Positions 1 to 64,000 of a stretch of 64,000 nt of DNA are shown piece by piece. This stretch comes from Collimonas sp. OK242. Lineage in GTDB: Bacteria > Pseudomonadota > Gammaproteobacteria > Burkholderiales > Burkholderiaceae_D. Below the pieces are notes generated by a model, which made no database searches, had not been told where the DNA came from, and worked only from the letters and a program-made list of their open reading frames with translations. The DNA lies in assembly GCF_900107095.1 (NCBI RefSeq), contig NZ_FNOR01000003.1, forward strand, positions 1 to 64,000, written 5' to 3'. Numbering within the stretch: position 1 is the first letter of the stretch; each line of letters starts with the position of its first letter. Both the position numbers and the translations under genes were made by a program.

Positions 1-12
1 ATCGTCGGCTAA
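1..12 (+). CDS. 3' end of an upstream copy of the tandem small-peptide gene (partial)
   Basis: The window opens with codons for Ile-Val-Gly and TAA, the same ending as the three complete peptide genes that follow. The ~75 bp after it match the spacer between the first and second complete copies. At least one more copy therefore lies upstream, outside the window. Confidence 0.75.
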   Translation: MVG

Positions 13-98
13 TCGTCGTAAATCAACCGGCCGGCGCCTTGCAAGGTGTCGACCAGTCTCTTTTTCAATCTATATCACTTTCATCAGGGAGAATCAAA

Positions 99-248
99 AT
101 GGCAGGAGCAATTACCGGTCTGGATACAGGTGCACAAATCGCTGAAATCGAAGCGGCAGCGGCAGCAGAAAACGCCATCAACCTGGCTAACACCCTGGCC
201 AAGGTGCACACGATGGGTCTGAAGGCAGCCAAAGATATCGTCGGCTAA
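99..248 (+). CDS. 49-aa alanine-rich helical peptide, tandem copy 1
   Basis: Encodes a 49-residue peptide with no family I recognise. The start is the ATG preceded by AGGGAGA; a longer in-frame reading from position 39 would run through spacer sequence that is repeated between copies, so it was rejected. The peptide has a short Gly/Thr N-terminus, an Ala/Glu-rich core and a conserved tail ending in KAAKDIVG, and looks strongly alpha-helical without a signal peptide or double-glycine leader. It belongs to an array of nearly identical genes upstream of a type III secretion chaperone. A secreted, structural or helper peptide of the secretion system is possible, but this is inference. Confidence 0.7.
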   Translation: MAGAITGLDTGAQIAEIEAAAAAENAINLANTLAKVHTMGLKAAKDIVG

Positions 249-334
249 TCGTCGTAAATCAACCGGCCGGCGCCTTGCAAGGTGTCGACCAGTCGCCTTT
301 TCAATCAGCATCACTTCCGGCAAGGAGCATCAAA
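249..334 (+). repeat. Repeated spacer with hairpin between peptide genes
   Basis: The spacer after copy 1 repeats the spacer at 13-98 almost base for base over its first ~50 bp. Both contain a hairpin of ~12 bp around TTGCAA (266-291 here). The spacer after copy 2 (488-572) is diverged but folds in the same place with changed yet still paired bases. This suggests an RNA element that protects or punctuates the transcript. Confidence 0.6.
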
Positions 335-487
335 GTGAAACACTCAGCACTTCCAGGTGTGCATGCAGGTGCACAAATCGCTGAAATTAAAGCAGCAGCC
401 CGCGCAGAAAACGCTATCAACCTGGCTAACACTCTGGCCAAGGTCGACACAATGGGTCTGAAGGCCTCCAAAGATGTCGTCGGCTAA
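335..487 (+). CDS. 50-aa alanine-rich helical peptide, tandem copy 2 (GTG start)
   Basis: Second complete copy, 50 residues, starting at a GTG seven bases after AAGGAG. The core and tail (ENAINLANTLAKV, then KASKDVVG) match copy 1, while the first eight residues differ completely, so selection seems to act on the C-terminal three quarters. Changes in the core are conservative (Ala to Arg, His to Asp). The reading from position 275 belongs to the repeated spacer and is not the start. Function unknown. Confidence 0.65.
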   Translation: MKHSALPGVHAGAQIAEIKAAARAENAINLANTLAKVDTMGLKASKDVVG

Positions 488-572
488 TCTTCAGGTACTA
501 CCGGCCGGCACTCTTCGGCGTGTCGGCCAAGCTCTTTTTTAAAATACAACGCTTTAACCTGGGAGCGTCAAA

Positions 573-719
573 ATGTCTGCAATCCACGGTCTGAATACAG
601 ATAAGCAAATGGACATAATCGAAGCTGCTGCGGCGGCAGAGAACGCCATTGACCTGGCCAATACGTTGGCCAAAGTCCATACGATGGGTTTTAAGGCTGC
701 CAAGGATATCGTTGGCTAA
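573..719 (+). CDS. 48-aa alanine-rich helical peptide, tandem copy 3
   Basis: Third complete copy, 48 residues, with a GGGAG ribosome site. It is the most divergent at the DNA level but keeps the AAAAENAIDLANTLAKVHTM core and the KAAKDIVG end. The divergence at synonymous and spacer positions, against a conserved peptide, argues for selection on the protein. It ends 112 bp before the chaperone gene on the same strand. No PIP box was found between the copies, so the array and perhaps the chaperone are probably transcribed from a promoter upstream of the window. Confidence 0.68.
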   Translation: MSAIHGLNTDKQMDIIEAAAAAENAIDLANTLAKVHTMGFKAAKDIVG

Positions 720-831
720 CGCCCCCAATGCCGGCTTGCCGCTGATGTTCCGGATACCGGCCTGCCTCCTTTGACGATATGCCATTTCCTTTTTTAAGCC
801 ATCAATCTCCAATGCCTCTCCGTGTAAATTT

Positions 832-1287
832 ATGAGCATAGACCGCCGTGACGAACTGATTCGCGAACTGTGTGCGATTCGGCAAATTGCCGACGTGGAT
901 GGTGCGGTGAATTCAGGCTTGCTCGAAATTGACAGTTTCGAAGTGGCAATTGATTATTTCGACGACGACCCGAAAGCCATCTATGTCAATTTCCAACTGG
1001 GCATAGTCACGGCCGGCCGTACACTGCGTATCTTCAGATTGCTGCTGGAAGCCAACCTTGCCGTCTATGCGCAAGACCAGGCGCAACTTGGGCTCGAGGT
1101 AGATACCGGCGGCATCGTGCTGATCAGCCGGATTGCCCTGGACGATGAAATCGATGGAAAATGGCTGGTCGACCTCATCGATCACTATCTTGAGCATGGC
1201 CGTTACTGGCGCGACAATATGTTCCAGGCGCGGGACGACATGTTCGAAAATATCGCCTCTGGAGAATACGTCTGGATTCGCGCCTGA
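832..1287 (+). CDS. CesT/Tir-type type III secretion chaperone
   Basis: A 151-residue acidic protein of the size and layout of class I type III secretion chaperones (CesT/SycE family): an N-terminal helix, a beta-rich middle containing AIYVNFQLG and ILISRIALDD-like strands, and a C-terminal helix with many acidic residues. Such chaperones bind the N-terminal region of one or several effectors in the cytoplasm and hand them to the secretion ATPase. The gene lies 366 bp upstream of the candidate effector at 1654 on the same strand, so that protein is the obvious client, although the effector also has its own PIP promoter. No good ribosome site precedes the ATG, so the start is less certain than the family call. 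Confidence 0.75.
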   Translation: MSIDRRDELIRELCAIRQIADVDGAVNSGLLEIDSFEVAIDYFDDDPKAIYVNFQLGIVTAGRTLRIFRLLLEANLAVYAQDQAQLGLEVDTGGIVLISRIALDDEIDGKWLVDLIDHYLEHGRYWRDNMFQARDDMFENIASGEYVWIRA

Positions 1288-1558
1288 CGGTTCCACTTGA
1301 TGACGAATCACGCGTCAAGCAACTCCCGCCACTCCCATCGCACTGATTACGCGTTGGTGTTCCTGATAGCCATTCACGTCCCCCTATCTGACGCGTCTCG
1401 ATGCGGAATTTTCTCGCCATTTTTTGCGTGACGCAGGCGTTGCACGCGCTCTTTGGCTTGAACTCAAGGAGCGCTGCTTCGAGTGAGTCGATCATAGTGA
1501 TATCGCGCACTTCCGTTACCGCCATCCTGGGAAATATTGTCATCCTGTTGTCATCTGT

Positions 1559-1621
1559 TTCGCTATTTTCCGGATAGTTTCGCTGTCCACTTTTCAACGG
1601 CCGGCATCTAGCCGCCAGAAT
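1559..1621 (+). promoter_or_regulatory. PIP box and -10 of the effector gene at 1654
   Basis: TTCGC (1559-1563), 15 bp, TTCGC (1579-1583) is a perfect plant-inducible-promoter box. CAGAAT, matching the YANNNT -10 rule, follows after 32 bp at 1616. This is the arrangement recognised by HrpB/HrpX-type AraC activators in Ralstonia and Xanthomonas. The start codon is 33 bp further on. The rest of the 1288-1653 gap holds no convincing gene. Confidence 0.88.
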
Positions 1622-1653
1622 GTAATGTCATCACATCATGGAGTAAAAATAAA

Positions 1654-3045
1654 ATGGAAATCACCAGAAACGCCCCCGCAACATCCCTGCATATCGATAC
1701 CGAAGCTGCTTCGGAACAGCAAGGCAATGGCGCTGCACGCCGCAGCGGCAGCAGATCGCCAACCCGGGAATCGCTGCCCGGACTTGAGTCGCTTGCCGGT
1801 AGCGGCAAGAAAGCAACGAGCAGCAATGTTTTCAGCAGCAAAGGAAGCAGCGCGCTAGCGGCTCTGACAGTTGAACAGGCTCCCCGCAAGAGCGGCGGCC
1901 ATAAGGGCGAAGCTAGCAATGCCGCTCTTGCAGCGCATCTGAAGAACTCATTCACCCACGCATCGCAGCTCGACGCCAAGATGGATGAAATGGTGGTCAA
2001 GGGTAAATTTACAGTCAAAGAAGCAGATACAGTCAAAGTGAAAGATACACTTGACCTGGTGAAATACGTTAAAGGCCAGGTCCAGACATGGTTGAAAAAA
2101 CCGGGGACCGAAGCTGCGCTCCATACCCAGGCGACCCAGTCTTTCACCCATAAAATCGGCAAAGAAGATTTATTCCCTGGATGCATCCTGGTGCGTAAAG
2201 AAAGCATTCCGGAGTCGAAGGCGCATGCGTTTTCCCTGGGATTGCAAATGGTGCCCAATCTGAATGGCATCGAAGACAACCAAGGCGACGACAATTGTTT
2301 TCACGTCATGATGTGGGCGCACGATCAGAAAAACCCAGTCAAGACAGAGCTGGATGGAAAAGGCGAAGCGGAACAACTGGAAGCGCGCGGCGGACTCGGC
2401 ACCTCGAACACCATGCGGGTGCAGGCGTCCTCGATACAGGATGGCCAATACTGGGTCTACAAGCCTACCGACAAGAATGTCGGCGATTGGGCGGCTCAGG
2501 CGGGTCAAATGTGGCAGGACGTCCCCTACAGCAAAACCATCCTGGGTACTTCGATGAAACCGGGCGACAAATTTACAAAATTTACCGAGGCGGCCCAAAA
2601 GGATATCTTGCAGGTGGCGTCGGATCCCTTCACTCATACTCCGCCGCAGGCGCAAGCGTCGGATGGCAGCCATTTCTTATCCATGACCCCGAAAGAACGT
2701 ACTCCGGGGGAGATCTGCTCCAGCGTTGCCGTACGCTTGTATCAAGCGGCGCACGCCCAGATTGCGCTGGCCAAGCAGGTTGAAAAAAATCAGGAATTGC
2801 CGACGGACGACGAAGCAGAGGCGATGCTGGAAAAAATCGTTTCCGAATTTACGGGATTGATGGCGAACAACGCAGAAGGTGTTTCCCCCAAGAGCGTCGA
2901 GCATTTCTGCAAAGTCGGAAAGACGGCGGAAGGCGAACCGCAATTCAATTTCCTTGGCGTATTGACGGTGGATGCAAAGGACGTCTTATATCCTGAGGCC
3001 AGGTACGACTCTAACAACAACAGAATTCCTCCAGCGTCGCACTAA
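1654..3045 (+). CDS. Candidate type III effector, 463 aa
   Basis: I do not recognise a family, but the setting is that of a secreted effector: a PIP promoter directly upstream and a CesT-like chaperone gene before it. The first ~90 residues are Ser/Gly/Arg-rich and disordered (SGSRSPTRES and GSGKKATSSN), typical of a type III secretion signal and chaperone-binding region. There is no Sec signal or membrane segment. Residues ~90-460 look globular, with conserved-looking stretches such as DNQGDDNCFHVMMWAHDQ (~210-227) and a Trp/Tyr-rich segment QYWVYKP (~270). The Asp-Asn-Cys-His group could be catalytic, but this is a guess. The ATG follows GGAG with a spacing of about eleven bases. Codon use is similar to the neighbours. 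Confidence 0.72.
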   Translation: MEITRNAPATSLHIDTEAASEQQGNGAARRSGSRSPTRESLPGLESLAGSGKKATSSNVFSSKGSSALAALTVEQAPRKSGGHKGEASNAALAAHLKNSFTHASQLDAKMDEMVVKGKFTVKEADTVKVKDTLDLVKYVKGQVQTWLKKPGTEAALHTQATQSFTHKIGKEDLFPGCILVRKESIPESKAHAFSLGLQMVPNLNGIEDNQGDDNCFHVMMWAHDQKNPVKTELDGKGEAEQLEARGGLGTSNTMRVQASSIQDGQYWVYKPTDKNVGDWAAQAGQMWQDVPYSKTILGTSMKPGDKFTKFTEAAQKDILQVASDPFTHTPPQAQASDGSHFLSMTPKERTPGEICSSVAVRLYQAAHAQIALAKQVEKNQELPTDDEAEAMLEKIVSEFTGLMANNAEGVSPKSVEHFCKVGKTAEGEPQFNFLGVLTVDAKDVLYPEARYDSNNNRIPPASH

Positions 3046-3291
3046 TCATTGCAAGCATCGCGATCCGATCTGGCAGCCGACCGGTTTTACCGGCGACGTT
3101 GTCAGACCGGATCGTCAGTCCAATGCCTGGATTTTATCCTGCCATATATTTTTCTCCCCGATTAAAACCTGCGTGCGTGTACTCTCTACGGTGATATCTG
3201 CTCATGTATCATTTCGATGCAGCACCGGATTCAACTTGCCCAATGCCCGGGTGGATCGTTATCCGACCATTTGATTAATAAGAGGATAAAA

Positions 3292-4203
3292 ATGCAACTA
3301 GCATGGCTGGAGGATTTTGTCGAATTGGCTCGGACACGCAATTTTTCGCGGGCGGCGGAAAATCGTTTTGTCACGTCCCCAGCCTTCGGCCGCCGCATTC
3401 GCGCACTGGAAGAATGGGTCGGCGCGCCGCTGGCGGAACGCAAACAACCGGTTTCCCTGACGCCGGCGGGCATGCTGTTTCTAGACGCGGCGACCCATTC
3501 GCTGGATGTCTTGCATGCAGCTCGCGCCCAGTTGCAAAACACCGCGCCGCACGCGGAGGAGACCCTGAGAATTGCGACAGGCCGGACGCTGGCGAAAACC
3601 TTTTTCCCGGACTGGTGTGAATCCATCAACCGGCGTTTCGGTCCTTTCCTGGTGTCTCTCAGCACCGGCGGCGCACAGGAAGGGATCATGCGCTTGTCGT
3701 CCGGCGACGTCGATTTGCTATTGAGCTACGGCAGTCCGTCTACCCGGCTGTTGATCGATCCGCATCTCTACGAATCCATCTTGCTGGATCACGAAGTGTT
3801 GCTGCCCGTCAGTGCGCCAGATGCAAAAGGACGTCCTCAATTTCGCATTTCTCCAACCGGCGATACGCCGATTCCCTGGCTGGCTTATTCTCCATCGCTG
3901 ACCCTGCGCAGCGTGCTATCCCAGCACTTGGCGGGCCTGCCGCACAAACTACCGCTGCGCATGGTCTGTCAGGCCGATTCTTACGAAGCGATTCTGGAAA
4001 TGGCCAAGCGCGGCGCCGGCTTGACCTGGTTGCCGCAAAGGCTGATACAGGATGAATTGAAGCAGGGCCACCTGACGGTCGCCGGCGGCGCCAGCATGCG
4101 CGTCAATTTCGATATCTCACTGTACCGCTCGCGCCGCAGCAGCAATGCGCGGGTGGATGCGATCTGGCAGGGTCTGTCAGCGGCTGCAAAAAACAATGAA
4201 TAA
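3292..4203 (+). CDS. LysR-family transcriptional regulator
   Basis: 303 residues, the usual LysR length. Residues 1-60 form the winged helix-turn-helix (ELARTRNFSRAAENRFVTSPAFGRRIRALEEWVG), and residues ~90-290 the two-lobed effector-binding domain. The ATG at 3292 follows AGAGGA; the longer frame beginning at 3217 adds a non-homologous stretch and was rejected. The gene precedes, on the same strand, an MFS transporter, an aspartoacylase-like hydrolase and a binding protein, so it most likely controls uptake and hydrolysis of an N-acylated or zwitterionic compound. The inducer cannot be told from sequence. Confidence 0.88.
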   Translation: MQLAWLEDFVELARTRNFSRAAENRFVTSPAFGRRIRALEEWVGAPLAERKQPVSLTPAGMLFLDAATHSLDVLHAARAQLQNTAPHAEETLRIATGRTLAKTFFPDWCESINRRFGPFLVSLSTGGAQEGIMRLSSGDVDLLLSYGSPSTRLLIDPHLYESILLDHEVLLPVSAPDAKGRPQFRISPTGDTPIPWLAYSPSLTLRSVLSQHLAGLPHKLPLRMVCQADSYEAILEMAKRGAGLTWLPQRLIQDELKQGHLTVAGGASMRVNFDISLYRSRRSSNARVDAIWQGLSAAAKNNE

Positions 4204-4233
4204 ATGACATTATCTTCATGACGCGTCGCAGCG

Positions 4234-4310
4234 CGCAGCGCACCAGTTACGTGCGCCACGGCACCAAATAAGCTCTTTTGCAGCGGTGCGCAGCACCAGT
4301 TGCGTGCGCC
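4234..4310 (+). repeat. Short direct repeat between the LysR and MFS genes
   Basis: Two copies of a ~24 bp unit containing CACCAGTTRCGTGCGCC lie at 4234-4257 and 4288-4310, about 54 bp apart. The region between LysR and the transporter would carry the transporter promoter, so these could be regulator sites or merely a slippage duplication. Confidence 0.45.
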
Positions 4311-4414
4311 GCAAATCGGCTACGCCGAATAAGCAGCGATCGCTGCCGAAATAGCAATGAGCGCAAAAAACATCGCCCTACACTTCTCGCTCATTACAAT
4401 CCCGGAGATATCTC

Positions 4415-5728
4415 ATGTCAGCACAGTTTCATTCAACCGACATAGGCGCAATGCCGGTCGCGAGGCGCAATCCCTGGAAAGAAATTTGCGCAGCCAGCAT
4501 CGGCAACGCGCTGGAATTTTACGATTTGCTGATCTACGGATATTTCGCGATTGTGATAGGCAAATTGTTTTTTCCCGCCGCGGACGAGACCACGTCTTTG
4601 CTGCTCAGCGTCGGCACATTCGGCATTTCCTTCGTCATGCGCCCGCTCGGCGCCGTCATCCTGGGTTCGTATGCCGACCGGGCCGGGCGCAAGGCATCGC
4701 TGACGCTGTCGATTCTTTTCATGATGGCAGGCACGGCGATGATTGCCTTCGCACCGACCTATTCCCAGATCGGCATCCTGTCGCCGTTGATCGTCATCGC
4801 TGCCCGTATGTTGCAGGGTTTTTCAACCGGCGGCGAATTCGGTGCGGCTACCGCTTTCATGGTTGAGCATGCGGACGCCAAGCGGCGCGGCTTCTTCGCC
4901 AGCTGGCAATTATCGACACAAGGCTTGGCCACGGTGCTTGCAGCCGGCGTCAGCGCGCTTCTCAGTTACGCATTGACGGAGAGTCAGTTGGAGGATTGGG
5001 GCTGGCGGGTCGCCTTTTGCGTCGGCTTGCTGATAGGACCGGTTGGCCTGTATATCCGCAGCCAGATCGACGAAACGCCGGAGTTCAAGAAGCTTGCCGC
5101 CGTCAAGCCGGAGAAATCGCCGTTGAGAGTAGTACTGGTCAACGATCGTTTGAATCTGTTGCTGGGGATCGGCGTGGTTGCCGGGGCGACTGCGTTCAAC
5201 TACGTCCACAAAGTATACATGCCGACTTACGCGTTGAAGCAATTGCATATTCCAGCGACGTCTTCATTTCTCGGCGCAATGGTGACAGGTTTCATCCTGA
5301 TGGTGACGGCGCCGATGTTCGGCACACTGTCAGATCGCTACGGACGATTCCGGGTACTGTCAATTGCGATGATGATGATCGGCGCCACTTCGTACCCGCT
5401 GTTCCTGATGTTGACCACCTGGCCGACGGTGACGACCCTGATCATGGTGCAGGCGGTAGTCGGCCTGCTGCTCGCCGCATGCCTGGGACCTATACCGGCA
5501 ATGCTGTCGGACATTTTTCCGACCAGCACCCGCGGCACCGGATTAGCGCTCAGCTACAATTTTTCAGTGACCATATTCGGCGGCTTTTCGCCTCTGATCG
5601 TTACCTGGATGATTGCTTTCAGCAACAACAAGATGGCGCCCAGTTTTTATGTCATGACAACCGGGTTGATCAGCATTGTCGCGGTGCTCGCACTGGGCCG
5701 CCGGATGGCGCGCCGCAAGTCATTTTAA
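4415..5728 (+). CDS. MFS transporter, metabolite:proton symporter (proline/betaine/shikimate-type)
   Basis: 437 residues with about twelve hydrophobic segments. It carries the marks of the metabolite:H+ symporter branch (ProP, ShiA, KgtP): an ASIGNALEFYDLLIYG start, the DRAGRKASL loop between helices 2 and 3 (~85-95), and LQGFSTGGEFG (~130). The second-half loop SDRYGRFRVL is also present. It would import a small organic acid, amino acid or betaine across the inner membrane. The ATG follows GGAGATA. It lies between the LysR regulator and a deacylase-like hydrolase, which suggests uptake of that enzyme's substrate. Confidence 0.87.
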   Translation: MSAQFHSTDIGAMPVARRNPWKEICAASIGNALEFYDLLIYGYFAIVIGKLFFPAADETTSLLLSVGTFGISFVMRPLGAVILGSYADRAGRKASLTLSILFMMAGTAMIAFAPTYSQIGILSPLIVIAARMLQGFSTGGEFGAATAFMVEHADAKRRGFFASWQLSTQGLATVLAAGVSALLSYALTESQLEDWGWRVAFCVGLLIGPVGLYIRSQIDETPEFKKLAAVKPEKSPLRVVLVNDRLNLLLGIGVVAGATAFNYVHKVYMPTYALKQLHIPATSSFLGAMVTGFILMVTAPMFGTLSDRYGRFRVLSIAMMMIGATSYPLFLMLTTWPTVTTLIMVQAVVGLLLAACLGPIPAMLSDIFPTSTRGTGLALSYNFSVTIFGGFSPLIVTWMIAFSNNKMAPSFYVMTTGLISIVAVLALGRRMARRKSF

Positions 5729-5830
5729 GATCCCGGTTTCTGTCATTGCTCTTTTATCACTACGCATTCACATTATTTCTGCCGGATCGCCGTGAGCATC
5801 CGGCTTTTTTTTCAAGCAGGAGTGGAATCT

Positions 5831-6817
5831 ATGAATACCTTGGAACAAATTCGCGCCAAGTTGCAAGTCTATCCAATGGAGGTGACGTTTCCCGACATCC
5901 GCAGATGGCAGAGCGGAAATACCGGCGTGGATTACGTGCATGCATTTGACAGCGGCGTCGCCGGTCCGCACGTGATGATCATGGCCCTAACCCACGGCAA
6001 CGAAGTCAGCGGTGCGATCGCGGTCGACCAACTTCTGCGCGCCGGATTGCGCCCGCTTAAAGGCCGCGTCACACTCGGTTTTGCGAATGTCGAGGCCTAT
6101 CATCGTTTCGATAGCAAGATTCCGGACGCAAGCCGTTTTGTCGATGAAGACTTGAATCGCGTCTGGTCGGCATCCCGCTTGGACAGCGGCGGCGACTCCT
6201 TGGAATTGCGCCGCGCGCGGGAATTGCGTCCAATCATCGATAGTGTCGATTTTTTGCTGGATCTGCATTCGATGCACGAAGAAGCACCGCCATTATTGTT
6301 AAGCGGTCCAATGCAAAAAGGTATCCGCTTTGCTGAGGAAACCGGCATACCGGAACATGTGATCGTCGATGTCGGCCATCCGAACGGAAAACGGATGCGC
6401 GACTATGGCGGCTTTGGCGACGCAGCCAGCCCCAAGAATGCGTTGCTGATCGAGACCGGACAGCATTTTTCACTCCGCAGCCGGGACGTTGCACTAGATG
6501 CCGCGGCGCGCTTCCTGATCAAGACCGGAGTCGTCGCGGCCACCAAGCTGGACGATTTTTTGACGCCAGGAAAAATCTTGAACCAGCACTTCTTCCAGGT
6601 AACTCAGCCGATCGTCGCGGACACGACAGATTTTGAATTTACGCAAGACTTCCGCGGGCTGGAGTTGATCGAGCACGCCGGCACCGTCATCGCGCGCGAC
6701 GGCGAACGGGAAATTTCCACGCCTTACGACGACTGCGTCATCATCATGCCGTCGCTGCGCCATCTGGCCCCTGGCGTAACGGTGATGCGCCTGGCCAAGG
6801 TGCTTGACGACAGATAG
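5831..6817 (+). CDS. Succinylglutamate desuccinylase/aspartoacylase family zinc hydrolase
   Basis: 328 residues of the M14-like AstE/AspA family. The zinc ligands are visible in HGNE (H55, E58) and in DLHSMH (H146), and EDLNR (~106-110) provides the substrate-carboxylate arginine. Such enzymes cut the amide bond of N-acyl amino acids in the cytoplasm. The ATG at 5831 has CAGGAG upstream; an earlier in-frame ATG at 5792 lacks one. The gene follows the MFS transporter by 102 bp and precedes a periplasmic binding protein, forming a small catabolic block. The true substrate (N-acetyl, N-succinyl or another acyl amino acid) is not decided by sequence. Confidence 0.83.
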   Translation: MNTLEQIRAKLQVYPMEVTFPDIRRWQSGNTGVDYVHAFDSGVAGPHVMIMALTHGNEVSGAIAVDQLLRAGLRPLKGRVTLGFANVEAYHRFDSKIPDASRFVDEDLNRVWSASRLDSGGDSLELRRARELRPIIDSVDFLLDLHSMHEEAPPLLLSGPMQKGIRFAEETGIPEHVIVDVGHPNGKRMRDYGGFGDAASPKNALLIETGQHFSLRSRDVALDAAARFLIKTGVVAATKLDDFLTPGKILNQHFFQVTQPIVADTTDFEFTQDFRGLELIEHAGTVIARDGEREISTPYDDCVIIMPSLRHLAPGVTVMRLAKVLDDR

Positions 6818-6959
6818 CCAGCGACGGCGGCGTTGGGAGCACGGAGAAAATTCTGGCAGATCGGCGGCGGGTTAAAAAATACGAAAAGAAACAGGCGATT
6901 ATTTCCATTGTTTTGCAAGATTGGAAATCCATTCACATATTCAATGGTAAGAACTCAAA

Positions 6960-8114
6960 ATGCGACGTAGACAGATGATTATCAGATTGGCCGCATCCGC
7001 GGCAGCGGCGCATTTATTTTTTTCGGCACATGCCGCCGAGCCGGCCGATATCGTTCTTGGTCAATCCGCTCCGTTAAGCGGGAGCTTCAGTGAAATGGGC
7101 GAAGCCTATCGAGACGGCGCACAAATCTACTTTGAAAAAATCAACAAGGAAGGCGGCGTAAATGGCCGGCGCATTCGTTTAATCACTCTGGATGATGGCT
7201 ATGACATTACACGCGCTCAAGTCAACACCAGAGAATTGATCGAGCAGCACCAGGCGCTGGCGTTGTTCGGCCACATGTTCACCAATACAGTCTTCGCTTC
7301 GCTGCCGATAGCCACTGCTGCCGGCGTACCTTATGTAGCACCGTACGCTGGCAATGAGTCGCTATATGCACGGCCTGCAAATCACATCCTGTTCATGACG
7401 CGAGCCAGCTATTCCAATGAACTGGACGCTCTGTTGCGCCATGTACAGGCAATGGGATTATCGCGGGTGGCGCTGGCGCGCTACGATAGCCCCGGCGGCC
7501 TCGCCTTGCAAAAAGACCTGGAAGAAAAATTGAAAGCAATCAAGCTGGCGCCGGTCGGCGTTGCGACGATGCAGCTCAATTCACAGCAACCGGGCGACGC
7601 GGTACTCAAGATAGTAAACATGCATCCGCAAGCGATCATACTCGGCGTCTCCGGCGATGACGCCGTAGCCTTCGTGCAGCAATTCAATCAGGCTGCCAAC
7701 AAGTTGCCGGTTCAATTTCTGGCGCGCAGTCTTATCGGCGGACATCAACTGGCTGTAAAGCTGGGTAAAGAAGGCAGAGGCATCGTGATATCACAAGTGG
7801 CGCCCTCGCCGTTCAATGGCGCGACCCATATCTCCCGTGAATATCAGGCTGCGTTGAAATCTGCGAATGCAGCTGGACGTAATTTGATGGCGAGCTATAT
7901 CGGTTTTGACGGCTACATCGCAGCGAAAGTATTGGTGGAAGGACTAAGGCGCGCTGGCCCGAATCCCAGCAGGCCGGCTCTGACCAAGGCACTGGAAACG
8001 ATGCATCACTGGGATGCTGGCGATTTCATCGTGAATTACGATGAAAGCGACCACACAGGTTCGAAATTCGTCACGGTTACGGTGATCGGCGCGGGCGGTC
8101 ATTTCATCGAATGA
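6960..8114 (+). CDS. Periplasmic branched-chain amino acid-type ABC binding protein
   Basis: 384 residues with an N-terminal signal peptide (RLAASAAAAHLFFSAHAA) and the Peripla_BP_6 (LivJ/LivK) fold: IVLGQSAPLSGSF near the mature N-terminus, ARAQVNTRELIEQ-like helix, and a C-terminal EGLRRAGPNPSR segment. It binds a small amino acid-like ligand in the periplasm. No permease or ATPase gene is next to it, so it either serves a transporter elsewhere or acts as a sensor. It closely resembles the protein at 18305, and the two are likely paralogues carried on the same island. It is transcribed with the upstream hydrolase block, 142 bp downstream of it. Confidence 0.85.
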   Translation: MRRRQMIIRLAASAAAAHLFFSAHAAEPADIVLGQSAPLSGSFSEMGEAYRDGAQIYFEKINKEGGVNGRRIRLITLDDGYDITRAQVNTRELIEQHQALALFGHMFTNTVFASLPIATAAGVPYVAPYAGNESLYARPANHILFMTRASYSNELDALLRHVQAMGLSRVALARYDSPGGLALQKDLEEKLKAIKLAPVGVATMQLNSQQPGDAVLKIVNMHPQAIILGVSGDDAVAFVQQFNQAANKLPVQFLARSLIGGHQLAVKLGKEGRGIVISQVAPSPFNGATHISREYQAALKSANAAGRNLMASYIGFDGYIAAKVLVEGLRRAGPNPSRPALTKALETMHHWDAGDFIVNYDESDHTGSKFVTVTVIGAGGHFIE

Positions 8115-8169
8115 CCCGGAAAGTGCTGAAACGCCGGCCATGTTTCTGCACTTCCCCCTGGATTGCGAT

Positions 8170-8604
8170 TCAATTCATGAAGAACGCGATGCCCTGGTTT
8201 ACCGCACACGCATAGCTGATTTGCTCAGCCTTGCGGGTATACGACGGCAGCGAAAATACATCCATCGTAAACGTCACGGCTTGATCCGGCTTGACCTGAT
8301 AGCGCAGGAACTGCCAGATAGGCTGGCCGTTGCGGTCAACCGTGGCGTGGCCATCGGCGAAACTGAGCGTGCCGTCCGCAAGAATCCGGTATGCGTCAAT
8401 CTTGAGGCCGCCGCGGACTGTCCCGGGAGATGAGGCGCCGGCGCCAGGAATACATTTGGCAAGATCCAGCACCACCGAGATCGGCGCACCTCGGCCGAGA
8501 GCATTTTCCACGTCGGCGACACTTGATAATTGAACTGCCGGATTGGCATGGACGGAAAGCGCAAACGCCATGCCTGAAATTGCGATAAATAGACTGCGAT
8601 GCAT
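8170..8604 (-). CDS. virK: VirK-family periplasmic protein
   Basis: 144 residues with a clear signal peptide (cut near HANP, residue ~21) and the VirK domain: SVADVENALGRGAPISVVLDLAKC followed by KIDAYRILADGTLSFADGHATV. Two cysteines (in AKC and YACAV) may form a disulphide. VirK was named from the Agrobacterium virulence regulon and is found in Ralstonia and other plant-associated bacteria; its biochemical role is unknown. The AGGAGG ribosome site before the ATG is excellent. No PIP box was seen upstream. Its place inside an effector island fits a host-associated role. Confidence 0.78.
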   Translation of the reverse strand: MHRSLFIAISGMAFALSVHANPAVQLSSVADVENALGRGAPISVVLDLAKCIPGAGASSPGTVRGGLKIDAYRILADGTLSFADGHATVDRNGQPIWQFLRYQVKPDQAVTFTMDVFSLPSYTRKAEQISYACAVNQGIAFFMN

Positions 8605-8710
8605 GCAAGCCTCCTCTTCTGCAAGTTATAAAAACGGATGAATCCTAGGGCCTGTTTTTTAGGCCCGTTTTCCAGGCCTGATTCCTAGACCTGTCAACAA
8701 GGTGCTGCCT

Positions 8711-9628
8711 TTATTGCCCGGCCTTTATGCGTCGCACGTTGCTGATATAGCTTGATGCGGCCAGCGGCACGAATCCGGAAAAGCGCGCGTAGCGGTCGCC
8801 GTTCTCGAACAGATAGCTGGCGAACGCCGTAACTTCAGGCTTGGCTAATGCCGACTGGGCGATGTACACGTACAGCAGCCGGGTCAACGGCTCATAGGCT
8901 CCCGACAGCACCGAGCTTGCATCCGGTATGACGGCCCCTTTTCCGAAATTGACTGGCACCGGACGGACATTTCCCTTGTGCTCGACCAAGGCGCCAAGAG
9001 AGACGAAGCCGATGGCGTTGATATCTTCCGATACCGCATCGATAATCTTGTCATGGTCGCTGAATATCGTGGAGTCGCCACGCAAGAAGCCGCGCATGGC
9101 ATTCACGCGCTCCGTGAAGAACATGGTCGTCCCTGACTTGGTATCGGGCGATACGATTTTCAGCGGCGCATCGTTGTAGGCGATTCTCACCTGATTCCAG
9201 CGTGTTATTTTGCCGAAAGACTCGGGATGAAAAATCGATTTCAACTCTGCCATTGTCAAGTCGTTGCTCCAATTGTTCGATTTGTTGACGATCACCGCGA
9301 CAGCGTCATAAGCGATGGGCAGCTCGATATAGGAAATTTTTTTATCCGCGCACGCTTTGGTTTGCTCGGCCTGTATCTTGTTCGACGCCGGCACGATATC
9401 AGCCGCGCCTCTGCAAAGGTCCTTGAATCCGACACTGGTTCCCTTGAATTCGGCCTTGATATCACTTTTACTGCCGCGCTGATATTGCGCAATGGCAGTG
9501 GTGATCAGATTTTCTTCCGTATCGGAACCGGAAATACGCACCTCGGCATGCGCCAGTGTCGACATCAGTCCAAAAACAAAAAACAGCGTAGCGCTGGCCA
9601 AGCGGAGATACTTGCTGCAAATTTTCAT
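8711..9628 (-). CDS. PstS-like phosphate/anion periplasmic binding protein
   Basis: 305 residues from the ATG at 9628; the frame extends to a GTG at 9661 but that has no ribosome site. A signal peptide ends at LAHA. The PBP-like domain carries ISGSDTEENL, FKGTSVGFKDLCRGAADIVPASN and SPDTKSGTTMFFTERV, the anion-binding loops of the PstS family. It would bind phosphate or a related oxyanion in the periplasm. No pstC/A/B genes are near, so it is an orphan binding protein. It lies 106 bp upstream of virK on the same strand, so the two may be cotranscribed, though the gap holds GGGCCT-type inverted repeats. Confidence 0.82.
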   Translation of the reverse strand: MKICSKYLRLASATLFFVFGLMSTLAHAEVRISGSDTEENLITTAIAQYQRGSKSDIKAEFKGTSVGFKDLCRGAADIVPASNKIQAEQTKACADKKISYIELPIAYDAVAVIVNKSNNWSNDLTMAELKSIFHPESFGKITRWNQVRIAYNDAPLKIVSPDTKSGTTMFFTERVNAMRGFLRGDSTIFSDHDKIIDAVSEDINAIGFVSLGALVEHKGNVRPVPVNFGKGAVIPDASSVLSGAYEPLTRLLYVYIAQSALAKPEVTAFASYLFENGDRYARFSGFVPLAASSYISNVRRIKAGQ

Positions 9629-9865
9629 CTTGCCTGCTTTCGTATTATTGATATTTTTCACAAACCCATTTTCTTTTGTCGCATACGCCTGCCCCGCACC
9701 AGCCTTGCCTCGGGAGACGAGAAAACATGGGTTCGTGAGCCGCCAGCGCGATGCATAAATAAGTCAGTATGCCGTGGCGGATGTGGAAAGCTATCGGGAA
9801 AGGTAGGTTTTTGGGTAGGGGTTTTCCTACGATCTCCGCACCTGTTTGCGGCTGCACCAATCAGG

Positions 9866-9928
9866 TTCGTGCGCGGCGACAATTATTCGCTTTCCCACGT
9901 GCCTGTGGCCGTTCGCGCTGAATAACAT
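9866..9928 (+). promoter_or_regulatory. PIP box and -10 of the IQ-motif effector gene
   Basis: TTCGT (9866-9870), 15 bp, TTCGC (9886-9890), then TAACAT (YANNNT) 32 bp downstream at 9923. The start codon follows at 9973 behind AGGAG. The rest of the 9629-9972 gap has no other recognisable element. Confidence 0.88.
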
Positions 9929-9972
9929 GGCTGTTCGAACATTCCAACGTAGCGAAGACCAAGGAGACGCCA

Positions 9973-10830
9973 ATGGGCGCTTGCATTTCCAGAATTTCAG
10001 CAGCGCATCAGATGGGCGATGACAGAATTTCGTCGCACGAACAAGTCGAGCGACGGGCGACGACGACCCGCGGCACGATTCGGCAAGCCAGTGTGCCGAA
10101 CGGACTTCCCCCGGGCAGGAGCCTCGCTGAGCGGACTAAAGCTGCCGCAACCATCCAGGCGCACTGGCGTGGAGGGCAGCAGCGAGACCTCAATGCGAGC
10201 GAGGCACAGGGCCACGCGCCTTATCGGAACGAGACGCACTATAAAATGGCCACCAATGGCTATTCGGGTGAGGCGCTGCATGCGGATGGTCCGCATGGCC
10301 CGCGCGGCAACAACGGATGGCTGGCCTACGCCTGGGCACATACAGCTCCGCGAAATTCATTGGCGCTGCTTCACAGCTTCCAGAGAAAGGATAAGCTGGC
10401 TGAGGCGAAGCAGACCCTCTACAACGGTGTGGAACCGGACGGTGTGATCTATGCCCCGAACGGGACTCACGACATGCGCGTCAACTCGGCATGGATACTG
10501 GGATTGGCCCATAACGAGACGCCTGCCGTGATGACGGCCGAACTGGACGATGTGACCGTCGTGCGCAGCCGCGCCCGCAACCATGCGCCTGTAGAGGAGC
10601 AGACGACGGACTCGAATCTTTCGGCTCTGGCTCGGGAGGTCGTCGGAATGACGCAGAGCGGGCATTTCCGCGTCGGCGAGCCTCTGCACGAAATGCAAGT
10701 GCTCGTTCCCAATCCCAGCGCAGCCAAGGCCACGTTGAACGATTTCAAGACACCTTTCGGTATGCCGCAAGACGAATTGAAGAAAAAGCTTGACGATGCA
10801 GGCCTAAACACCAGCGGCCTGAGCGGCTGA
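9973..10830 (+). CDS. Candidate type III effector with acylation motif and IQ calmodulin-binding motif
   Basis: 285 residues, PIP promoter upstream and a strong AGGAG site. The protein begins MGACIS: Gly2 and Ser6 fit the eukaryotic N-myristoylation consensus and Cys4 could be palmitoylated, as in membrane-targeted effectors of plant pathogens. Residues 61-71, IQAHWRGGQQR, match the IQ calmodulin-binding consensus (IQxxxRGxxxR) exactly. Residues ~80-280 form a globular domain I do not recognise, with NNGWLAYAWAHTAPRNS and VNSAWILGLAHNETPAVM as its most distinctive stretches. No Sec signal is present. After the stop codon another frame continues with protein-like sequence to 10958, so the C-terminus may be frameshifted. 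The likely role is in the host cell at a membrane, activated by calmodulin; this is inference. Confidence 0.75.
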   Translation: MGACISRISAAHQMGDDRISSHEQVERRATTTRGTIRQASVPNGLPPGRSLAERTKAAATIQAHWRGGQQRDLNASEAQGHAPYRNETHYKMATNGYSGEALHADGPHGPRGNNGWLAYAWAHTAPRNSLALLHSFQRKDKLAEAKQTLYNGVEPDGVIYAPNGTHDMRVNSAWILGLAHNETPAVMTAELDDVTVVRSRARNHAPVEEQTTDSNLSALAREVVGMTQSGHFRVGEPLHEMQVLVPNPSAAKATLNDFKTPFGMPQDELKKKLDDAGLNTSGLSG

Positions 10831-10958
10831 AGGGAAGGCCATGTATCGACTTCCATGAAACAGGCGGCTCAGAGGAAGAGAACGGACCGCTGGGGGCGCT
10901 CATCGTCCCCGTTGGCGGCGTCCGGTTTGTCACCGAACTGGTCAAGCCGGCGCGCTAA
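10791..10958 (+). pseudogene. Possible frameshifted C-terminal extension of the effector at 9973
   Basis: In the -1 frame relative to the effector, an open stretch overlaps its last codons and runs past its stop to TAA at 10956. It has no start of its own. The end reads as ordinary protein (GALIVPVGGVRFVTELVKPAR) with G/C-ending codons. One base missing near 10792-10828 would join it to the upstream gene, giving ~327 residues. It could also be chance coding-like sequence. Confidence 0.4.
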
Positions 10959-11028
10959 CAGCGGAGACCCTATCTCAAGCCTGCCCAGCCAGCGCACCCG
11001 ATGCACTCATAATTTTGACCAGCATGGA

Positions 11029-12864
11029 CTACGCTGCCGGTCCCCGATTATCCTCCGGTATGTCGATCACGTGATACTCCGCTCCTGCTGCCGTAGGCGG
11101 ATTGGATTGATGAATCATGTTGCCAACCCTGTTCGCTGCCTCACCAGCTTTATCAATCGCGGTATCAGCCAGAACATCGGTCATTGTCCATGCCGCGAAT
11201 ACCGGTGCGCTGGTGATCGTTCCGACCGTTTCCTGGATGGCAGAGATGCCGGCTGGATCCATTCCCGCCTTTTTCGCTGCGATTCCGGCCACGGCTTTTG
11301 CTGCCGACACCCCGGCAAAACCGCCGGCCAGCACACCGTTCGTCAAGATACGCTTGGCAGTCAATAGTTCGCGCGCGCCGCTGAGCGTGTCGGTCGCGAT
11401 ATCCACTGGCAATCTGGCGGCGCGCTTCAATCCATTGATGCCGGCATCGGTCCATGTGGTATTTTCCAGTCTGTCGAAAAGCTCTTCCCAGTCGGGACGG
11501 CCGAGCAGATATTCAGGGCCGACACGGTGATTCCGCTCATTGAACGCATTCATGGCGGCATATGCAGCCGCGCCGGCGACGGGACCTCCAGCAGCCGCGA
11601 TCCAGGAGTCAACCTCAGTTGCCACAGCCGCGCCGGCTTTCTTGGCAACCGCTGGAACGACAGCATTTCGCAGGATGTTGCGTCCGGTATAGGTCTGAAA
11701 CGAGATCGAAATTTCGAGAGCTTGCTTCATCAGATCGCCTGTTGCCCCTTTTGCTTCAGCCATCACCGGCTCCAGCTGTTCCGTGTCCGCTTTCATCCAT
11801 TGGGTATTGCCGGTCGATTTCTCCAGGATTTTTGCGCCCACGGTATCTGCTGCGCCAGAAAACACACCGGCAATTGCGCCGCCTTGCGCCGGGGTCTTTG
11901 CGGCTGCAGTCAATACCTGCTTGGCGTCCAGCAATCTTGATGCAATCCCGAACGGGACTGATCTCACGTAACCAACGACAACTAGCGCAATGCGATCCAT
12001 GTTGGTTCCCTTGGACAGGATCTGATGGATAGTTTCAGGCGTTTTGCCCTTTTCATCGAGTCTGTTTGCTCTCTCGTTGATCAGCAATGCAAAGGCTTCA
12101 TGGTTGCGTTCATTAATATGCGGCGCAAATATTTCTTGCAGCAGCAGTGAGATCGCATCCCTGTTCGAAATCTGGATTACCACCTCTCCCAGCCGAATGT
12201 TTTCAGCATCCAAAGGTGCAGTTGGTTCCGCCTCGCCTGCAAGCATGTCTCTCATTTCGATTTCGATATGGGACGCCCCGGCCATTGCCGAGCTTTCCGC
12301 GGTGGAAGAAAGAGGTGTCTTCGCAGTTGAGGACGAACCAAAAAAATGTTTTCCGGAGAAAATGGTGGATAGCTTTTTGCGGCTAGCGGCAGTTTTCGGA
12401 ATCAGCGGCTGCGGAGAACCTTCCGCAATTGGAGAGCCCGCGATTCGGGAATGCGCCAACTGCTCGTCGGAAGTTATTTTTTTTCCCTTGCCTGAGAGGA
12501 CCTCGATATTCAATTCACCGCTGTGACGCGGTGTCAACGAACCAGCGGTGGCCCGCCCGCTCCCGCTCCTGCTTGAGGATGCTGAAAATCGCCTGCCGCT
12601 GTCCGTGCGTCCCTCAAATCCAATACTGGAAGATACTGATATTCTGGTGCTGTCCACTCTTCCTTCATGGCCTATGCTGGAGGACACCGAATGCCGGTTA
12701 CTACCGGCATTCGGCTCTGCAAGCCGGGTTAGATCGCCTGAGCTCGCCATCGGGCTGCGCGATCTCGACCTTCGGCTGGAACCGCTTGTACTCGTTTCAA
12801 CATTCTGGGTAGTCTCGGTGCCTTCGGACGCAAGCGTGGGCTGGGACAGGCTTTGTATATGCAT
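11029..12864 (-). CDS. Candidate type III effector, 611 aa, Ser/Arg-rich N-terminus and Gly/Ala-rich helices
   Basis: 611 residues with GGAGC before the ATG and a PIP promoter upstream. The first ~200 residues are disordered and Ser/Arg-rich (GSSRRSRSRSP), with an internal tandem repeat of ~17 residues: SVSSSIGHEGRVDS, then SVSSSIGFEGRTDS, then a decayed third copy. Residues ~225-320 are a helical domain. Residues ~390-600 hold several Gly/Ala-rich hydrophobic stretches (GGPVAGAAAYAAMNAF, NGVLAGGFAGVSAAKAVAG) that may insert into a membrane. No family recognised. The stretch VDIATDTLSGARELL and the following Gly/Ala helix resemble the region DISTDITKARSDL of the effector at 16113, so the two may be distant paralogues. 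Confidence 0.7.
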   Translation of the reverse strand: MHIQSLSQPTLASEGTETTQNVETSTSGSSRRSRSRSPMASSGDLTRLAEPNAGSNRHSVSSSIGHEGRVDSTRISVSSSIGFEGRTDSGRRFSASSSRSGSGRATAGSLTPRHSGELNIEVLSGKGKKITSDEQLAHSRIAGSPIAEGSPQPLIPKTAASRKKLSTIFSGKHFFGSSSTAKTPLSSTAESSAMAGASHIEIEMRDMLAGEAEPTAPLDAENIRLGEVVIQISNRDAISLLLQEIFAPHINERNHEAFALLINERANRLDEKGKTPETIHQILSKGTNMDRIALVVVGYVRSVPFGIASRLLDAKQVLTAAAKTPAQGGAIAGVFSGAADTVGAKILEKSTGNTQWMKADTEQLEPVMAEAKGATGDLMKQALEISISFQTYTGRNILRNAVVPAVAKKAGAAVATEVDSWIAAAGGPVAGAAAYAAMNAFNERNHRVGPEYLLGRPDWEELFDRLENTTWTDAGINGLKRAARLPVDIATDTLSGARELLTAKRILTNGVLAGGFAGVSAAKAVAGIAAKKAGMDPAGISAIQETVGTITSAPVFAAWTMTDVLADTAIDKAGEAANRVGNMIHQSNPPTAAGAEYHVIDIPEDNRGPAA

Positions 12865-12999
12865 TTTTGATGCTCCATAAAAGACCGTCGAGGGTCTGGG
12901 TCATGATTTCCCGTCAAATAGTCTCGTCTCTCAATCGATATTCACCATCCGACATTCAATCGCTCGATATTTCTTATTGGAAATTTTTATTGCGTTCTC

Positions 13000-13061
13000 A
13001 TGCTGAGACATGTGACCAGCCACCCTCTTCAAGATGCGAAGCAAAGTGGCTCTGCACGAAT
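13000..13061 (-). promoter_or_regulatory. PIP box and -10 of the 611-aa effector gene
   Basis: On the minus strand TTCGT (13061-13057), 15 bp, TTCGC (13041-13037), then CAGCAT (YANNNT) 31 bp downstream, starting at 13005. It lies back to back with the PIP box at 13134 for the divergent effector. Together they explain the 12865-13269 intergenic region. Confidence 0.88.
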
Positions 13062-13133
13062 AGATGCTTAAGATGCCATTAGTGCTTAACAAAGCATCGG
13101 AAGCGGGGCAATTTTGAGTGATTGTCAATAATC

Positions 13134-13195
13134 TTCGGAACAGGCGCGTCCATTTCGCGGCGGTAAATTCCGTTGGACACTTGTTCCGGAATAAT
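13134..13195 (+). promoter_or_regulatory. PIP box of the 735-aa effector gene
   Basis: TTCGG (13134-13138), 15 bp, TTCGC (13154-13158). The hexamer 31 bp downstream (AATAAT at 13190) matches YANNNT at all but the first position. The start codon is at 13270. Confidence 0.82.
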
Positions 13196-13269
13196 CCGCC
13201 GAAGCGCCGTGCGGGCTGCCTGGAACTCGTCTCCATAAAACGCCCAAACACCTTTTCGAGAAAAATGCA

Positions 13270-15477
13270 ATGCAGAGCGGAAAAATCAGTGGTCATCACG
13301 TCCCCATATCGTCGGAACCGGCTATCGCTACACGGGAAGAGACCGGCACCAATGTCGGCGAGCGCTCAGGCGCACGAGACCGGGAACGCGCAGGGTCGTC
13401 GGCGGCGGCACTGGGAGAGTTAGCACGCCTGCCGGCGCGCCAGGCGCAGACGCGGCCGGCATCCTCAGGACGATCGAGGCGCACCGCGTCGCTTCCGCAG
13501 GCTCCGGCGGGTAATGCATTGACCGTCGAGGACCACGAAAAAGCGGTGAAGACTGCGCTGAAATATGGCGACACCTGGCAGGCGCTGGTGAATGGATCTA
13601 TGACGCATATGCTGCAGCGATTGAAGCTCGCTGAAGCGGGTATCAAGTCCGCCGGGGCCGGCCTGGAAGGACTGAAGGGACTGAAAGGGAAAATCGCTGA
13701 TGACCAATACGAAGAAATAAAAGGCGTCTTTCACGTGCGTCGCGCTCAGTCGGCCGAGTACGGCGTCAATACAAGCTCGGATCAGGTTGCTCAGTGGTCT
13801 TGGCAAGGAGCGCAACGCGCCCAAGGGTCTTCATCTCACGGTGGAGAGGAACTGATCGAAACGCAGGAAGAGCTGACCGCCATGGAGCGGGCGCTCAACG
13901 AGTTGCAGGGCTTTCGCGAGGTGGTTATGAAGCATGGCGGCATCCTGCACGAATTCGTTCGTCAGTGTGAACAGTCCAAGCCACATGAGAATATGTTGAA
14001 GCAACTGTCTGCAGTCAAATCTGGCGGGGCCGCGGCCAAGAAGGCGCTGCTGGCAATCGCCGGTCACGCGGTTACGGTCAACGTCGATCGCCTGGTCATG
14101 CTTTGCCTGCGCTCCGGCGGCGCGCAGTATTTCCATCTCATGCAGCGCGTGGTGGAACTCCTGGACGCCATATCCAATCGGCGCAGCGATACCGAGCAGG
14201 CGATAAGAACCCTTGAACGAGGTGACGAACTCAATCCAGGGCAGCGGAGCGAGTACCAGGCACTCGCCGCCGCATATGCCGACCAGCTTAACGCGGTAGG
14301 AGAGCTTTTTTGCCTGGACGCCGCCAGCATGCTGGAAATGAATGACGACTCCGGGATCTGGCAATATTCGCTGGAAATGGCCCATGCCATTTCCGCGTAT
14401 CAAGCGTGCTTGCGCGAGGTATGCGAGCCGCACCGCGGTGACACTCCTGCCACAGCATTGCCGCAAGCTCCGTCCGAAAGTTCGGCGAGTTTGGCGGCGA
14501 ATATGCCAGCATGGCCGACTGCGGCGAGTGCTCCCGCCCGATCGAACAAGGCGGCATCCGGCAAGGCCAGGAAGTCGCACGGACGCGGCAAGCAACTGCT
14601 GAAGCAAGCCGCTGCCCGTCCGCCAGCCGTCGCGGCATCGGTGTCTCATGCCCAAGCCAATACTGCCGTATCGGCGCCGCCTGCTGAAATTCCTGCGGAG
14701 TCTCCGGCATTGGAGCCGCGCGATGGTCTCCAAGGGATGATCGAGCGGACCTTGCGAAGGTGTCCGATCGACCTTGATGTTGCGATGAGCTTGGGTGGCG
14801 ATGTCGTCGCCATTGCCCAATCGATAAAGAAGAACACGGGAGGCATTGACGCGCTGAACGGTCCGAGGGACGATCCAATGGATGCAGCTGACTTGGTCCG
14901 TTCGTCAGCGCAAAACTGGTTTGGCGACATCGCCCGTCTGCGCGCAACGAGCGACGAGGCACGCAAGTCTCCGGCTGTCGATAAGGCCACCGTCGAATTG
15001 CTCGGGAGCCGCTTGCAGGCGCTGGAATTGATCCATCAGGGCATGGACACTCGGGAAGGGGATGCGCTCAAGCGCCACAAATTTCCCAAGGGAAAACACG
15101 TGAGCCGCTTGCTGCAATTGGGCGAGATTGAAAGCGTACGCCCCCCGCTTCAATTGCCGTCGGATAAAGATACGCTCTACGAAATACGCATCCAGCCCAA
15201 ACCGTTGTCTAGCAGCGAACGGGCGGCGCCAGTGTTCCTGCACTTGCATAGCGACAAATACGTCAGTGGCAAGGAGATATTGAAGCTGCCGCTCCGTGCG
15301 TTCACGGCAGCGCATCTGAAGACGGATGAACAAAAGAACCTGGGGCAGAAACACGTAGCAATGTGGCGCGCATTGCATAGATACGACAAAAATACCCATA
15401 AAGACGACGAAAAGATCCATCGCGGTTATGTCACTTCGGCGTTGCTTGACCAGCTGCGGAGCTGGGTTCATGCCTAG
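13270..15477 (+). CDS. Candidate type III effector, 735 aa
   Basis: 735 residues with no family I recognise. The first ~80 residues are Arg/Ser/Ala-rich and disordered, without a Sec signal. Residues ~80-370 are mainly helical and contain heptad-like runs, consistent with coiled coils. Residues ~380-460 are a low-complexity Ala/Pro/Ser linker (APARSNKAASGKARKSHGRG) that could hold a nuclear-type basic patch. Residues ~470-735 are a second globular domain ending in LLDQLRSWVHA. Its PIP box points to coexpression with the secretion system. The ribosome site is weak and the exact start is uncertain; ATG 13270 lies ~75 bp after the expected transcription start. Confidence 0.68.
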   Translation: MQSGKISGHHVPISSEPAIATREETGTNVGERSGARDRERAGSSAAALGELARLPARQAQTRPASSGRSRRTASLPQAPAGNALTVEDHEKAVKTALKYGDTWQALVNGSMTHMLQRLKLAEAGIKSAGAGLEGLKGLKGKIADDQYEEIKGVFHVRRAQSAEYGVNTSSDQVAQWSWQGAQRAQGSSSHGGEELIETQEELTAMERALNELQGFREVVMKHGGILHEFVRQCEQSKPHENMLKQLSAVKSGGAAAKKALLAIAGHAVTVNVDRLVMLCLRSGGAQYFHLMQRVVELLDAISNRRSDTEQAIRTLERGDELNPGQRSEYQALAAAYADQLNAVGELFCLDAASMLEMNDDSGIWQYSLEMAHAISAYQACLREVCEPHRGDTPATALPQAPSESSASLAANMPAWPTAASAPARSNKAASGKARKSHGRGKQLLKQAAARPPAVAASVSHAQANTAVSAPPAEIPAESPALEPRDGLQGMIERTLRRCPIDLDVAMSLGGDVVAIAQSIKKNTGGIDALNGPRDDPMDAADLVRSSAQNWFGDIARLRATSDEARKSPAVDKATVELLGSRLQALELIHQGMDTREGDALKRHKFPKGKHVSRLLQLGEIESVRPPLQLPSDKDTLYEIRIQPKPLSSSERAAPVFLHLHSDKYVSGKEILKLPLRAFTAAHLKTDEQKNLGQKHVAMWRALHRYDKNTHKDDEKIHRGYVTSALLDQLRSWVHA

Positions 15478-15680
15478 AAGCCGGCGAAGCCCGGTACAGC
15501 GGCAAACATGCGCGGAACCAGGATAAACCTGCCGCCGCCGGGTAATGTGGTCAGCACGGTGCACACTTGCGTCCGGGACTGCCACTTGCTCAAGAGATTG
15601 GCATTGATGCCGTGGGCCATCGCCACTGCAGCAACCGGGGCGCCTGGCTGCACAAATCCAGGACCAGGCAATATCTTCGA
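15474..15680 (-). pseudogene. IS66-family accessory protein (OrfA/TnpA) remnant
   Basis: On the minus strand the reading contains PGAPVAAVAMAHGINANLLSKW, the helix-turn-helix hallmark of the IS66 OrfA protein (typically PGASVAAVALxHGxNANLLxxW). There is no intact start: the frame is interrupted by a stop near 15709 and the rest of the element (TnpB, TnpC) is absent. It sits between two effector genes, a sign of IS activity in building the island. Confidence 0.72.
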
Positions 15681-15838
15681 TTCGCCCTTCCGATTTATCC
15701 TGCTCTCCCGTCACGGCATCAGCACGACGGCCTTCACCAACGAACGAAGTAAAAGCGTGGCCTGGGTGGGCGTCATCAATAGCGCGGACTCTGCATTCGA
15801 CCGCTGCGACGATCTTTGAACCGATCTGAGACGTTCAC

Positions 15839-15899
15839 TTCGCCAAACGAAACCTCGGTTCGCATTGCCGCGCGACGCTAGGGGGCGTCGACATAGGCT
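15839..15899 (+). promoter_or_regulatory. PIP box and -10 of the effector gene at 16113
   Basis: TTCGC (15839-15843), 15 bp, TTCGC (15859-15863), then TAGGCT (YANNNT) 30 bp downstream at 15894. The start codon is ~205 bp beyond the expected transcription start, so the mRNA has an unusually long leader with no convincing gene in it. Confidence 0.85.
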
Positions 15900-16112
15900 G
15901 TCCTTACTCCATCAGGAGATGAACCGAGAACCAGGCTTCCCGGTTTCCCGGTTTCCAGGCGGAACACGATGCGCACCAGGGAGTTCAACCTGACATGTAT
16001 CCGATATTCCGTGAAAAATGTCTTGGCGCCATGTAACACCGCAACGTAAGCAGGATGTTCAGCAGCAGGCTGATGATATCTTTTCTGATCCAATACCAAC
16101 GAGGAGACAAGA

Positions 16113-17489
16113 ATGCATAAAAAAGTAACAGACTCAGTCCGATCATATTCAATGCCCCACATATCTCAGGAGGAAGCCACCTCCAGTCGAGAACAGACGC
16201 CCCAGTCTAGCCGGCAGAAGTCTCGGCAGAGCACCGATTTCCTGCGCAGCAACCTGCCGCCGGCTCCTCGCCTCAAGGAACGAAGCGATGAAGGCGAAAC
16301 CAGCCGGCTCTTCGGAGGCAGGTCGTCGGCTCCTGTCTCGGCTCGGTTCGATTCGGCACGCCTCAGTAGCGTGCTAGGCCGCTCGCCCCTCGATCAGCAT
16401 CAGTCGAGGTCAGAGATCGGCACCCCGGAATCTTCCCACGCCAGCACCAGCAGCACAACCGACCTGGAGTCTGGCGTCGTCGGACATCCCGCAGTCGAAC
16501 ATCAGACGGGGGCAGCCCCAGCTGCGGCCGCGGACGGCTCGGATCTTTCCGCGTCCGAAAAACTCAATGCCGGACTCTCGTCGGTCATGCAGCAATTCCT
16601 CGTCAGCGGCGCGAGTTGGGGTATTTCCCGCAAGCTGTTCGAGGAATTCGTTCCGGCAATCGGACAACTGATCGGCGGCAAGACCAGTGCCACCGCAGGT
16701 GCCGCCTACGGGCAGATTGCCGGTGCGGCGCTGGGCAACCTGCTTGGTGGCGTCGCACTGGGCGCCACACACTACATGACCGAGCATGGCGTGAAAAAGA
16801 TCAGGCTCGCCATCGGCAAAGGCAGCGAATATGCGCCCAAGGTCTCCGGCGAAGCGATGAAACAAGCCATTTTCATCGCCACGTTCACTACCTTCATGGC
16901 TTGCAAAAGCATGGCAAGATCATCCCTTCCCAAGCAAAAAAACGGAGAAGAGGACGCCGCGCTTGCCTATGCATTGGACATCGCATTTTCAGCGTTCGGC
17001 GGCGCCGCCGCAGAGGGCATCACGCAGTCGCTAGCCAAGGGCTTCGGCAAGATCTCGGCGAATTGGTCATGGGACGAGCTCAAATCACGGGTGATCGGAG
17101 GAACTGCAGCCGGAGCGGCGAGCGCCATGGGAGACATCAGCACAGACATCACCAAGGCAAGGAGCGATCTTCCCGGCAGCTCGCTCGCCGCAGCCGGCCT
17201 GGGCGGCGCGATGAACAGCGTCATGGCGCTGGGATCCTGGTTCCTGGTCCGAAAAGTGATGAACGATCATTACGCGGCCCGAACCTCGCACAGCACTGTG
17301 GCATCTGGCGCCACCCAGCCGGAGCCGGGTCGGAACGCAGAAGCAGAGGCGGCGCCGATCAATCCACATGCAGTTTCGCCGGAAGAAATAATGCAATTGG
17401 AACAATTCATCAACAGCAGCGCTCCTCTCACGACTGTCAGCGAATCGATGGTGGCCGTCCAGATGGCGGAACAGCTCGCCCGGGAATAA
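16113..17489 (+). CDS. Candidate type III effector, 458 aa, Gly/Ala-rich membrane-like helices
   Basis: 458 residues, strong GAGGAG site, PIP promoter upstream. Residues 1-150 are Ser/Arg/Pro-rich and disordered (secretion signal and chaperone site in such proteins). Residues ~160-380 contain Gly/Ala-rich hydrophobic helices: GAAYGQIAGAALGNLLGGVALGA, a segment around FIATFTTFMACKSM, and AAGLGGAMNSVMALGSWFLV. These alternate with amphipathic parts, as in pore-forming or organelle-targeted effectors. The C-terminal ~80 residues are polar. No known family recognised; it may be a distant paralogue of the 611-aa protein. It could alternatively be a translocon component, although no translocator chaperone is nearby. 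Confidence 0.7.
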   Translation: MHKKVTDSVRSYSMPHISQEEATSSREQTPQSSRQKSRQSTDFLRSNLPPAPRLKERSDEGETSRLFGGRSSAPVSARFDSARLSSVLGRSPLDQHQSRSEIGTPESSHASTSSTTDLESGVVGHPAVEHQTGAAPAAAADGSDLSASEKLNAGLSSVMQQFLVSGASWGISRKLFEEFVPAIGQLIGGKTSATAGAAYGQIAGAALGNLLGGVALGATHYMTEHGVKKIRLAIGKGSEYAPKVSGEAMKQAIFIATFTTFMACKSMARSSLPKQKNGEEDAALAYALDIAFSAFGGAAAEGITQSLAKGFGKISANWSWDELKSRVIGGTAAGAASAMGDISTDITKARSDLPGSSLAAAGLGGAMNSVMALGSWFLVRKVMNDHYAARTSHSTVASGATQPEPGRNAEAEAAPINPHAVSPEEIMQLEQFINSSAPLTTVSESMVAVQMAEQLARE

Positions 17490-18304
17490 TGTGAGCGTCA
17501 GCGCAACCTTTCGATTACCCATATCTTTCGGACGCGTGATTGAATCCTGGGGAAGCGCTTATATGGACGGCCCTTGGAATGCAATGCATTAACATGAATG
17601 TCGACGGAGGATTGTAGTCTTACATACGGCTTGTTTGCACAGACGTTTTATCCTGCTTGCCCGAGGGTGTTATACGTTTGTGTAAACGGTCAGCCATTAA
17701 CCGCCCCAAGTCAAAGGTGTGCCGGCGGCATCAATCGCAGTCGTCAGGATGGGATAAGCGGACCCCTGCCGCCATCACCTCTCCGTCTGCGTGCAAGCCG
17801 CAGCATTTGTTGTTTATGATCTCGCGCCTGGTCCAGTTCCGCACTGAGGTCGTGGGCATGGCCCTAGGTATATTCTTTCGCCGCATTCCAGACGTAGTCG
17901 TTTATCGTGCTTTGCCCAAACTGCTATCGCCGAACAGAATGATTTTTTATTCGATTGAGTAGGCCTCCTTTAGGGGGCTCGTTGAACGCAACTAACACTG
18001 GAGATGACTCGTAAGGAAATATTGATATTTCAGTAGGAAAAATGGAATTCACCGTAGGAAATACCTCAATACAGCCGTGAAGATTTGACCGTTACAAGCT
18101 TCGCCCGGAACCGCAGTAAACGATATGAATTGACCCCGCCATCATTCACAAATCATGGAGAATTTTTTTGTATGTATTCAAGAAAATTCGCTTGAAATTT
18201 AATTCGTGTTTGGTTTTCATGTGAAATAAGAGCCAGAAAGAAAATTGTTGCAAGAATGCTTCTGAATAGGTATGTTGCGCTAAAAAAACTATCAGGAGAC
18301 AACC
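17490..18304 (+). other. Intergenic region without recognised gene
   Basis: About 815 bp between the last effector and an ABC binding-protein gene. Short open frames (for example 17598-17819) lack ribosome sites and protein-like composition. No PIP box was found. The last ~200 bp are A/T-rich and probably carry the promoter of the gene at 18305. Confidence 0.5.
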
Positions 18305-19420
18305 ATGCTGCGCATTTCCCCTTTGCTATTGGGCCTCATTTTGAGCACCTTTAGCGCATTTTCCGCTGCCGAGAACAAGATCGTCATCGGCCAGTCGGTA
18401 GAACTATCCGGGCAGGCAACGGGCAAGGAAAACATGCTCGGTGCCCAGCTGTATTTCAACTGGCTCAATGCCCAAGGCGGTATTCTTGGGCAACAGATCG
18501 AATTTATCAGTTACGACGACCAGCGCGATCCACTCAAAACCAAAGAAAACACGCTGAAGCTGATCAACGAACACCACGCGCTGGCGTTGTTCGGCTATCG
18601 CAGCACACCGACGGTGGAGGCAATATTACCGCTGCTGGAGAAAAACAAGATTCCCCTTGTCGCCCCTTTTTCGGGTGCGCAATCACTATACAGGCCGACG
18701 CATCCCTATGTTTTCAACCTGCGCGCGAGCTATCAGGAGGAAGCGGCAAAAATGGTGGAGTCGCTGGCCACCCTGCAGATAAAAAAAGTCGCCATCCTGC
18801 ATCAGGACGACACCTTCGGCAAGGACGGTTTGGCCGGATTTGAAAAAAACCTTACCGCGAAGCAGCTCAAACCGGTCATCATCGCCGAATACAAACGCAA
18901 GGATTTGAATGTCGACGCGGCGGTCGCCAGTATCGCCGCCGTTAATCCACAAGCGGTGCTGATGGCTTGCACGCCGAATGCCTGTGCCGATTTCATCAAA
19001 AAAATGCGCGCATCCGGTCATGCGCCGCAATTCCTGATGCTCTCGAACGTCAATTCGGAAGAGTTCTTTACCTCCCTTGGAAAGGATGGGCGCGGTATCG
19101 GCGTCATGCAAGTTACGCCATCGCCGAATAATGTCGGAGTAACAGTCGTACGCGAGTTCCAGCGGGCGCTGAAGACGGCGAGTCATCCGCCACTCGCCAC
19201 CGATGCGGTGGAGGAAGGATTTATCGCCGCCAAACTGCTGGCCGAAGGTCTGCGCCGCGCCGGCGCCAATCCCAATGCACAAAAATTGGTGGCTGCATTG
19301 GAGGCCATGCACGATGTCGATCTAGGGGGTGTGTTCGTCAACTATAGCGCCAGAAACCACGACGGTTCGCATTTCGTTGAGCTGAGCATTGTCGGCCAAA
19401 ATGGCAAATTGATCAGGTAG
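18305..19420 (+). CDS. Periplasmic branched-chain amino acid-type ABC binding protein, second paralogue
   Basis: 371 residues with a signal peptide (cut near FSAAEN) and the Peripla_BP_6 fold: IVIGQSVELSGQATGKEN, LFGYRSTPTVEAILPLL, VAILHQDDTFGKDGL and EGLRRAGANPNAQ. AGGAGAC precedes the ATG. It shares order and many motifs with the protein at 6960 (ALALFG, QVTPSPN/QVAPSPF, EGLRRAG.NP). Again no permease or ATPase gene adjoins it. Likely roles are scavenging an amino acid-like host compound through a transporter encoded elsewhere, or ligand sensing. Confidence 0.85.
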   Translation: MLRISPLLLGLILSTFSAFSAAENKIVIGQSVELSGQATGKENMLGAQLYFNWLNAQGGILGQQIEFISYDDQRDPLKTKENTLKLINEHHALALFGYRSTPTVEAILPLLEKNKIPLVAPFSGAQSLYRPTHPYVFNLRASYQEEAAKMVESLATLQIKKVAILHQDDTFGKDGLAGFEKNLTAKQLKPVIIAEYKRKDLNVDAAVASIAAVNPQAVLMACTPNACADFIKKMRASGHAPQFLMLSNVNSEEFFTSLGKDGRGIGVMQVTPSPNNVGVTVVREFQRALKTASHPPLATDAVEEGFIAAKLLAEGLRRAGANPNAQKLVAALEAMHDVDLGGVFVNYSARNHDGSHFVELSIVGQNGKLIR

Positions 19421-20478
19421 TCGATGTGGTCACTCCGGCTGGGATGCACGACAGTCAGGCTCCTCGCCGTTTGCTGCACGGCGCTGAAACATGGGGTATA
19501 CGACGATTCGGCCTACCGTAGTCCGCCCGCACTCTCCCGTTGCACCTGCTAACGGTGCAATACCGGGGGATGAGAGGGGAAATAGCGCCTTGTTTCATCG
19601 AATTTATGATTTGCCGAGCGTTTTATCTGCACTTGTTTCAATTTGGTGGCTTATGCAGAGATTCCTTAACAATTTATTGTCTCAGGACTACATTTCCACA
19701 TAGCAACAAGTGACAATATTTGACATTCCAATATTGCAAATAAACAAGACAGGCCGATATCGTCAAAAAAATGTCCACTGAAAATGACGATCGGCGTCAG
19801 TCAGTACTGACGCCGATTCATGAATGCGATTAGCGGTGCGTGCGAGATGGGTAACGATCTGGGCGCAAAACCACCGAGACAACGCAAGCAGTGCAGGCAT
19901 TGCGACGGCCAGCGCACCTTCAGCACTTTGCCAAACGCGCCACGCCAGCCCAGATACTGGCACACCAATGGCCAGGATGTCAGCGCGCGCAACGCCGTCA
20001 CCTGCATCGCAGGGTAATTGGTCAATAGCAATTTCATCGCTTATCCATCAGTGAAAACATGGCGACTGCGCTTGGCATGGCGTGGACGCTGCGCAAATAA
20101 TACGATTGAGCTATCAAAAGAACTCCTGCTATTTTTTTGCTCCCAGCAGCGTACTGATCAGGCAGGCAATCGCGGTGAAGACGTCCTTAAAACGCCATAT
20201 CGACCATGGCGGCGTAGCTCCCGCGCCCCTCCCGAGACTGCGACGTTCAATTGAACCTCCTGATCGTTAAGAAGCGCCAGGGAAACGCGCAGGACATCTT
20301 TTTAGGGAGTTCCACAGCCCCTTGTCCGCGCATGCCGAAGCAACACAAAGAGCGTTTCGGCGATCCGAAATCTTGGAGCGCCCACCTCGTGACTGCCGAC
20401 GCACATGGTTTAAGCTTAAGGCGCTGTGCGGCAACCGCAAATCGAAGAATCCTACTAGCTGCACCTAATTGTTCACGA
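19421..20478 (+). other. ~1 kb region without a supportable gene
   Basis: Open frames in this stretch (both strands) overlap one another, lack ribosome sites and have Cys/Trp/Arg-rich compositions of non-coding readings. A near-perfect short palindrome lies at 19789-19814 (GACGCCGATT region around GTCAGTCAGTACTGAC). It is probably decayed mobile-element sequence, but no specific family could be identified. Confidence 0.4.
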
Positions 20479-21093
20479 CTAGCTTGTGTTTCTGTGCGGT
20501 TCACTTGGAATAATCACAGCCATCTCTATCAATCGATAAAAATAGAAACGTATTTTTTCCACGTCTTCGTTCAGTAGCTCAGCCAACTCTGAGGCGCTGG
20601 CGCCAACCACTAGCTGCTGAACAGTGCGATCCAAAAATCGCTGCAACACATAATTATCCATCGCATAGTCATTCCGATTTAAGCTAAAGCAGGTGTCGGC
20701 ACGCGGCAGCAATTTTTTCATGCCGCGATGGTGAAAAACAGAAAGCAGCGGCTTTTGAAATGGCTTTTCTTCGGGGTAGGAAATATGGCTTGTGTTACCC
20801 AGATCCTTTAGATCCAGATGAAAATCTCTGCGTAGTGGCATGGCATCCACCGGCAGATAGCGAAACGTCCCGGTAAAGGAGAGGATCAGCCTGGCCACCA
20901 CAGCTTTGGCCTGCTCAAGATCACTGGTATTGTCCGCATTTATTTGTAACGCGGTTAATACCTGTTCTGAAACGTGCAAGTAATATCGATTGCCATCACC
21001 GATATCGATGTGAATCACGCCAGAACGGTACTCTCCCACGCTAGTAAGTACAGCATGCAACGAAAAATCCGACAGTCGACCCCAGATTGCCAT
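20479..21093 (-). CDS. Hypothetical protein, possible DUF4388/PATAN-like domain
   Basis: 204 residues from ATG 21093, which follows GGAG by five bases; a GTG two codons upstream is less likely. The first half (GRLSDFSLHAVLTSVGEYRSGVIHI, then YYLHVSEQVLTAL) has the pattern of DUF4388/PATAN domains: a loss-of-function-like strand pair followed by a helix. Such domains occur in bacterial GTPase and gliding-type signalling systems. The second half is helical and polar (residues ~150-200) and resembles a small winged helix (ASELAELLNEDVEKIRFYFYRLIEM). The protein could therefore couple to the GTPase/roadblock operon at 28-31.7 kb, but that link is inference and the domain call is tentative. Confidence 0.55.
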   Translation of the reverse strand: MAIWGRLSDFSLHAVLTSVGEYRSGVIHIDIGDGNRYYLHVSEQVLTALQINADNTSDLEQAKAVVARLILSFTGTFRYLPVDAMPLRRDFHLDLKDLGNTSHISYPEEKPFQKPLLSVFHHRGMKKLLPRADTCFSLNRNDYAMDNYVLQRFLDRTVQQLVVGASASELAELLNEDVEKIRFYFYRLIEMAVIIPSEPHRNTS

Positions 21094-21284
21094 CCACACT
21101 CCGAAAATAGAAAAACATACAGACGCAACAGGCCCGGAGATAAATTTTGCTTTGAATCTTTGTCACATGCCAACGATTGAATCCACAGGGGAAACATCAA
21201 TTTTTTCCGAGATTGATATCTGTGGCCGAGCCGGATTCGGGTATCGGGCATGTGGCGGGTTTTGCCAGAGGAACACCGTCCAGT

Positions 21285-21560
21285 TCATGCATTCCCATCC
21301 TCGCAAAGAGCACTCGAATTCAATCCCCCCTTCAGTTCAGCAATTGATAAATTACTGATTTCATGAAGAGTGATCAAAAGGGATGCGCCGACTGCAGTTC
21401 GGCTATGGCGAATTTTGCTGATCACCGGCGGCGTCACTTTTAGACAGAGTGAGAGCGCAGCATCGTTTTTCAGTCCTAGTTGGATCATGATGACATCCAG
21501 CAATCTGTTCGCACTCTTAACGTATTCACCGACGTCCTCTGTATTTTTAATGGACTGCAT
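21285..21560 (-). CDS. Small XRE-like helix-turn-helix protein
   Basis: 91 residues. The stretch from LKNDAALSLCLKVTPPVISKIRHSRTAVGASLL to LHEISNLSIAEL has the pattern of a compact XRE/YdaS-like DNA-binding domain common in Burkholderiales and Xanthomonadales genomes. It would act as a small regulator in the cytoplasm. It is on the same strand as the gene at 20479, 191 bp upstream of it. No clear ribosome site precedes the ATG. Confidence 0.6.
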   Translation of the reverse strand: MQSIKNTEDVGEYVKSANRLLDVIMIQLGLKNDAALSLCLKVTPPVISKIRHSRTAVGASLLITLHEISNLSIAELKGGLNSSALCEDGNA

Positions 21561-21876
21561 TTAGTTTTCAAAAAGAAAATGAATCATGTAAAACTCATAG
21601 GCGCGCCCGCATTTCTTTTCAGGAAACCTATCGCGTGTTTTTAGCCGCGGTCGGCAGACATTTCTTCCCGCAACTCTCCAAATGCATCAAGCAATATTAA
21701 AATTTCTCAATGGAAATAATAATCAATCTCAGAAATTTGGCATATAAGGAAATCACCATCTTCTTGTAAGCACAATGGGAGTTATCGTCGGAAACTCCTT
21801 ATTTATCGATCTTGACCGGCAAACAGTTTCAATGCTGCCGATTCAATCTATGCATAGGTCATCGTGAATAGGAAGA

Positions 21877-22113
21877 TCAATGCGATCAAGCCAAGGAAAG
21901 CGAGATCGGCATTCCTTGCCACAGCATCTACGACAACATGAAGACTGCCGTGGACAACGTTCATAAAGGTAAAGAACGCAGCGTGAATGCCCGCTTCGCA
22001 GCCATGTGCGGCCATTACCTTTTTGAAACGGATTTCTGTGATGTCGCTTCCGGCTGGGAAAAGGGCATTGTCGAAAAAAACGTTCCGGCGGCGACCGAGT
22101 CATGGCCCAGGTC
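21877..22113 (+). pseudogene. IS21-family transposase (IstA) remnant
   Basis: The plus-strand frame reads IPCHSIYDNMKTAVDNV, KGKERSVNARFAAMCGHYLFE and CDVASGWEKGIVE in succession, the conserved end of the IS21 IstA catalytic domain (IYDNMKTAV...GKER...NxRFxxMxxHYxF...ASGWEKGxVE). It is bounded by in-frame stops near 21868 and 22114, with no start and no istB. The rest of 21561-22484 shows fragments but no intact gene. The remnant marks past IS insertion next to the sensor kinase. Confidence 0.75.
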
Positions 22114-22484
22114 ATGATGGCCGAAAGCCAACTCTCGAAATGGTCCAGAAAATCCAGGCAGATCAGTAAATTCCATCCTGGCGCCGCCAGAAGACCGAAT
22201 ATGTGGATGCGTATCTGACCTTCCGCCACGGCCCCGAGTTACTACTTGCAAATTGATGGTGTCCGTATATGAACCCCTCGGGCTGGGCCAACGGAGCGGG
22301 AGGAAGTGATACGCTTGTGGCGTGAACTCTTGCTGCTGGACCAGGCGGGGTAAAGATGATGGAGAAGAATTTGCTTTTGCCCCCCTGAATGGCATGGAGT
22401 TTGCTTGCCGTGGTTCACCACCCCTTCCCGAAAAAATCAAACGAACGTCAACAAGATGCCATACAGCAACAATGTTTCTTAAGA

Positions 22485-25400
22485 ATGCCAGAACAATCTG
22501 AAGTAATAAAGGCACTGCGTTGTTGGCTGAGAGCATTCGTATTTCTGTGCCAAATCTCTCTCCCGATGCTCGGAATTTGCCAGCAACTGCCATTGCACTA
22601 CTACACCCAAGAGGATGGACTACGCAATCTGGGGGTTACCACTCTCGCGCGGCAAGCAAACGGCTATATCTGGGTCGGCACGGAAAACGGCTTGTTCCGC
22701 TATGACGGTGCGCACTTTCAGCGATTTGACATAAGCGACGAGACTGGCGCCCTGTATATCGCCGCGCTGCATGTCGATGCAAGCGACCGCTTGTGGATCG
22801 GGACATTGAAAGGCTTGTATCAGTTGCAGGGCCAACGGCTCGCGCCCATGCAGTTTAAAAATGCGGAGCTTGCCTTTCATTGGGGCCAGGTTTTTGCCCA
22901 GCTTGGCCCCGACCGTCTGCTGGCGTTAAGCCACGACAACATATGGCAGATCACGTCTGCGGACGGCGGGGTGAGCTGGCAGGCGCAACAGTTTTTCAGC
23001 GCGAAGCAGTTGTTGCAGCATCCGGAGATGCAAGCTCTTCACAGTGTCCATGTCGGGCCGAAGGGGGATTTGTGGATGGGATGCGACCATTCGCTATGCC
23101 ATTACGACCAGGGCAAGCTAGTCGTCCTCGGCAAAAAGGACGGCCTGCCGGCCAAGCAATGGGGCGCCTTGCTGCACGACCGCCAAGGGACATTGTGGCT
23201 ACGCGGCGAAAAACAGGTATTTGCATTAGCCCCCGACACCCGGCTGTTTCTGAATCGCTCGCCACCGCAGAACGAACAAAAGAAACAGGAACGCGTTCCT
23301 CTTCTCGCCGAAGACCACAACGGCATGATTTTGAGCCAGCAAGATAGCGGCCTGATCCGCTGGGATGGCCGGAACTGGCAATCCTTCGCCGAAGGCAATG
23401 GACTGACCGTGAGCGACGGCATCAGCGCCATCCTGGATGGGGGGAACAACGGCCTCTGGCTAGGATCAGCGGGACGCGGCCTGATTCATTGGCTTGGCTA
23501 CCCCGACTGGGAAAACTGGACCTCGCGGCAAGGATTGCCTCACAACATTGTATGGTCTTTTTTGCGCGACCAGGCAGGCCGGCTTCATGTCGGCACTCGC
23601 TCCGGATCGGCCGTACTGCAGAAAACAGGCGGCTTCTCCACTTTGCAAGGCCGTTACGGCGGCAGCTCGCACGAGTGGATCAGCATGATCGAAGATGGCA
23701 AAGGGCGCGCCTGGGCCACCACGCTTTCAGGAACCCTGGTGCGTCGAGAGCCTGGCGCTACGCAAGACACGGTGATTGCCAAGCTGCCCGTGAGTAACGG
23801 CATGTTCTTCGACAGATCCGGACAGCTCTGGCTGAACACTCAGCGCGGACTATATGTCATCAGGCATCCCGATGTAAGCAGCTCGCCGCTGCAGGTGAAG
23901 GAAATATCGTCGGTGACAGGAGCCGGAGACGTCAATGTTTTCCACGGCTGCCAAAGCGCTTCCGGCGTGCTGTGGTTCGTTTCCGACAAAGGCCTGCTGC
24001 GCTTCGATGGCAAGGAATGGAGCAATCCCCGCTTTGCCGGAAACCGCTCTCCTCGGGGAGAGCTGAATACCGTTGCCTGTTCGAGTAAGGGCAATTTATG
24101 GCTGGCTAGCCTGGACGCAGGACTTTGGCGTGCTACGGAACAGGATGGCACCTTGGATATCCGTGACATTACCCCCCCGCAGCTGCAAAGGCAAAGCGTT
24201 CTGGCGCTGCTTGAAGATAGCCGCGGCTGGCTGTGGGTCTCCAGCGACGCCGGAATCGCTGTATGGAATCGCAATCAATGGCGGTTTTTTAATCAGCAAA
24301 GCGGCATGGTCTGGAACGACAGCAATACCGACGCCCTGTATGAAGATGACGATGCTTCGATATGGGTAGGAACCAGCAATGGCGCATCACATATTCTGCG
24401 ACCGGAATCCCTGTTTTTACCGTTTTCCCTGAACGTATTGGTGGAAAGCATCACCGGCGACGGCCGGCAACTGCCCTCGGACAAGCCCGTTCGCCTACCA
24501 TGGACATCCGGAGCGCTGAACTTCAGATTCGCAGCGCTTTCGTTTCAGAATCATGAGGCAATCGAATTTCATTATCGAATGAAAGGTCTGGAGCAGGAAT
24601 GGTCGCAGACCGCCACGCCTGAAGCACGCTACTCCGCTTTGCCGCCCGGCAGTTATCGTCTTCAGGTTACGGCAGAGAACGTTGCCATGCAGACGTCTTC
24701 GCCGGCAGTGGAAATTGAAATCGTGATTCTTGCGCCTTGGTGGCAGACCACCTTTTTCTATTATGTCTGCGGCATACTTTTGCTGCTGGTGCCATTCCTG
24801 TTGCAGCGCAATCGTATCCGCCGATTGCTCGCTCGGCAGCGCTTGAAGGAACGATTGGCGCGTGAGCGCGCTTATGAACTCGAACAGTCGCGAGAAGAGG
24901 AACGCAAGCATCTGACGCGCGAAATTCACGATGAACTCGGCCAATACCTGTCGGCAATGCGCATGGGAGTTTCGGTGATCGGTATCGAGTTCGGGGAGAA
25001 AAATCCGGCATTGCAAGGAAAAGTCCAACGGCAAGTATCGCTGGTCGACAGCACCATTAAGATAGTACGTAACATTGTTTCTGCGTTGCGTCCGGCTGCA
25101 CTGGATATGGGGATGGTGCCAGCGCTGGAATGGCTGGCGAATGAATTTTCGGAAAACACCGGTATTCCATGCATTTTGCACGTCGATGAAAAAACAATCG
25201 TCTTGGACGAGAAACGGGCGACGACTTTTTTTCGCATTGTGCAGGAATCCCTGACCAATATCGCTCGTCATGCACAAGCCAGCCAGGTGGAAATCCGGTT
25301 GAACAGAAAAGATGCGCAATATTTGCTCGAAGTGCGCGACAACGGCAGAGGCTTTGATACTCTCCTGCGCAAGAAAAATTCGTTCGGTCTGACCGGCATC

Positions 25401-25511
25401 CGGGAGCGCGCTTTTATGCTCGACGGCAGTGTCGATATCCTTAGCGTAGCGGGTGCCGGCACCACCATCCGGGTTCAGATTCCGGTCGAAGATGGCGGGA
25501 AGGCCAAATGA
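22485..25511 (+). CDS. Two-component hybrid-type sensor: ligand-binding propeller, Y_Y_Y domain, histidine kinase
   Basis: ~1008 residues from ATG 22485 (an upstream in-frame ATG at 22389 is possible; neither has a good ribosome site). A signal anchor (AFVFLCQISLPMLGICQQ) is followed by ~600 residues of two-component regulator propeller repeats (G.IWVGTENGLFRYDG, LWIGTLKGLYQ and similar), which form periplasmic beta-propellers. Next come a Y_Y_Y domain, a transmembrane helix (FYYVCGILLLLVPFLL), a HisKA_3 dimerisation domain with the phospho-acceptor in REIHDELGQ, and a HATPase_c domain (RIVQESLTNIARHA, DNGRGFD, FGLTGIRERA). Kinases of this build pair with NarL/LuxR-type regulators and often sense polysaccharides. 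A partner gene seems to start at 25508 but is cut off. The nearby alginate lyase-like gene suggests a glycan signal. Confidence 0.86.
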   Translation: MPEQSEVIKALRCWLRAFVFLCQISLPMLGICQQLPLHYYTQEDGLRNLGVTTLARQANGYIWVGTENGLFRYDGAHFQRFDISDETGALYIAALHVDASDRLWIGTLKGLYQLQGQRLAPMQFKNAELAFHWGQVFAQLGPDRLLALSHDNIWQITSADGGVSWQAQQFFSAKQLLQHPEMQALHSVHVGPKGDLWMGCDHSLCHYDQGKLVVLGKKDGLPAKQWGALLHDRQGTLWLRGEKQVFALAPDTRLFLNRSPPQNEQKKQERVPLLAEDHNGMILSQQDSGLIRWDGRNWQSFAEGNGLTVSDGISAILDGGNNGLWLGSAGRGLIHWLGYPDWENWTSRQGLPHNIVWSFLRDQAGRLHVGTRSGSAVLQKTGGFSTLQGRYGGSSHEWISMIEDGKGRAWATTLSGTLVRREPGATQDTVIAKLPVSNGMFFDRSGQLWLNTQRGLYVIRHPDVSSSPLQVKEISSVTGAGDVNVFHGCQSASGVLWFVSDKGLLRFDGKEWSNPRFAGNRSPRGELNTVACSSKGNLWLASLDAGLWRATEQDGTLDIRDITPPQLQRQSVLALLEDSRGWLWVSSDAGIAVWNRNQWRFFNQQSGMVWNDSNTDALYEDDDASIWVGTSNGASHILRPESLFLPFSLNVLVESITGDGRQLPSDKPVRLPWTSGALNFRFAALSFQNHEAIEFHYRMKGLEQEWSQTATPEARYSALPPGSYRLQVTAENVAMQTSSPAVEIEIVILAPWWQTTFFYYVCGILLLLVPFLLQRNRIRRLLARQRLKERLARERAYELEQSREEERKHLTREIHDELGQYLSAMRMGVSVIGIEFGEKNPALQGKVQRQVSLVDSTIKIVRNIVSALRPAALDMGMVPALEWLANEFSENTGIPCILHVDEKTIVLDEKRATTFFRIVQESLTNIARHAQASQVEIRLNRKDAQYLLEVRDNGRGFDTLLRKKNSFGLTGIRERAFMLDGSVDILSVAGAGTTIRVQIPVEDGGKAK

Positions 25512-25552
25512 ACGGAGTTCGTCGCCAGAAATAGTTCTTCCGAGGGGGCCCT
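25508..25552 (+). pseudogene. Truncated start of a response-regulator gene
   Basis: ATGA overlaps the end of the kinase gene, the usual coupling to a regulator gene. The frame gives MNGVRRQK then stops; adding one A in the AAA run would read QKIVL, the typical first strand of a receiver domain. Nothing receiver-like follows. The partner has probably been lost by deletion. Confidence 0.4.
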
Positions 25553-25619
25553 AGCATCATGGCCTGGAAACCGACAAGGTCGACATATGACGGCCAGATA
25601 CGTGCCGGCAATCAAAACG

Positions 25620-27869
25620 TCACATCAAGGCGGCGATTTCCATTGCACTCAAAGCGCCGCGATAGATGCGGAAATCGTCCACCAGGCCATTGAAATACGG
25701 GTCATTGGCAAACTGCGATCGCCCGATCCAGTTCTGGCCGGTACTGCCCAGGCGGAACGGTGCAAGCACCATCTCGGGGTTCTTGCCGACTACGCTACCG
25801 TTGATGTACAAAGTGCCGAGATTGTCCGACAGGGTAACGGCAACATGCACCCATTGTCCGATCGGCATTACTGCATTGCTATCGATCGCCTGCCCGCTGC
25901 TGCCGCCATTGACCGTCATCGCAAAGCGCGGGAAGCCACCGTTGCTGCGCGCCGTCAACATCATGAAGTGGCCGGTGCCGGTGCCGAAATCGAACACCCG
26001 CGCCCAGTTGCTGGATGCATTCCAATAGACCCAGGCCGCGATAGTGAAATCCGAGACGTCGGCCATGATGCCGGCCGGCAGGCTGACATAGCCGTTGCCG
26101 CCGTTAAGCGAAACCGCCCCGCCCTTCTTGCCGCTGGCCCAGGTTGCGCCGTTGACCAGCGTTCCGGTGTGTCCCTGGCCACTGGTATCGGCTGCCTTGG
26201 CGCCGCGGCCATCGTCGAACGCCAGGTGCGTTAGCAGCTGCACGGCCGTAATCGCGGTCACCTGGTTGGAGACGGCGGTTTCGCCTGACGGCGTCATTGC
26301 TGTCACGACATAGTAGTAGGTGCCGGCCGCAAGACCGTTGTCCGTGTAGCTGAGCAGATCGGTGATATCAGTCTTGACGGTCCGGTAAGGCCCGCCGGCG
26401 GTCGTGCTCCGCTTGACGTTATAGCTGGTTGCATACGCCGTCCCCCACCATGACAAAACGACCTGCCCCGGACGCGCAATCGCGGTCAGGCCGCTGGGCG
26501 CGGCGCCGCGTGCAATCGGATCGCGGGTGCAGGTCAGCGTGCCATAGCCCAATTGATCGTAACCGCCGCTGTTCGGCCCATAGTTGCCGCCGCCGCCCTC
26601 CGGCTGGATCTGCCTGGCGAATTGCGCGGAATAAGGAGCCGCCAGACCCTTACGGTTGACGTAGTGATTGACTACCAGCGCCCAACACGGCCTGACCGTG
26701 CCTCGCGCAGCCGTCGACAAGGCGGTTTGATTGACTCTGTCGACATTGTTGTAAGTGACATAGGGCACTGTATAAAACGTATTTCCTGATTCAATCAGAT
26801 TGGTTTTGGCAACGTATTCGGCGCCGGCAAGGAAGCGGTTATTGTCATAGCCGTAGAGATCAACTCCCTGATTCCAGGCCATTTCGCAGATCGGCCCCAT
26901 CAATGCGATGCCCATCGTGCTGTGCCCCTGGTCGCGGCCGGCTTCCTGCCACTGCCCCAGATAGCCTGGATGCACATAATAAACGGCTTGCGAGACGGCG
27001 CCGTTGCCGGCCCCGTGCTTGAAGTAATCGACCGCCTCGTTAAACATGGCATGATCGTCGCACAATACGCCGATAGCCATGATCGAGGCCATATTGCACA
27101 AGTCCCAGTTGGCCCAGTAGTGAGTAACTTCGGTATTGTTGTGACGGATCAGGAAATCATGATTGATCGGGTAAAAGACACGCCGCATCATGTTCTGGAA
27201 ATTGGCAAGATCGGCAGCAGACCAAGCGCTATAAGAGCGCATGATTTCGGCGGCATTGGCGAATTCGTAGCCATAAATGCCGGCGGCCAGATCGCCATTC
27301 GAATTGCCGCCTATTCCTGTCAGCGCCGACCAGGCATTCAAGATAGCCACCGCCTTATCGGCATAGGCGGTGTCACCCGAAATTTTCCATCGCAGTGCAC
27401 AGGCATAGGCAGCGGCAATGTCGTTGTACAGACGGGGGAAGTTCTGGCTATGCTCACCGTCGCCCCCGCGATAGATCACCTCCTGCGGACGAGGTATCCA
27501 GTTCAAGCTGGCATGACCGTTCTCTGTCAGGATGTTCCAGCCATCGATCCATGGCGAAGCTTTCGCCGCCACCTTTTCACGCATCCGGTCAAAGTCGGCC
27601 TGGGTATGCAGCAAGCCGGGATGTACAAATGCCTTGCTCGCGAAAGTTGTCGCCGTTCCGGTGGCAGCAGATATGCCGGCAGTACTTGCGCTGCCGGATG
27701 CGGGTGCCGCACCCACTTCTCCGTACCCAGCCAACAGCAAGACTCCAAGGCTGGAAATAAAACTGCGGCGCGACATTTCTCCGGGGGGTTTCTCGATGTC
27801 CCATTCGTTACTTGCGCTGGCAGATATTTGCTGCATTTCGCCGTTGGCGGGGATATCCGGTTTATTCAT
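25620..27869 (-). CDS. Exported alginate lyase-like polysaccharide lyase with FN3 and LamG domains
   Basis: 749 residues. A twin-arginine type signal (SRRSFISSLGVLLLAG, residues ~33-48) follows an unusually long 30-residue N-terminal extension. Residues ~90-380 match the alginate lyase (PF05426-like) toroid: HPGLLHTQADFDRMREKV, RLYNDIAAAYACALRWKISGD, and HYWANWDLCNMASIMAIGVL with likely catalytic His/Asn. Residues ~455-545 are a fibronectin type III domain (YNVKRSTTAGGPY, YYVVTAMTPSGE) and ~550-745 a LamG-like concanavalin domain (GAVSLNGGNGYVSLP, IAAWVYW, DDFRIYRGAL). It would act outside the cytoplasm, on a uronic-acid polysaccharide such as alginate, pectin-like or fungal-wall glycan. The neighbouring propeller kinase may sense the products. 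Confidence 0.82.
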   Translation of the reverse strand: MNKPDIPANGEMQQISASASNEWDIEKPPGEMSRRSFISSLGVLLLAGYGEVGAAPASGSASTAGISAATGTATTFASKAFVHPGLLHTQADFDRMREKVAAKASPWIDGWNILTENGHASLNWIPRPQEVIYRGGDGEHSQNFPRLYNDIAAAYACALRWKISGDTAYADKAVAILNAWSALTGIGGNSNGDLAAGIYGYEFANAAEIMRSYSAWSAADLANFQNMMRRVFYPINHDFLIRHNNTEVTHYWANWDLCNMASIMAIGVLCDDHAMFNEAVDYFKHGAGNGAVSQAVYYVHPGYLGQWQEAGRDQGHSTMGIALMGPICEMAWNQGVDLYGYDNNRFLAGAEYVAKTNLIESGNTFYTVPYVTYNNVDRVNQTALSTAARGTVRPCWALVVNHYVNRKGLAAPYSAQFARQIQPEGGGGNYGPNSGGYDQLGYGTLTCTRDPIARGAAPSGLTAIARPGQVVLSWWGTAYATSYNVKRSTTAGGPYRTVKTDITDLLSYTDNGLAAGTYYYVVTAMTPSGETAVSNQVTAITAVQLLTHLAFDDGRGAKAADTSGQGHTGTLVNGATWASGKKGGAVSLNGGNGYVSLPAGIMADVSDFTIAAWVYWNASSNWARVFDFGTGTGHFMMLTARSNGGFPRFAMTVNGGSSGQAIDSNAVMPIGQWVHVAVTLSDNLGTLYINGSVVGKNPEMVLAPFRLGSTGQNWIGRSQFANDPYFNGLVDDFRIYRGALSAMEIAALM

Positions 27870-28167
27870 ATTCTTGCCTGTCGAAGATGTCTTTTGAAAA
27901 TCGCATCGGATATGAAGCTGGCGACGTCGTGGCGATGATGCTCGGCGCCGTACTCAATTCAATGCCTTGTCTGGATCGGATAATGACGAATGCCAAGGCC
28001 AACTCCAATCGGGCGATCCCGAAATGCATGTAGGCATTTCCTTCAAGGCCGCAGATACCCCCATCCCATTTCCGGCTCCCGTGCAACTATCAACATGGCA
28101 TCAAATCAAAAAGTTGTTCTTCAAATTCAACATATACTCCCGTCAGCCTGTTGACAGGCCGACAGCA

Positions 28168-28572
28168 TTATTCAACAGCCTGCAAATGCATAGCGCCAAG
28201 ATCGGTCGCGGTTGAACGTGTATCGAGAATCAGTTTTCCCAGGTTTGTGGAAGAATTCGCCGCTACCATCAGAACGCCAACCATGCCCGCTCGGATCAGC
28301 AGTACTGGCCCGTGCTCTCCATCGAGAATGATCTGGCGGAGTTGTCCTCGACCAACTTCCTTTGCCGCCTGAGTCGACAGCGCAAGCAGCGACGCACACA
28401 TCGCACTAAATCGATCTCCGTTAACACCTTCAGCAAAAAAAGATGCTATCAGCAGGCCATCAAACGATATCAATGCACACGACCGCACTTCAGGAGACAC
28501 TGCCTGAAGATTGCGCAAATGCGTGCGCGCTGTTTTTTTTATCATATCTAATGATGCATTTTTTGTATTCAT
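28168..28572 (-). CDS. Roadblock/LC7 domain protein (MglB-like)
   Basis: 134 residues from ATG 28572; an in-frame GTG at 28614 has no ribosome site. The core fits the roadblock/LC7 fold: LRNLQAVSPEVRSCALISFDGLLIASF, MCASLLALSTQAAKEVGRGQLRQIILDGEHGPVLLIRAG. Such proteins form homodimers that act as GAPs or effectors for Ras-like GTPases (MglB for MglA). It ends the five-gene minus-strand operon that encodes a GTPase two genes upstream, so it is the likely GTPase partner. Confidence 0.8.
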   Translation of the reverse strand: MNTKNASLDMIKKTARTHLRNLQAVSPEVRSCALISFDGLLIASFFAEGVNGDRFSAMCASLLALSTQAAKEVGRGQLRQIILDGEHGPVLLIRAGMVGVLMVAANSSTNLGKLILDTRSTATDLGAMHLQAVE

Positions 28573-28657
28573 GTCATGACATTGCAAATGACCATAAAAT
28601 GCTTTCCATCTCACAGAAGAGGAATTTGAAAAAATTCCTCTTCGTATTGAAAGATGC

Positions 28658-29062
28658 TTATAGCGACATTTCGATTTCTGGCATGGACATGCGCGCTTTG
28701 GTCAGTACCATGCCAAGATTCGCTCCTTTGCGGCATACGAAGCAAGCGACCTGTTCTTGCTTCTTTCCACGCAAGAAGACATGAATCAGATTTTCACTAT
28801 TGACAATGACTTCCTGGAAATAATGCTGCCCATCTTCGGCGACGCCGCGTGCGGAACGAAACAATTTCTCAATGGCTTGGACATTTGGCCCCTGAAACAG
28901 ATCGGCAGTTGCTGCTGCAAGCAGCTCAACGACAGAGTTCGGATGCGAATCGACGGATTTGATGCCCAACAACATTCCCGACGAAAGATCGACATAACCG
29001 GCAGCGACGCATTCTGGAATGGAGGTGATGGCTTTTTGCAGCATGTTGTCTAAATTACTCAC
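28658..29062 (-). CDS. Second roadblock-like protein (DUF2173-type)
   Basis: 134 residues with a roadblock-like layout: MLQKAITSIPECVAAGYVDLSSGMLLGIK, then a central helix containing VVELLAAATADLFQG and a strand pair around LIHVFLRGKKQEQVACFVCRKGANLG. I assign it to the DUF2173/roadblock-related group with moderate certainty. It sits 13 bp downstream of the ABC-phosphatase gene and ~85 bp upstream of the other roadblock gene, in the same operon. Two roadblock proteins with one GTPase suggest a heterodimeric regulator. Confidence 0.68.
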   Translation of the reverse strand: MSNLDNMLQKAITSIPECVAAGYVDLSSGMLLGIKSVDSHPNSVVELLAAATADLFQGPNVQAIEKLFRSARGVAEDGQHYFQEVIVNSENLIHVFLRGKKQEQVACFVCRKGANLGMVLTKARMSMPEIEMSL

Positions 29063-29075
29063 AGCGAAAGATCCT

Positions 29076-30467
29076 TTAAAAATGGCTGGTTTGAAGTGCT
29101 AAATCCCGTGACGGGGAGTATGAAAACGGATCATATGAGGCGGACGTTTGCGGTCTTTCATTTGCGACGATCAACGCAAATTTTTCTAAAAATTCCAACT
29201 GGCGGTCGGATTGAACCCATCCTGACTCAATGCGCCTGACAAACTCGAGCGCTTGCAACGCATTGATGTTTCCTTTACCGGCCCAGATCCAGTAAGCGGC
29301 CAGGACCGTTCCGGTGCGTCCCAAGCCGGCCAGGCAGTGTATTGCGACAGTCTGAGAGCGGCTAATCAATTCATCGATCATGCGGCACAGGGAGACGGCT
29401 TGCGCTACTGTCGGCGGAGCCATATCGGGAATGGGACTGGAGAGCCAATTAATACCAAATTCACCGGCCAGTGCAGTATCAACCGCATTTTCGGTCAGAG
29501 AGACGAGATGGGTAACGCCTACCGCTTTGACGGCATCAAAATCATAACGAATGTCATGAATCAGGCCCGGACGCGGCATTCCTCCCAGGCGATCCGGCAA
29601 CAGCCATCTGAAACCATTTGGGCCGCAGGCGGAACTGATTCTTCTTGTGAGAGCGGTAGCACTACTTGTTACTACTCGCCGCTCACTGAGATGAGCAGCA
29701 ATAAAATTATCAGAGTGCGCGCCTTCGGGGCAAGAGCCTGTCCGTAAGAACGCTTTGGCAGATAAACTCGATGGATTCGAAAAAAATTTCCCCGATTCCG
29801 CTTGCTCTTGAATAACCCGATTGGCTAGGAGTACGATTTGTTCGCCAAGACGCCGTGCTTGCAAAAGGTTATGCAGAACAACCAGCACGGAGCGTTCTTC
29901 GCGAATCCGTTCGATAAGCGTCAGGATGGACTCTGCCTGAATCGGATCAAGATCGGCCGTAGGCTCATCGATCATTACAAGCGCCGGATTGGAGATTGTC
30001 ATCCGCAGGATCCCGATCATGCGCTGGGTTTCAACGTTGAGCTCGATCATCTTCTGCGGCAACACGTCCTGTAGACGTGATAGCCCGTAACGTGCGAGTA
30101 CGTCCATAAGCAATTCGATCTGCAGACTCTTTGTCAAAGACGAGCGGTTGGGTAATGCAGAGACCAAATTTTCCAGGACATTGGAAATTAACAGCGTCGA
30201 CTTTTGCATCAACAGGACGGGACGATTATGCGACGTCATTGGTATCCCGTCGTATAGCGCGGTCCCCCATGTACGCAGCGCCGGATTACTGTCATTGAAT
30301 CCCGCCAGGGTGCGCAACAAGGTCGATTTTCCCGTTCCAGACGGTCCAAGCAACACCGTGCAGCCTTTTGCCGGCAGAGATAAATCTACCGAATGCAATA
30401 TCACCCGATCGGCAAAGGCAACGCCAAATTTTTGCAAACTCAACGTGTGCGGCAATGCAAAATTCAT
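29076..30467 (-). CDS. ABC-type ATPase fused to a dual-specificity protein phosphatase
   Basis: 463 residues with two domains. Residues ~8-225 are an ABC ATPase: Walker A GPSGTGKST (41-49), Q-loop Gln88, Walker B ALVMIDEP (162-169) and H-loop His199. The signature LSGGQ is replaced by a sequence around LNVETQR (143-149), so normal ABC dimer hydrolysis is doubtful. Residues ~280-440 are a cysteine phosphatase: general acid candidate Asp348 in SPIPDMAPP and the P-loop HCLAGLGRT with Cys378 and Arg384. No transmembrane partner gene adjoins, so it is not an importer. The start overlaps the GTPase stop by four bases, and the downstream gene begins 13 bp on. It may dephosphorylate a protein or lipid in the GTPase circuit. 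Confidence 0.85.
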   Translation of the reverse strand: MNFALPHTLSLQKFGVAFADRVILHSVDLSLPAKGCTVLLGPSGTGKSTLLRTLAGFNDSNPALRTWGTALYDGIPMTSHNRPVLLMQKSTLLISNVLENLVSALPNRSSLTKSLQIELLMDVLARYGLSRLQDVLPQKMIELNVETQRMIGILRMTISNPALVMIDEPTADLDPIQAESILTLIERIREERSVLVVLHNLLQARRLGEQIVLLANRVIQEQAESGKFFSNPSSLSAKAFLRTGSCPEGAHSDNFIAAHLSERRVVTSSATALTRRISSACGPNGFRWLLPDRLGGMPRPGLIHDIRYDFDAVKAVGVTHLVSLTENAVDTALAGEFGINWLSSPIPDMAPPTVAQAVSLCRMIDELISRSQTVAIHCLAGLGRTGTVLAAYWIWAGKGNINALQALEFVRRIESGWVQSDRQLEFLEKFALIVANERPQTSASYDPFSYSPSRDLALQTSHF

Positions 30468-31033
30468 ACGTCGACACCGCTAGGAAACCGCTCACTCATA
30501 TCCACCATGGCGGTCAGCGCGAGCAATAAAGTTCTTACGTTTTGGGGGTTGCGCGCATCAATCGTCAATATTGGAAGGCCTCCCATATCGTATAAACCGG
30601 ATCGGTTCTTGATCTGCTCCCGGTAAAGATCGATTGATGAATCCGACGCCACATCGGTGTGCGTCACGCCAACGACCATTGGCCGCCGCTTTCCCCCGCG
30701 GCGATCCAGCTGGTCCAGATAATGTGACAAGTCCGCGGCCGGATCGCTGCGACTGTGGTCAATGAGCAAGACGACTCCCTTCGATTGCTGCAAAAGGATA
30801 TCCCACATGAAATCAAACCGGTCTTGCCCAGGTGCGCCATACAACAATATTCGGTCGCCTTCGCCGAGTTGCATTATCCCCATGTCCATAGCCACGGTCG
30901 TATGACTCTTGTACAGTGCGACCTCGTCGGTAGCTTTGGCTTCTGTAGCGACGACTTCAATGTCGCTCATCAAGCGAATCGCCTGGGTTTTACCAGCCCC
31001 TGCCGGTCCTAAAAAAAGTATGCTCCATTCCAC
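30464..31033 (-). CDS. Ras/MglA-like small GTPase (CvnD/ATP-GTP-binding family)
   Basis: 189 residues. G1 is GPAGAGKT (9-16), G3 is YGAPGQDRF (65-73; the usual DxxG reads GAPGQ) and G4 is THTD (124-127) instead of NKxD. The GAPGQDRF...MWDIL stretch is typical of bacterial MglA/CvnD-like GTPases. Such switches control polarity, motility or secretion in concert with roadblock proteins. The gene follows the unknown gene at 31670 by 13 bp and overlaps the ABC-phosphatase gene by four bases. Nucleotide specificity could be unusual given the changed G4. Confidence 0.84.
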   Translation of the reverse strand: MEWSILFLGPAGAGKTQAIRLMSDIEVVATEAKATDEVALYKSHTTVAMDMGIMQLGEGDRILLYGAPGQDRFDFMWDILLQQSKGVVLLIDHSRSDPAADLSHYLDQLDRRGGKRRPMVVGVTHTDVASDSSIDLYREQIKNRSGLYDMGGLPILTIDARNPQNVRTLLLALTAMVDMSERFPSGVDV

Positions 31034-31046
31034 CGTGATGTTCCTC

Positions 31047-31670
31047 TCAGGACCTGAACAATCGCTGCCACAATTTTCCGATCAACGAAATCGGGTGCTG
31101 CGCACTTGCCATATCTGGCGGCGATGCGCAGATGAGTTCTTTGGTAAGGTCATTTTTCTCAGGCACACCATATGCGACCAGCCTGACATGACCAAATTGC
31201 TGCAATACCTTCAATATCGCCCTCGTCTGCACGGGAGAGGCGTCAAGCACTTTGGGGACAAGATAGACCAAGGTCGGTTTGCGCCACAGCAAGGCACAAA
31301 CACGTGTTACCGGCGCAATCAAGTCTTCCGGGAGGTTGATCAAATCGGGCCATGACGCAAGCTTAATCAGGTCATTCGATTCAACGGTGTCAGAGGGGGA
31401 ATGACAGGCATTCTGAAACGCGATTTTCCACAGTAATTTGTTGACAGGCAAAGCCCCTTCCGGAACCTCATCGCATTCCATGGCCGAAACTACGACAGCT
31501 ATGCGCTCTCGAAAATTGATGGCTTGCCAGTCTTGAATATTCGTTATGTAACGCTGCTGCTTGGGATACACGGAGATATCGCCGCAACCATCTATGCAGA
31601 TTTGCATTGGCATAGTTGAGATCAGAACATCTTTGAGGGAATTGCATAAGGAAAGATGCAGATTGGGCAT
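31047..31670 (-). CDS. Unknown protein, first gene of the GTPase/roadblock operon
   Basis: 207 residues with no family I recognise. It is soluble, alternating hydrophobic strands and helices (TRVCALLWRKPTLVYLVPKVL, VQTRAILKVLQQFGHVRLVAYGV), and has no signal peptide. The first ATG is used; a Met at residue 20 is possible. It is tightly coupled to the GTPase gene (13 bp), so it is a probable subunit or regulator of that system. Confidence 0.6.
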   Translation of the reverse strand: MPNLHLSLCNSLKDVLISTMPMQICIDGCGDISVYPKQQRYITNIQDWQAINFRERIAVVVSAMECDEVPEGALPVNKLLWKIAFQNACHSPSDTVESNDLIKLASWPDLINLPEDLIAPVTRVCALLWRKPTLVYLVPKVLDASPVQTRAILKVLQQFGHVRLVAYGVPEKNDLTKELICASPPDMASAQHPISLIGKLWQRLFRS

Positions 31671-32126
31671 TGCAGAAGTAATACATCACCGGTTTATGTG
31701 ATGCCTCTTTCGTTGATTAGTTGGACTGACAGAAGAATAGCCCAACCAATCGACATGAAATGTCGGGAAATCCCTATTTTTACGTAGTCCCGGCAGAGTT
31801 TGTCGCAAGTATTTTCTTGTCAATATTCCATGCTCTTAGGCGCGTATCGATATCGCGGTCAATCTGCCCCGGAGAATAGAGAATCAACTCTTGCATACAG
31901 CAATTGTCCCATTACTGACATCCAACTTTGTTCAAAGCTGACGTTCGACTATCATTCTTAACAGTTGACAAGAATTTCCCATTAAGAAAGCATGGCAAGG
32001 GATTTGTACAGAATCGCTTTTAAAGCCATAACATTGACGCCGCCCGTTTCACAATAGCTGTCGTCAGTTCAGACGAATTTACGCCATTGCATTGCGTGCG
32101 AAAATCATTCCAGGGAAACTGCCTTC
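31671..32126 (+). other. Divergent intergenic region
   Basis: 456 bp between the divergent GTPase operon and the lipoprotein gene. It is A/T-rich toward both genes and presumably carries both promoters. No PIP box or other recognised operator was found. Confidence 0.45.
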
Positions 32127-32621
32127 ATGAAAAAAATAATACTTCTTTCGCTTACAGCTATTACTTTCTCTCTGACCGGGTGTGCCTCAGGTCCGCTGAG
32201 TTCTCAGGCTGCCTCTACGGTTTCACAAGTCGAAATCTGCAAGGCAACCAATGAACAAGAGATTTCTTCGCTGTTCGACCGCTGGAATAATTCACTTCGA
32301 ACAGGTGATCCACACAAGGTTGTCGCCAACTATGCCGAAAGATCCATTCTTCTTCCCACTGTGTCGAACAAGCCACGAATAACGGCAGCGGAGAAAGAAG
32401 ATTATTTTCATCACTTCCTTACCAACAAGCCTGTCGGAAGAATCAACTTTAGCTTTATCGAGATTGACTGCACCACAGCGGTCGACTCCGGTCTATATAC
32501 CTTCACGTTTTCCGAGACAGGGGATCAAGTCAAAGCTCGCTACACGTTCACTTATAAGTGGGATGGAAAGCAGTGGCTGATTACGAGCCACCACTCGTCC
32601 GCTATGCCGGAAAAAATGTGA
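32127..32621 (+). CDS. SgcJ/EcaC-type (SnoaL/CaMKII-association-like) lipoprotein
   Basis: 164 residues. The N-terminus is a lipoprotein signal with lipobox LTGC (Cys19). The rest, from EISSLFDRWNNSLRTGDPHKVVANYAERSILLP to WLITSHHSS, has the pattern of the SnoaL-like cone fold found in SgcJ/EcaC and CaMKII-association domain proteins. It would sit on a membrane facing the periplasm. Its ligand and role are unknown; the fold often binds small hydrophobic molecules. Confidence 0.75.
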   Translation: MKKIILLSLTAITFSLTGCASGPLSSQAASTVSQVEICKATNEQEISSLFDRWNNSLRTGDPHKVVANYAERSILLPTVSNKPRITAAEKEDYFHHFLTNKPVGRINFSFIEIDCTTAVDSGLYTFTFSETGDQVKARYTFTYKWDGKQWLITSHHSSAMPEKM

Positions 32622-32691
32622 GTTGCATCTCTTCATTCGAACCGACGTCCTTCGGTAATCCCCCCATTAATGACCGAGGGGTAAATGCCAG

Positions 32692-33309
32692 ATGCAATTA
32701 AGGATAATTCATGTCTCTCCGAGAATGTATCGAGCGCATTCTTTCCGGCTGGCGAATTATTTCGAATTTGCATTTATGACCGGTATGCGCCCCGAAGAAC
32801 TGATCGCGTTGCGCTGGGGTGACGTCGACCTGGTCGACAGAGCTATCGCCGTACTTCACGCGCAAAAAGCCTTCACTTATATGAAGTCGGCAGAGATCTT
32901 TGAGAATCCAGTTACCGTAAAACCGTGGCATGACGAGCGCAGCCAACGGGACCATTATTGGAAACCGACATTGAAGAGTTTGGGGAGTCGTGCGCACAGG
33001 ACATATCAAACCCGCCACGCTTACGCGACAACAGCATTGATGGCCGGCGTGAACCCGACATACATCAGCCTCCAGCTGGGGCATGCAAATGCAAAAATGC
33101 CATTTACGGTGTATGCGAAGTGGATTGATTCCGCGGACGCGGCAGGGAGAAAGCAAAAATGGAAGCCGTACTGCGCTTCCATTCCACTGATATTCACTTA
33201 CAAACAAATTCGAATTTGCCCCGAATTTGTCCCAGCACCCCCGCAAACGTCGAGAATACTGGTAGGCACGATTGGACTCGAACCAACGACCCCTACCATG
33301 TCAAGGTAG
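32692..33309 (+). pseudogene. Truncated tyrosine integrase beside tRNA-Val
   Basis: Resembles the C-terminal catalytic part of a phage/island integrase: GMRPEELIALRWGDVDL, then YQTRHAYATTALMAGVNPTYISLQLGHANAK and the Tyr nucleophile in VYAKWID. The N-terminal Arm- and core-binding domains are missing, and parts of the catalytic core seem to be lost, since the first Arg box and the HxxR box lie close together. The frame runs into the tRNA gene. It is the remains of the integrase that placed the island at this tRNA; activity is unlikely. Confidence 0.8.
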
Positions 33310-33336
33310 TGCTCTAACCAGCTGAGCTACGCGCCT
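33260..33336 (-). tRNA. tRNA-Val (GAC)
   Basis: On the minus strand the sequence folds into a complete cloverleaf with a 7-bp acceptor stem, D-loop AGCTGGTTAGA, T-arm GGTTCGAGTCC and encoded CCA. The anticodon loop TTGACAT gives GAC, so valine. The 3' end points to the integrase remnant, as expected for an island attachment site. Confidence 0.95.
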
Positions 33337-33402
33337 AAAGAAGCGAAATTATAATAGCAAATCTCGTTCGTGGCTAGTGTCTTGTGTGGATTTTTTGCAA
33401 GA

Positions 33403-34140
33403 TTACTTTTGCGGCAGGTTTTCCGCCGTATCAACGGCCGCCTGACGCCATATGCACGCGCCTTTGGCGTCCTTGTCCAAACCGTTGAGCAGCAATTCAT
33501 GCTCAGCCAGCTCTTCCGCATTCGCCGTACGCACGACAATCTCGGCCAAAGGCGGCAATTCCATCACCGCGCCGTCGCCGTCCGTAGCACTATGCCCTGC
33601 TCCCAAATCGATGCTGAAGCTATTCTGCCCGCGCGTCATCGCCAGGTACACCTCGGCCAGCAACTCCGAGTCAAGCAAGGCGCCGTGCAAGGTGCGGTGG
33701 GCGTTGGAGATGCCGTAGCGATCGCACAGGGCGTCCAGCGAGTTGCGTTTGCCCGGGTACATTTCCTTAGCTTGCACCAAGGTATCGATAACACCGGCGA
33801 TATCGCCCGAAAATGGGCCTTTGCCTAGGAATTTGTATTCGGCATCCAGAAATCCCAGATCGAAGGGCGCGTTGTGGATGATGACCTGGGCGCCGCGGGT
33901 GTACTCGCGCAACTCGTCGAATATTTCAGCAAACTTTGGTTTGTCGCTGAGGAAGGCGGTGGTCAAGCCGTGAACTGCCAGCGCGCCTTCTTCCGAGTCG
34001 CGCTCGGGATTGATATAGCGATGAAAATTATTGCCGGTCAGGCGCCGGTTCATCAATTCGACACAACCGATTTCGATGATGCGGTCGCCGGTGCGCGGGT
34101 TGAGACCGGTGGTTTCGGTATCCAGAACAATTTGTCGCAT
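33403..34140 (-). CDS. dnaQ: DNA polymerase III epsilon subunit (3'-5' proofreading exonuclease)
   Basis: 245 residues. The three exonuclease motifs are present: VLDTETTG near the start (Exo I), HNAPFDLGFLD (Exo II) and HGALLDSELLAEVY (Exo III, with His and Asp). It removes mispaired bases as part of the polymerase III core. The ATG at 34140 is preferred over a GTG two codons earlier. dnaQ next to rnhA on the same strand is the common order in beta- and gammaproteobacteria. The stop lies 66 bp from the tRNA-Val. Confidence 0.93.
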   Translation of the reverse strand: MRQIVLDTETTGLNPRTGDRIIEIGCVELMNRRLTGNNFHRYINPERDSEEGALAVHGLTTAFLSDKPKFAEIFDELREYTRGAQVIIHNAPFDLGFLDAEYKFLGKGPFSGDIAGVIDTLVQAKEMYPGKRNSLDALCDRYGISNAHRTLHGALLDSELLAEVYLAMTRGQNSFSIDLGAGHSATDGDGAVMELPPLAEIVVRTANAEELAEHELLLNGLDKDAKGACIWRQAAVDTAENLPQK

Positions 34141-34230
34141 GGTCACTTAATCGTCAATTCAAACATCACAACATACATAAAAACATGCTCGCAAAAAACG
34201 CCGCCAACAACGCGGCATGCCGTTGCGGCT

Positions 34231-34665
34231 TTATGCAACGGTAGTTACGCCGCGATTGGCGAGCTGGTCGGCACGCTCGTTGCCGACGTGGCCGGCGTGG
34301 CCTTTCACCCAGCGCCATTCGATTTTATGCCGGGCCTGTGCAGCATCCAGCGCTTGCCACAGGTCGACATTCTTGACCGGTTCGCGCGCCGCGGTTTTCC
34401 AGCCGCGCGCCTTCCAGCCATGAATCCATTCGCTGATCCCTTTTTGCACATACTGGCTATCGGTAAACACGATCACTTCACAGGGCCGTGTCAAGGCGGT
34501 CAGCGCTTCGATCACCGCTTTCAGCTCCATCCGGTTGTTGGTCGTATTGCGTTCGCCGCCAAACAATTCCTTTTCCTTGCCATCCGCCACCAGCAACGCA
34601 CCCCAGCCGCCGGTGCCGGGATTGCCTTTACAGGCGCCATCGGCAAATATTTCCACTTTATCCAT
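34231..34665 (-). CDS. rnhA: Ribonuclease HI
   Basis: 144 residues from ATG 34665; an in-frame GTG seven codons upstream was rejected. It cleaves RNA in RNA-DNA hybrids. The catalytic acids appear in [11 protein letters not shown] (Asp), [13 protein letters not shown] (Glu), TDSQYV (Asp) and NERADQLAN (Asp). It lies 90 bp upstream of dnaQ on the same strand. Confidence 0.93.
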
Positions 34666-34758
34666 ACTCGATTGATTCACTTTCACTGCTTTGTTTTAGC
34701 GGCGCGCGAAACTACACAACACGCCGCTGGTTGAAGACCAGAGTTTACTACGCTGCTG

Positions 34759-35544
34759 CTACTCTGCCCCGTTCCGATCCGTCTTGTGAATCTTGTTGGT
34801 GGCGGGAACCCCACGCGCGGCCTTGATGACTTGCTTGCTGAAAGCCGGGCCGATCAGGTGCATGCCTTTGACGCGCTTGATCGCCTGCACAATGTATACC
34901 GCGCCAAAATACGGCCACCAGCGATTGCCTGCCTTCTCCATGAAACTGAAGCGATGCAACCATTTGCTGCTGGTATGCGGTGGCGCGTAACAGCCGAAGT
35001 GACCGCGATTGACTTCCATGTTCAACAGCTTCAGCCAGTCTTTCAGTCGCAGCAAACTGATGAACTCGGCATTTTGCGGCAAGAAATGCACGCCCGACAT
35101 GCGGCCCGCGGTTTGCCGGATGCCCCACAGGCTGGCTGGATTGAAACCGCAAATGATGACTTGCCCCTCAGGGATCAGCACCCGCTCGACCTCGCGCAGA
35201 ATCTGATGCGGCTCGGCCGCGAACTCCAGCACGTGCGGCAGCACCACCAGATCCAGGCTTTGCGTGGCAAACGGCAATTCAGCAAAATCATGGGTGACCA
35301 CCACGCCGGATTGCACTTCCCCAGCCTCAGGCAGACGGCTGTCTGTCAGCCATTTGTGGCGCATCCGGTTCGCTTGCAGGGCCTTTATTTGCGGCACGCC
35401 GATCTGCATTGCGTTGAAGCCGAAGATATCTGCCGTCATCGCATCCAGGCGCGCCTGCTCCCACTCCAGCATGTAACTGCCGGTGGGCGTCTGCAGCCAG
35501 GGGCCGAGCGCTATAATGGACTTTTCTGATGACGGATATCCCAT
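34759..35544 (-). CDS. Class I SAM-dependent methyltransferase
   Basis: 261 residues from ATG 35544. Related proteins begin near [30 protein letters not shown], so the longer start at 35625 is unlikely. Although the classical GxGxG is weak, the methyltransferase-11 pattern is visible in [22 protein letters not shown] and [14 protein letters not shown]. The substrate is unknown. The gene is divergent from gloB with adjoining starts and lies upstream of rnhA, a conserved neighbourhood in Burkholderiales. Confidence 0.8.
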
Positions 35545-35590
35545 GCCTGCCTTATTTGATAAATCGTTGAACCAGTCAACATCATTGAAC

Positions 35591-36373
35591 ATGCGCGTAT
35601 TGGCGGTACCGGCGTTTAACGACAACTATCTCTGGCTGATCCACAACGGCCGTCATGCCGCAGTCGTCGACCCCGGCGACGCCCAGCCGATTCTGGCCGC
35701 ACTCGACGCCCATGGCCTGGTACTTGTCGCTATTTTACTGACACATCACCATGCTGACCATGTCGGCGGGGTACAAACTTTGCTGCAGCACTTTAACATC
35801 CCGGTATTCGGCCCCGCCGGTGAAGCCATCGCCGGCGTCAGCCAGCCGCTCAACGAAGGCGATACTGCCGCCATTCCAGAGTTGGGACTGACGCTGTCGG
35901 TGCTGGATGTTCCCGGCCATACCAGCGGCCATATCGCCTACGTGGCGCAAGGCCAGCCTTGGCTGTTTTGCGGCGACACGCTGTTCGCCGGCGGTTGCGG
36001 ACGACTGTTTGAAGGCAGTCCGGGACAAATGGTCAATTCGCTGGCCAAGCTAAGCCGCTTGCCGGGCGACACCCTGGTGTATTGCGCGCATGAATACACC
36101 GTCTCGAATCTGCGGTTTGCACTGGCGGTAGAGCCGGACAATGCCGCTCTGGTGGCGCGCATGGCAAGCGAACAAGGCAAGCGCGAGCGGCAACAGGCCA
36201 CCGTGCCGTCGACCATAGCGCTGGAGAACGCCACCAACCCCTTCCTGCGTTACCAGCAAGCAACCATTCTTGCCAGTCTGCAAGCCAGCGGCCGCCTCGC
36301 CGATAAACAGCGGGAAACCGATCCCGTAGCAGCGTTCGCGGCGCTGCGCGAATGGAAAAACAATTACAAATAA
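35591..36373 (+). CDS. gloB: Hydroxyacylglutathione hydrolase (glyoxalase II)
   Basis: 260 residues of the metallo-beta-lactamase fold. The binuclear metal motif [10 protein letters not shown] is present, together with [28 protein letters not shown] and YCAHEYT. It hydrolyses S-lactoylglutathione to lactate and glutathione in methylglyoxal detoxification. ATG 35591 fits the family start ([18 protein letters not shown]); in-frame ATGs upstream at 35483 and 35543 are possible but atypical. Confidence 0.93.
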
Positions 36374-36609
36374 ATTACAAATAATTCGACAAATATCTGA
36401 CAAACAAGAACAGCCTATCGTCGTGATTTATTGTTATTGTTGGCAGGATAGTCCTCGCATATCGATTTATTAAAACTAATACCTGATAAATCAATCACTT
36501 ATCGCATGTAACAGTACAATTTCTGCTTGACGGGAGAAAACTGCCTTACGTACACTGCAACTAATCCATTATTACCGGTTGATGACATCCGGTCACATAA
36601 ATTGAACCC

Positions 36610-38106
36610 ATGTATCAGCTAAAATTAAAGACCATCGCTTTTGCCGCACTCGCTTTTTTCGGCGCTCCGCTCTTGGCCCAGGCCAACGACATTTCGATCT
36701 ATACCCCCACTTTCAGCTTAATCGACCCAAACGACCCTAGCGCCGGCATGCTCGGCATGGAGCAGGTCGATATCTGGGCCCGCATACGCAAGGGTTTCGG
36801 CATCCCGGATCTGGATAATCCGCAGGTGGTGAGCCAAACCGATTTTTACAGCGCCCGCCCGGAATATTTCGAACGCACCACGGTACGCGCTTCGCGCTAT
36901 CTGTTTCATGTAGTGCAAGAATTGGAAAAACGCGGCATGCCAACCGAACTGGCCTTGCTGCCGTTCATCGAATCGGCGTTTAATCCGCAAGCCTATTCCA
37001 GCGCCAAGGCAGCGGGCATGTGGCAATTCGTTCCAGCCACCGGACGCGATTTCAATCTCAAGCAAAACATGTTCAAGGATGAGCGCCGCGACGTGCTGGC
37101 CTCCACCGATGCCGCGCTGACCTATCTGCAAAAACTGTACGGCATGTTCGGCGACTGGCAGCTGGCGCTGGCTGCCTATAACTGGGGCGAAGGCTCGGTA
37201 CAGCGCGCCATCAACAAGAACCAGGCCGCCGGCCTGCCGATCGACTTCAACAGCCTGGCGCCGCTGATGCCGGCGGAAACCCGCAATTACGTTCCCAAGC
37301 TGCAAGCCGTCAAGAATATTATTGCAGCGCCCGAGATGTACAACGTCTCGCTGCCTAAGGTGGACAACCAGCCGTACTTCGTCACGATCGGCAAAACCCG
37401 CGATATCGACGTCAAGGTCGCAGCGCAGCTTGCAGAATTGTCGCTGGACGAATTCAGGGCCCTGAACCCGCAGTTCAACCGGCCGGTCATCATCGGCAGC
37501 GCCGACACCAAGATTTTGCTGCCTGAAAGCAATGCGGAAAAATTCAAACACAATCTGACCCAGTGGACGCAGACACTGTCTTCATGGACTTCGCACACCG
37601 TCAGCAGCGCCCGTGAACGGATTGAAACCATCGCCACCAGATTCGGCACCACACCAGCCGTGATCCGCGAAGTCAACCATATTCCGCCAAGAATGCTGCT
37701 GAAGGCCGGCTCCACCATCCTGGTGCCGAAAACCGAAACCGCCAACAGCGACATCACAGCCGAAGTCGCCGATAACGCCACCATGGCAGTGACGCCGGAT
37801 GCGCCGGAAACCCGCCGCATTTACGTCAAGGTAGGCAAGCGCGACACCCTGGCATCGATTGCCTCGCGCTATCACGTCAGCGTGAGCCAGGTGAAGGCAT
37901 GGAACGGCTTGCACCATGATGGCGTCAGCCGCGGCCAAAGCCTGCAACTGCAAGTGCCAAACCGTATGCTAGCCTCTGCCGGCGGCAAGAAAGCCGGCCA
38001 CAACGTTCGCTACCATACAGCAAGCGCAGGCAGCAAGAACAAGGTTGCCGCGAAGAAAAACAGCAAACCCGTGGTTCTGGCCTCATCCAGGAACTCGCGC
38101 AGCTGA
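36610..38106 (+). CDS. mltD: Membrane-bound lytic murein transglycosylase D with LysM
   Basis: 498 residues. A signal peptide ends near LAQAND. The SLT lysozyme-like domain has the catalytic Glu in LLPFIESAFNP and GMWQFVPATGRDF (~115-230). The C-terminal part contains LysM peptidoglycan-binding repeats, the clearest being YVKVGKRDTLASIASRYHVSVSQVKAWNG. It cleaves the MurNAc-GlcNAc bond to make anhydro-muropeptides during wall remodelling. The Lys/Ser-rich tail is typical. Confidence 0.9.
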   Translation: MYQLKLKTIAFAALAFFGAPLLAQANDISIYTPTFSLIDPNDPSAGMLGMEQVDIWARIRKGFGIPDLDNPQVVSQTDFYSARPEYFERTTVRASRYLFHVVQELEKRGMPTELALLPFIESAFNPQAYSSAKAAGMWQFVPATGRDFNLKQNMFKDERRDVLASTDAALTYLQKLYGMFGDWQLALAAYNWGEGSVQRAINKNQAAGLPIDFNSLAPLMPAETRNYVPKLQAVKNIIAAPEMYNVSLPKVDNQPYFVTIGKTRDIDVKVAAQLAELSLDEFRALNPQFNRPVIIGSADTKILLPESNAEKFKHNLTQWTQTLSSWTSHTVSSARERIETIATRFGTTPAVIREVNHIPPRMLLKAGSTILVPKTETANSDITAEVADNATMAVTPDAPETRRIYVKVGKRDTLASIASRYHVSVSQVKAWNGLHHDGVSRGQSLQLQVPNRMLASAGGKKAGHNVRYHTASAGSKNKVAAKKNSKPVVLASSRNSRS

Positions 38107-38121
38107 TCCGAGGCTGTAGAA

Positions 38122-38161
38122 AATGACCCATGGCACCCGCGCGGCCGCGCCATGGGTCATT
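38122..38161 (+). terminator. Strong hairpin downstream of mltD
   Basis: A perfect 13-bp stem (38122-38134 with 38149-38161) encloses a G/C-rich loop right after the mltD stop. There is no U-run, so it may act as a transcript-end protector or attenuator rather than an intrinsic terminator. Confidence 0.5.
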
Positions 38162-38336
38162 GCCAGATCCCCGTCGATATCAAAAACACATCGCCCTGAA
38201 AAAACCGGCATGGTTGCCGTCTGCGCGGCGAACCCCTACAATCTTGCCCTGTTCGATAAGAACTTCAAGCAGAATATCCGGTGCACAAGCATCACATCAA
38301 CGCCCGCAATACAAACGGCGCACATCTGGAGTCAAT

Positions 38337-39119
38337 ATGGCATTCCTGCAAGGCAAAAAAATTCTGATCACGGGCTTGCTGTCTAACCGTTCGATCGCTT
38401 ACGGCATCGCTCAAGCCTGCAAGCGCGAAGGCGCTGAACTGGCGTTTACCTACGTCGGCGAGCGCTTCAAGGAACGCATCACCAATTTCGCCAAAGAGTT
38501 CGACAGCGAATTGATTTTCGATTGCGACGTCGGCAGCGATGAGCAAATCAACGCATTGTTCGCCGACCTCGGCAAATCCTGGGATCAGCTGGATGGCCTG
38601 GTGCATGCCATCGGCTTTGCGCCAAGCGAGGCGATTGCCGGCGATTTCCTGGACGGCCTGTCGCGCGAAGGCTTCAAGATTGCGCACGACATTTCCGCCT
38701 ACAGCTTCCCGGCAATGGCGAAGGCCGCGCTGCCGATGCTGCGCCCGAACTCGGCACTGCTGACATTGACTTACCTGGGTTCGGAACGCGTCGTCCCCAA
38801 CTACAACACGATGGGCCTGGCCAAGGCGTCGCTCGAAGCCAGCGTCCGTTATCTGGCGGGATCGCTGGGTCCCAAGGGCGTGCGCGTGAACGGTATTTCT
38901 GCCGGTCCGATCAAGACCCTGGCCGCCAGCGGCATCAAGGGTTTCGGCAAGATCCTGGGCTTTGTCGCCGAGCACGCGCCGTTGCGCCGCAACGTCACGG
39001 TAGACGATGTCGGCAATGCCGCCGCCTTTTTCCTGTCGGATCTGGCCAGCGGCATCACCGGTGAGATCACCTACGTCGACGGCGGCTTCTCGCACGTGGT
39101 GGGCGGCATCGCCGAATAA
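38337..39119 (+). CDS. fabI: Enoyl-[acyl-carrier-protein] reductase (NADH), FabI type
   Basis: 260 residues. [20 protein letters not shown] is the FabI nucleotide-binding start, and the [12 protein letters not shown] stretch carries the Tyr and Lys of the FabI active site. It reduces trans-2-enoyl-ACP in fatty-acid elongation and is the triclosan target. ATG 38337 follows GGAG; the longer frame from 38130 is an extension over the upstream hairpin region. It ends with an intrinsic terminator. Confidence 0.94.
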
Positions 39120-39174
39120 TCCGGCGACTGACGGCGTCGATATGCGCCAGACGCTGCTGCACGAATCTCAGCTC

Positions 39175-39210
39175 GAAAAACGCCCGGCATCATAGCCGGG
39201 CGTTTTTTGT
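39175..39210 (+). terminator. Intrinsic terminator of fabI
   Basis: The 8-bp stem CGCCCGGC/GCCGGGCG (39181-39188 with 39195-39202) is followed by TTTTTTG. Confidence 0.9.
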
Positions 39211-39709
39211 TTGAATTGCAAAGAATCGGGTGTATCTGCGTATGCAAAGCCCAAAATGCACCATAAGCAACGGTACAGCTTCAAATCGGGCCCCAATTCA
39301 CAGCATTCGCATGAATAAGGTGCGTCAAATGCAAAAGTAATGTATTATTCTGTGCTGCGTTGCAATAACGAGCGCAGACAGTGGATTTTCGGGATACCGA
39401 TTGATGACGATTTTTGTTCATATCGATTTTCGCCAACGCTGTAAAAACAATAAGTAGCTGCGCAAGCCTAAGCGTGTCCTGGCCTCAAATTGGGACATTG
39501 CATTGTAAAAGCCCTCCCGCCTTGTGTGTCGATCCTGACACCGTCCCGGCGCAAAGCTTTTGTGCCGAAATTTCTTTGTATTTGTTTCTTAGTCATTTCG
39601 TTGGTTGGCGTTGCTTTTTTGCGTTCGCTGCATTCGTCGCATTCATCGTATACCGATTGTTTGCACGATTTTTTGCAGCTCATGACGCTGCACTTTACGA
39701 AAGAAAAAA
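39211..39709 (+). other. Long untranslated region upstream of the RNA helicase
   Basis: About 500 bp without a convincing gene before the DEAD-box helicase. Short open frames here are T/C-rich and lack ribosome sites. Long leaders are usual before cold-induced helicase genes and could fold to control translation. Confidence 0.5.
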
Positions 39710-41119
39710 ATGACTTTTGAATCACTAGGCCTCCACACGTCCGTTATCAAAGCACTGACCGAAGCTGGCTACACAAAACCAACAAGCGTTCAAGAACAAG
39801 CTATCCCTGCCGCTATCGAAGGCCGCGACCTGCTGGTTTCCTCGCAAACCGGCTCCGGCAAGACTGCAGCATTCATGCTGCCGGCATTACACAAATTCGC
39901 TTCGGAGCAAGAAGTTGCTCCAGCTGCAGCTGGCAAGACTCCTAACCAGGAAATGCAAGCCTCCCGTGCACGCGGCGAGCGTCCACGTTTCAAGCCGGCA
40001 CAACCGAAGATGCTGGTATTGACACCGACCCGCGAACTGGCTTTGCAAGTGACTACCGCTACCGACAAGTACGGTTCGCACATGAAGCGCATCAAGGCGA
40101 TCTCGATCCTGGGCGGCATGCCTTATCCAAAGCAAATGCAATTGCTGGCCAAGAATCCTGAGATTCTGGTCGCGACTCCTGGCCGTCTGATCGACCATAT
40201 GGAATCCGGCAAGATCGATTTCTCGCAACTGCAAATCCTGGTGCTGGACGAAGCTGACCGCATGCTCGACATGGGTTTCATCGACGACATCGAAAAAATC
40301 GTCGACGCTACGCCTGAGTCGCGTCAAACCATGTTGTTCTCGGCTACGCTGGATGGCGTTGTCGGCAACATGGCAAAACGCATCACCAAGAACCCGATGA
40401 TCATCCAGATCGCCGGTTCGGCCACCAAGCATGAAAACATTCAGCAGAAGGTTCACTTCGTCGACGATCTGTCGCACAAGAATCGCCTGCTGGATCACCT
40501 GCTGCGCGATGTCACCATGGATCAAGCGGTTGTATTCACCGCCACCAAGCGTGACGCCGACACCATCGCCGACCGTCTGAACATCGCCGGTTTCGCTGCT
40601 GCTGCTTTGCATGGCGACATGCATCAAGGCGCGCGTAACCGTACCCTGGACAGTCTGCGTCGCGGTCAAGTGCGCGTTCTGGTAGCTACCGACGTTGCCG
40701 CCCGCGGTATCGACGTGCCGGCCATCACCCACGTATTCAACTACGATCTGCCGAAATTCCCGGAAGATTACGTCCATCGCATAGGTCGTACCGGCCGCGC
40801 TGGTCGTAACGGCGTTGCAGTATCGCTGGTGAACCACGCGGAAGGCGTCAACGTCAAGCGTATCGAACGTTTCACCAAGCAATTGATCCCGGTCGATGTG
40901 GTTGAAGGCTTCGAACCAAAGCGTACAGCATCTGCGCCACGCTCGAACCACAAACCAGGCGGCTGGAAACCAGGCGACAACCGCGGCGGCCCAGCTAAAC
41001 CGGGTGGCCGTACTTTCAGCAAGCCAGGCGCGCCACGCAAAGAAGGCGGCGCTGGCGGCGGTTACAAAGGCAATCGTTCGAACGACAGCGGTGCGCGTCG
41101 CTCGTTTGGCGACCGCTAA
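39710..41119 (+). CDS. rhlE: ATP-dependent DEAD-box RNA helicase, RhlE type
   Basis: 469 residues. Helicase motifs in order: Q-motif before PTSVQEQAIPAAIEGRDLL, SSQTGSGKT (I), PTRELALQV (Ia), VLDEADRML (II), SATLDG (III), VATDVAARGIDVP (V) and HRIGRTGRAGRNG (VI). The C-terminal ~70 residues are Gly/Arg/Lys/Pro-rich, an RNA-binding tail. It remodels structured RNAs, for example in ribosome assembly or cold adaptation. RhlE is preferred over other subfamilies from the tail and the MTFESLGL start. Confidence 0.9.
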   Translation: MTFESLGLHTSVIKALTEAGYTKPTSVQEQAIPAAIEGRDLLVSSQTGSGKTAAFMLPALHKFASEQEVAPAAAGKTPNQEMQASRARGERPRFKPAQPKMLVLTPTRELALQVTTATDKYGSHMKRIKAISILGGMPYPKQMQLLAKNPEILVATPGRLIDHMESGKIDFSQLQILVLDEADRMLDMGFIDDIEKIVDATPESRQTMLFSATLDGVVGNMAKRITKNPMIIQIAGSATKHENIQQKVHFVDDLSHKNRLLDHLLRDVTMDQAVVFTATKRDADTIADRLNIAGFAAAALHGDMHQGARNRTLDSLRRGQVRVLVATDVAARGIDVPAITHVFNYDLPKFPEDYVHRIGRTGRAGRNGVAVSLVNHAEGVNVKRIERFTKQLIPVDVVEGFEPKRTASAPRSNHKPGGWKPGDNRGGPAKPGGRTFSKPGAPRKEGGAGGGYKGNRSNDSGARRSFGDR

Positions 41120-41177
41120 GCAGCAGTCATTACGCCGGGCAATCCTGATGATCGCCTCGTAATTCCCGCAATAAATG

Positions 41178-41212
41178 AAAAGGCCGCTGGAAATTTCCAG
41201 CGGCCTTTTTTA
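41178..41212. terminator. Bidirectional terminator between rhlE and the EamA gene
   Basis: A perfect 13-bp palindromic stem (41181-41206) flanked by A-run and T-run, so it can end transcripts from both convergent genes. Confidence 0.92.
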
Positions 41213-41263
41213 TTGTGCGTCTCGCAAGTCATACATCGTCAGTAATACGCCGTAATCAATACT

Positions 41264-42124
41264 TCATGTCGACCACCCCAGCATCACAGCCCCCAACGCG
41301 ATCACCGCGCACGACAATAATCTGCGCACAGTCAGCGCCTCCCCCAGGAACATGCGGGCGATCAGTGCCGCAAACAATACCGAAGTCTCACGCAAAGCCG
41401 AAACCGGCCCCATGGGCGCCAGCGTAATCGCCCAGATCACAATGCCGTAAGCCAGCAGCGACATTGCGCCGCCGCCCAGGGCATTCCAGGTTGCGCGTTC
41501 ACGCAACGCGATCCGCAAGCCGCCGTGCATCGACAGGTAAATCACCAGCAAGGGCAAGCCGTCCAGCAGGAACATCCAGCCGGCATAGGATGCGGCACTG
41601 CCGGCCAGGCGCGAACCGAGTCCGTCGACGATGGTATAGCCTGCAATGAAAAGGCCGGTGGTGAACGCCGACAACGGCGCATCCCACTGCCGGCTGCCAG
41701 CCACGCTGCTGCCCCGCGTGAACTTGATTTGCGCGAGACTGACGATACCGATCGAAATCAAGGCCACGCCAATCAGCGTCAAGGTTCCCAGCTGTTCGCC
41801 GGCAAACAAGGCCGCGCCAAGCGACACCAGCAGCGGCGAAGAGCCGCGCGCAATCGGATAAGACTGGCCGAAATCGCCAGCCCGGTAAGCGCGGACCAAA
41901 AAGAGGTTGTAGCCGGCATGCAGCACCACCGACATGAGAATGTACGGCCAGCTGGCCGGCGCCGGCATTGGCGCCCAGAGGACAATGGGAACAGCGGCCA
42001 CGGCTGAACCTATGGTCATCAAGGTGATGGCCCATAAACGATCGCCGCTGCTTTTCAGCATGGCGTTCCAGGAAGCATGCAGCAAGGCTGCGCACAATAC
42101 CAGAGCAATCACGCCAGCCGTCAT
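41264..42124 (-). CDS. EamA-family (DMT superfamily) transporter
   Basis: 286 residues with about ten hydrophobic segments in two EamA halves. Visible hallmarks are HASWNAMLKSSGDRLWAI in the first half and LREtSVLFAALIARMFLGEALTVRRL at the end of the second. These inner-membrane carriers export or import small metabolites. Substrate unknown. Convergent with rhlE. Confidence 0.85.
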   Translation of the reverse strand: MTAGVIALVLCAALLHASWNAMLKSSGDRLWAITLMTIGSAVAAVPIVLWAPMPAPASWPYILMSVVLHAGYNLFLVRAYRAGDFGQSYPIARGSSPLLVSLGAALFAGEQLGTLTLIGVALISIGIVSLAQIKFTRGSSVAGSRQWDAPLSAFTTGLFIAGYTIVDGLGSRLAGSAASYAGWMFLLDGLPLLVIYLSMHGGLRIALRERATWNALGGGAMSLLAYGIVIWAITLAPMGPVSALRETSVLFAALIARMFLGEALTVRRLLSCAVIALGAVMLGWST

Positions 42125-42250
42125 GCGCTAGCTCCGGGGGAACACCTCGAATACCTGACCATGGATTTTGAATGACGGCGCCAGAATGATTGTGCCAAAT
42201 GGCAAAGCCGTACATTGTAAATGGTATGTCAGGTCTCCGCCTGCGACATA

Positions 42251-43372
42251 TCAGTGGTCACGCGTGCGGCCGGAACTGAGGTAGTCGGCGATCGAATCCT
42301 GGGTAACTTCGCCCAGATAGCTGTTGTCCTGGCCGATCACCGGCATCCAGCTGGTGCTGTGCTTGTACATCTTGGACAGCACCACGCGCAGATTCTCGTC
42401 GGGCGCAGCACTCACGGCAAACGGCTTCATTTTGCCGATGCAAGCACCCTGCGCGCCACGCGCATCGCGCCTTGCCACATAACCTAATGCATGATTGGCG
42501 GCATTGGTGACTGTCACATAACGGTAATCGTGCTCATCCATGATGCCGTATGCGGTCGCCATGCTGGCGTCTTCCCGCACTGTCGCGGAGTTGGCAGCGG
42601 CGTCGCCGGCGCGCACCAGCAGCAGACGCTTCAAGGTCGCATCCTGGCCAACGAAGGAACCGACGAATTCATCCTTAGGACGCGCCAGCAAAGTATCCGG
42701 ATGGTCCACCTGCACCAGTTTGCCGGCGCGGAAAATCGCGATCTTGTCGCCCAGCTTGATCGCCTCGTCGATATCGTGGCTGACCATGATGACGGTCTTG
42801 TTAAGCTGGCGTTGCATCTGGAAGAATTCATTCTGGATCGATTCACGATTGATCGGATCGACCGCGCCGAACGGTTCATCCATCAGCAGCACCGGCGGAT
42901 CTGCCGCCAACGCCCGGATCACGCCGATACGCTGCTGCTGGCCGCCCGACATTTCACGCGGATAGCGTGTCAGGAAGCGCTTGGGATCGAGCGCCACCAT
43001 CGCCATCAATTCGGTAGCGCGTTCATGGCAGCGTTTCTTGTCCCAGCCGAGCAGGCGCGGCACCACGGTAATGTTTTCTTCAATGGTCATGTTGGGAAAC
43101 AAACCCACTTGCTGGATCACATAGCCGATTTTCCGGCGCAAGCTGACTTCATCGAGACCCGAAGTATCTTCGCCGTTCAACAGCACGCGGCCGGAAGTCG
43201 GCGCGATCAAGCGGTTGATCATTTTCAGCGTGGTGGTTTTACCGCAGCCTGAGGGCCCCAGGAACACGCAGATTTCGCCTTCGGCAACCGTCAGGCTAAC
43301 CTCATCCACCGCCCTGACTTTGCTACCGTCTTTTTGCGTGAATACTTTACTGAGCTGGTCGAGCTGGATCAT
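42251..43372 (-). CDS. osmV: Osmoprotectant ABC transporter ATP-binding protein with CBS domains (OsmV/ProV-like)
   Basis: 373 residues from ATG 43372. Walker A is GPSGCGKTTT, the signature MSGGQQQRIGVIRAL and Walker B VLLMDEPFGAVDP. After residue ~240 come CBS-like sequences (RDARGAQGACIG, TSWMPVIGQDNSYLGEVTQDSI), which sense ionic strength in this family. It powers uptake of glycine betaine or choline-type osmoprotectants. The start overlaps the permease stop by four bases (ATGA), and it is the last gene of a four-gene operon. Confidence 0.88.
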   Translation of the reverse strand: MIQLDQLSKVFTQKDGSKVRAVDEVSLTVAEGEICVFLGPSGCGKTTTLKMINRLIAPTSGRVLLNGEDTSGLDEVSLRRKIGYVIQQVGLFPNMTIEENITVVPRLLGWDKKRCHERATELMAMVALDPKRFLTRYPREMSGGQQQRIGVIRALAADPPVLLMDEPFGAVDPINRESIQNEFFQMQRQLNKTVIMVSHDIDEAIKLGDKIAIFRAGKLVQVDHPDTLLARPKDEFVGSFVGQDATLKRLLLVRAGDAAANSATVREDASMATAYGIMDEHDYRYVTVTNAANHALGYVARRDARGAQGACIGKMKPFAVSAAPDENLRVVLSKMYKHSTSWMPVIGQDNSYLGEVTQDSIADYLSSGRTRDH

Positions 43373-44022
43373 GATTTTTGCATTCCTTTCGGTGTAAGCA
43401 GCCGCTGCAGGACTTGCAGCAGCATGTCGGCGACCATCGCCAGCAAGCTGATCAGTAGCGCGCCGACTACCAGTTTTTGCATATTGCTTTGGCTGATGGC
43501 GTGCAGGATCAGGACGCCCAGGCCGCCTGCGCCGATAATCGCCGCCACTGCCATGACGCCGATATTCATCACCACGGCGGTACGGACGCCGCCCAGGATG
43601 ACCGGCACCGACAAGGGCAGATCGACCAGCCGCAGCCGCTGCCAGAAGGTCATGCCGATGCCGATGCCGGCTTCCTTGATGCCGTGATCGATGCCATCCA
43701 GCGCCAGGTAGGTGTTGCGCATGATCGGCAGCAAGGAGTACAGGAATACCGCTGTAATCGCTGGCAGCGGTCCGAGTCCCTGGCCGAAGCGGGAAAACAA
43801 GGGAATCATCAAACCGAACAAGGCGATCGACGGCAGCGTCAGAATCACGGTAGCCAGGCCCATCATCGGACTGGCCAGCCAACGATGGCGAATCATCACA
43901 ATCCCGAACGGCACGCCGATCAAGATCGCTAGGCCGACGGCAACGCTCACCAGCATCAGATGCTGGATGGTGAGATGCAGGATTTCGGGCCAGGCGCTTA
44001 GCAAATAATTAAAGAATGTCAT
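43369..44022 (-). CDS. osmW: Osmoprotectant ABC permease, first
   Basis: 217 residues, about five to six membrane helices and the inner-membrane component motif (GIGIGMTFWQRLRLVDLPLSVPVILGGVRTA, the EAA loop). It belongs to the OpuCB/YehW permease type. It overlaps the ATPase gene by four bases and lies ten bases after the binding protein gene. Confidence 0.87.
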   Translation of the reverse strand: MTFFNYLLSAWPEILHLTIQHLMLVSVAVGLAILIGVPFGIVMIRHRWLASPMMGLATVILTLPSIALFGLMIPLFSRFGQGLGPLPAITAVFLYSLLPIMRNTYLALDGIDHGIKEAGIGIGMTFWQRLRLVDLPLSVPVILGGVRTAVVMNIGVMAVAAIIGAGGLGVLILHAISQSNMQKLVVGALLISLLAMVADMLLQVLQRLLTPKGMQKS

Positions 44023-44031
44023 GCGGCGTCC

Positions 44032-44952
44032 TTATAACAAGCCTTCGGCGCGCAGGAAATCTGCGGCAACCCGGGCTATCGGCAACTGATCGATATCGAC
44101 CTTTTTATTCATCTCGGTCATCTTGGCGGTATCGATCTTGGCTGACAGCGCGTTCATCTGTTCGGCGAGCTGCGGGTTGGCGTCCAGGATTTCCTTGCGC
44201 ACTATCGGCACCGCGCTGTAAAAGGGAAAGAAACCTTTGTTATCCTGCAGCAGCTTCAGATTGAAGCCCTGGACCCGGCCGTCTGACGAATAGGTCAGTC
44301 CGACATGCAACTGCTCGTTATGCAAGGCGGTATACACCAGGCCCGCATCCATCTGCTTGACCTCGCTGCGGTCCAGATTGAAGCCATACAGCGCTTGCAG
44401 CGGCGCCAGGCCGTCGGGGCGCGAAGCAAACTCGAAATCGACTCCCATCAGAAATTTTTTATCGGGATCTTGCTGCCGCGCCTGGTTGATTTTGTGCGCC
44501 AGGTCTTCGATGGTATTCAAACCCTCTTCATCGGCGCGCTTCTGCGGCACCGCCAGCGCATAGGTATTGTTCAACGCAGACGGATTGAGCCAGACCAGGT
44601 TCCTGGGCGCATCCAGCGCCTTGACCCTTTGATAGGATTGGTCCTGGTCCAGCTTCTCATCTATCTTGTCGTACACAATCAAGGCGGTGCCGGTGTAATC
44701 CCAGACGATATCGATCTGCCCGCTTTCCAGCGCCTGCCGCATGATGGTGGTGCCGAGGCCGCTCTTCAGATCGACGGTGTAGCCCTTGGCGTTCAGATAT
44801 TGCTGCGTCATGGACGACAGAATCAATTGCTCGGTAAAATTCTTGCCGCCGACTACCAGATTGGCCGCGCTCGCTGGCGCCACGCCGAACAGGCCAAGCG
44901 TGAAAACCAGCAACGCTGTAATACGTGACGCTGTAATACATCGATTTCTCAT
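44032..44952 (-). CDS. osmX: Osmoprotectant ABC substrate-binding protein
   Basis: 306 residues from ATG 44952, which follows AGGGAGC. A signal peptide ends at PASAAN. The OpuAC/OpuCC fold is visible in VVGGKNFTEQLILSSMTQQYL, GQIDIVWDYTGTAL and VGLTYSSDGRVQGFNLKLLQDNKGFFPFYSAVPIVR. It binds betaine- or choline-like compounds in the periplasm. Confidence 0.89.
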   Translation of the reverse strand: MRNRCITASRITALLVFTLGLFGVAPASAANLVVGGKNFTEQLILSSMTQQYLNAKGYTVDLKSGLGTTIMRQALESGQIDIVWDYTGTALIVYDKIDEKLDQDQSYQRVKALDAPRNLVWLNPSALNNTYALAVPQKRADEEGLNTIEDLAHKINQARQQDPDKKFLMGVDFEFASRPDGLAPLQALYGFNLDRSEVKQMDAGLVYTALHNEQLHVGLTYSSDGRVQGFNLKLLQDNKGFFPFYSAVPIVRKEILDANPQLAEQMNALSAKIDTAKMTEMNKKVDIDQLPIARVAADFLRAEGLL

Positions 44953-44981
44953 GTGTGCTCCCTTTTCAGAATAGGCAGGCA

Positions 44982-45698
44982 TCAGCGCAACAGCCCGCGT
45001 TTGCTCAAGTAGGCATTGCTGCCCAGCGCGACGATCGCATCCAGCATCAGCGCCAGCACCGCGGTGGCGGTAGCGCCCAGCAGCAGTTGCCCGTGGTTGT
45101 TCAGGTAGATGCCTGGAAAGATCAGGCCGCCCAGGCTTTCGCCGCCGATCAGGATCGACAACGGTGCGGTCCCGACAATGATCGCCAATGCAGTACGCAC
45201 GCCGCCGACAATGATCGGCAAGGCATTCGGCAGTTCGACCCGCAACAACACCTGCAGCGGCTTCATGCCTATGCCCCTGGCCGCCTCTTTCATGGACGGC
45301 GCGACCTGCTTCAAGCCTTCATAGGTATTGCGCACGATAGGCAGCAGCGCCGCCAGCCACAAGGCGATGACGGCCGGCTTGTCGCCGATGCCGAACAAGG
45401 CCAGCGCCAGCGCCAGGACTGCCATGGAGGGGATGGTGTTGCCGATATTGAAGATTTGCATCCACTTCTCGGCGTGCCGCGCGAAATATGGCCGGCTCAG
45501 CAAGATGCCGGCAGGAATGCCGCACAGCAGCGCCAGCGACATCGACCATCCGACCAGGACCAGGTGACGGCCGGTGTAATACATCAAGTCGCCCTGGTAT
45601 TGCTGGATGACCGCAGGGCCGATCGACCAGCCGATGGCGGCCACGACCAGCATAGTGATGGCTGCGCCAACCATGGCGTTGCGATAGCTATTCGTCAT
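44982..45698 (-). CDS. osmY-like: Osmoprotectant ABC permease, second
   Basis: 238 residues from ATG 45698, preceded by AAGGGAG. It has membrane helices and an EAA loop (RGIGMKPLQVLLRVELPNALPIIVGGVRTAL). It is the first gene of the osmoprotectant operon, 29 bp upstream of the binding protein gene. The symbol used by databases varies (yehY/opuCD); the function call is firm. Confidence 0.86.
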   Translation of the reverse strand: MTNSYRNAMVGAAITMLVVAAIGWSIGPAVIQQYQGDLMYYTGRHLVLVGWSMSLALLCGIPAGILLSRPYFARHAEKWMQIFNIGNTIPSMAVLALALALFGIGDKPAVIALWLAALLPIVRNTYEGLKQVAPSMKEAARGIGMKPLQVLLRVELPNALPIIVGGVRTALAIIVGTAPLSILIGGESLGGLIFPGIYLNNHGQLLLGATATAVLALMLDAIVALGSNAYLSKRGLLR

Positions 45699-46244
45699 GC
45701 TTACTCCCTTGCATATGCAGCGGCCAGGTCGTGGCGCCCAGGCGTTTGCCTGCGAGCGAGCAACCGGATTTCTTTTCCGCTGCGTAGTGAATGATCGGCG
45801 GGCACGGAACCGCAAAGGCGTAGCCGGAACCTGTCAGCGCGACATACAACATCAATTTTTTATGATCTCGTCCGGTCTTCCCGCGGGGAGGACATTGAAC
45901 AAGCCGACTGCCGCATGGGGCGGCAAAGAATGCGAGAAACTTCTCGACTTTGATGAAACTCCGGCGTTGCCGAAGCGTGAGACAACCCGCTGAGCGAGTC
46001 ACGAAACCCAACAATGTGCCGTTGAGGCAGCAACATGTTGTTGAGAGTTTGCCATTATAGCCAATTTCCTTGATGACGTCCAGTAATGGGATTGGCGAAA
46101 ACTATTACCCGAATGTCTTAAGGCTACGATAGCATCGAATTTACCCGATGAATATCGGAAAAACATGGCTTTTACAACAACAAAGATGCGGGAGATAAAA
46201 AGGAAAATACCGAGAGGAAAATGCAGGGAGGAAGTACAGTGCGT
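45699..46244. other. Intergenic region upstream of the osmoprotectant operon
   Basis: About 550 bp with no supportable gene. It should hold the osmoprotectant promoter (minus strand) in its left half. The right end carries the eda terminator. Confidence 0.5.
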
Positions 46245-46281
46245 CAAAAACGCTGCCACGGCTAACCGGCCGCGGCAGCGT
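46245..46281 (-). terminator. Intrinsic terminator of edd-eda
   Basis: On the minus strand, a 12-bp stem (46281-46270 with 46261-46250, one mismatch) is followed by TTTTTGACG. Confidence 0.85.
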
Positions 46282-46299
46282 CCTCGGGAGGGAGATAGC

Positions 46300-46956
46300 T
46301 TAGAGCGCCTTGCGCAACTGGCTGGCGGCCACAGCCAGTGCGGTAATGCGTGCCCAGTCGCCGGATTTCAACAGTTCTTTAGGCGTCAGCCAGGAGCCGC
46401 CGACGCAGGCAACGTTTTTGCAGGCCAGGAATTGCGGCGCGCTATCGAGCGAAATGCCGCCAGTCGGACAAAAGGTCACGTCGCCCAAAGGACCGGCAAT
46501 CGCATTCAACATGCCGACGCCGCCCGCCGGCACTGCGGGGAACAGCTTCAACTGACGAAAACCGGCTTCACGCGCAGCCATGACTTCGGATGGCGTCATC
46601 ACGCCTGGCAGCAAAGGCAGGCCGCTAGACTTGGCGGCAGCGATCAAGGCTGGCGTCAAGCCTGGCGAAACGCCGAACACCGCACCCGCATCGCGGGCAG
46701 CGACGAACTCGTCAGCCTGGGTCAAGGTGCCGACGCCGACAATCGCACCCGGCACTTGCTCAGCGATGGCGCGGATTGCCGGCAAACCATGCACCGTGCG
46801 CAAAGTCACTTCAAGTACGCGAATCCCGCCGGCGACCAGGGCTTTGGCCAGAGGTACCGCATGCTCGATATCGTCGATCGCAATCACCGGAATCACCGGC
46901 GATGCACGCATGATGTCTAACAGCTGATTGCCATAAAGGAGATTTGTGGATGTCAT
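46300..46956 (-). CDS. eda: 2-dehydro-3-deoxy-phosphogluconate (KDPG) aldolase
   Basis: 218 residues. [31 protein letters not shown] is the family start, with GVGTL, the Schiff-base lysine in LKLFPAV and CPTGGIS. It splits KDPG into pyruvate and glyceraldehyde-3-phosphate, the last step of the Entner-Doudoroff pathway. The start overlaps the edd stop by four bases, so the two are translationally coupled. Confidence 0.93.
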
Positions 46957-48833
46957 GTCGTTGCTTTCTGTGGTTGTTCAGAATGATCGGCGGATACGGT
47001 GCCATGCAAAACCGGCGGCAAGCCAAAGCTGGTGGCGCCCTCTTCGGCCGCGCTCACTGTGTGGCGGAACATCGCAAACAGCTCGCGGCCCATGCCAACC
47101 TGATTGGCTGACAAGTCGAGCGCCAGCGGCTGGCGCTGCGCCCATTCATCGGCAGGCACCAAGGCTTCCAGTATACCTTGCTCGGCATCCATGCGAATCA
47201 TGTCGCCGTTCCGCACCAGGCCCAGCGGGCCGCCGGCCAGGACTTCCGGCGTCACGTGGATTGCCGCCGGCACCTTGCCGGAGGCGCCCGACATGCGGCC
47301 ATCCGTGACCAGGGCCACATGGCGGCCGGCATCCTGCAAAATGCCCAGCGCTGGCGTCAGGGCGTGCAATTCCGGCATGCCGTTGGCGCGCGGGCCCTGA
47401 TGACTCAATATCGCGACGAAATCGCGATCCAGTTCGCCGGCGCGGAAAGCCTTCATGAACGCTTCTTGCGAATGGAACACAAGCGCCGGCGCCTGCACTA
47501 CCCAATGTTCTTTCTTCACTGCGGAAATCTTGATGACCGAACGTCCCAGATTGCCGGTCAGCAGGCGCAAGCCGCCGTCGGCAGAAAATGGCGCGGCCGC
47601 AGTCCGTAATACCGAGTCGTCGCCGCTCAATGCCGGCGCCGGCTTGAACACCACCGACTCGCCTTCAAGGAACGGCTCGGCGCAATGCGCGCGCAGGCTG
47701 TCGCCGAGGATGGTTTTGACATCTTCATGCATCAGGCCGGCATCCAGCAATTCACGAATCACGAAACCGGTGCCGCCGGCGGCGTGGAAATGATTGACGT
47801 CGGCGTCGCCATTCGGATAAATCCGGGTAACCAGCGGCACCACGGTAGACAGCGCGTCGAAATCGTTCCAGTCGATGACAATCCCGGCGGCCTTGGCAAT
47901 CGCCACCAGATGCAGCGTGTGGTTGGTGGAACCGCCGGTCGCCAGCAACGTGACGATGGCGTTGACGATACTTTTCTCGCTGACCACATGGCCGACCGGC
48001 AGGTACTGATTGCCGCGGTCGGTGATCTTCAAAGCCTGGCGCGCCGCCTCGGCCGTCAAGGCATCGCGCAGCGGCGTATTCGGGGTGATGAATGCGGAGC
48101 CCGGCAGATGCAAGCCGAGCGCCTCCATCAGCATCTGGTTGCTGTTGGCGGTGCCGTAGAAAGTACAGGTGCCGGCGCTGTGATAGGACTGGGATTCGGC
48201 TTCCAGCAATTCGGCGCGGCCGATTTTTCCTTCGGCGTAGAGCTGGCGAATCTTCACCTTCTCTTTGTTGCTCATGCCGCTGGTCATCGGTCCGCCGGGG
48301 ATGAACACGGCAGGCAAGTGACCGAAATGCAGAGCGCCGATCAACAGTCCCGGCACGATCTTGTCGCAAATGCCGAGATACACCGCAGCATCGAACATAT
48401 TGTGCGACAGCGCAATCGCCGTCGCCATCGCGATCGCATCGCGCGAGAACAAGGATAACTCCATCCCCGGCTGGCCTTGCGTCACGCCGTCGCACATCGC
48501 TGGCGTACCGCCGGCGAACTGGGCGACGCCGCCGGCGGCGTGCACTGCATCCTTGATAATTTTCGGAAAGCGTTCGAACGGTTGATGCGCAGACAACATG
48601 TCGTTATAGGAAGACACGATCGCGATCGATGAACTTTTATCCTGTTTCAGTCTCAACTTGTCATTGCTTGGAAACGCGGCGAAGCCGTGCGCAAGATTGG
48701 TACATGACAGCGCCCCACGCTGTACATCCTGACGGCGCGCGTGCTCCAGGCGCGCCAGATAGGCGCTGCGATAAGGCTGGCTGCGGGCAACGATACGTTC
48801 GGTGACTTTGGCGACGCTGGCTTGAACAGACAT
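46953..48833 (-). CDS. edd: 6-phosphogluconate dehydratase
   Basis: 626 residues from ATG 48833 (AAGGAT upstream; the frame reaches back to 48884 but begins in leader sequence). IlvD/Edd family marks are [22 protein letters not shown], with a cluster cysteine, and [18 protein letters not shown]. It converts 6-phosphogluconate to KDPG and needs a 4Fe-4S cluster. A HexR-like operator lies 28 bp upstream of the start. Confidence 0.93.
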
Positions 48834-48860
48834 GGTTTGATCCTTGAAACAGTAGAGATT

Positions 48861-48875
48861 TGAAATTTTACTACA
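48861..48875 (-). promoter_or_regulatory. HexR-like operator upstream of edd
   Basis: Minus-strand TGTAGTAAAATTTCA, an imperfect palindrome of the HexR type (TGTARTAAAATTACA-like). It is placed 28 bp before the edd ATG, where it could block transcription. The 48834-49156 gap holds this and the pgi-side site. Confidence 0.72.
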
Positions 48876-49089
48876 AAATAACAAGGCAATGCTAACTCAC
48901 CGCCCTTTTAATCATCATCGCCTGCCCGTATCTGTATTTTTGAAGCAGGCACGTCCCAACCAGGCAACTGCACCATCAGCCATACGACAAACTATAACGA
49001 TTATCTTGGAGAAATGGCAAGCCATGCGGTTGCCAGAAAGCGCCGAACAATGCTAAACCGACTCCAGGCAGGTATATTACAAAATAATT

Positions 49090-49104
49090 TGTAGTGAAAT
49101 TACC
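49090..49104 (+). promoter_or_regulatory. HexR-like operator upstream of pgi
   Basis: TGTAGTGAAATTACC, close to the HexR consensus and 53 bp before the pgi ATG. It shares the divergent control region with the edd-side site. Confidence 0.75.
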
Positions 49105-49156
49105 GTCAACGTTGTATAGTCGTATAAATTCCTGACCGACAATAAAGACTCCGGAT

Positions 49157-50818
49157 ATGCCACAACCAGCGCTTAATACTACCGCCAGCTTTCAAGCCTT
49201 GCATGCACATTACGCAGCAGTCAAAGATTTATCGTTGCGCGAACTGTTTTCAGCCCGGTCCCCTTCGTCGCGCTTTGAACAGTTTTCGCTCAAGGCGGCT
49301 GGCCTGTTCCTGGATTATGCAAAAAACAATGTCAGCGCGGAGACCATGGCGCACTTGTTTGCCCTGGCCCGCGAACGTCAGGTCGAAACACAGCGCCAGG
49401 CAATGTTTGCCGGCGTAAAAATCAACACTACCGAAAACCGTGCGGTATTGCACACGGCCCTGCGCGCACCGAGCCTGCCAGCCCTGGAGCTTGACGGCCA
49501 GCACATCAGCGCCGATGTGCACGCGGTCCTGCAAAGAATTCAGACCTTCACCAACGCGCTTCGTTCCGGCGCGTGGCTGGGATACAGCGGCAAGCCGATC
49601 ACGGACATTGTCAATATCGGCATCGGCGGCTCAGATCTCGGCCCCAAGATGGTATGCCAGGCATTGCGTCCCTATCAGCGTGCCGACCTGCATCTGCACT
49701 TCGTCTCCAACGTCGATGGCGACGATCTTGATGCCGTGCTGAAACAAGTCGATCCGCAAACCACGCTCTTCGTGATCGCCTCCAAAACCTTCACCACCGC
49801 GGAAACCATGATGAACGCGCATTCGGCGCGCAACTGGTTTTTGCAGAATGCGGCTGGCGCCCGGGAATCCGATCTGCGCAAGCACTTCGTTGCGGTCTCC
49901 ACCAATGTCGAGGGCGTCACCGCGTTCGGCATCGATGCGGCCAATATGTTCCCGTTCTGGGATTGGGTCGGCGGCCGCTATTCGGTGTGGTCGTCGATCG
50001 GCTTGCCGGTAGCGCTGGCGGTCGGCTTCGACCGCTTCAGCGAATTCCTGGCCGGCGCCCACGCCATGGACCAGCACTTCCAAAGCGCGCCGCTGGAACA
50101 GAACATGCCGGTGATCCTGGCGTTGCTGGGCGTCTGGTACCGCAATTTCTTCGATTACCGCTCCGTCTCGATTGCGCCCTACCATCAGGATCTGGGAAAT
50201 TTCCCGTCCTATCTGCAGCAACTGGAAATGGAAAGCAACGGCAAGCGCGTCGGCATCGACGGCCGTACGCTTGAAGCTGCCTCCTGCCCGATCGTCTGGG
50301 GCAATGTCGGCACCAACGGCCAACATGCCTATTTTCAATTGCTGCATCAAGGCACTGACATTACGCCGGTCGATTTTATTGCGACCTTGAACGCCAGCCA
50401 TCAGTTGCCCGGCCACCAGGCCGCCCTGCTGGCCAATTGTTTTGCCCAGTCGGAAGCGCTGATGCGCGGCAAGTACGCGGACGAAGTGCAAGCCGAAATG
50501 CAGGCCAAAGGCATGCCGCCGGAGCAGATCGCCGCCTTGCTGCCGCATCGCACCTTCCCCGGCAACCGCCCCAGCAACACCATCTTGATGGAAGCGCTGA
50601 CCCCCGCCAACCTGGGTGCGCTGATCGCCTTGTACGAACATAAAGTATTCGTCCAGGGCGTTATCTGGGATGTCAACAGTTTCGATCAATGGGGTGTCGA
50701 GCTGGGCAAGGTTTTGGCAAGCAATATCTTGAACGAACTGACCACCGCCCCGGCCCCGCAAGGCCACGACAGTTCGACCAACGGCTTGATTGCGATGGCG
50801 CGTACGGCTTTGTCGTAA
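49157..50818 (+). CDS. pgi: Glucose-6-phosphate isomerase
   Basis: 553 residues, the family length. IGIGGSDLGPKMVCQAL, the signature FWDWVGGRYSVWSSIGLP, and the QGVIWDVNSFDQWGVELGK end carrying the catalytic Lys are all present. It interconverts glucose-6-phosphate and fructose-6-phosphate, and feeds the Entner-Doudoroff route from fructose. It is the first gene of a plus-strand cluster pgi-zwf-hexR-epimerase-kinase. Confidence 0.95.
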   Translation: MPQPALNTTASFQALHAHYAAVKDLSLRELFSARSPSSRFEQFSLKAAGLFLDYAKNNVSAETMAHLFALARERQVETQRQAMFAGVKINTTENRAVLHTALRAPSLPALELDGQHISADVHAVLQRIQTFTNALRSGAWLGYSGKPITDIVNIGIGGSDLGPKMVCQALRPYQRADLHLHFVSNVDGDDLDAVLKQVDPQTTLFVIASKTFTTAETMMNAHSARNWFLQNAAGARESDLRKHFVAVSTNVEGVTAFGIDAANMFPFWDWVGGRYSVWSSIGLPVALAVGFDRFSEFLAGAHAMDQHFQSAPLEQNMPVILALLGVWYRNFFDYRSVSIAPYHQDLGNFPSYLQQLEMESNGKRVGIDGRTLEAASCPIVWGNVGTNGQHAYFQLLHQGTDITPVDFIATLNASHQLPGHQAALLANCFAQSEALMRGKYADEVQAEMQAKGMPPEQIAALLPHRTFPGNRPSNTILMEALTPANLGALIALYEHKVFVQGVIWDVNSFDQWGVELGKVLASNILNELTTAPAPQGHDSSTNGLIAMARTALS

Positions 50819-50846
50819 CGGAGTTACATATCATTCATACATTCTT

Positions 50847-50872
50847 GTCGTCCCCGAGATAGCGGGGATGAC
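50847..50872 (+). terminator. Hairpin between pgi and zwf
   Basis: A ~10-bp stem around TCCCCG/CGGGGA lies just after the pgi stop, without a strong U-run. It may be a REP-like element reducing readthrough or processing the transcript. Confidence 0.5.
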
Positions 50873-50916
50873 GAGGGTTTTAAAAAAGCGGCAGTAATTT
50901 ATAGGTCTCATTTACC

Positions 50917-52389
50917 ATGGCTCTTGCAGAATTTGATTTGGCAATCTTTGGCGGCACCGGCGATCTGGCAATGCGCAAGCTGCTGCCGGCAATGTATGCG
51001 CGCGACCGCGCTAACGACTTGCCGCCGGATGCGCGCATCCTGTGCATCGGCCGGCATGACAGCAGCGACGAAGATTTCATCAAGCATGTAGAGCGGGATG
51101 CCAAGCCGCACGTCAGCAAGGAAAGCTTCGACGCCGCCGTCTGGCAGCGTTTTTGCAAGCGCATCAAGTACGTCGGCATGGACGCCACCGATGCGGCTGC
51201 CTACCAGGCCCTGGTCGAAGCCATGCGGCCCGACCATGCGATTACCAATGTATTTTACCTGGCGACCCCGCCTAGCCTGTTCTCGAAAATCTGCAAGAAC
51301 CTGGCTGCCAGCGGCCTCGCCACTTCCAACTCGCGCGTGGTGCTGGAAAAACCGCTGGGCCGCGACCTCGCCAGCGCCAAGCAGATCAACGCCGAAGTCG
51401 GCCAGGTATTTGCCGAATCGCAGATTTTCCGTATCGATCACTATCTCGGCAAAGAGACTGTGCAAAACCTGCTGGCGCTGCGCTTCGGCAATGTATTGTT
51501 TGAGCCGCTGTGGCGCCGGGAGTGGATTTCCGACGTCCAGATCACCATCGCCGAAGAACTCGGCGTCGGCAACCGCATGGGTTACTACGAAACTTCCGGC
51601 GCCTTGCGCGACATGCTGCAAAACCATCTGCTGCAACTGCTATGCATCGTCGCCATGGAACCGCCGGTATCGATTACTCCCGATGCAGTACGCGATGAAA
51701 AGCTCAAAGTGCTGCGTTCGCTAAAGCGCTTCACGCCGACTACGCTGGCGCAAAACGTGGTGCGTGGACAATACCGCTCCGGCCATGTCGAAGGCGTCGC
51801 CGTGCCTGGCTATCGCAAGGAGCCCGACGCCAATCCGCACTCGCGCACGGAAACCTTTGTCGCGTTGAAGGCCGAAGTCGATACCTGGCGTTGGGCCGGC
51901 GTCCCGTTTTACCTCCGCACCGGCAAACGCATGGCCGATTCGCTGGCGGAAATCGTGATTCGTTTCAAGACCATCCCGCACTCGATTTTTGCCCAGCCGA
52001 ACAGCAGCTTCGAACCGAACTGCCTGGTCATCCGCTTGCAACCGGACGAAGGCCTGACCCTGAACCTGATGGCCAAGACCCCGGGCGACGGCATGCGTTT
52101 GAAACCGGTTGAGCTGGAACTGAATTTCCGCGAAAGCTTCAAATCGCCGCGCATGGAAGCCTACGAGCGGTTGCTGCTGGACGTCTTGCGCGGCCAGTTG
52201 ACGCTGTTCATGCGCAGCGACGAACTGGAGGCGGCATGGGAATGGGTAGAACCGATTCTGGAATTCTGGGACCAGGAAGAAGACGATCCTATTCCCTACA
52301 CCGCCGGCACCTGGGGACCGGCAGCAGCCAGCGCCCTGATTGCCCGCGACGGCTTGCAATGGCGTGAAGAAGCGCTGCCAGAATTGTAA
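50917..52389 (+). CDS. zwf: Glucose-6-phosphate 1-dehydrogenase, copy 1
   Basis: 490 residues. The dinucleotide-binding start is FGGTGDLAMRKLLPAMY, and the active-site signature RIDHYLGKE is present. It oxidises glucose-6-phosphate to 6-phosphogluconolactone with NADP (or NAD). It follows pgi by ~100 bp and precedes hexR by 17 bp. A second copy lies at 61764-60286. Confidence 0.95.
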   Translation: MALAEFDLAIFGGTGDLAMRKLLPAMYARDRANDLPPDARILCIGRHDSSDEDFIKHVERDAKPHVSKESFDAAVWQRFCKRIKYVGMDATDAAAYQALVEAMRPDHAITNVFYLATPPSLFSKICKNLAASGLATSNSRVVLEKPLGRDLASAKQINAEVGQVFAESQIFRIDHYLGKETVQNLLALRFGNVLFEPLWRREWISDVQITIAEELGVGNRMGYYETSGALRDMLQNHLLQLLCIVAMEPPVSITPDAVRDEKLKVLRSLKRFTPTTLAQNVVRGQYRSGHVEGVAVPGYRKEPDANPHSRTETFVALKAEVDTWRWAGVPFYLRTGKRMADSLAEIVIRFKTIPHSIFAQPNSSFEPNCLVIRLQPDEGLTLNLMAKTPGDGMRLKPVELELNFRESFKSPRMEAYERLLLDVLRGQLTLFMRSDELEAAWEWVEPILEFWDQEEDDPIPYTAGTWGPAAASALIARDGLQWREEALPEL

Positions 52390-52406
52390 CCAGGTCAGGA
52401 TCTCGA

Positions 52407-53267
52407 ATGACGATGCTACTGGATGCGATCAAGACTCAGATCGACTTGCTGTCAAAGTCGGAGAAAAAAGTCGCGCTGACCATACTCGACAATCCACAGC
52501 TGGCGTTGGCGGAAAACATCACTGCCCTGGCAAAGAACGCACAAGTATCGGAACCGACGGTAGTGCGGTTTTGCCGCGCCATCGGTTACGAAGGCTGGCA
52601 TGATTTCAAGCTGAAACTGGCGCAAAGCCTGGCGGTGGCCCTGCCTGGCGCCAACGAAATGCTGGCGCAGGACGATATCGCCGCCGATCTGGTCAACAAG
52701 ATTTGCAGCCGCTCGATTAACACCCTGCTCGATCTGCGCAACCATTTAAGCGCCGATGCGATCCAGAGAGCGCTGGATGTTTTGCTCAAGGCGAACAAGA
52801 TCGAGTTCTACGGCCAGGGCACTTCGGGTATCGTCGCCGCGGACGCACAGCATAAGTTTTTCCGCTCCGGCGTCCCTACCGTCGCCTACTCCGATCCGCA
52901 TATCCACAGCATCGCGGCCTCGCTGTTGCAACCGGGCGACGCGGTGGTCGCCATCTCGCAGCGCGGCGGCAATGCGGCTCTGTTGCGCAGCGTCCAGCTG
53001 GCAAGAAAAGGCGGCGCGGATATCATTGTGCTCGGTCCCAGCGGCACACCGCTGGCGGAACTGGCCACGGTGCTGGTGCCGATCGACCTGAGTTTCAACA
53101 CCGATCCCTACACGCCGATCTCGGCGCGCCTGGCGCATCTGGTGGTGATCGATATCCTGGCGGTCGGGCTGGCGCTCAAGCGCGGCCCTGAATTCCGCAA
53201 GAAAATGCAGAACGCGCAGAAAGCCTTGCAGCAGTTCGACATGCAGTTCGATTCATTTTTTCGCTGA
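52407..53267 (+). CDS. hexR: HexR-type RpiR-family transcriptional regulator
   Basis: 286 residues: an N-terminal HTH (QVSEPTVVRFCRAIGYEGWHDFKLKLAQSLA, ~45-80) and a SIS sugar-phosphate isomerase domain (YGQGTSGIVAADAQHKFFRSG, VAISQRGGNAALLRSVQLARKGGADIIVLG). HexR is known to bind KDPG or related sugar phosphates through the SIS domain and to repress zwf, edd and similar genes. The operators found upstream of edd, pgi, porin and zwf2 fit this role. The start ATG at 52407 lies 17 bp after zwf. Confidence 0.9.
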   Translation: MTMLLDAIKTQIDLLSKSEKKVALTILDNPQLALAENITALAKNAQVSEPTVVRFCRAIGYEGWHDFKLKLAQSLAVALPGANEMLAQDDIAADLVNKICSRSINTLLDLRNHLSADAIQRALDVLLKANKIEFYGQGTSGIVAADAQHKFFRSGVPTVAYSDPHIHSIAASLLQPGDAVVAISQRGGNAALLRSVQLARKGGADIIVLGPSGTPLAELATVLVPIDLSFNTDPYTPISARLAHLVVIDILAVGLALKRGPEFRKKMQNAQKALQQFDMQFDSFFR

Positions 53268-53312
53268 TTTTTTTGTTTTTCGTTTTGTTAGCGGCGCCCT
53301 GGCGGCAACGAC

Positions 53313-54563
53313 ATGCCTATAAAAAATACCTACATGAGACCAGCATCTTCCCCATCCGGCAATGGCAATTACCGCGATCCTGAATTCCTGCGCGACAGGA
53401 TGCGCCGCGACATCGCCTTCTTTCATCCGCGCGCGATTGATCCCGACGGCGGATTTTTCCATTACCTGAACGACGACGGCAGCGTCTACGATGGCGCCAG
53501 CCGGCATCTGGTCAACAGCAGCCGGATGGTGTTTTGCTACGCCCTGGCCTGGCGCCTCGACGGCAAGGAAGAATATCGCGCAGCAGCACGGCATGGCTTG
53601 CGCTTTTTACAGGAACGGCATTGGCAGCTATCTTACGGCGGCTACGCCTGGGTATTGGAAAACAATGTAGCCGTCGATCGCACCCAGCATTGCTATGGCC
53701 TGGCATTCGTACTGCTGGCGCACGCCCACGCGCTACGCATCGGCATCGACCAAGCAGCCGCAGGTATCGGCGCCACCTTCGATTTGATGGAAAAGCTGTT
53801 CTGGTCGGAAACCGACGGCTTGTACGCCGACGAAGCTACGCCCGATGGCGCGGTGTCCTCTTACCGCGGGCAGAACGCCAATATGCACAGCTGCGAAGCG
53901 CTGATCGCCGCATTTGAAGCGACTGGCGAAAAACGCTATTTGCACCGCGCCGAACTGCTGGCGCATAACATCACCGTGCGCCAGGCGGCGCTGGCCGACG
54001 GCTGGATCTGGGAACACTATCATGCCGACTGGAGCGTCGACTGGGAATACAACCGCCACGACAGCAGCAATATGTTCCGCCCGTGGGGCTTCCAGCCGGG
54101 TCACATGACCGAATGGTCCAAGTTGCTGTTGCTGCTGGAGCGCCATCGCGCACATTTACAAGGCGGCGCCGATTGGCTGCTGCCACGCGCCAGAGCGCTG
54201 TTCGATGTCACCATGCCGGCCGCCTGGGATCAGGAAGCCGGTGGCCTGGTGTATGGGCTGGCGCCCGATGGCAAGGTCTGCGACAGCGACAAATATTTCT
54301 GGGTGCAGGCAGAATCGCTGGCCACCGCAGCGCTGCTGGCGGCACGTAGCGGCGACCCGGCTTATTGGGACAGCTACAGCAAATTATGGGAATACAGCAG
54401 CGCGCATTTGATCGACCAGGAGCGCGGCGGCTGGTATCGCATCCTGCGGCAAGACAACCAACGCTACGGACCCGAAAAGCCGCCGCACGGCAAAACCGAT
54501 TTCTACCACCCGATGGGCGCGTACCTGGAATCGCTGGCGGCTGTCGGTAGTCCGCTTGACTGA
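53313..54563 (+). CDS. AGE-family epimerase/isomerase (mannose isomerase-like)
   Basis: 416 residues of the (alpha/alpha)6-barrel N-acylglucosamine 2-epimerase family. GGFFHYLNDDGSVYDGASRHLVNSSRMVFCYALA is the early catalytic Arg/His region, and NANMHSCEALIAAFEATGEKRY and DKYFWVQAESLATAALLAA the late His motifs. Members turn mannose into fructose or epimerise related sugars. With the kinase downstream, mannose to fructose to fructose-6-phosphate is a plausible route. ATG 53313 precedes another in-frame Met seven codons on; which is used is not clear. Confidence 0.86.
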   Translation: MPIKNTYMRPASSPSGNGNYRDPEFLRDRMRRDIAFFHPRAIDPDGGFFHYLNDDGSVYDGASRHLVNSSRMVFCYALAWRLDGKEEYRAAARHGLRFLQERHWQLSYGGYAWVLENNVAVDRTQHCYGLAFVLLAHAHALRIGIDQAAAGIGATFDLMEKLFWSETDGLYADEATPDGAVSSYRGQNANMHSCEALIAAFEATGEKRYLHRAELLAHNITVRQAALADGWIWEHYHADWSVDWEYNRHDSSNMFRPWGFQPGHMTEWSKLLLLLERHRAHLQGGADWLLPRARALFDVTMPAAWDQEAGGLVYGLAPDGKVCDSDKYFWVQAESLATAALLAARSGDPAYWDSYSKLWEYSSAHLIDQERGGWYRILRQDNQRYGPEKPPHGKTDFYHPMGAYLESLAAVGSPLD

Positions 54564-54629
54564 GTCACGCTTCAAGCTTAACTAAGCTATTTTCGTATTC
54601 TTCATATTAAACATTGCCTGGATGCTGTC

Positions 54630-55598
54630 ATGTCTGAAACAACCCAATCCATCCGCCCCCTCCCGCAATTCATCAGCGCTGGCGAAGCACTCACCGATTT
54701 GATACGGGTCGGCGCCGACCAATGGCTAAGCAAGACCGGCGGCTCGACCTGGAATGTGGCCCGCGCCGCTGCCAGCCTGGGCGTTTGCTCGGCTTTCGCC
54801 GGCGCCATCAGCCAGGACTGGTTCGGCGATGAACTGTACGCAGCCAGCCTGGCCGCCGACCTCGATCTGCGCTTCCTGCAGCGCGCCGCGCGTTCGCCCT
54901 TATTGGCCGTGGTCTATGAAACCACGCCGCCACAATACAATTTCATCGGCGACAACAGCGCCGACCTCGCCTTCGATCCCGGCGCACTGCCCGCCGGCTG
55001 GCAGCAGGCTGCGTCATGGGTGCACTTCGGCGGCATCAGCCTGACCCGTGCGCCGCTGGCCGGACGTTTGATCGAACTGGCTGAGGATTTGCATAGCCGC
55101 GGCGTAAACATCAGCTACGACCCGAATTTCCGCAATGTGATGGATCAGCGTTACGACCCCGTGCTGAAAAAAATGGCCCAGCTGGCTGACGTTATCAAAG
55201 TCTCGGATGAAGACCTGGCCGGCCTGTTCCGCACCGGCGACACCGAGGCCGCCCTGGCGACCTTACGCGGTTTCAATCCGAATGCCACCGTGTTGCTGAC
55301 CTTAGGCTCGCAGGGCGCGGCGATCCATGCCGGCGATCAATATTGGCAAGTGGCGCCGCCGCCGATCACTGTGGTCGACACGGTAGGCGCCGGCGATGCC
55401 GGCATTGCCGGCCTGATCTTCTCGCTGATACAGGAAGCCGCCGCCACGACAACTGCCACTTCATCCAGCCAGCCGCCGGCGCCTGACTGGCTACAGCATC
55501 TGCGATTTTCCGTCGCCTGCGGCTCGGCCGCCTGCCTGAATGCCGGCGCCAAACCACCGCAACTGGCACAAGTGCGCACATTGCTGGAAAAAAGCTAG
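54630..55598 (+). CDS. PfkB-family carbohydrate kinase (fructokinase-like)
   Basis: 322 residues. The PfkB signatures are SAGEALTDLI near the start, GGSTWNVARAAASLG and, at ~245, DTVGAGDAGIAGL with the catalytic Asp. The residue after DA is Gly instead of the usual Phe, a minor departure. The likely role is fructose phosphorylation in the mannose/fructose branch; other sugars are possible. Confidence 0.85.
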   Translation: MSETTQSIRPLPQFISAGEALTDLIRVGADQWLSKTGGSTWNVARAAASLGVCSAFAGAISQDWFGDELYAASLAADLDLRFLQRAARSPLLAVVYETTPPQYNFIGDNSADLAFDPGALPAGWQQAASWVHFGGISLTRAPLAGRLIELAEDLHSRGVNISYDPNFRNVMDQRYDPVLKKMAQLADVIKVSDEDLAGLFRTGDTEAALATLRGFNPNATVLLTLGSQGAAIHAGDQYWQVAPPPITVVDTVGAGDAGIAGLIFSLIQEAAATTTATSSSQPPAPDWLQHLRFSVACGSAACLNAGAKPPQLAQVRTLLEKS

Positions 55599-56000
55599 AT
55601 CTGCCGCCAATTCCCTGGGCAGCCATCCCGATTGCAGCTAAATGTATCAAAATTACTTGTAGTAAAAATACAGATAAAAAAGATTCCACAAGTAAACAAA
55701 TACAAAAACCGGCAATTAAAGGCACTTTCAATAGACCATTTCGTTGCCACAACTACGCAATACGCGCATGAAAAATTTGCCAGTGCTGTAAATTAGCAAC
55801 AGAAATATAGTAAAACTACACAAATAAAACAAAAATTTCATAAACCGGTTTACCATCCTTAACAACAAAGAAGTCGGCATCAATTGAACGCAAGTACAAA
55901 ACACAAGTACCCGCAATAAGCAAAGTCCGATTCAAGAATTTCGAGCTACACAAGACTCGGAAAGCAGTGGTCCACGCCACATTTTTACTTAGGAGATGAA
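55599..56000 (+). other. A/T-rich promoter region of the porin gene
   Basis: About 400 bp without a gene, A/T-rich, with the HexR-like box at 55658-55672 and an AGGAG site before the porin start. No other element identified. Confidence 0.55.
55658..55672 (+). promoter_or_regulatory. HexR-like operator upstream of the porin gene
   Basis: TGTAGTAAAAATACA, almost perfectly symmetrical. It is ~330 bp upstream of the porin ATG and 60 bp after the kinase stop, suggesting that the porin belongs to the sugar regulon. Confidence 0.72.
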
Positions 56001-57125
56001 ATGAGAAAATCTGTTTTGAAAGCCATGCCTTTGGCCAAGCCACTCGCAGTTGCAGCAGTTCTGGCTTGCGCATTCGCTAGCCAGGCACAAGCGCAAACCA
56101 ATGTGATCATCTATGGTCGCGTCGATGCTGGCATCAACTACCAAAGCAATCAAGTAGGCAAAGATGCAAATGGCAATACCATCCGTGGCGGCCAATGGGG
56201 CGTCGGCGGTAACGAATGGGGCACCAGCATGATCGGTTTCAAGGGCACCGAAGATCTGGGCGGCGGCTTGAAAGCGATGTTCACTTTAGAAAGCGGCTTC
56301 CAAGCCGACACCGGCCGTTTCAACGGCACCGGCCTGTTTAATCGTCGTTCGACCGTTGGTTTGAACGGTGGCTTCGGTACTGTGAAAATCGGGCGCGATC
56401 TGGCGCTGCCAAGCGACCGGGTATGGAGCATCGATCCTACCGGACAACAGAACATGAGCACGTCGACCTTGTTCAAAGGTCGTAACTGGCCACAAACCAG
56501 CAACCAGATTCAGTACATCACGCCAGATATGGGCGGCCTCTACGTGCACCTCATGTACGGCGCCGGCGAAGCTGCAGGATCGACTACACGCGGACCAGCT
56601 GGTTCAGGAATTGGCAACAGCACCGGTATCGCAGTTGGTTTCGTGCAGCCTACTTATGAATTGCTGGCGATGTACGATACGGCACATGACGAAAACGGCA
56701 CTTACGACAGCTTGTTCTCCCGCTCCAAGGAAATCACCGTCGGCGGCAATGTTACATTCGGCGCCGCAAAACTGTACGCCGGCTGGCAAAACCTGTCGGC
56801 TCCGGCACAGCCTCTGGCAGCCAGCGGCATGGGCGCAGCCAACAAAGCCAATCAGTTCTGGCTCGGCGCCAACTACCAGCTGACCCCGGCTCTGACGCTG
56901 ATCGGCGCGGCTTATCACGTCAAGCTTAACCACGACGTAGGCAGCGCAAATCTGTTCATGCTGGGCACCAACTACAGTCTGTCCAAACGGACTCTGCTGT
57001 ACGCGAGCATCGGTACTATCCGCAATGGTTCGAACACCGATTTCCAGGTTCAAACCGGCGACAGCACCGGCTTGACCGGACAGAACCAAAACACGTTCTA
57101 CACTGGTATCAGCCACTCGTTCTAA
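56001..57125 (+). CDS. Gram-negative porin (OmpC/Porin_4 type)
   Basis: 374 residues. A signal peptide ends near SQAQAQTN. The mature part starts VIIYGRVDAGINYQS and contains the family stretches GTSMIGFKGTEDLGGGLKAMFTLESGFQ and RRSTVGLNGGFGTVKIGRDL. It ends in Phe (YTGISHSF), as outer-membrane beta-barrels do. It forms trimeric channels for sugars or other small solutes. AGGAGAT precedes the ATG. A terminator follows at 57251. Confidence 0.92.
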   Translation: MRKSVLKAMPLAKPLAVAAVLACAFASQAQAQTNVIIYGRVDAGINYQSNQVGKDANGNTIRGGQWGVGGNEWGTSMIGFKGTEDLGGGLKAMFTLESGFQADTGRFNGTGLFNRRSTVGLNGGFGTVKIGRDLALPSDRVWSIDPTGQQNMSTSTLFKGRNWPQTSNQIQYITPDMGGLYVHLMYGAGEAAGSTTRGPAGSGIGNSTGIAVGFVQPTYELLAMYDTAHDENGTYDSLFSRSKEITVGGNVTFGAAKLYAGWQNLSAPAQPLAASGMGAANKANQFWLGANYQLTPALTLIGAAYHVKLNHDVGSANLFMLGTNYSLSKRTLLYASIGTIRNGSNTDFQVQTGDSTGLTGQNQNTFYTGISHSF

Positions 57126-57250
57126 GACAGCAAGCGTCGATGGGCGCGCCGCTTGAGCTCGGCGCACCGATTGACCTTGCCAGCATTACCGTGGTGCCTG
57201 CTGCGTAAGCGGCATTAGTGAAAGACGTCCCTGGGTAACTCCCAGATTTT

Positions 57251-57279
57251 GCCCATTCGCGTGCGAATGGGCATTTTTT
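57251..57279 (+). terminator. Intrinsic terminator of the porin gene
   Basis: The stem GCCCATTCG/CGAATGGGC (57251-57259 with 57264-57272) is followed by ATTTTTTAT. Confidence 0.88.
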
Positions 57280-57388
57280 ATGGGCGCGGGATTTGTCGCA
57301 CTGTTTGCAAGCTGGCAACCAGAAGCGGCATTGTTTTTACCGTGCCCCTGTGACAGAATCGCAAGGTCATCGCCCGAGCCAAAAGCCA

Positions 57389-57916
57389 ATGCAAGCACTC
57401 TCTCCCCAAGAACGATTTTCACGGCCTGCCATCCTGCTGCACTGGGCTATTTTCATATTGGTCGCCCTGGCCTATCTGGCCATCGAAATACGCGGCCCCA
57501 AAGGCAGCGCTTCACGCATTTTCTGGACTGCCACCCACTTCTGGGCCGGCTTTAGCGTGTTGATACTCTCTGTCATCCGGGTTGCCTGGCGCAGCTTACG
57601 TTCGCCACCACCGCCGGAAACGGATCTGCCGATCTTGCAATTGCTGTCAAAAGCATCGCATCTGGTGCTATACATATTTATCATCGTCCAACCCATACTC
57701 GGCATTCTGACCGTGAATCTCGGCGGCCATCCAGTCGACTTGCCCGGGCTAGGCTCGTTGACGGTGATCGGCCCGGACCATGATCTGGCCAAGACAGTGA
57801 AAGACATGCACGAAACCTTGGGCAACGTATTTTATGGGGTAATCGGTTTGCACGCCCTGGCTGCGCTATGGCATCACTTTGTAAAGCGCGACAATACCTT
57901 GCGACGGATCATCTAG
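57389..57916 (+). CDS. Cytochrome b561 family protein
   Basis: 175 residues from ATG 57389. Four membrane helices are visible with haem-ligand His residues: LLHWAIFILVALAYLAIEIRGP, ATHFWAGFSVLILSVIRV, SHLVLYIFIIVQPILGI and a helix near GLHALAALWHHF. Bacterial b561 proteins (CybB-like) transfer electrons from membrane quinol to periplasmic acceptors or superoxide. A longer frame from 57293 lacks supporting sequence. Confidence 0.87.
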   Translation: MQALSPQERFSRPAILLHWAIFILVALAYLAIEIRGPKGSASRIFWTATHFWAGFSVLILSVIRVAWRSLRSPPPPETDLPILQLLSKASHLVLYIFIIVQPILGILTVNLGGHPVDLPGLGSLTVIGPDHDLAKTVKDMHETLGNVFYGVIGLHALAALWHHFVKRDNTLRRII

Positions 57917-57992
57917 AGCGGAAGATGCGGTGGCGTGTTGGTTCTTTACGCTGCTTATTCTCTTGGCGAAAAGAATAAGCAGCCGTGCAAGT

Positions 57993-58173
57993 ACTAGGGC
58001 CTGTTAACATTCAATTTGGGAGTGCGAACGCGCGGCAGGCGTCGCATGCCGTTGTTGCAGGGGGCGGCCATCCGCATCCTTGCCGTAGCACCGCTACGTC
58101 GCGTCGCTGCGCCTAGGCACGCAACGCCTGCCGCGCGTTCGCACTCCCAAATTGAATGTTAACAGGCCCTAGT
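57993..58173. repeat. Perfect 50-bp inverted repeat (MITE-like element)
   Basis: The arms at 57993-58042 and 58124-58173 are exact reverse complements over 50 bp, and pairing continues imperfectly for about eight more bases. The loop between is ~80 bp and has no gene. The ~180-bp unit lies just before the end of the glucokinase gene. It could be a MITE, a transposon-end relic or a very strong bidirectional terminator. Confidence 0.85.
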
Positions 58174-58175
58174 GA

Positions 58176-60161
58176 TTACTTGATATGTGAAATCACATTC
58201 GGCGACAAGGTCACCTCCTGATCGGTACGCGCCGATTGCACCGGCTTGCCATCGCCTTCAGCAGTGATCTTGTCGCTGGCTGATTCGCCCAGCGCAGCGA
58301 TATGGGTCAGGATGCCGCGCTTGGCCTGGCGCTGCAATTCGGCAAACGGGCTGGAACGGTTGAGCGATACGCCCACGGCCAGCACGTCGATCAGTAGCAG
58401 CAGCAAGATCCGCGAAACCATCGGAATATGCATCATGCTGCTTTCGTCGTGCTCGACCGCCAGCGTGTAGTGCGCGCGCTTGGCCAGTTGCGAATTGCTT
58501 GGAGCCAGGGCGATGATGGTGGCGCCGGAATGCACCGCAACCTCGACTGCCGGCGCCAGATGGCGCAAACGTCCGGAATTGGAGATCACCACGACAACGT
58601 CGCTGCTTTTCAGCATGGCGGCAGAAACTTCCTGCAACTGCGGATCGGTATAGGCCGAAGATGGGATCCCCAGGCGGAAGAATTTTTGCTGCGCATCTTC
58701 CGCCACCAGGCCGCAGCTGCCGAAGCCGTAGAATTCGATGCGGCTGGCCTGGCTTAATGCTTCGATCACCCGCGACAGGGTATCGGCGTTGAGGTTGTCG
58801 CGTACTTCCATCATCGCTGAAATGGTGTTGTCGACCACCTTGACGCCGACATCCAGCGAAGAATCGCCGACGTGAACCTGGCTGTGCGCAACCGGCACCG
58901 TGCCCGTGACGCCTGAGGCCAGCTTCAGCTTGAAATCAGCCAGGCCCTGGCAACCCATGGTGCGGCAAAACCGGATCACCGTCGGCTGGCTGACGTCGGC
59001 ACGTCTGGCGATTTCTGAAATCGGTTCGCTCATCACGGCGCGCGGATGAGCCAGGATCAGGCCCGCAACCTTTTGCTCGGCAGGCGAAAACTGATCGCGC
59101 GCCTTACGGATTTTCTCCAGGATAGGCACGGCGTTGCCACCGCCCAGATGTTCGGAAAGAATTGCCGCGACGCCGACAAAGGCCGGATAAGGCGCAGTAA
59201 TGACAAAGGTCGGGACTTTCGCCAGATAGCTGCTGAAACGCCCTTTGCTTTCGAAGCGCGCCCGAAACGGCGAACGTGCGAAATAGTCGCCCAGGCGCGG
59301 CACCACGCCGCCGCCGATATACAGGCCGCCCAAAGTACCCAGGGTCACGGCGACGTCGGCCGCTACCGTGCCCAGCATCGCGCAAAAACATTCCACCACT
59401 TCCATGCACAAGGCATCCTCGCCCTGCAGTGCGCGTTCGACGATTTGCGCGGTATGCAAAGGCTCGGGTTTGGCGATTCCCTGCAGATCGGCCAATGCGT
59501 GGTAAATCATTTCGATGCCGGGACCGGACACCAGGCGCTCGGCCGAAACGTGCGAATACGTACGCCAGCAATACGCCAGCACCGCCGCCTCGCGCGCATC
59601 GCCGGGGGCGAAGGTGACATGGCCGCCTTCGCTGCCCAATGCAATCCAGCGCCCTTCCGTAGGAATCAAACCGCCGACGCCGAGCCCGGTACCGGCGCCG
59701 ACCAGGCCGATCACGCCGCCGCTCAAGGCCCGGCCAGCGCCGACCTGGATGCAATGCGATTGCTCCAGATGCGGCAAGGACATCGACAGTGCGGTGAAAT
59801 CATTGACCACCAGCAGCGTGTCCAGATTCAGGCGGCGGCGCGTATTTTCAATCGAAAATTCCCAATGATGATTGGTCATCTTGATGTCGTCGCCCTGCAC
59901 CGGATTGGCGATCGCGATCGCCGCATGCCGCACTTGCGGACGAGCGCTGGCAGCCACGTTGGAAGTCAGATATGCCTCAACCGCCAGTGCGAATTCAGCA
60001 TAATCGGCGCAGCGCAAGGTCTGTATCGTGTCGATCTGGCCCGGCGCGCGCTCTAAGCCAAAGCGCGCATTGGTACCGCCGACATCTGCCAGCAGACGGG
60101 GGCCATCCAGATAGCTAGTTGCCGAGTTCTCGCTAGCGCTCATGATCGCGGATGAAGACAT
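58176..60161 (-). CDS. glk: Bifunctional glucokinase / RpiR-HexR-type regulator
   Basis: 661 residues. Residues ~22-340 are a glucokinase of the Glk family (LLADVGGTNARFGLERAPG, LVVNDFTALSMSLP, VGAGTGLGVGGLIP, GGLYIGGGVVPRLG). Residues ~350-420 form an RpiR HTH (RADVSQPTVIRFCRTMGCQGLADFKLKLASGV), and residues ~470-620 a SIS domain (FYGFGSCGLVAEDAQQKFFRLG). The fusion is known from Burkholderiales. It phosphorylates glucose and probably controls its own regulon in response to sugar phosphate. It lies 124 bp downstream of the second zwf on the same strand, so the two are probably cotranscribed. Confidence 0.92.
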   Translation of the reverse strand: MSSSAIMSASENSATSYLDGPRLLADVGGTNARFGLERAPGQIDTIQTLRCADYAEFALAVEAYLTSNVAASARPQVRHAAIAIANPVQGDDIKMTNHHWEFSIENTRRRLNLDTLLVVNDFTALSMSLPHLEQSHCIQVGAGRALSGGVIGLVGAGTGLGVGGLIPTEGRWIALGSEGGHVTFAPGDAREAAVLAYCWRTYSHVSAERLVSGPGIEMIYHALADLQGIAKPEPLHTAQIVERALQGEDALCMEVVECFCAMLGTVAADVAVTLGTLGGLYIGGGVVPRLGDYFARSPFRARFESKGRFSSYLAKVPTFVITAPYPAFVGVAAILSEHLGGGNAVPILEKIRKARDQFSPAEQKVAGLILAHPRAVMSEPISEIARRADVSQPTVIRFCRTMGCQGLADFKLKLASGVTGTVPVAHSQVHVGDSSLDVGVKVVDNTISAMMEVRDNLNADTLSRVIEALSQASRIEFYGFGSCGLVAEDAQQKFFRLGIPSSAYTDPQLQEVSAAMLKSSDVVVVISNSGRLRHLAPAVEVAVHSGATIIALAPSNSQLAKRAHYTLAVEHDESSMMHIPMVSRILLLLLIDVLAVGVSLNRSSPFAELQRQAKRGILTHIAALGESASDKITAEGDGKPVQSARTDQEVTLSPNVISHIK

Positions 60162-60285
60162 GGTGTAAAACTTTCACTTGAATGCTAATACTGTTAGTAG
60201 GATGTGCGGTAGCGATTTCTTGCACTGCTTGCCGTGCTTTTTGCAACGCTTTTGCCGCACTTCTCAAATTTTTCAATCAGGCAAC

Positions 60286-61764
60286 TCAACGATCTTCCGG
60301 CCACTGGGCACCTGCCCGCGCCATCATCGCAAACGACGCTGTCGGTCCCCAGCTGCCTGCCATATAGGGTTTAGGCTGAGACGAACTGCTTTGCCAATGG
60401 TGCAGCAGCGGCTCTACCCAGCGCCAGGCTGCTTCCTGTTCGTCGCGCCGCACGAACAAAGACAAATTTCCACGAATTGCATCCAGCAACAAGCGCTCAT
60501 ACGCTTCTGCCCGGCGCTGCTTGAAAGCCTGGTCAAACGCCAGGTCAAGCGCTACCGGCTGCACCGTCATGCCGTCGCCGGGCTGTTTTGCCAGGCAATG
60601 CAGTTGAATCGATTCGTCCGGCTGCAGGCGAATCACCAGGCGGTTGCTGCTGCCCCCGGCCTGCCCGCCTGGCATCGGCAAAATGGCGTGCGGGATAGGC
60701 CGGAAGGTGATCACGATTTCCGCCGTGCGCTGCGCCAGACGCTTGCCCGTGCGCAAGAAGAACGGCACCCCGGCCCAACGCCAGTTGTTGATCTCGGCAT
60801 GCAGCGCGACGAAAGTTTCCCTCTGCGATTGGGCGGCCACCCCAGGCTCCTGCTGATAAGCCGCGACCGATTGCCCGTCGACTGCGCCCGACACATACTG
60901 GCCGCGCACGGCTTTCAGCTCCATATCTTCCGGCGAAAACGGCTTCAAGGCGCGCAACACACGCAATTTCTCGTCCCGCACCGCATCCGCATCCAACGAG
61001 GTCGGCGGCTCCATCGCCACCATGCACAGCAATTGCAGCAAATGGTTTTGCACCATGTCGCGCATGGCGCCGGTGCCGTCGTAGAACTCGCCGCGGCCCT
61101 CAACGCCCAGCTGCTCGGCTATCGTCAGTTGCACGTGGGCCACCGACTCGCGCCGCCACAGCGGTTCAAACAGCGAGTTGGCAAAACGCAAAGCCAGCAG
61201 GTTTTGCACCGCCTCCTTGCCCAGGTAATGATCGATGCGATAAATCTGGTCTTCGGCGAAGACGCGGGCTACCGCATCGTTGATCGCCCGCGAAGACGGC
61301 AAATCATGGCCGAGCGGTTTCTCCAGCACCAGCCGCGCCTGCGACAGATCGATATCGCTGGCGGCGAGATTGGCGCAGATCGGCTCGAACAACGACGGCG
61401 AAGTCGCCAGATAAAACACCGACACCGCTTTGCTGGCTGCCAGCGCCTTTGCCAGCAACTGATAACCGGCGCGGTCCAGCAGATCCAAGGGCAAATAAGT
61501 GATGCGCGCCAGAAAACTTTGCCAGAGCGCCTCGTCCTGCGCAGCCGCCAGCCCGCCTTTCACATACGGAATGGCGTTCTTGCTGACCCAGGCCAGGTAA
61601 TCTTCCTGACTGAAATCCTGCTTGGCGACGCAGATGATGCGGCCGTCCTGATGCAACTTTCCTTCCCGATGGGCAACAAATAACGCGGGAAGGATCTTCC
61701 GCATGGATAAGTCGCCGGTCGCTCCGAAAAGCGTAAAAGTAAAAGGAGTAGATGGTTGCATCAA
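60286..61764 (-). CDS. zwf2: Glucose-6-phosphate 1-dehydrogenase, copy 2
   Basis: 492 residues. FGATGDLSMRKILPALF is the dinucleotide-binding start and RIDHYLGKE the active-site signature. It shares long stretches with the copy at 50917, so it is a paralogue. It lies upstream of the glucokinase-regulator gene, with a HexR-like operator 41 bp before the start. The two copies may serve different nucleotide (NAD or NADP) or growth conditions. Confidence 0.94.
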   Translation of the reverse strand: MMQPSTPFTFTLFGATGDLSMRKILPALFVAHREGKLHQDGRIICVAKQDFSQEDYLAWVSKNAIPYVKGGLAAAQDEALWQSFLARITYLPLDLLDRAGYQLLAKALAASKAVSVFYLATSPSLFEPICANLAASDIDLSQARLVLEKPLGHDLPSSRAINDAVARVFAEDQIYRIDHYLGKEAVQNLLALRFANSLFEPLWRRESVAHVQLTIAEQLGVEGRGEFYDGTGAMRDMVQNHLLQLLCMVAMEPPTSLDADAVRDEKLRVLRALKPFSPEDMELKAVRGQYVSGAVDGQSVAAYQQEPGVAAQSQRETFVALHAEINNWRWAGVPFFLRTGKRLAQRTAEIVITFRPIPHAILPMPGGQAGGSSNRLVIRLQPDESIQLHCLAKQPGDGMTVQPVALDLAFDQAFKQRRAEAYERLLLDAIRGNLSLFVRRDEQEAAWRWVEPLLHHWQSSSSQPKPYMAGSWGPTASFAMMARAGAQWPEDR

Positions 61765-62146
61765 AATTTTTGTAATAAATAAAAAACTTATATTGCAATA
61801 TTAATGTAGCATTACTACAATTACAAGCGGCGAAAAGAGTAATTCCGGTATATTTGCAGGAAAATTCAAGATCGCATGTAGTTTTACTAGTTTTTCCACA
61901 TGATACACAGGGGCGGTGATTTGCGCAGGATTCAGCTGATGCGCAAGAATGGTGTTCTGCAATAATGAAGCGCCACTGTGTGTAAGCGGGTTTGAAGTGA
62001 GAGTAAGGAAGTAGTGCCATTTAGTAGTGCCAAGTTAAGCTCAAGCATGCCTGCAGCCCATCCAAGGTGCAGGCGGGCTTTAGCAAAACTTGCCATCACA
62101 GGTAATTAAGTATTCATCGCAGACACAACTCAACCAGGAGACAAGA
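61765..62146. other. Divergent promoter region of zwf2 and the sugar ABC genes
   Basis: About 380 bp between divergent genes. It contains one strong HexR-like palindrome (61805-61819) on the zwf2 side. The side facing the binding protein holds no recognised operator, but ends in CCAGGAG before the ATG. Confidence 0.6.
61805..61819. promoter_or_regulatory. HexR-like operator upstream of zwf2
   Basis: TGTAGCATTACTACA: six-base arms TGTAGY/ACTACA with a three-base centre, a nearly perfect palindrome, 41 bp before the zwf2 ATG. Confidence 0.8.
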
Positions 62147-63400
62147 ATGAAACTGAGTCAAATAATAAAATCGGTATTCGCAACTACGGCGCTATTGTCC
62201 AGCGCCGCCGCGGTTCACGCGGCAGAAGTCGAAGTGCTTCATTACTGGACCTCGGGCGGCGAAGCCAAATCGGTCGCCGAATTGAAAAAAATCATGGAAG
62301 CCAAGGGCGTGACCTGGAAGGATTTTGCAGTTGCCGGCGGCGCCGGTGAAAACGCAACTACCGCGCTGAAAGCCCGCGTCATCGCCGGCAGCCCTCCGAC
62401 AGCGGCACAGATCAAAGGCCCGTCGATCCAGGAATGGGGCCAGGAAGGCGTGCTGGCCAATATCGATGCTGCAGCTACCGCAGGCAAATGGGATGCGCTG
62501 TTGCCGAAAGTCGTCTCCAACACGATGAAGTACCAAGGTCACTACGTGGCGGCGCCGGTCAACGTGCACCGCGTCAACTGGCTCTGGATCAATCCTGAAG
62601 TCCTGAAAAAAGCCGGCGCCAAAACGCCGACTACCTGGCCTGAATTCTTTGACGCCGCAGACAAGATCCAGAAAGCCGGTTTTGTCGCTATCGCCCACGG
62701 CGGCCAGCCTTGGCAAGATGCGACGGTATTTGAAACCGTTGCGCTGGGCGTAGGCGGCGCCGATTTCTACAACAAGGCCCTGGTCAAGCTCGATCCGGCA
62801 ACCCTGACCGGTCCAACCATGATCAAGACCTTCGACACGCTGGGCAAGATCAAGGGTTATATCGACAAGAACGCAGCAGGCCGCGACTGGAACCTGGCGA
62901 CCGCGATGGTCATCAACGGCAAGGCTGGCATGCAATTCATGGGCGACTGGGCGAAAGGCGAATTCACCGCTGCCGGTAAACAACCAGGCAAGGACTACCT
63001 GTGCGTAGCAGCGCCTGGCACCGACAAGTCATACACCTACAACATCGATTCGATCGCCATGTTCAAGGTCAAGAATCCTGATTCGCAAAAAGCTCAGCTG
63101 ACTCTGGCAACCGCCATCATGAGCCCTGAGTTCCAGGAAATCTTCAATTTGAACAAGGGTTCGATCCCTGTGCGTCCTGATATCCCGCGCACAAAATTCG
63201 ACAGCTGCGCCGTCAAGTCGATGGACGACATGGCTTCGTCCAGCAAAGCCGGCACACTGGAGCCAAGCATGGCGCATGGCATGGCAGTCAATTCTGCGGT
63301 GCAAGGTGCTATTCTTGACGTGGTTTCCAAGTTCATGAATTCGAACATGAGCTCGCAAGCTGCGGCACAGGCCCTGGCAAAAGCGGCAAAGACGCAATAA
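62147..63400 (+). CDS. gtsA: Sugar ABC transporter substrate-binding protein (glucose/mannose type)
   Basis: 417 residues from ATG 62147 with CCAGGAG upstream. A signal peptide ends at AVHAAE. SBP_bac_1-type sequences include [55 protein letters not shown] and [16 protein letters not shown]. It resembles the glucose-binding proteins GtsA of pseudomonads and the Burkholderiales equivalents. It feeds glucose to the permease gene downstream and so to the glucokinase/zwf2 branch. The exact sugar is inferred from context. Confidence 0.88.
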
Positions 63401-63620
63401 GTGTAATTGCTTGATAGTTGTTGATGTATTTTATTTAATATTATTTAAATATCATTTACACATCATTTGTTCAATAGCGTAACAAGAGCAGGGGCCGAAG
63501 CGAGTAAGATCGTCTTCGGCGCCCGCCGCGCATGAAGAAATAGCAGCGCCACTGCTGTTAAGCTGTGCTTCCTAAGCTTTACTTCTTGCGCCGGCTCCGA
63601 TCCTGCTTCAGGAGACTTGC

Positions 63621-64000
63621 ATGTCCGATCACACCCTCCCCTATACAGCTGCCGCTGTCGGGAGTACAAGCAACACGCCCAAGCAGCAAGGGCGCATTGC
63701 GGCAATCGCCGATGCCTGGTTACCACGCATCGTACTGTCGCCCACCATCATCCTGTCGCTGGTCTTTGTATATGGCTTCATTGGCGTCACTGCCTGGTTG
63801 TCGCTGACCAATTCACGGATGCTGCCGAACTACGAAATTTCCGGCTTCAATCAATATGTCACGCTGTTCGGCCTGGATCGCTGGTGGGTCGCCGCCGCCA
63901 ACCTGGGCATCTTCGGCGGCTTGTTCATTCTGTTCTGCCTGGCCATCGGCCTCATCATGGCGATCTTCCTGGACCAGAGAATCCGCGCCGAAGGTGCATT
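63621..64000 (+). CDS. gtsB: Sugar ABC transporter permease (partial, runs off the window)
   Basis: The first 126 residues are seen. After a ~30-residue polar start come membrane helices (LSPTIILSLVFVYGFIGVTAWLSLTNS, LGIFGGLFILFCLAIGLIMAIFLDQR) as in the MalF/GtsB type of inner-membrane permease. AGGAG precedes the ATG. It lies 220 bp after the binding-protein gene; the rest of the operon is outside the window. Confidence 0.85.
   Translation, partial: MSDHTLPYTAAAVGSTSNTPKQQGRIAAIADAWLPRIVLSPTIILSLVFVYGFIGVTAWLSLTNSRMLPNYEISGFNQYVTLFGLDRWWVAAANLGIFGGLFILFCLAIGLIMAIFLDQRIRAEGA

What the first reader, a model, noticed from the sequence alone, without database searches (positions are those of the whole stretch)
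28168..31670. Compact operon: unknown protein, Ras-like GTPase, ABC ATPase-phosphatase fusion, two roadblock proteins
Seen: five genes on one strand with small gaps or overlaps. Known: small GTPases and roadblock partners form switches in polarity and in actinobacterial conservons (Cvn), and MglA/MglB in Myxococcus. Adding a phosphatase fused to an ABC ATPase without a transporter is not something I know from these systems. Inference: an unusual signalling module, perhaps joining GTP switching to reversible phosphorylation.
Basis: partly seen in the sequence, partly recalled or inferred. Interest (0 to 1): 0.85.

Follow-up and report, generated by a model that had tools for sequence, protein, structure and literature searches.

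The report
Roadblock GTPase switch with built-in phosphatase
A conserved bacterial gene cassette puts a Ras-like on/off switch beside a phosphatase fused to an ATP-binding module, which suggests that these bacteria tie a G-protein switch to protein phosphorylation; the parts are real and recur in other genomes, but the function is untested.

Summary
Five intact genes (31670-28168, minus strand) encode a winged-helix-type protein, a Ras-like GTPase, an ABC-ATPase/dual-specificity-phosphatase fusion (ABC-PTP) and two roadblock proteins; Pfam misses the first roadblock (P0004), but its model matches MglB. The core is a Group 3 MglA system (Wuichet 2014). New here: (1) ABC-PTP recurs with the first four genes in order in 13 of 14 loci found through its phosphatase domain (all five in 8); (2) P0004's family (RB4) is its partner: 8 of 8 strong-RB4 genomes among 369 carry ABC-PTP beside it; (3) in one planctomycete-phylum genome RB4 is fused to a protein kinase and, separately, to the phosphatase; (4) a divergent globin with a Cys4 tail lies beside the operon in 12 of 21 ABC-PTP genomes, against 1 of 23 other Group 3-like genomes. 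Most likely a switch joining GTP state to dephosphorylation, with haem/redox input in relatives. The window copy is reduced (no receiver domain, no globin), the only one among 245 sampled genomes of its family, near tRNA-Val and an integrase remnant. All biochemistry is inference. New variant of a known kind.

The parts
31047..31670 (-). P0001, 207 aa, short form of the receiver-like/winged-helix protein (family C2) of Group 3 MglA systems; lacks the receiver-like N-domain
   Evidence: Aligns with the C-terminal part of longer relatives at 13-24% identity; 10 relatives are long, L051, L052 and L054 are short, 193-240 aa; no Pfam hit; long relative L058 modelled
30464..31033 (-). P0002, 189 aa, MglA-type Ras-like GTPase with Group 3 features
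   Evidence: Pfam; 35-47% identical to 12 relatives; P-loop Gly/Lys, TT and PGQ invariant; G4 without Lys and G5 DAR in the window
29076..30467 (-). P0003, 463 aa, ABC ATPase (about 1-245) fused to dual-specificity/PTP phosphatase (about 283-430)
   Evidence: Pfam; Walker A, Q, Walker B, H, HCX5R and general-acid Asp kept in 13 of 13 (general acid assigned by me); LSGGQ lost in 13 of 13
28658..29062 (-). P0004, 134 aa, RB4 roadblock protein, the most conserved part (60-71% identity to 11 relatives)
28168..28614 (-). P0005, 148 aa (134 from ATG at 28572), MglB-like roadblock (RB5), probable GAP partner
   Evidence: Robl_LC7; DG pair invariant in 9 of 9; PDB relatives incl. CvnB5 and MglB
33260..33336 (-). 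tRNA-Val(gac) near the operon
32692..33240 (+). remnant of a phage-type integrase; end approximate, the open frame runs on into the tRNA to 33309
   Evidence: PF00589 7.9e-13; ORF; sequence

Best explanation
It is a Group 3 MglA-type G-protein operon carrying an extra, co-inherited output or feedback unit: a phosphatase with an ATP-binding half (ABC-PTP) and its roadblock scaffold (RB4). Proposed working: P0002 cycles between GTP and GDP; P0005 (MglB-like) is its GAP; RB4 (P0004) dimerises with itself or P0005 and brings the phosphatase P0003 to the switch or to a phosphoprotein client; the ABC half binds ATP and gates the phosphatase rather than driving transport; P0001 passes the result to DNA or to a partner. 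In relatives a receiver-like domain and a haem globin with ferredoxin-reductase parts would add phospho-relay and O2/NO/redox input. SHOWN by sequence: genes, domains, catalytic residues kept, conserved order, RB4/ABC-PTP pairing, kinase-RB4 and PTP-RB4 fusions, globin linkage in relatives. INFERRED: every activity, interaction and signal.
For: C2-GTPase-ABC-PTP-RB4 order in 13 of 14 loci. Search by RB4: 24 of 369 class genomes, bimodal; the 8 strong ones (203-256 bits) all have ABC-PTP beside RB4, as has G133 from the phylum sample. Group 3 features: G4 without Lys, G5 DAR, C2 protein, two roadblock genes. Genome G1020: two RB4-kinase gene pairs, a separate ABC gene, a PTP::RB4 fusion (RB4 part 1.5e-37) and a kinase::RB4 fusion (4e-41). 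LSGGQ lost in 13 of 13 while Walker A/B and the PTP site are kept. Globin within 10 kb in 12 of 21 ABC-PTP genomes against 1 of 23 others; the 4 of 369 class genomes with the globin-Cys4 form at 195 bits or more (next best 85) are all among the 8 with ABC-PTP.
Against: No activity or binding tested. The window copy lacks the globin, the receiver domain and any kinase in the operon; its GTPase is on a long branch. ABC-PTP with RB4 occurs without a recognised GTPase gene nearby in G093, G133, G463, L061 and L149, so GTPase coupling is not obligatory. RB5 was not found after RB4 in L055, L056, L059. The 18 ABC-PTP GTPases were not recovered as one clade (4 changes); for 17 of them one clade is not rejected, p-AU 0.218. 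RB4 relatives on Ruegeria plasmids sit among dynamin genes and a kinase gene, with no ABC or phosphatase gene named in the two stretches opened.
Confidence: 0.5

Rival explanations
1. The phosphatase half acts on a small molecule (nucleotide, inositol phosphate, lipid) rather than a phosphoprotein, so the module is a metabolic switch.
For: DSP/PTP folds can take non-protein substrates (established knowledge); weak PTPlike_phytase and PTP-NADK matches.
Against: RB4 is fused or adjacent to protein kinases in relatives, which favours phosphoproteins.
Confidence: 0.2
2. An ordinary Group 3 MglA system; the ABC-PTP/RB4 pair is an add-on with an unrelated job.
For: ABC-PTP+RB4 stand without the GTPase set in G093, G133, G463, L061; Group 3-like loci without ABC-PTP exist.
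Against: Same position after the GTPase gene in 13 of 14 loci and in the window, with a 4-nt overlap here.
Confidence: 0.15
3. A transport ATPase (phosphate or phosphonate type) regulated by its own phosphatase domain and working with a permease elsewhere.
For: Best NCBIfam match PstB 6.9e-33, 114 bits, far below its 343-bit cut-off; PhnD-like protein in some sister loci.
Against: The operon genes include no permease (flanks were not searched for one); LSGGQ lost in 13 of 13.
Confidence: 0.08
4. In this genome the operon is an island relic without function.
For: 1 of 245 sampled family genomes; tRNA-Val and integrase remnant nearby; long branch; shortened first protein.
Against: All five frames open, catalytic residues kept; the short first protein also occurs in L051, L052, L054.
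Confidence: 0.1

Closest known systems
Group 3 MglA systems (Wuichet & Sogaard-Andersen 2014, PMC4316618; passages seen)
   Same: Almost only in beta/gamma-proteobacteria; receiver-like + winged-helix protein, MglA homologue, one or two MglB homologues; G4 often lacking Lys, G5 DAR
   Different: ABC-PTP inserted between GTPase and roadblock genes; RB4 as one roadblock; first protein short here; 'phosphatase' occurs 0 times in the paper's main text and the passages seen on Group 3 name no ABC protein
Actinobacterial conservon (Cvn, Group 2)
   Same: Ras-like GTPase with roadblock partner; P0005's profile matches the CvnB5 structure 3leq, 9e-13
   Different: No histidine kinase and no DUF742 protein among the five genes; compare the Streptomyces plasmid locus
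MglA/MglB with RomR/RomX/RomY of Myxococcus (PMC9481161; start of abstract and passages seen)
   Same: GTPase plus roadblock GAP; the GAP can be a complex of two proteins
   Different: Group 1 there; no phosphatase in the passages seen
HGbRL globin-Roadblock fusion of Methylacidiphilum (PMC4476040; passages seen)
   Same: Globin linked to a roadblock domain as putative sensor
   Different: A fusion with another globin; here a separate divergent globin with Cys4 tail, only in relatives

Membership tests
Group 3 MglA system | MglA-type small GTPase with G4 lacking Lys and G5 DAR | tested here: met
   Window reads THTD and DAR; D159 and R161 invariant in 13 of 13, the residue between them varies in relatives (definition)
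Group 3 MglA system | Neighbouring protein with receiver-like N-part and winged-helix C-part | tested here: inconclusive
   C-terminal part present at low identity, receiver-like part absent in the window; 10 relatives have the long form; fold read only from predicted secondary structure
Group 3 MglA system | One or two MglB homologues nearby | tested here: met
   P0005 by Pfam and DG pair; P0004 by predicted fold
Group 3 MglA system | Falls in the Group 3 clade of the MglA tree | tested here: inconclusive
   My tree held Group 3-like sequences and one CvnD only, the window row on a long branch; the published set was not used
Conservon (Cvn) | CvnA histidine kinase + CvnC DUF742 | tested here: not met
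   Neither among the five proteins
ABC transporter NBD | LSGGQ signature | tested here: not met
   LNVET in the window, lost in 13 of 13
ABC transporter NBD | Walker A, Q-loop, Walker B, H-loop | tested here: met
   13 of 13
DSP/PTP phosphatase | HCX5R and general-acid Asp | tested here: met
   13 of 13; the general acid is my assignment of an invariant Asp
DSP/PTP phosphatase | Phosphatase activity | not testable with these tools
   needs an assay
Roadblock/LC7 | Roadblock fold (P0004) | tested here: met
   predicted model only; no sequence match
MglB GAP | Stimulates GTP hydrolysis by its GTPase | not testable with these tools
   needs an assay

The most novel reading that the evidence does not exclude
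RB4 defines an unrecognised class of roadblock scaffold that couples GTPases (MglA-type, perhaps dynamins) to protein kinases and to an ATP-gated DSP phosphatase: a bacterial G-protein/kinase/phosphatase module with haem-globin input.
Probability: 0.35. Interest if true: 0.87.

Novelty: new variant of a known kind. Interest (0 to 1): 0.7.

Why it matters
Group 3 MglA systems were described by sequence in 2014; I met no experiment on them in the passages I read, and what they signal to is open. This variant ties such a switch to a defined enzyme (a phosphatase), to a scaffold domain found fused to a kinase, and in relatives to a globin, so both output and input become testable with a few purified proteins. 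It also shows an ABC ATPase fold apparently reused for signalling.

Tried and rejected
Not supported: anti-phage defence. PADLOC gives nothing for P0001, P0002, P0004, P0005 and P0006; P0003 has weak ATPase matches (mad3 3.8e-13 at best), and the kinase part of P0007 matches PD-T4-6 kinase models strongly (2.2e-84), which I take as general kinase similarity but which does not exclude a defence role for that planctomycete-phylum kinase. Rejected: conservon membership. A single gain of ABC-PTP is not shown: 4 changes against a shuffled mean of 15.7, 0 of 500 shuffles as low; the clade test was on 17 rows with L099 left out after I had seen the tree; duplicates L019 and L094 were left out of the tree, and 11 loci gave no usable GTPase row. 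Led nowhere: plasmid search with P0002 gave matches under 60% identity only; promoter scan 3 sites against 5.3 expected, terminator scan 9 against 4.8; no repeat of the tRNA end that would mark the island's far side. Paper searches that returned none: 15, 54, 58, 145, and 123 (a PDB code). Searches returned lists; of these I opened passages of PMC4316618, PMC4476040 and PMC9481161 only. A fold search of the C2 model was not run.

Corrections to my own counts: G133, a control, later proved to carry ABC-PTP+RB4 on another contig. G499, not in that control set, has a plain C2-GTPase-roadblock-RB4' set with a globin-like protein 1.7 kb away. With both put right: 12 of 21 ABC-PTP genomes against 1 of 23 others, Fisher 1.6e-4; first count 12 of 20 against 0 of 23, 8e-6. 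Near means within 10 kb of the GTPase or RB4 gene, judged by eye from coordinates; the next closest control, G058, has one 17 kb away. L060 and L062 are cut by contig ends and counted as without. The window's own genome is not among the 21. These p values ignore relatedness.
Full report
WHAT IS THERE. On the minus strand, 31670 to 28168, five intact frames follow each other with gaps of 13, -4, 13 and 43 nt. Pfam sees a Ras-like GTPase (P0002), an ABC ATPase joined to a dual-specificity phosphatase (P0003) and a Robl_LC7 protein (P0005); P0001 and P0004 have no accepted match. P0004 is a roadblock protein by predicted structure: pLDDT 84, pTM 0.79, the 50 Foldseek matches shown being roadblock proteins or complexes by their titles. 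Profile comparison with P0005's family gave 79% over 50 columns; the PDB sequence search found no roadblock.

IT RECURS. A scan of genome contigs (84,980 species genomes) with the phosphatase domain used two peptide patterns only, so many relatives may be missed. It gave 14 loci, by their titles Thiobacillus, Thiohalophilus, Chromatiales, other beta/gamma- or unnamed Proteobacteria and one Planctomycetales. In 13 of 14 the order C2 (first gene) - GTPase - ABC-PTP - RB4 (P0004 family) is kept (in L060 RB4 is cut by the contig end); the Planctomycetales locus L061 has ABC-PTP and RB4 only. The second roadblock (RB5, P0005 family) follows in 8 of 14 (in L064 after a globin gene), was not found in L055, L056, L059 and L061, and cannot be judged in L060 and L062. 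In the reverse direction, RB4 searched in 369 genomes of the class hit 24, in two groups: 8 strong (203-256 bits) and 16 weak (best hit 23-73 bits). All 8 strong ones, the window's genome included, have ABC-PTP next to RB4; 5 have the C2-GTPase part as well, one (G663) a rearranged set, two (G093, G463) only the pair. I opened 13 weak RB4' loci (12 of the 16 weak genomes and a second locus of G658): 9 of 13 are C2-GTPase-roadblock-RB4' sets, 4 show RB4' alone, and none shows ABC-PTP. RB4 is the most conserved part (60-71% identity to the window's; ABC-PTP 39-45%; GTPase 35-47%).

WHAT THE CORE IS. Wuichet and Sogaard-Andersen described Group 3 MglA systems, almost only in beta/gamma-proteobacteria: a protein with receiver-like and winged-helix ends, an MglA homologue and one or two MglB homologues, with a G4 that often lacks the usual Lys and a DAR G5 motif (passages). 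P0002 has THTD and DAR and the PGQ of G3; P0005 has the DG pair reported for Groups 2-5. P0001 corresponds to the C-terminal part of the first protein; short forms also occur in L051, L052, L054, so it is a shared reduced form rather than a private break. The model of the long relative L058 shows a receiver-like alternation, a middle with strands and a helical C-part (pTM 0.56, my reading of the secondary structure; no fold search done).

THE ADDED PART. P0003 keeps Walker A, Q-loop, Walker B, H-loop, HCX5R and an Asp that I take for the general acid in 13 of 13, but the ABC signature LSGGQ is gone in 13 of 13 (LNVET in the window). That argues against an ordinary transport cycle and for an ATP-binding regulatory half (inference). 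Best NCBIfam match is PstB at 114 bits, cut-off 343.

RB4 TIES TO PHOSPHORYLATION. Among 246 genomes of the planctomycete phylum 4 have RB4 hits, one of them partial. In G1020 an RB4 gene precedes a protein kinase gene, the ABC domain is a separate gene, the phosphatase is fused to an RB4 domain (P0006), a second RB4-kinase pair follows, and elsewhere a kinase is fused to RB4 (P0007). Fusion and splitting of the same parts suggest that they work together. On Ruegeria plasmids an RB4 relative (39-42% identity) lies among dynamin genes, with a protein kinase gene further on (2 of 5 records opened).

A GLOBIN IS LINKED. Beside many of these operons lies a divergent truncated globin with a conserved His pair and a Cys4 tail, in several loci fused to ferredoxin or ferredoxin and FAD/NAD domains, plus in 6 of 14 loci a CxxCxxCC protein (Pfam run on 3 of the globin proteins and 1 of the CxxCxxCC proteins). 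A globin lies near in 12 of 21 ABC-PTP genomes and in 1 of 23 other genomes with Group 3-like loci (Fisher 1.6e-4, relatedness ignored). The one exception, G499, has a plain Group 3-like set with a globin-like protein 1.7 kb away: it weakens the tie to ABC-PTP but widens the tie to Group 3. Of 369 class genomes 4 have the globin-Cys4 form at 195 bits or more (next best 85) and all 4 are among the 8 ABC-PTP genomes (9e-8, relatedness ignored); in G663 the gene is on another contig. In G1033 of the planctomycete phylum a PF00042 globin follows RB4 and a Bac_globin protein of the Cys4 family lies near (this genome is outside the count above). Two Thermus plasmids carry the same proteins, with a protoglobin after GTPase and roadblock, and a globin-roadblock fusion is published (passages). 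Against: the window's genome has no such globin near the operon; its only truncated-globin match is a separate gene on another contig, and L054, G658 and G463 have none.

HOW THE WINDOW COPY GOT THERE. RB4 occurs in 1 of 245 sampled genomes of the family, the window's own. The operon lies about 1.6 kb from tRNA-Val, with an integrase remnant between. I found no repeat that marks the other end. Horizontal arrival is likely, not proven. The genome has a second GTPase-roadblock set with no ABC-PTP fusion beside it (L141; the ABC-PTP model's weak match there is the GTPase's own P-loop frame); the same-genus genome G007 also has a P0002 match of similar strength.

NOVELTY. The literature searches found no paper describing the combination (none returned; lists seen: 29, 30, 55, 80, 125, three papers opened in passages). 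Most subscription papers and bioRxiv are not covered. The core is known by sequence; the phosphatase/RB4 unit, its kinase fusion and the globin link I did not find described. Hence: new variant of a known kind, interest 0.7.

Noticed in passing
window 32692-33336: Integrase remnant running into tRNA-Val near the operon; the other island border was not found.
   Followed up: partly
window 20479-21099 (-): 206-aa protein with no accepted Pfam match (DUF2218 at 0.042); by eye it resembles DUF4388/PATAN proteins that accompany some MglA systems.
   Followed up: partly
window 1654-3045, 9973-10830, 11029-12864, 13270-15477, 16113-17489: Proteins with Ser/Arg-rich N-termini that look by eye like secreted effector-type proteins; not tested.
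   Followed up: no
window 32127-32621 (+): Small lipoprotein-like protein with a CaMKII_AD match (1.9e-15), divergent from the operon.
   Followed up: partly
L034, L037, L039, L041, L042: A PhnD-like phosphonate-binding protein lies beside Group 3-like GTPase/roadblock genes in 5 of 20 fetched loci (one cluster; Pfam checked in L037 only).
   Followed up: partly
L100, L102, L104, L105, L108, L109, L110, L111: A metallophosphoesterase-type gene lies beside the weak RB4' genes in 8 of 13 loci (one cluster; Pfam checked in L100 only).
   Followed up: partly
L101:3262-4077: PP2C phosphatase gene beside two tandem weak RB4' genes, another phosphatase-roadblock neighbourhood.
   Followed up: no
L152, L153 (Ruegeria plasmids): RB4 relative among four dynamin-family genes with a protein kinase gene further on.
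   Followed up: partly
L113, L116 (Thermus plasmids): DUF4388 - GTPase - roadblock - protoglobin gene string, followed by an EAL gene in L116.
   Followed up: partly
L165:4938-10050 (G499): Plain C2-GTPase-roadblock-RB4' set with a 304-aa globin-like protein 1.7 kb further, convergent.
   Followed up: partly
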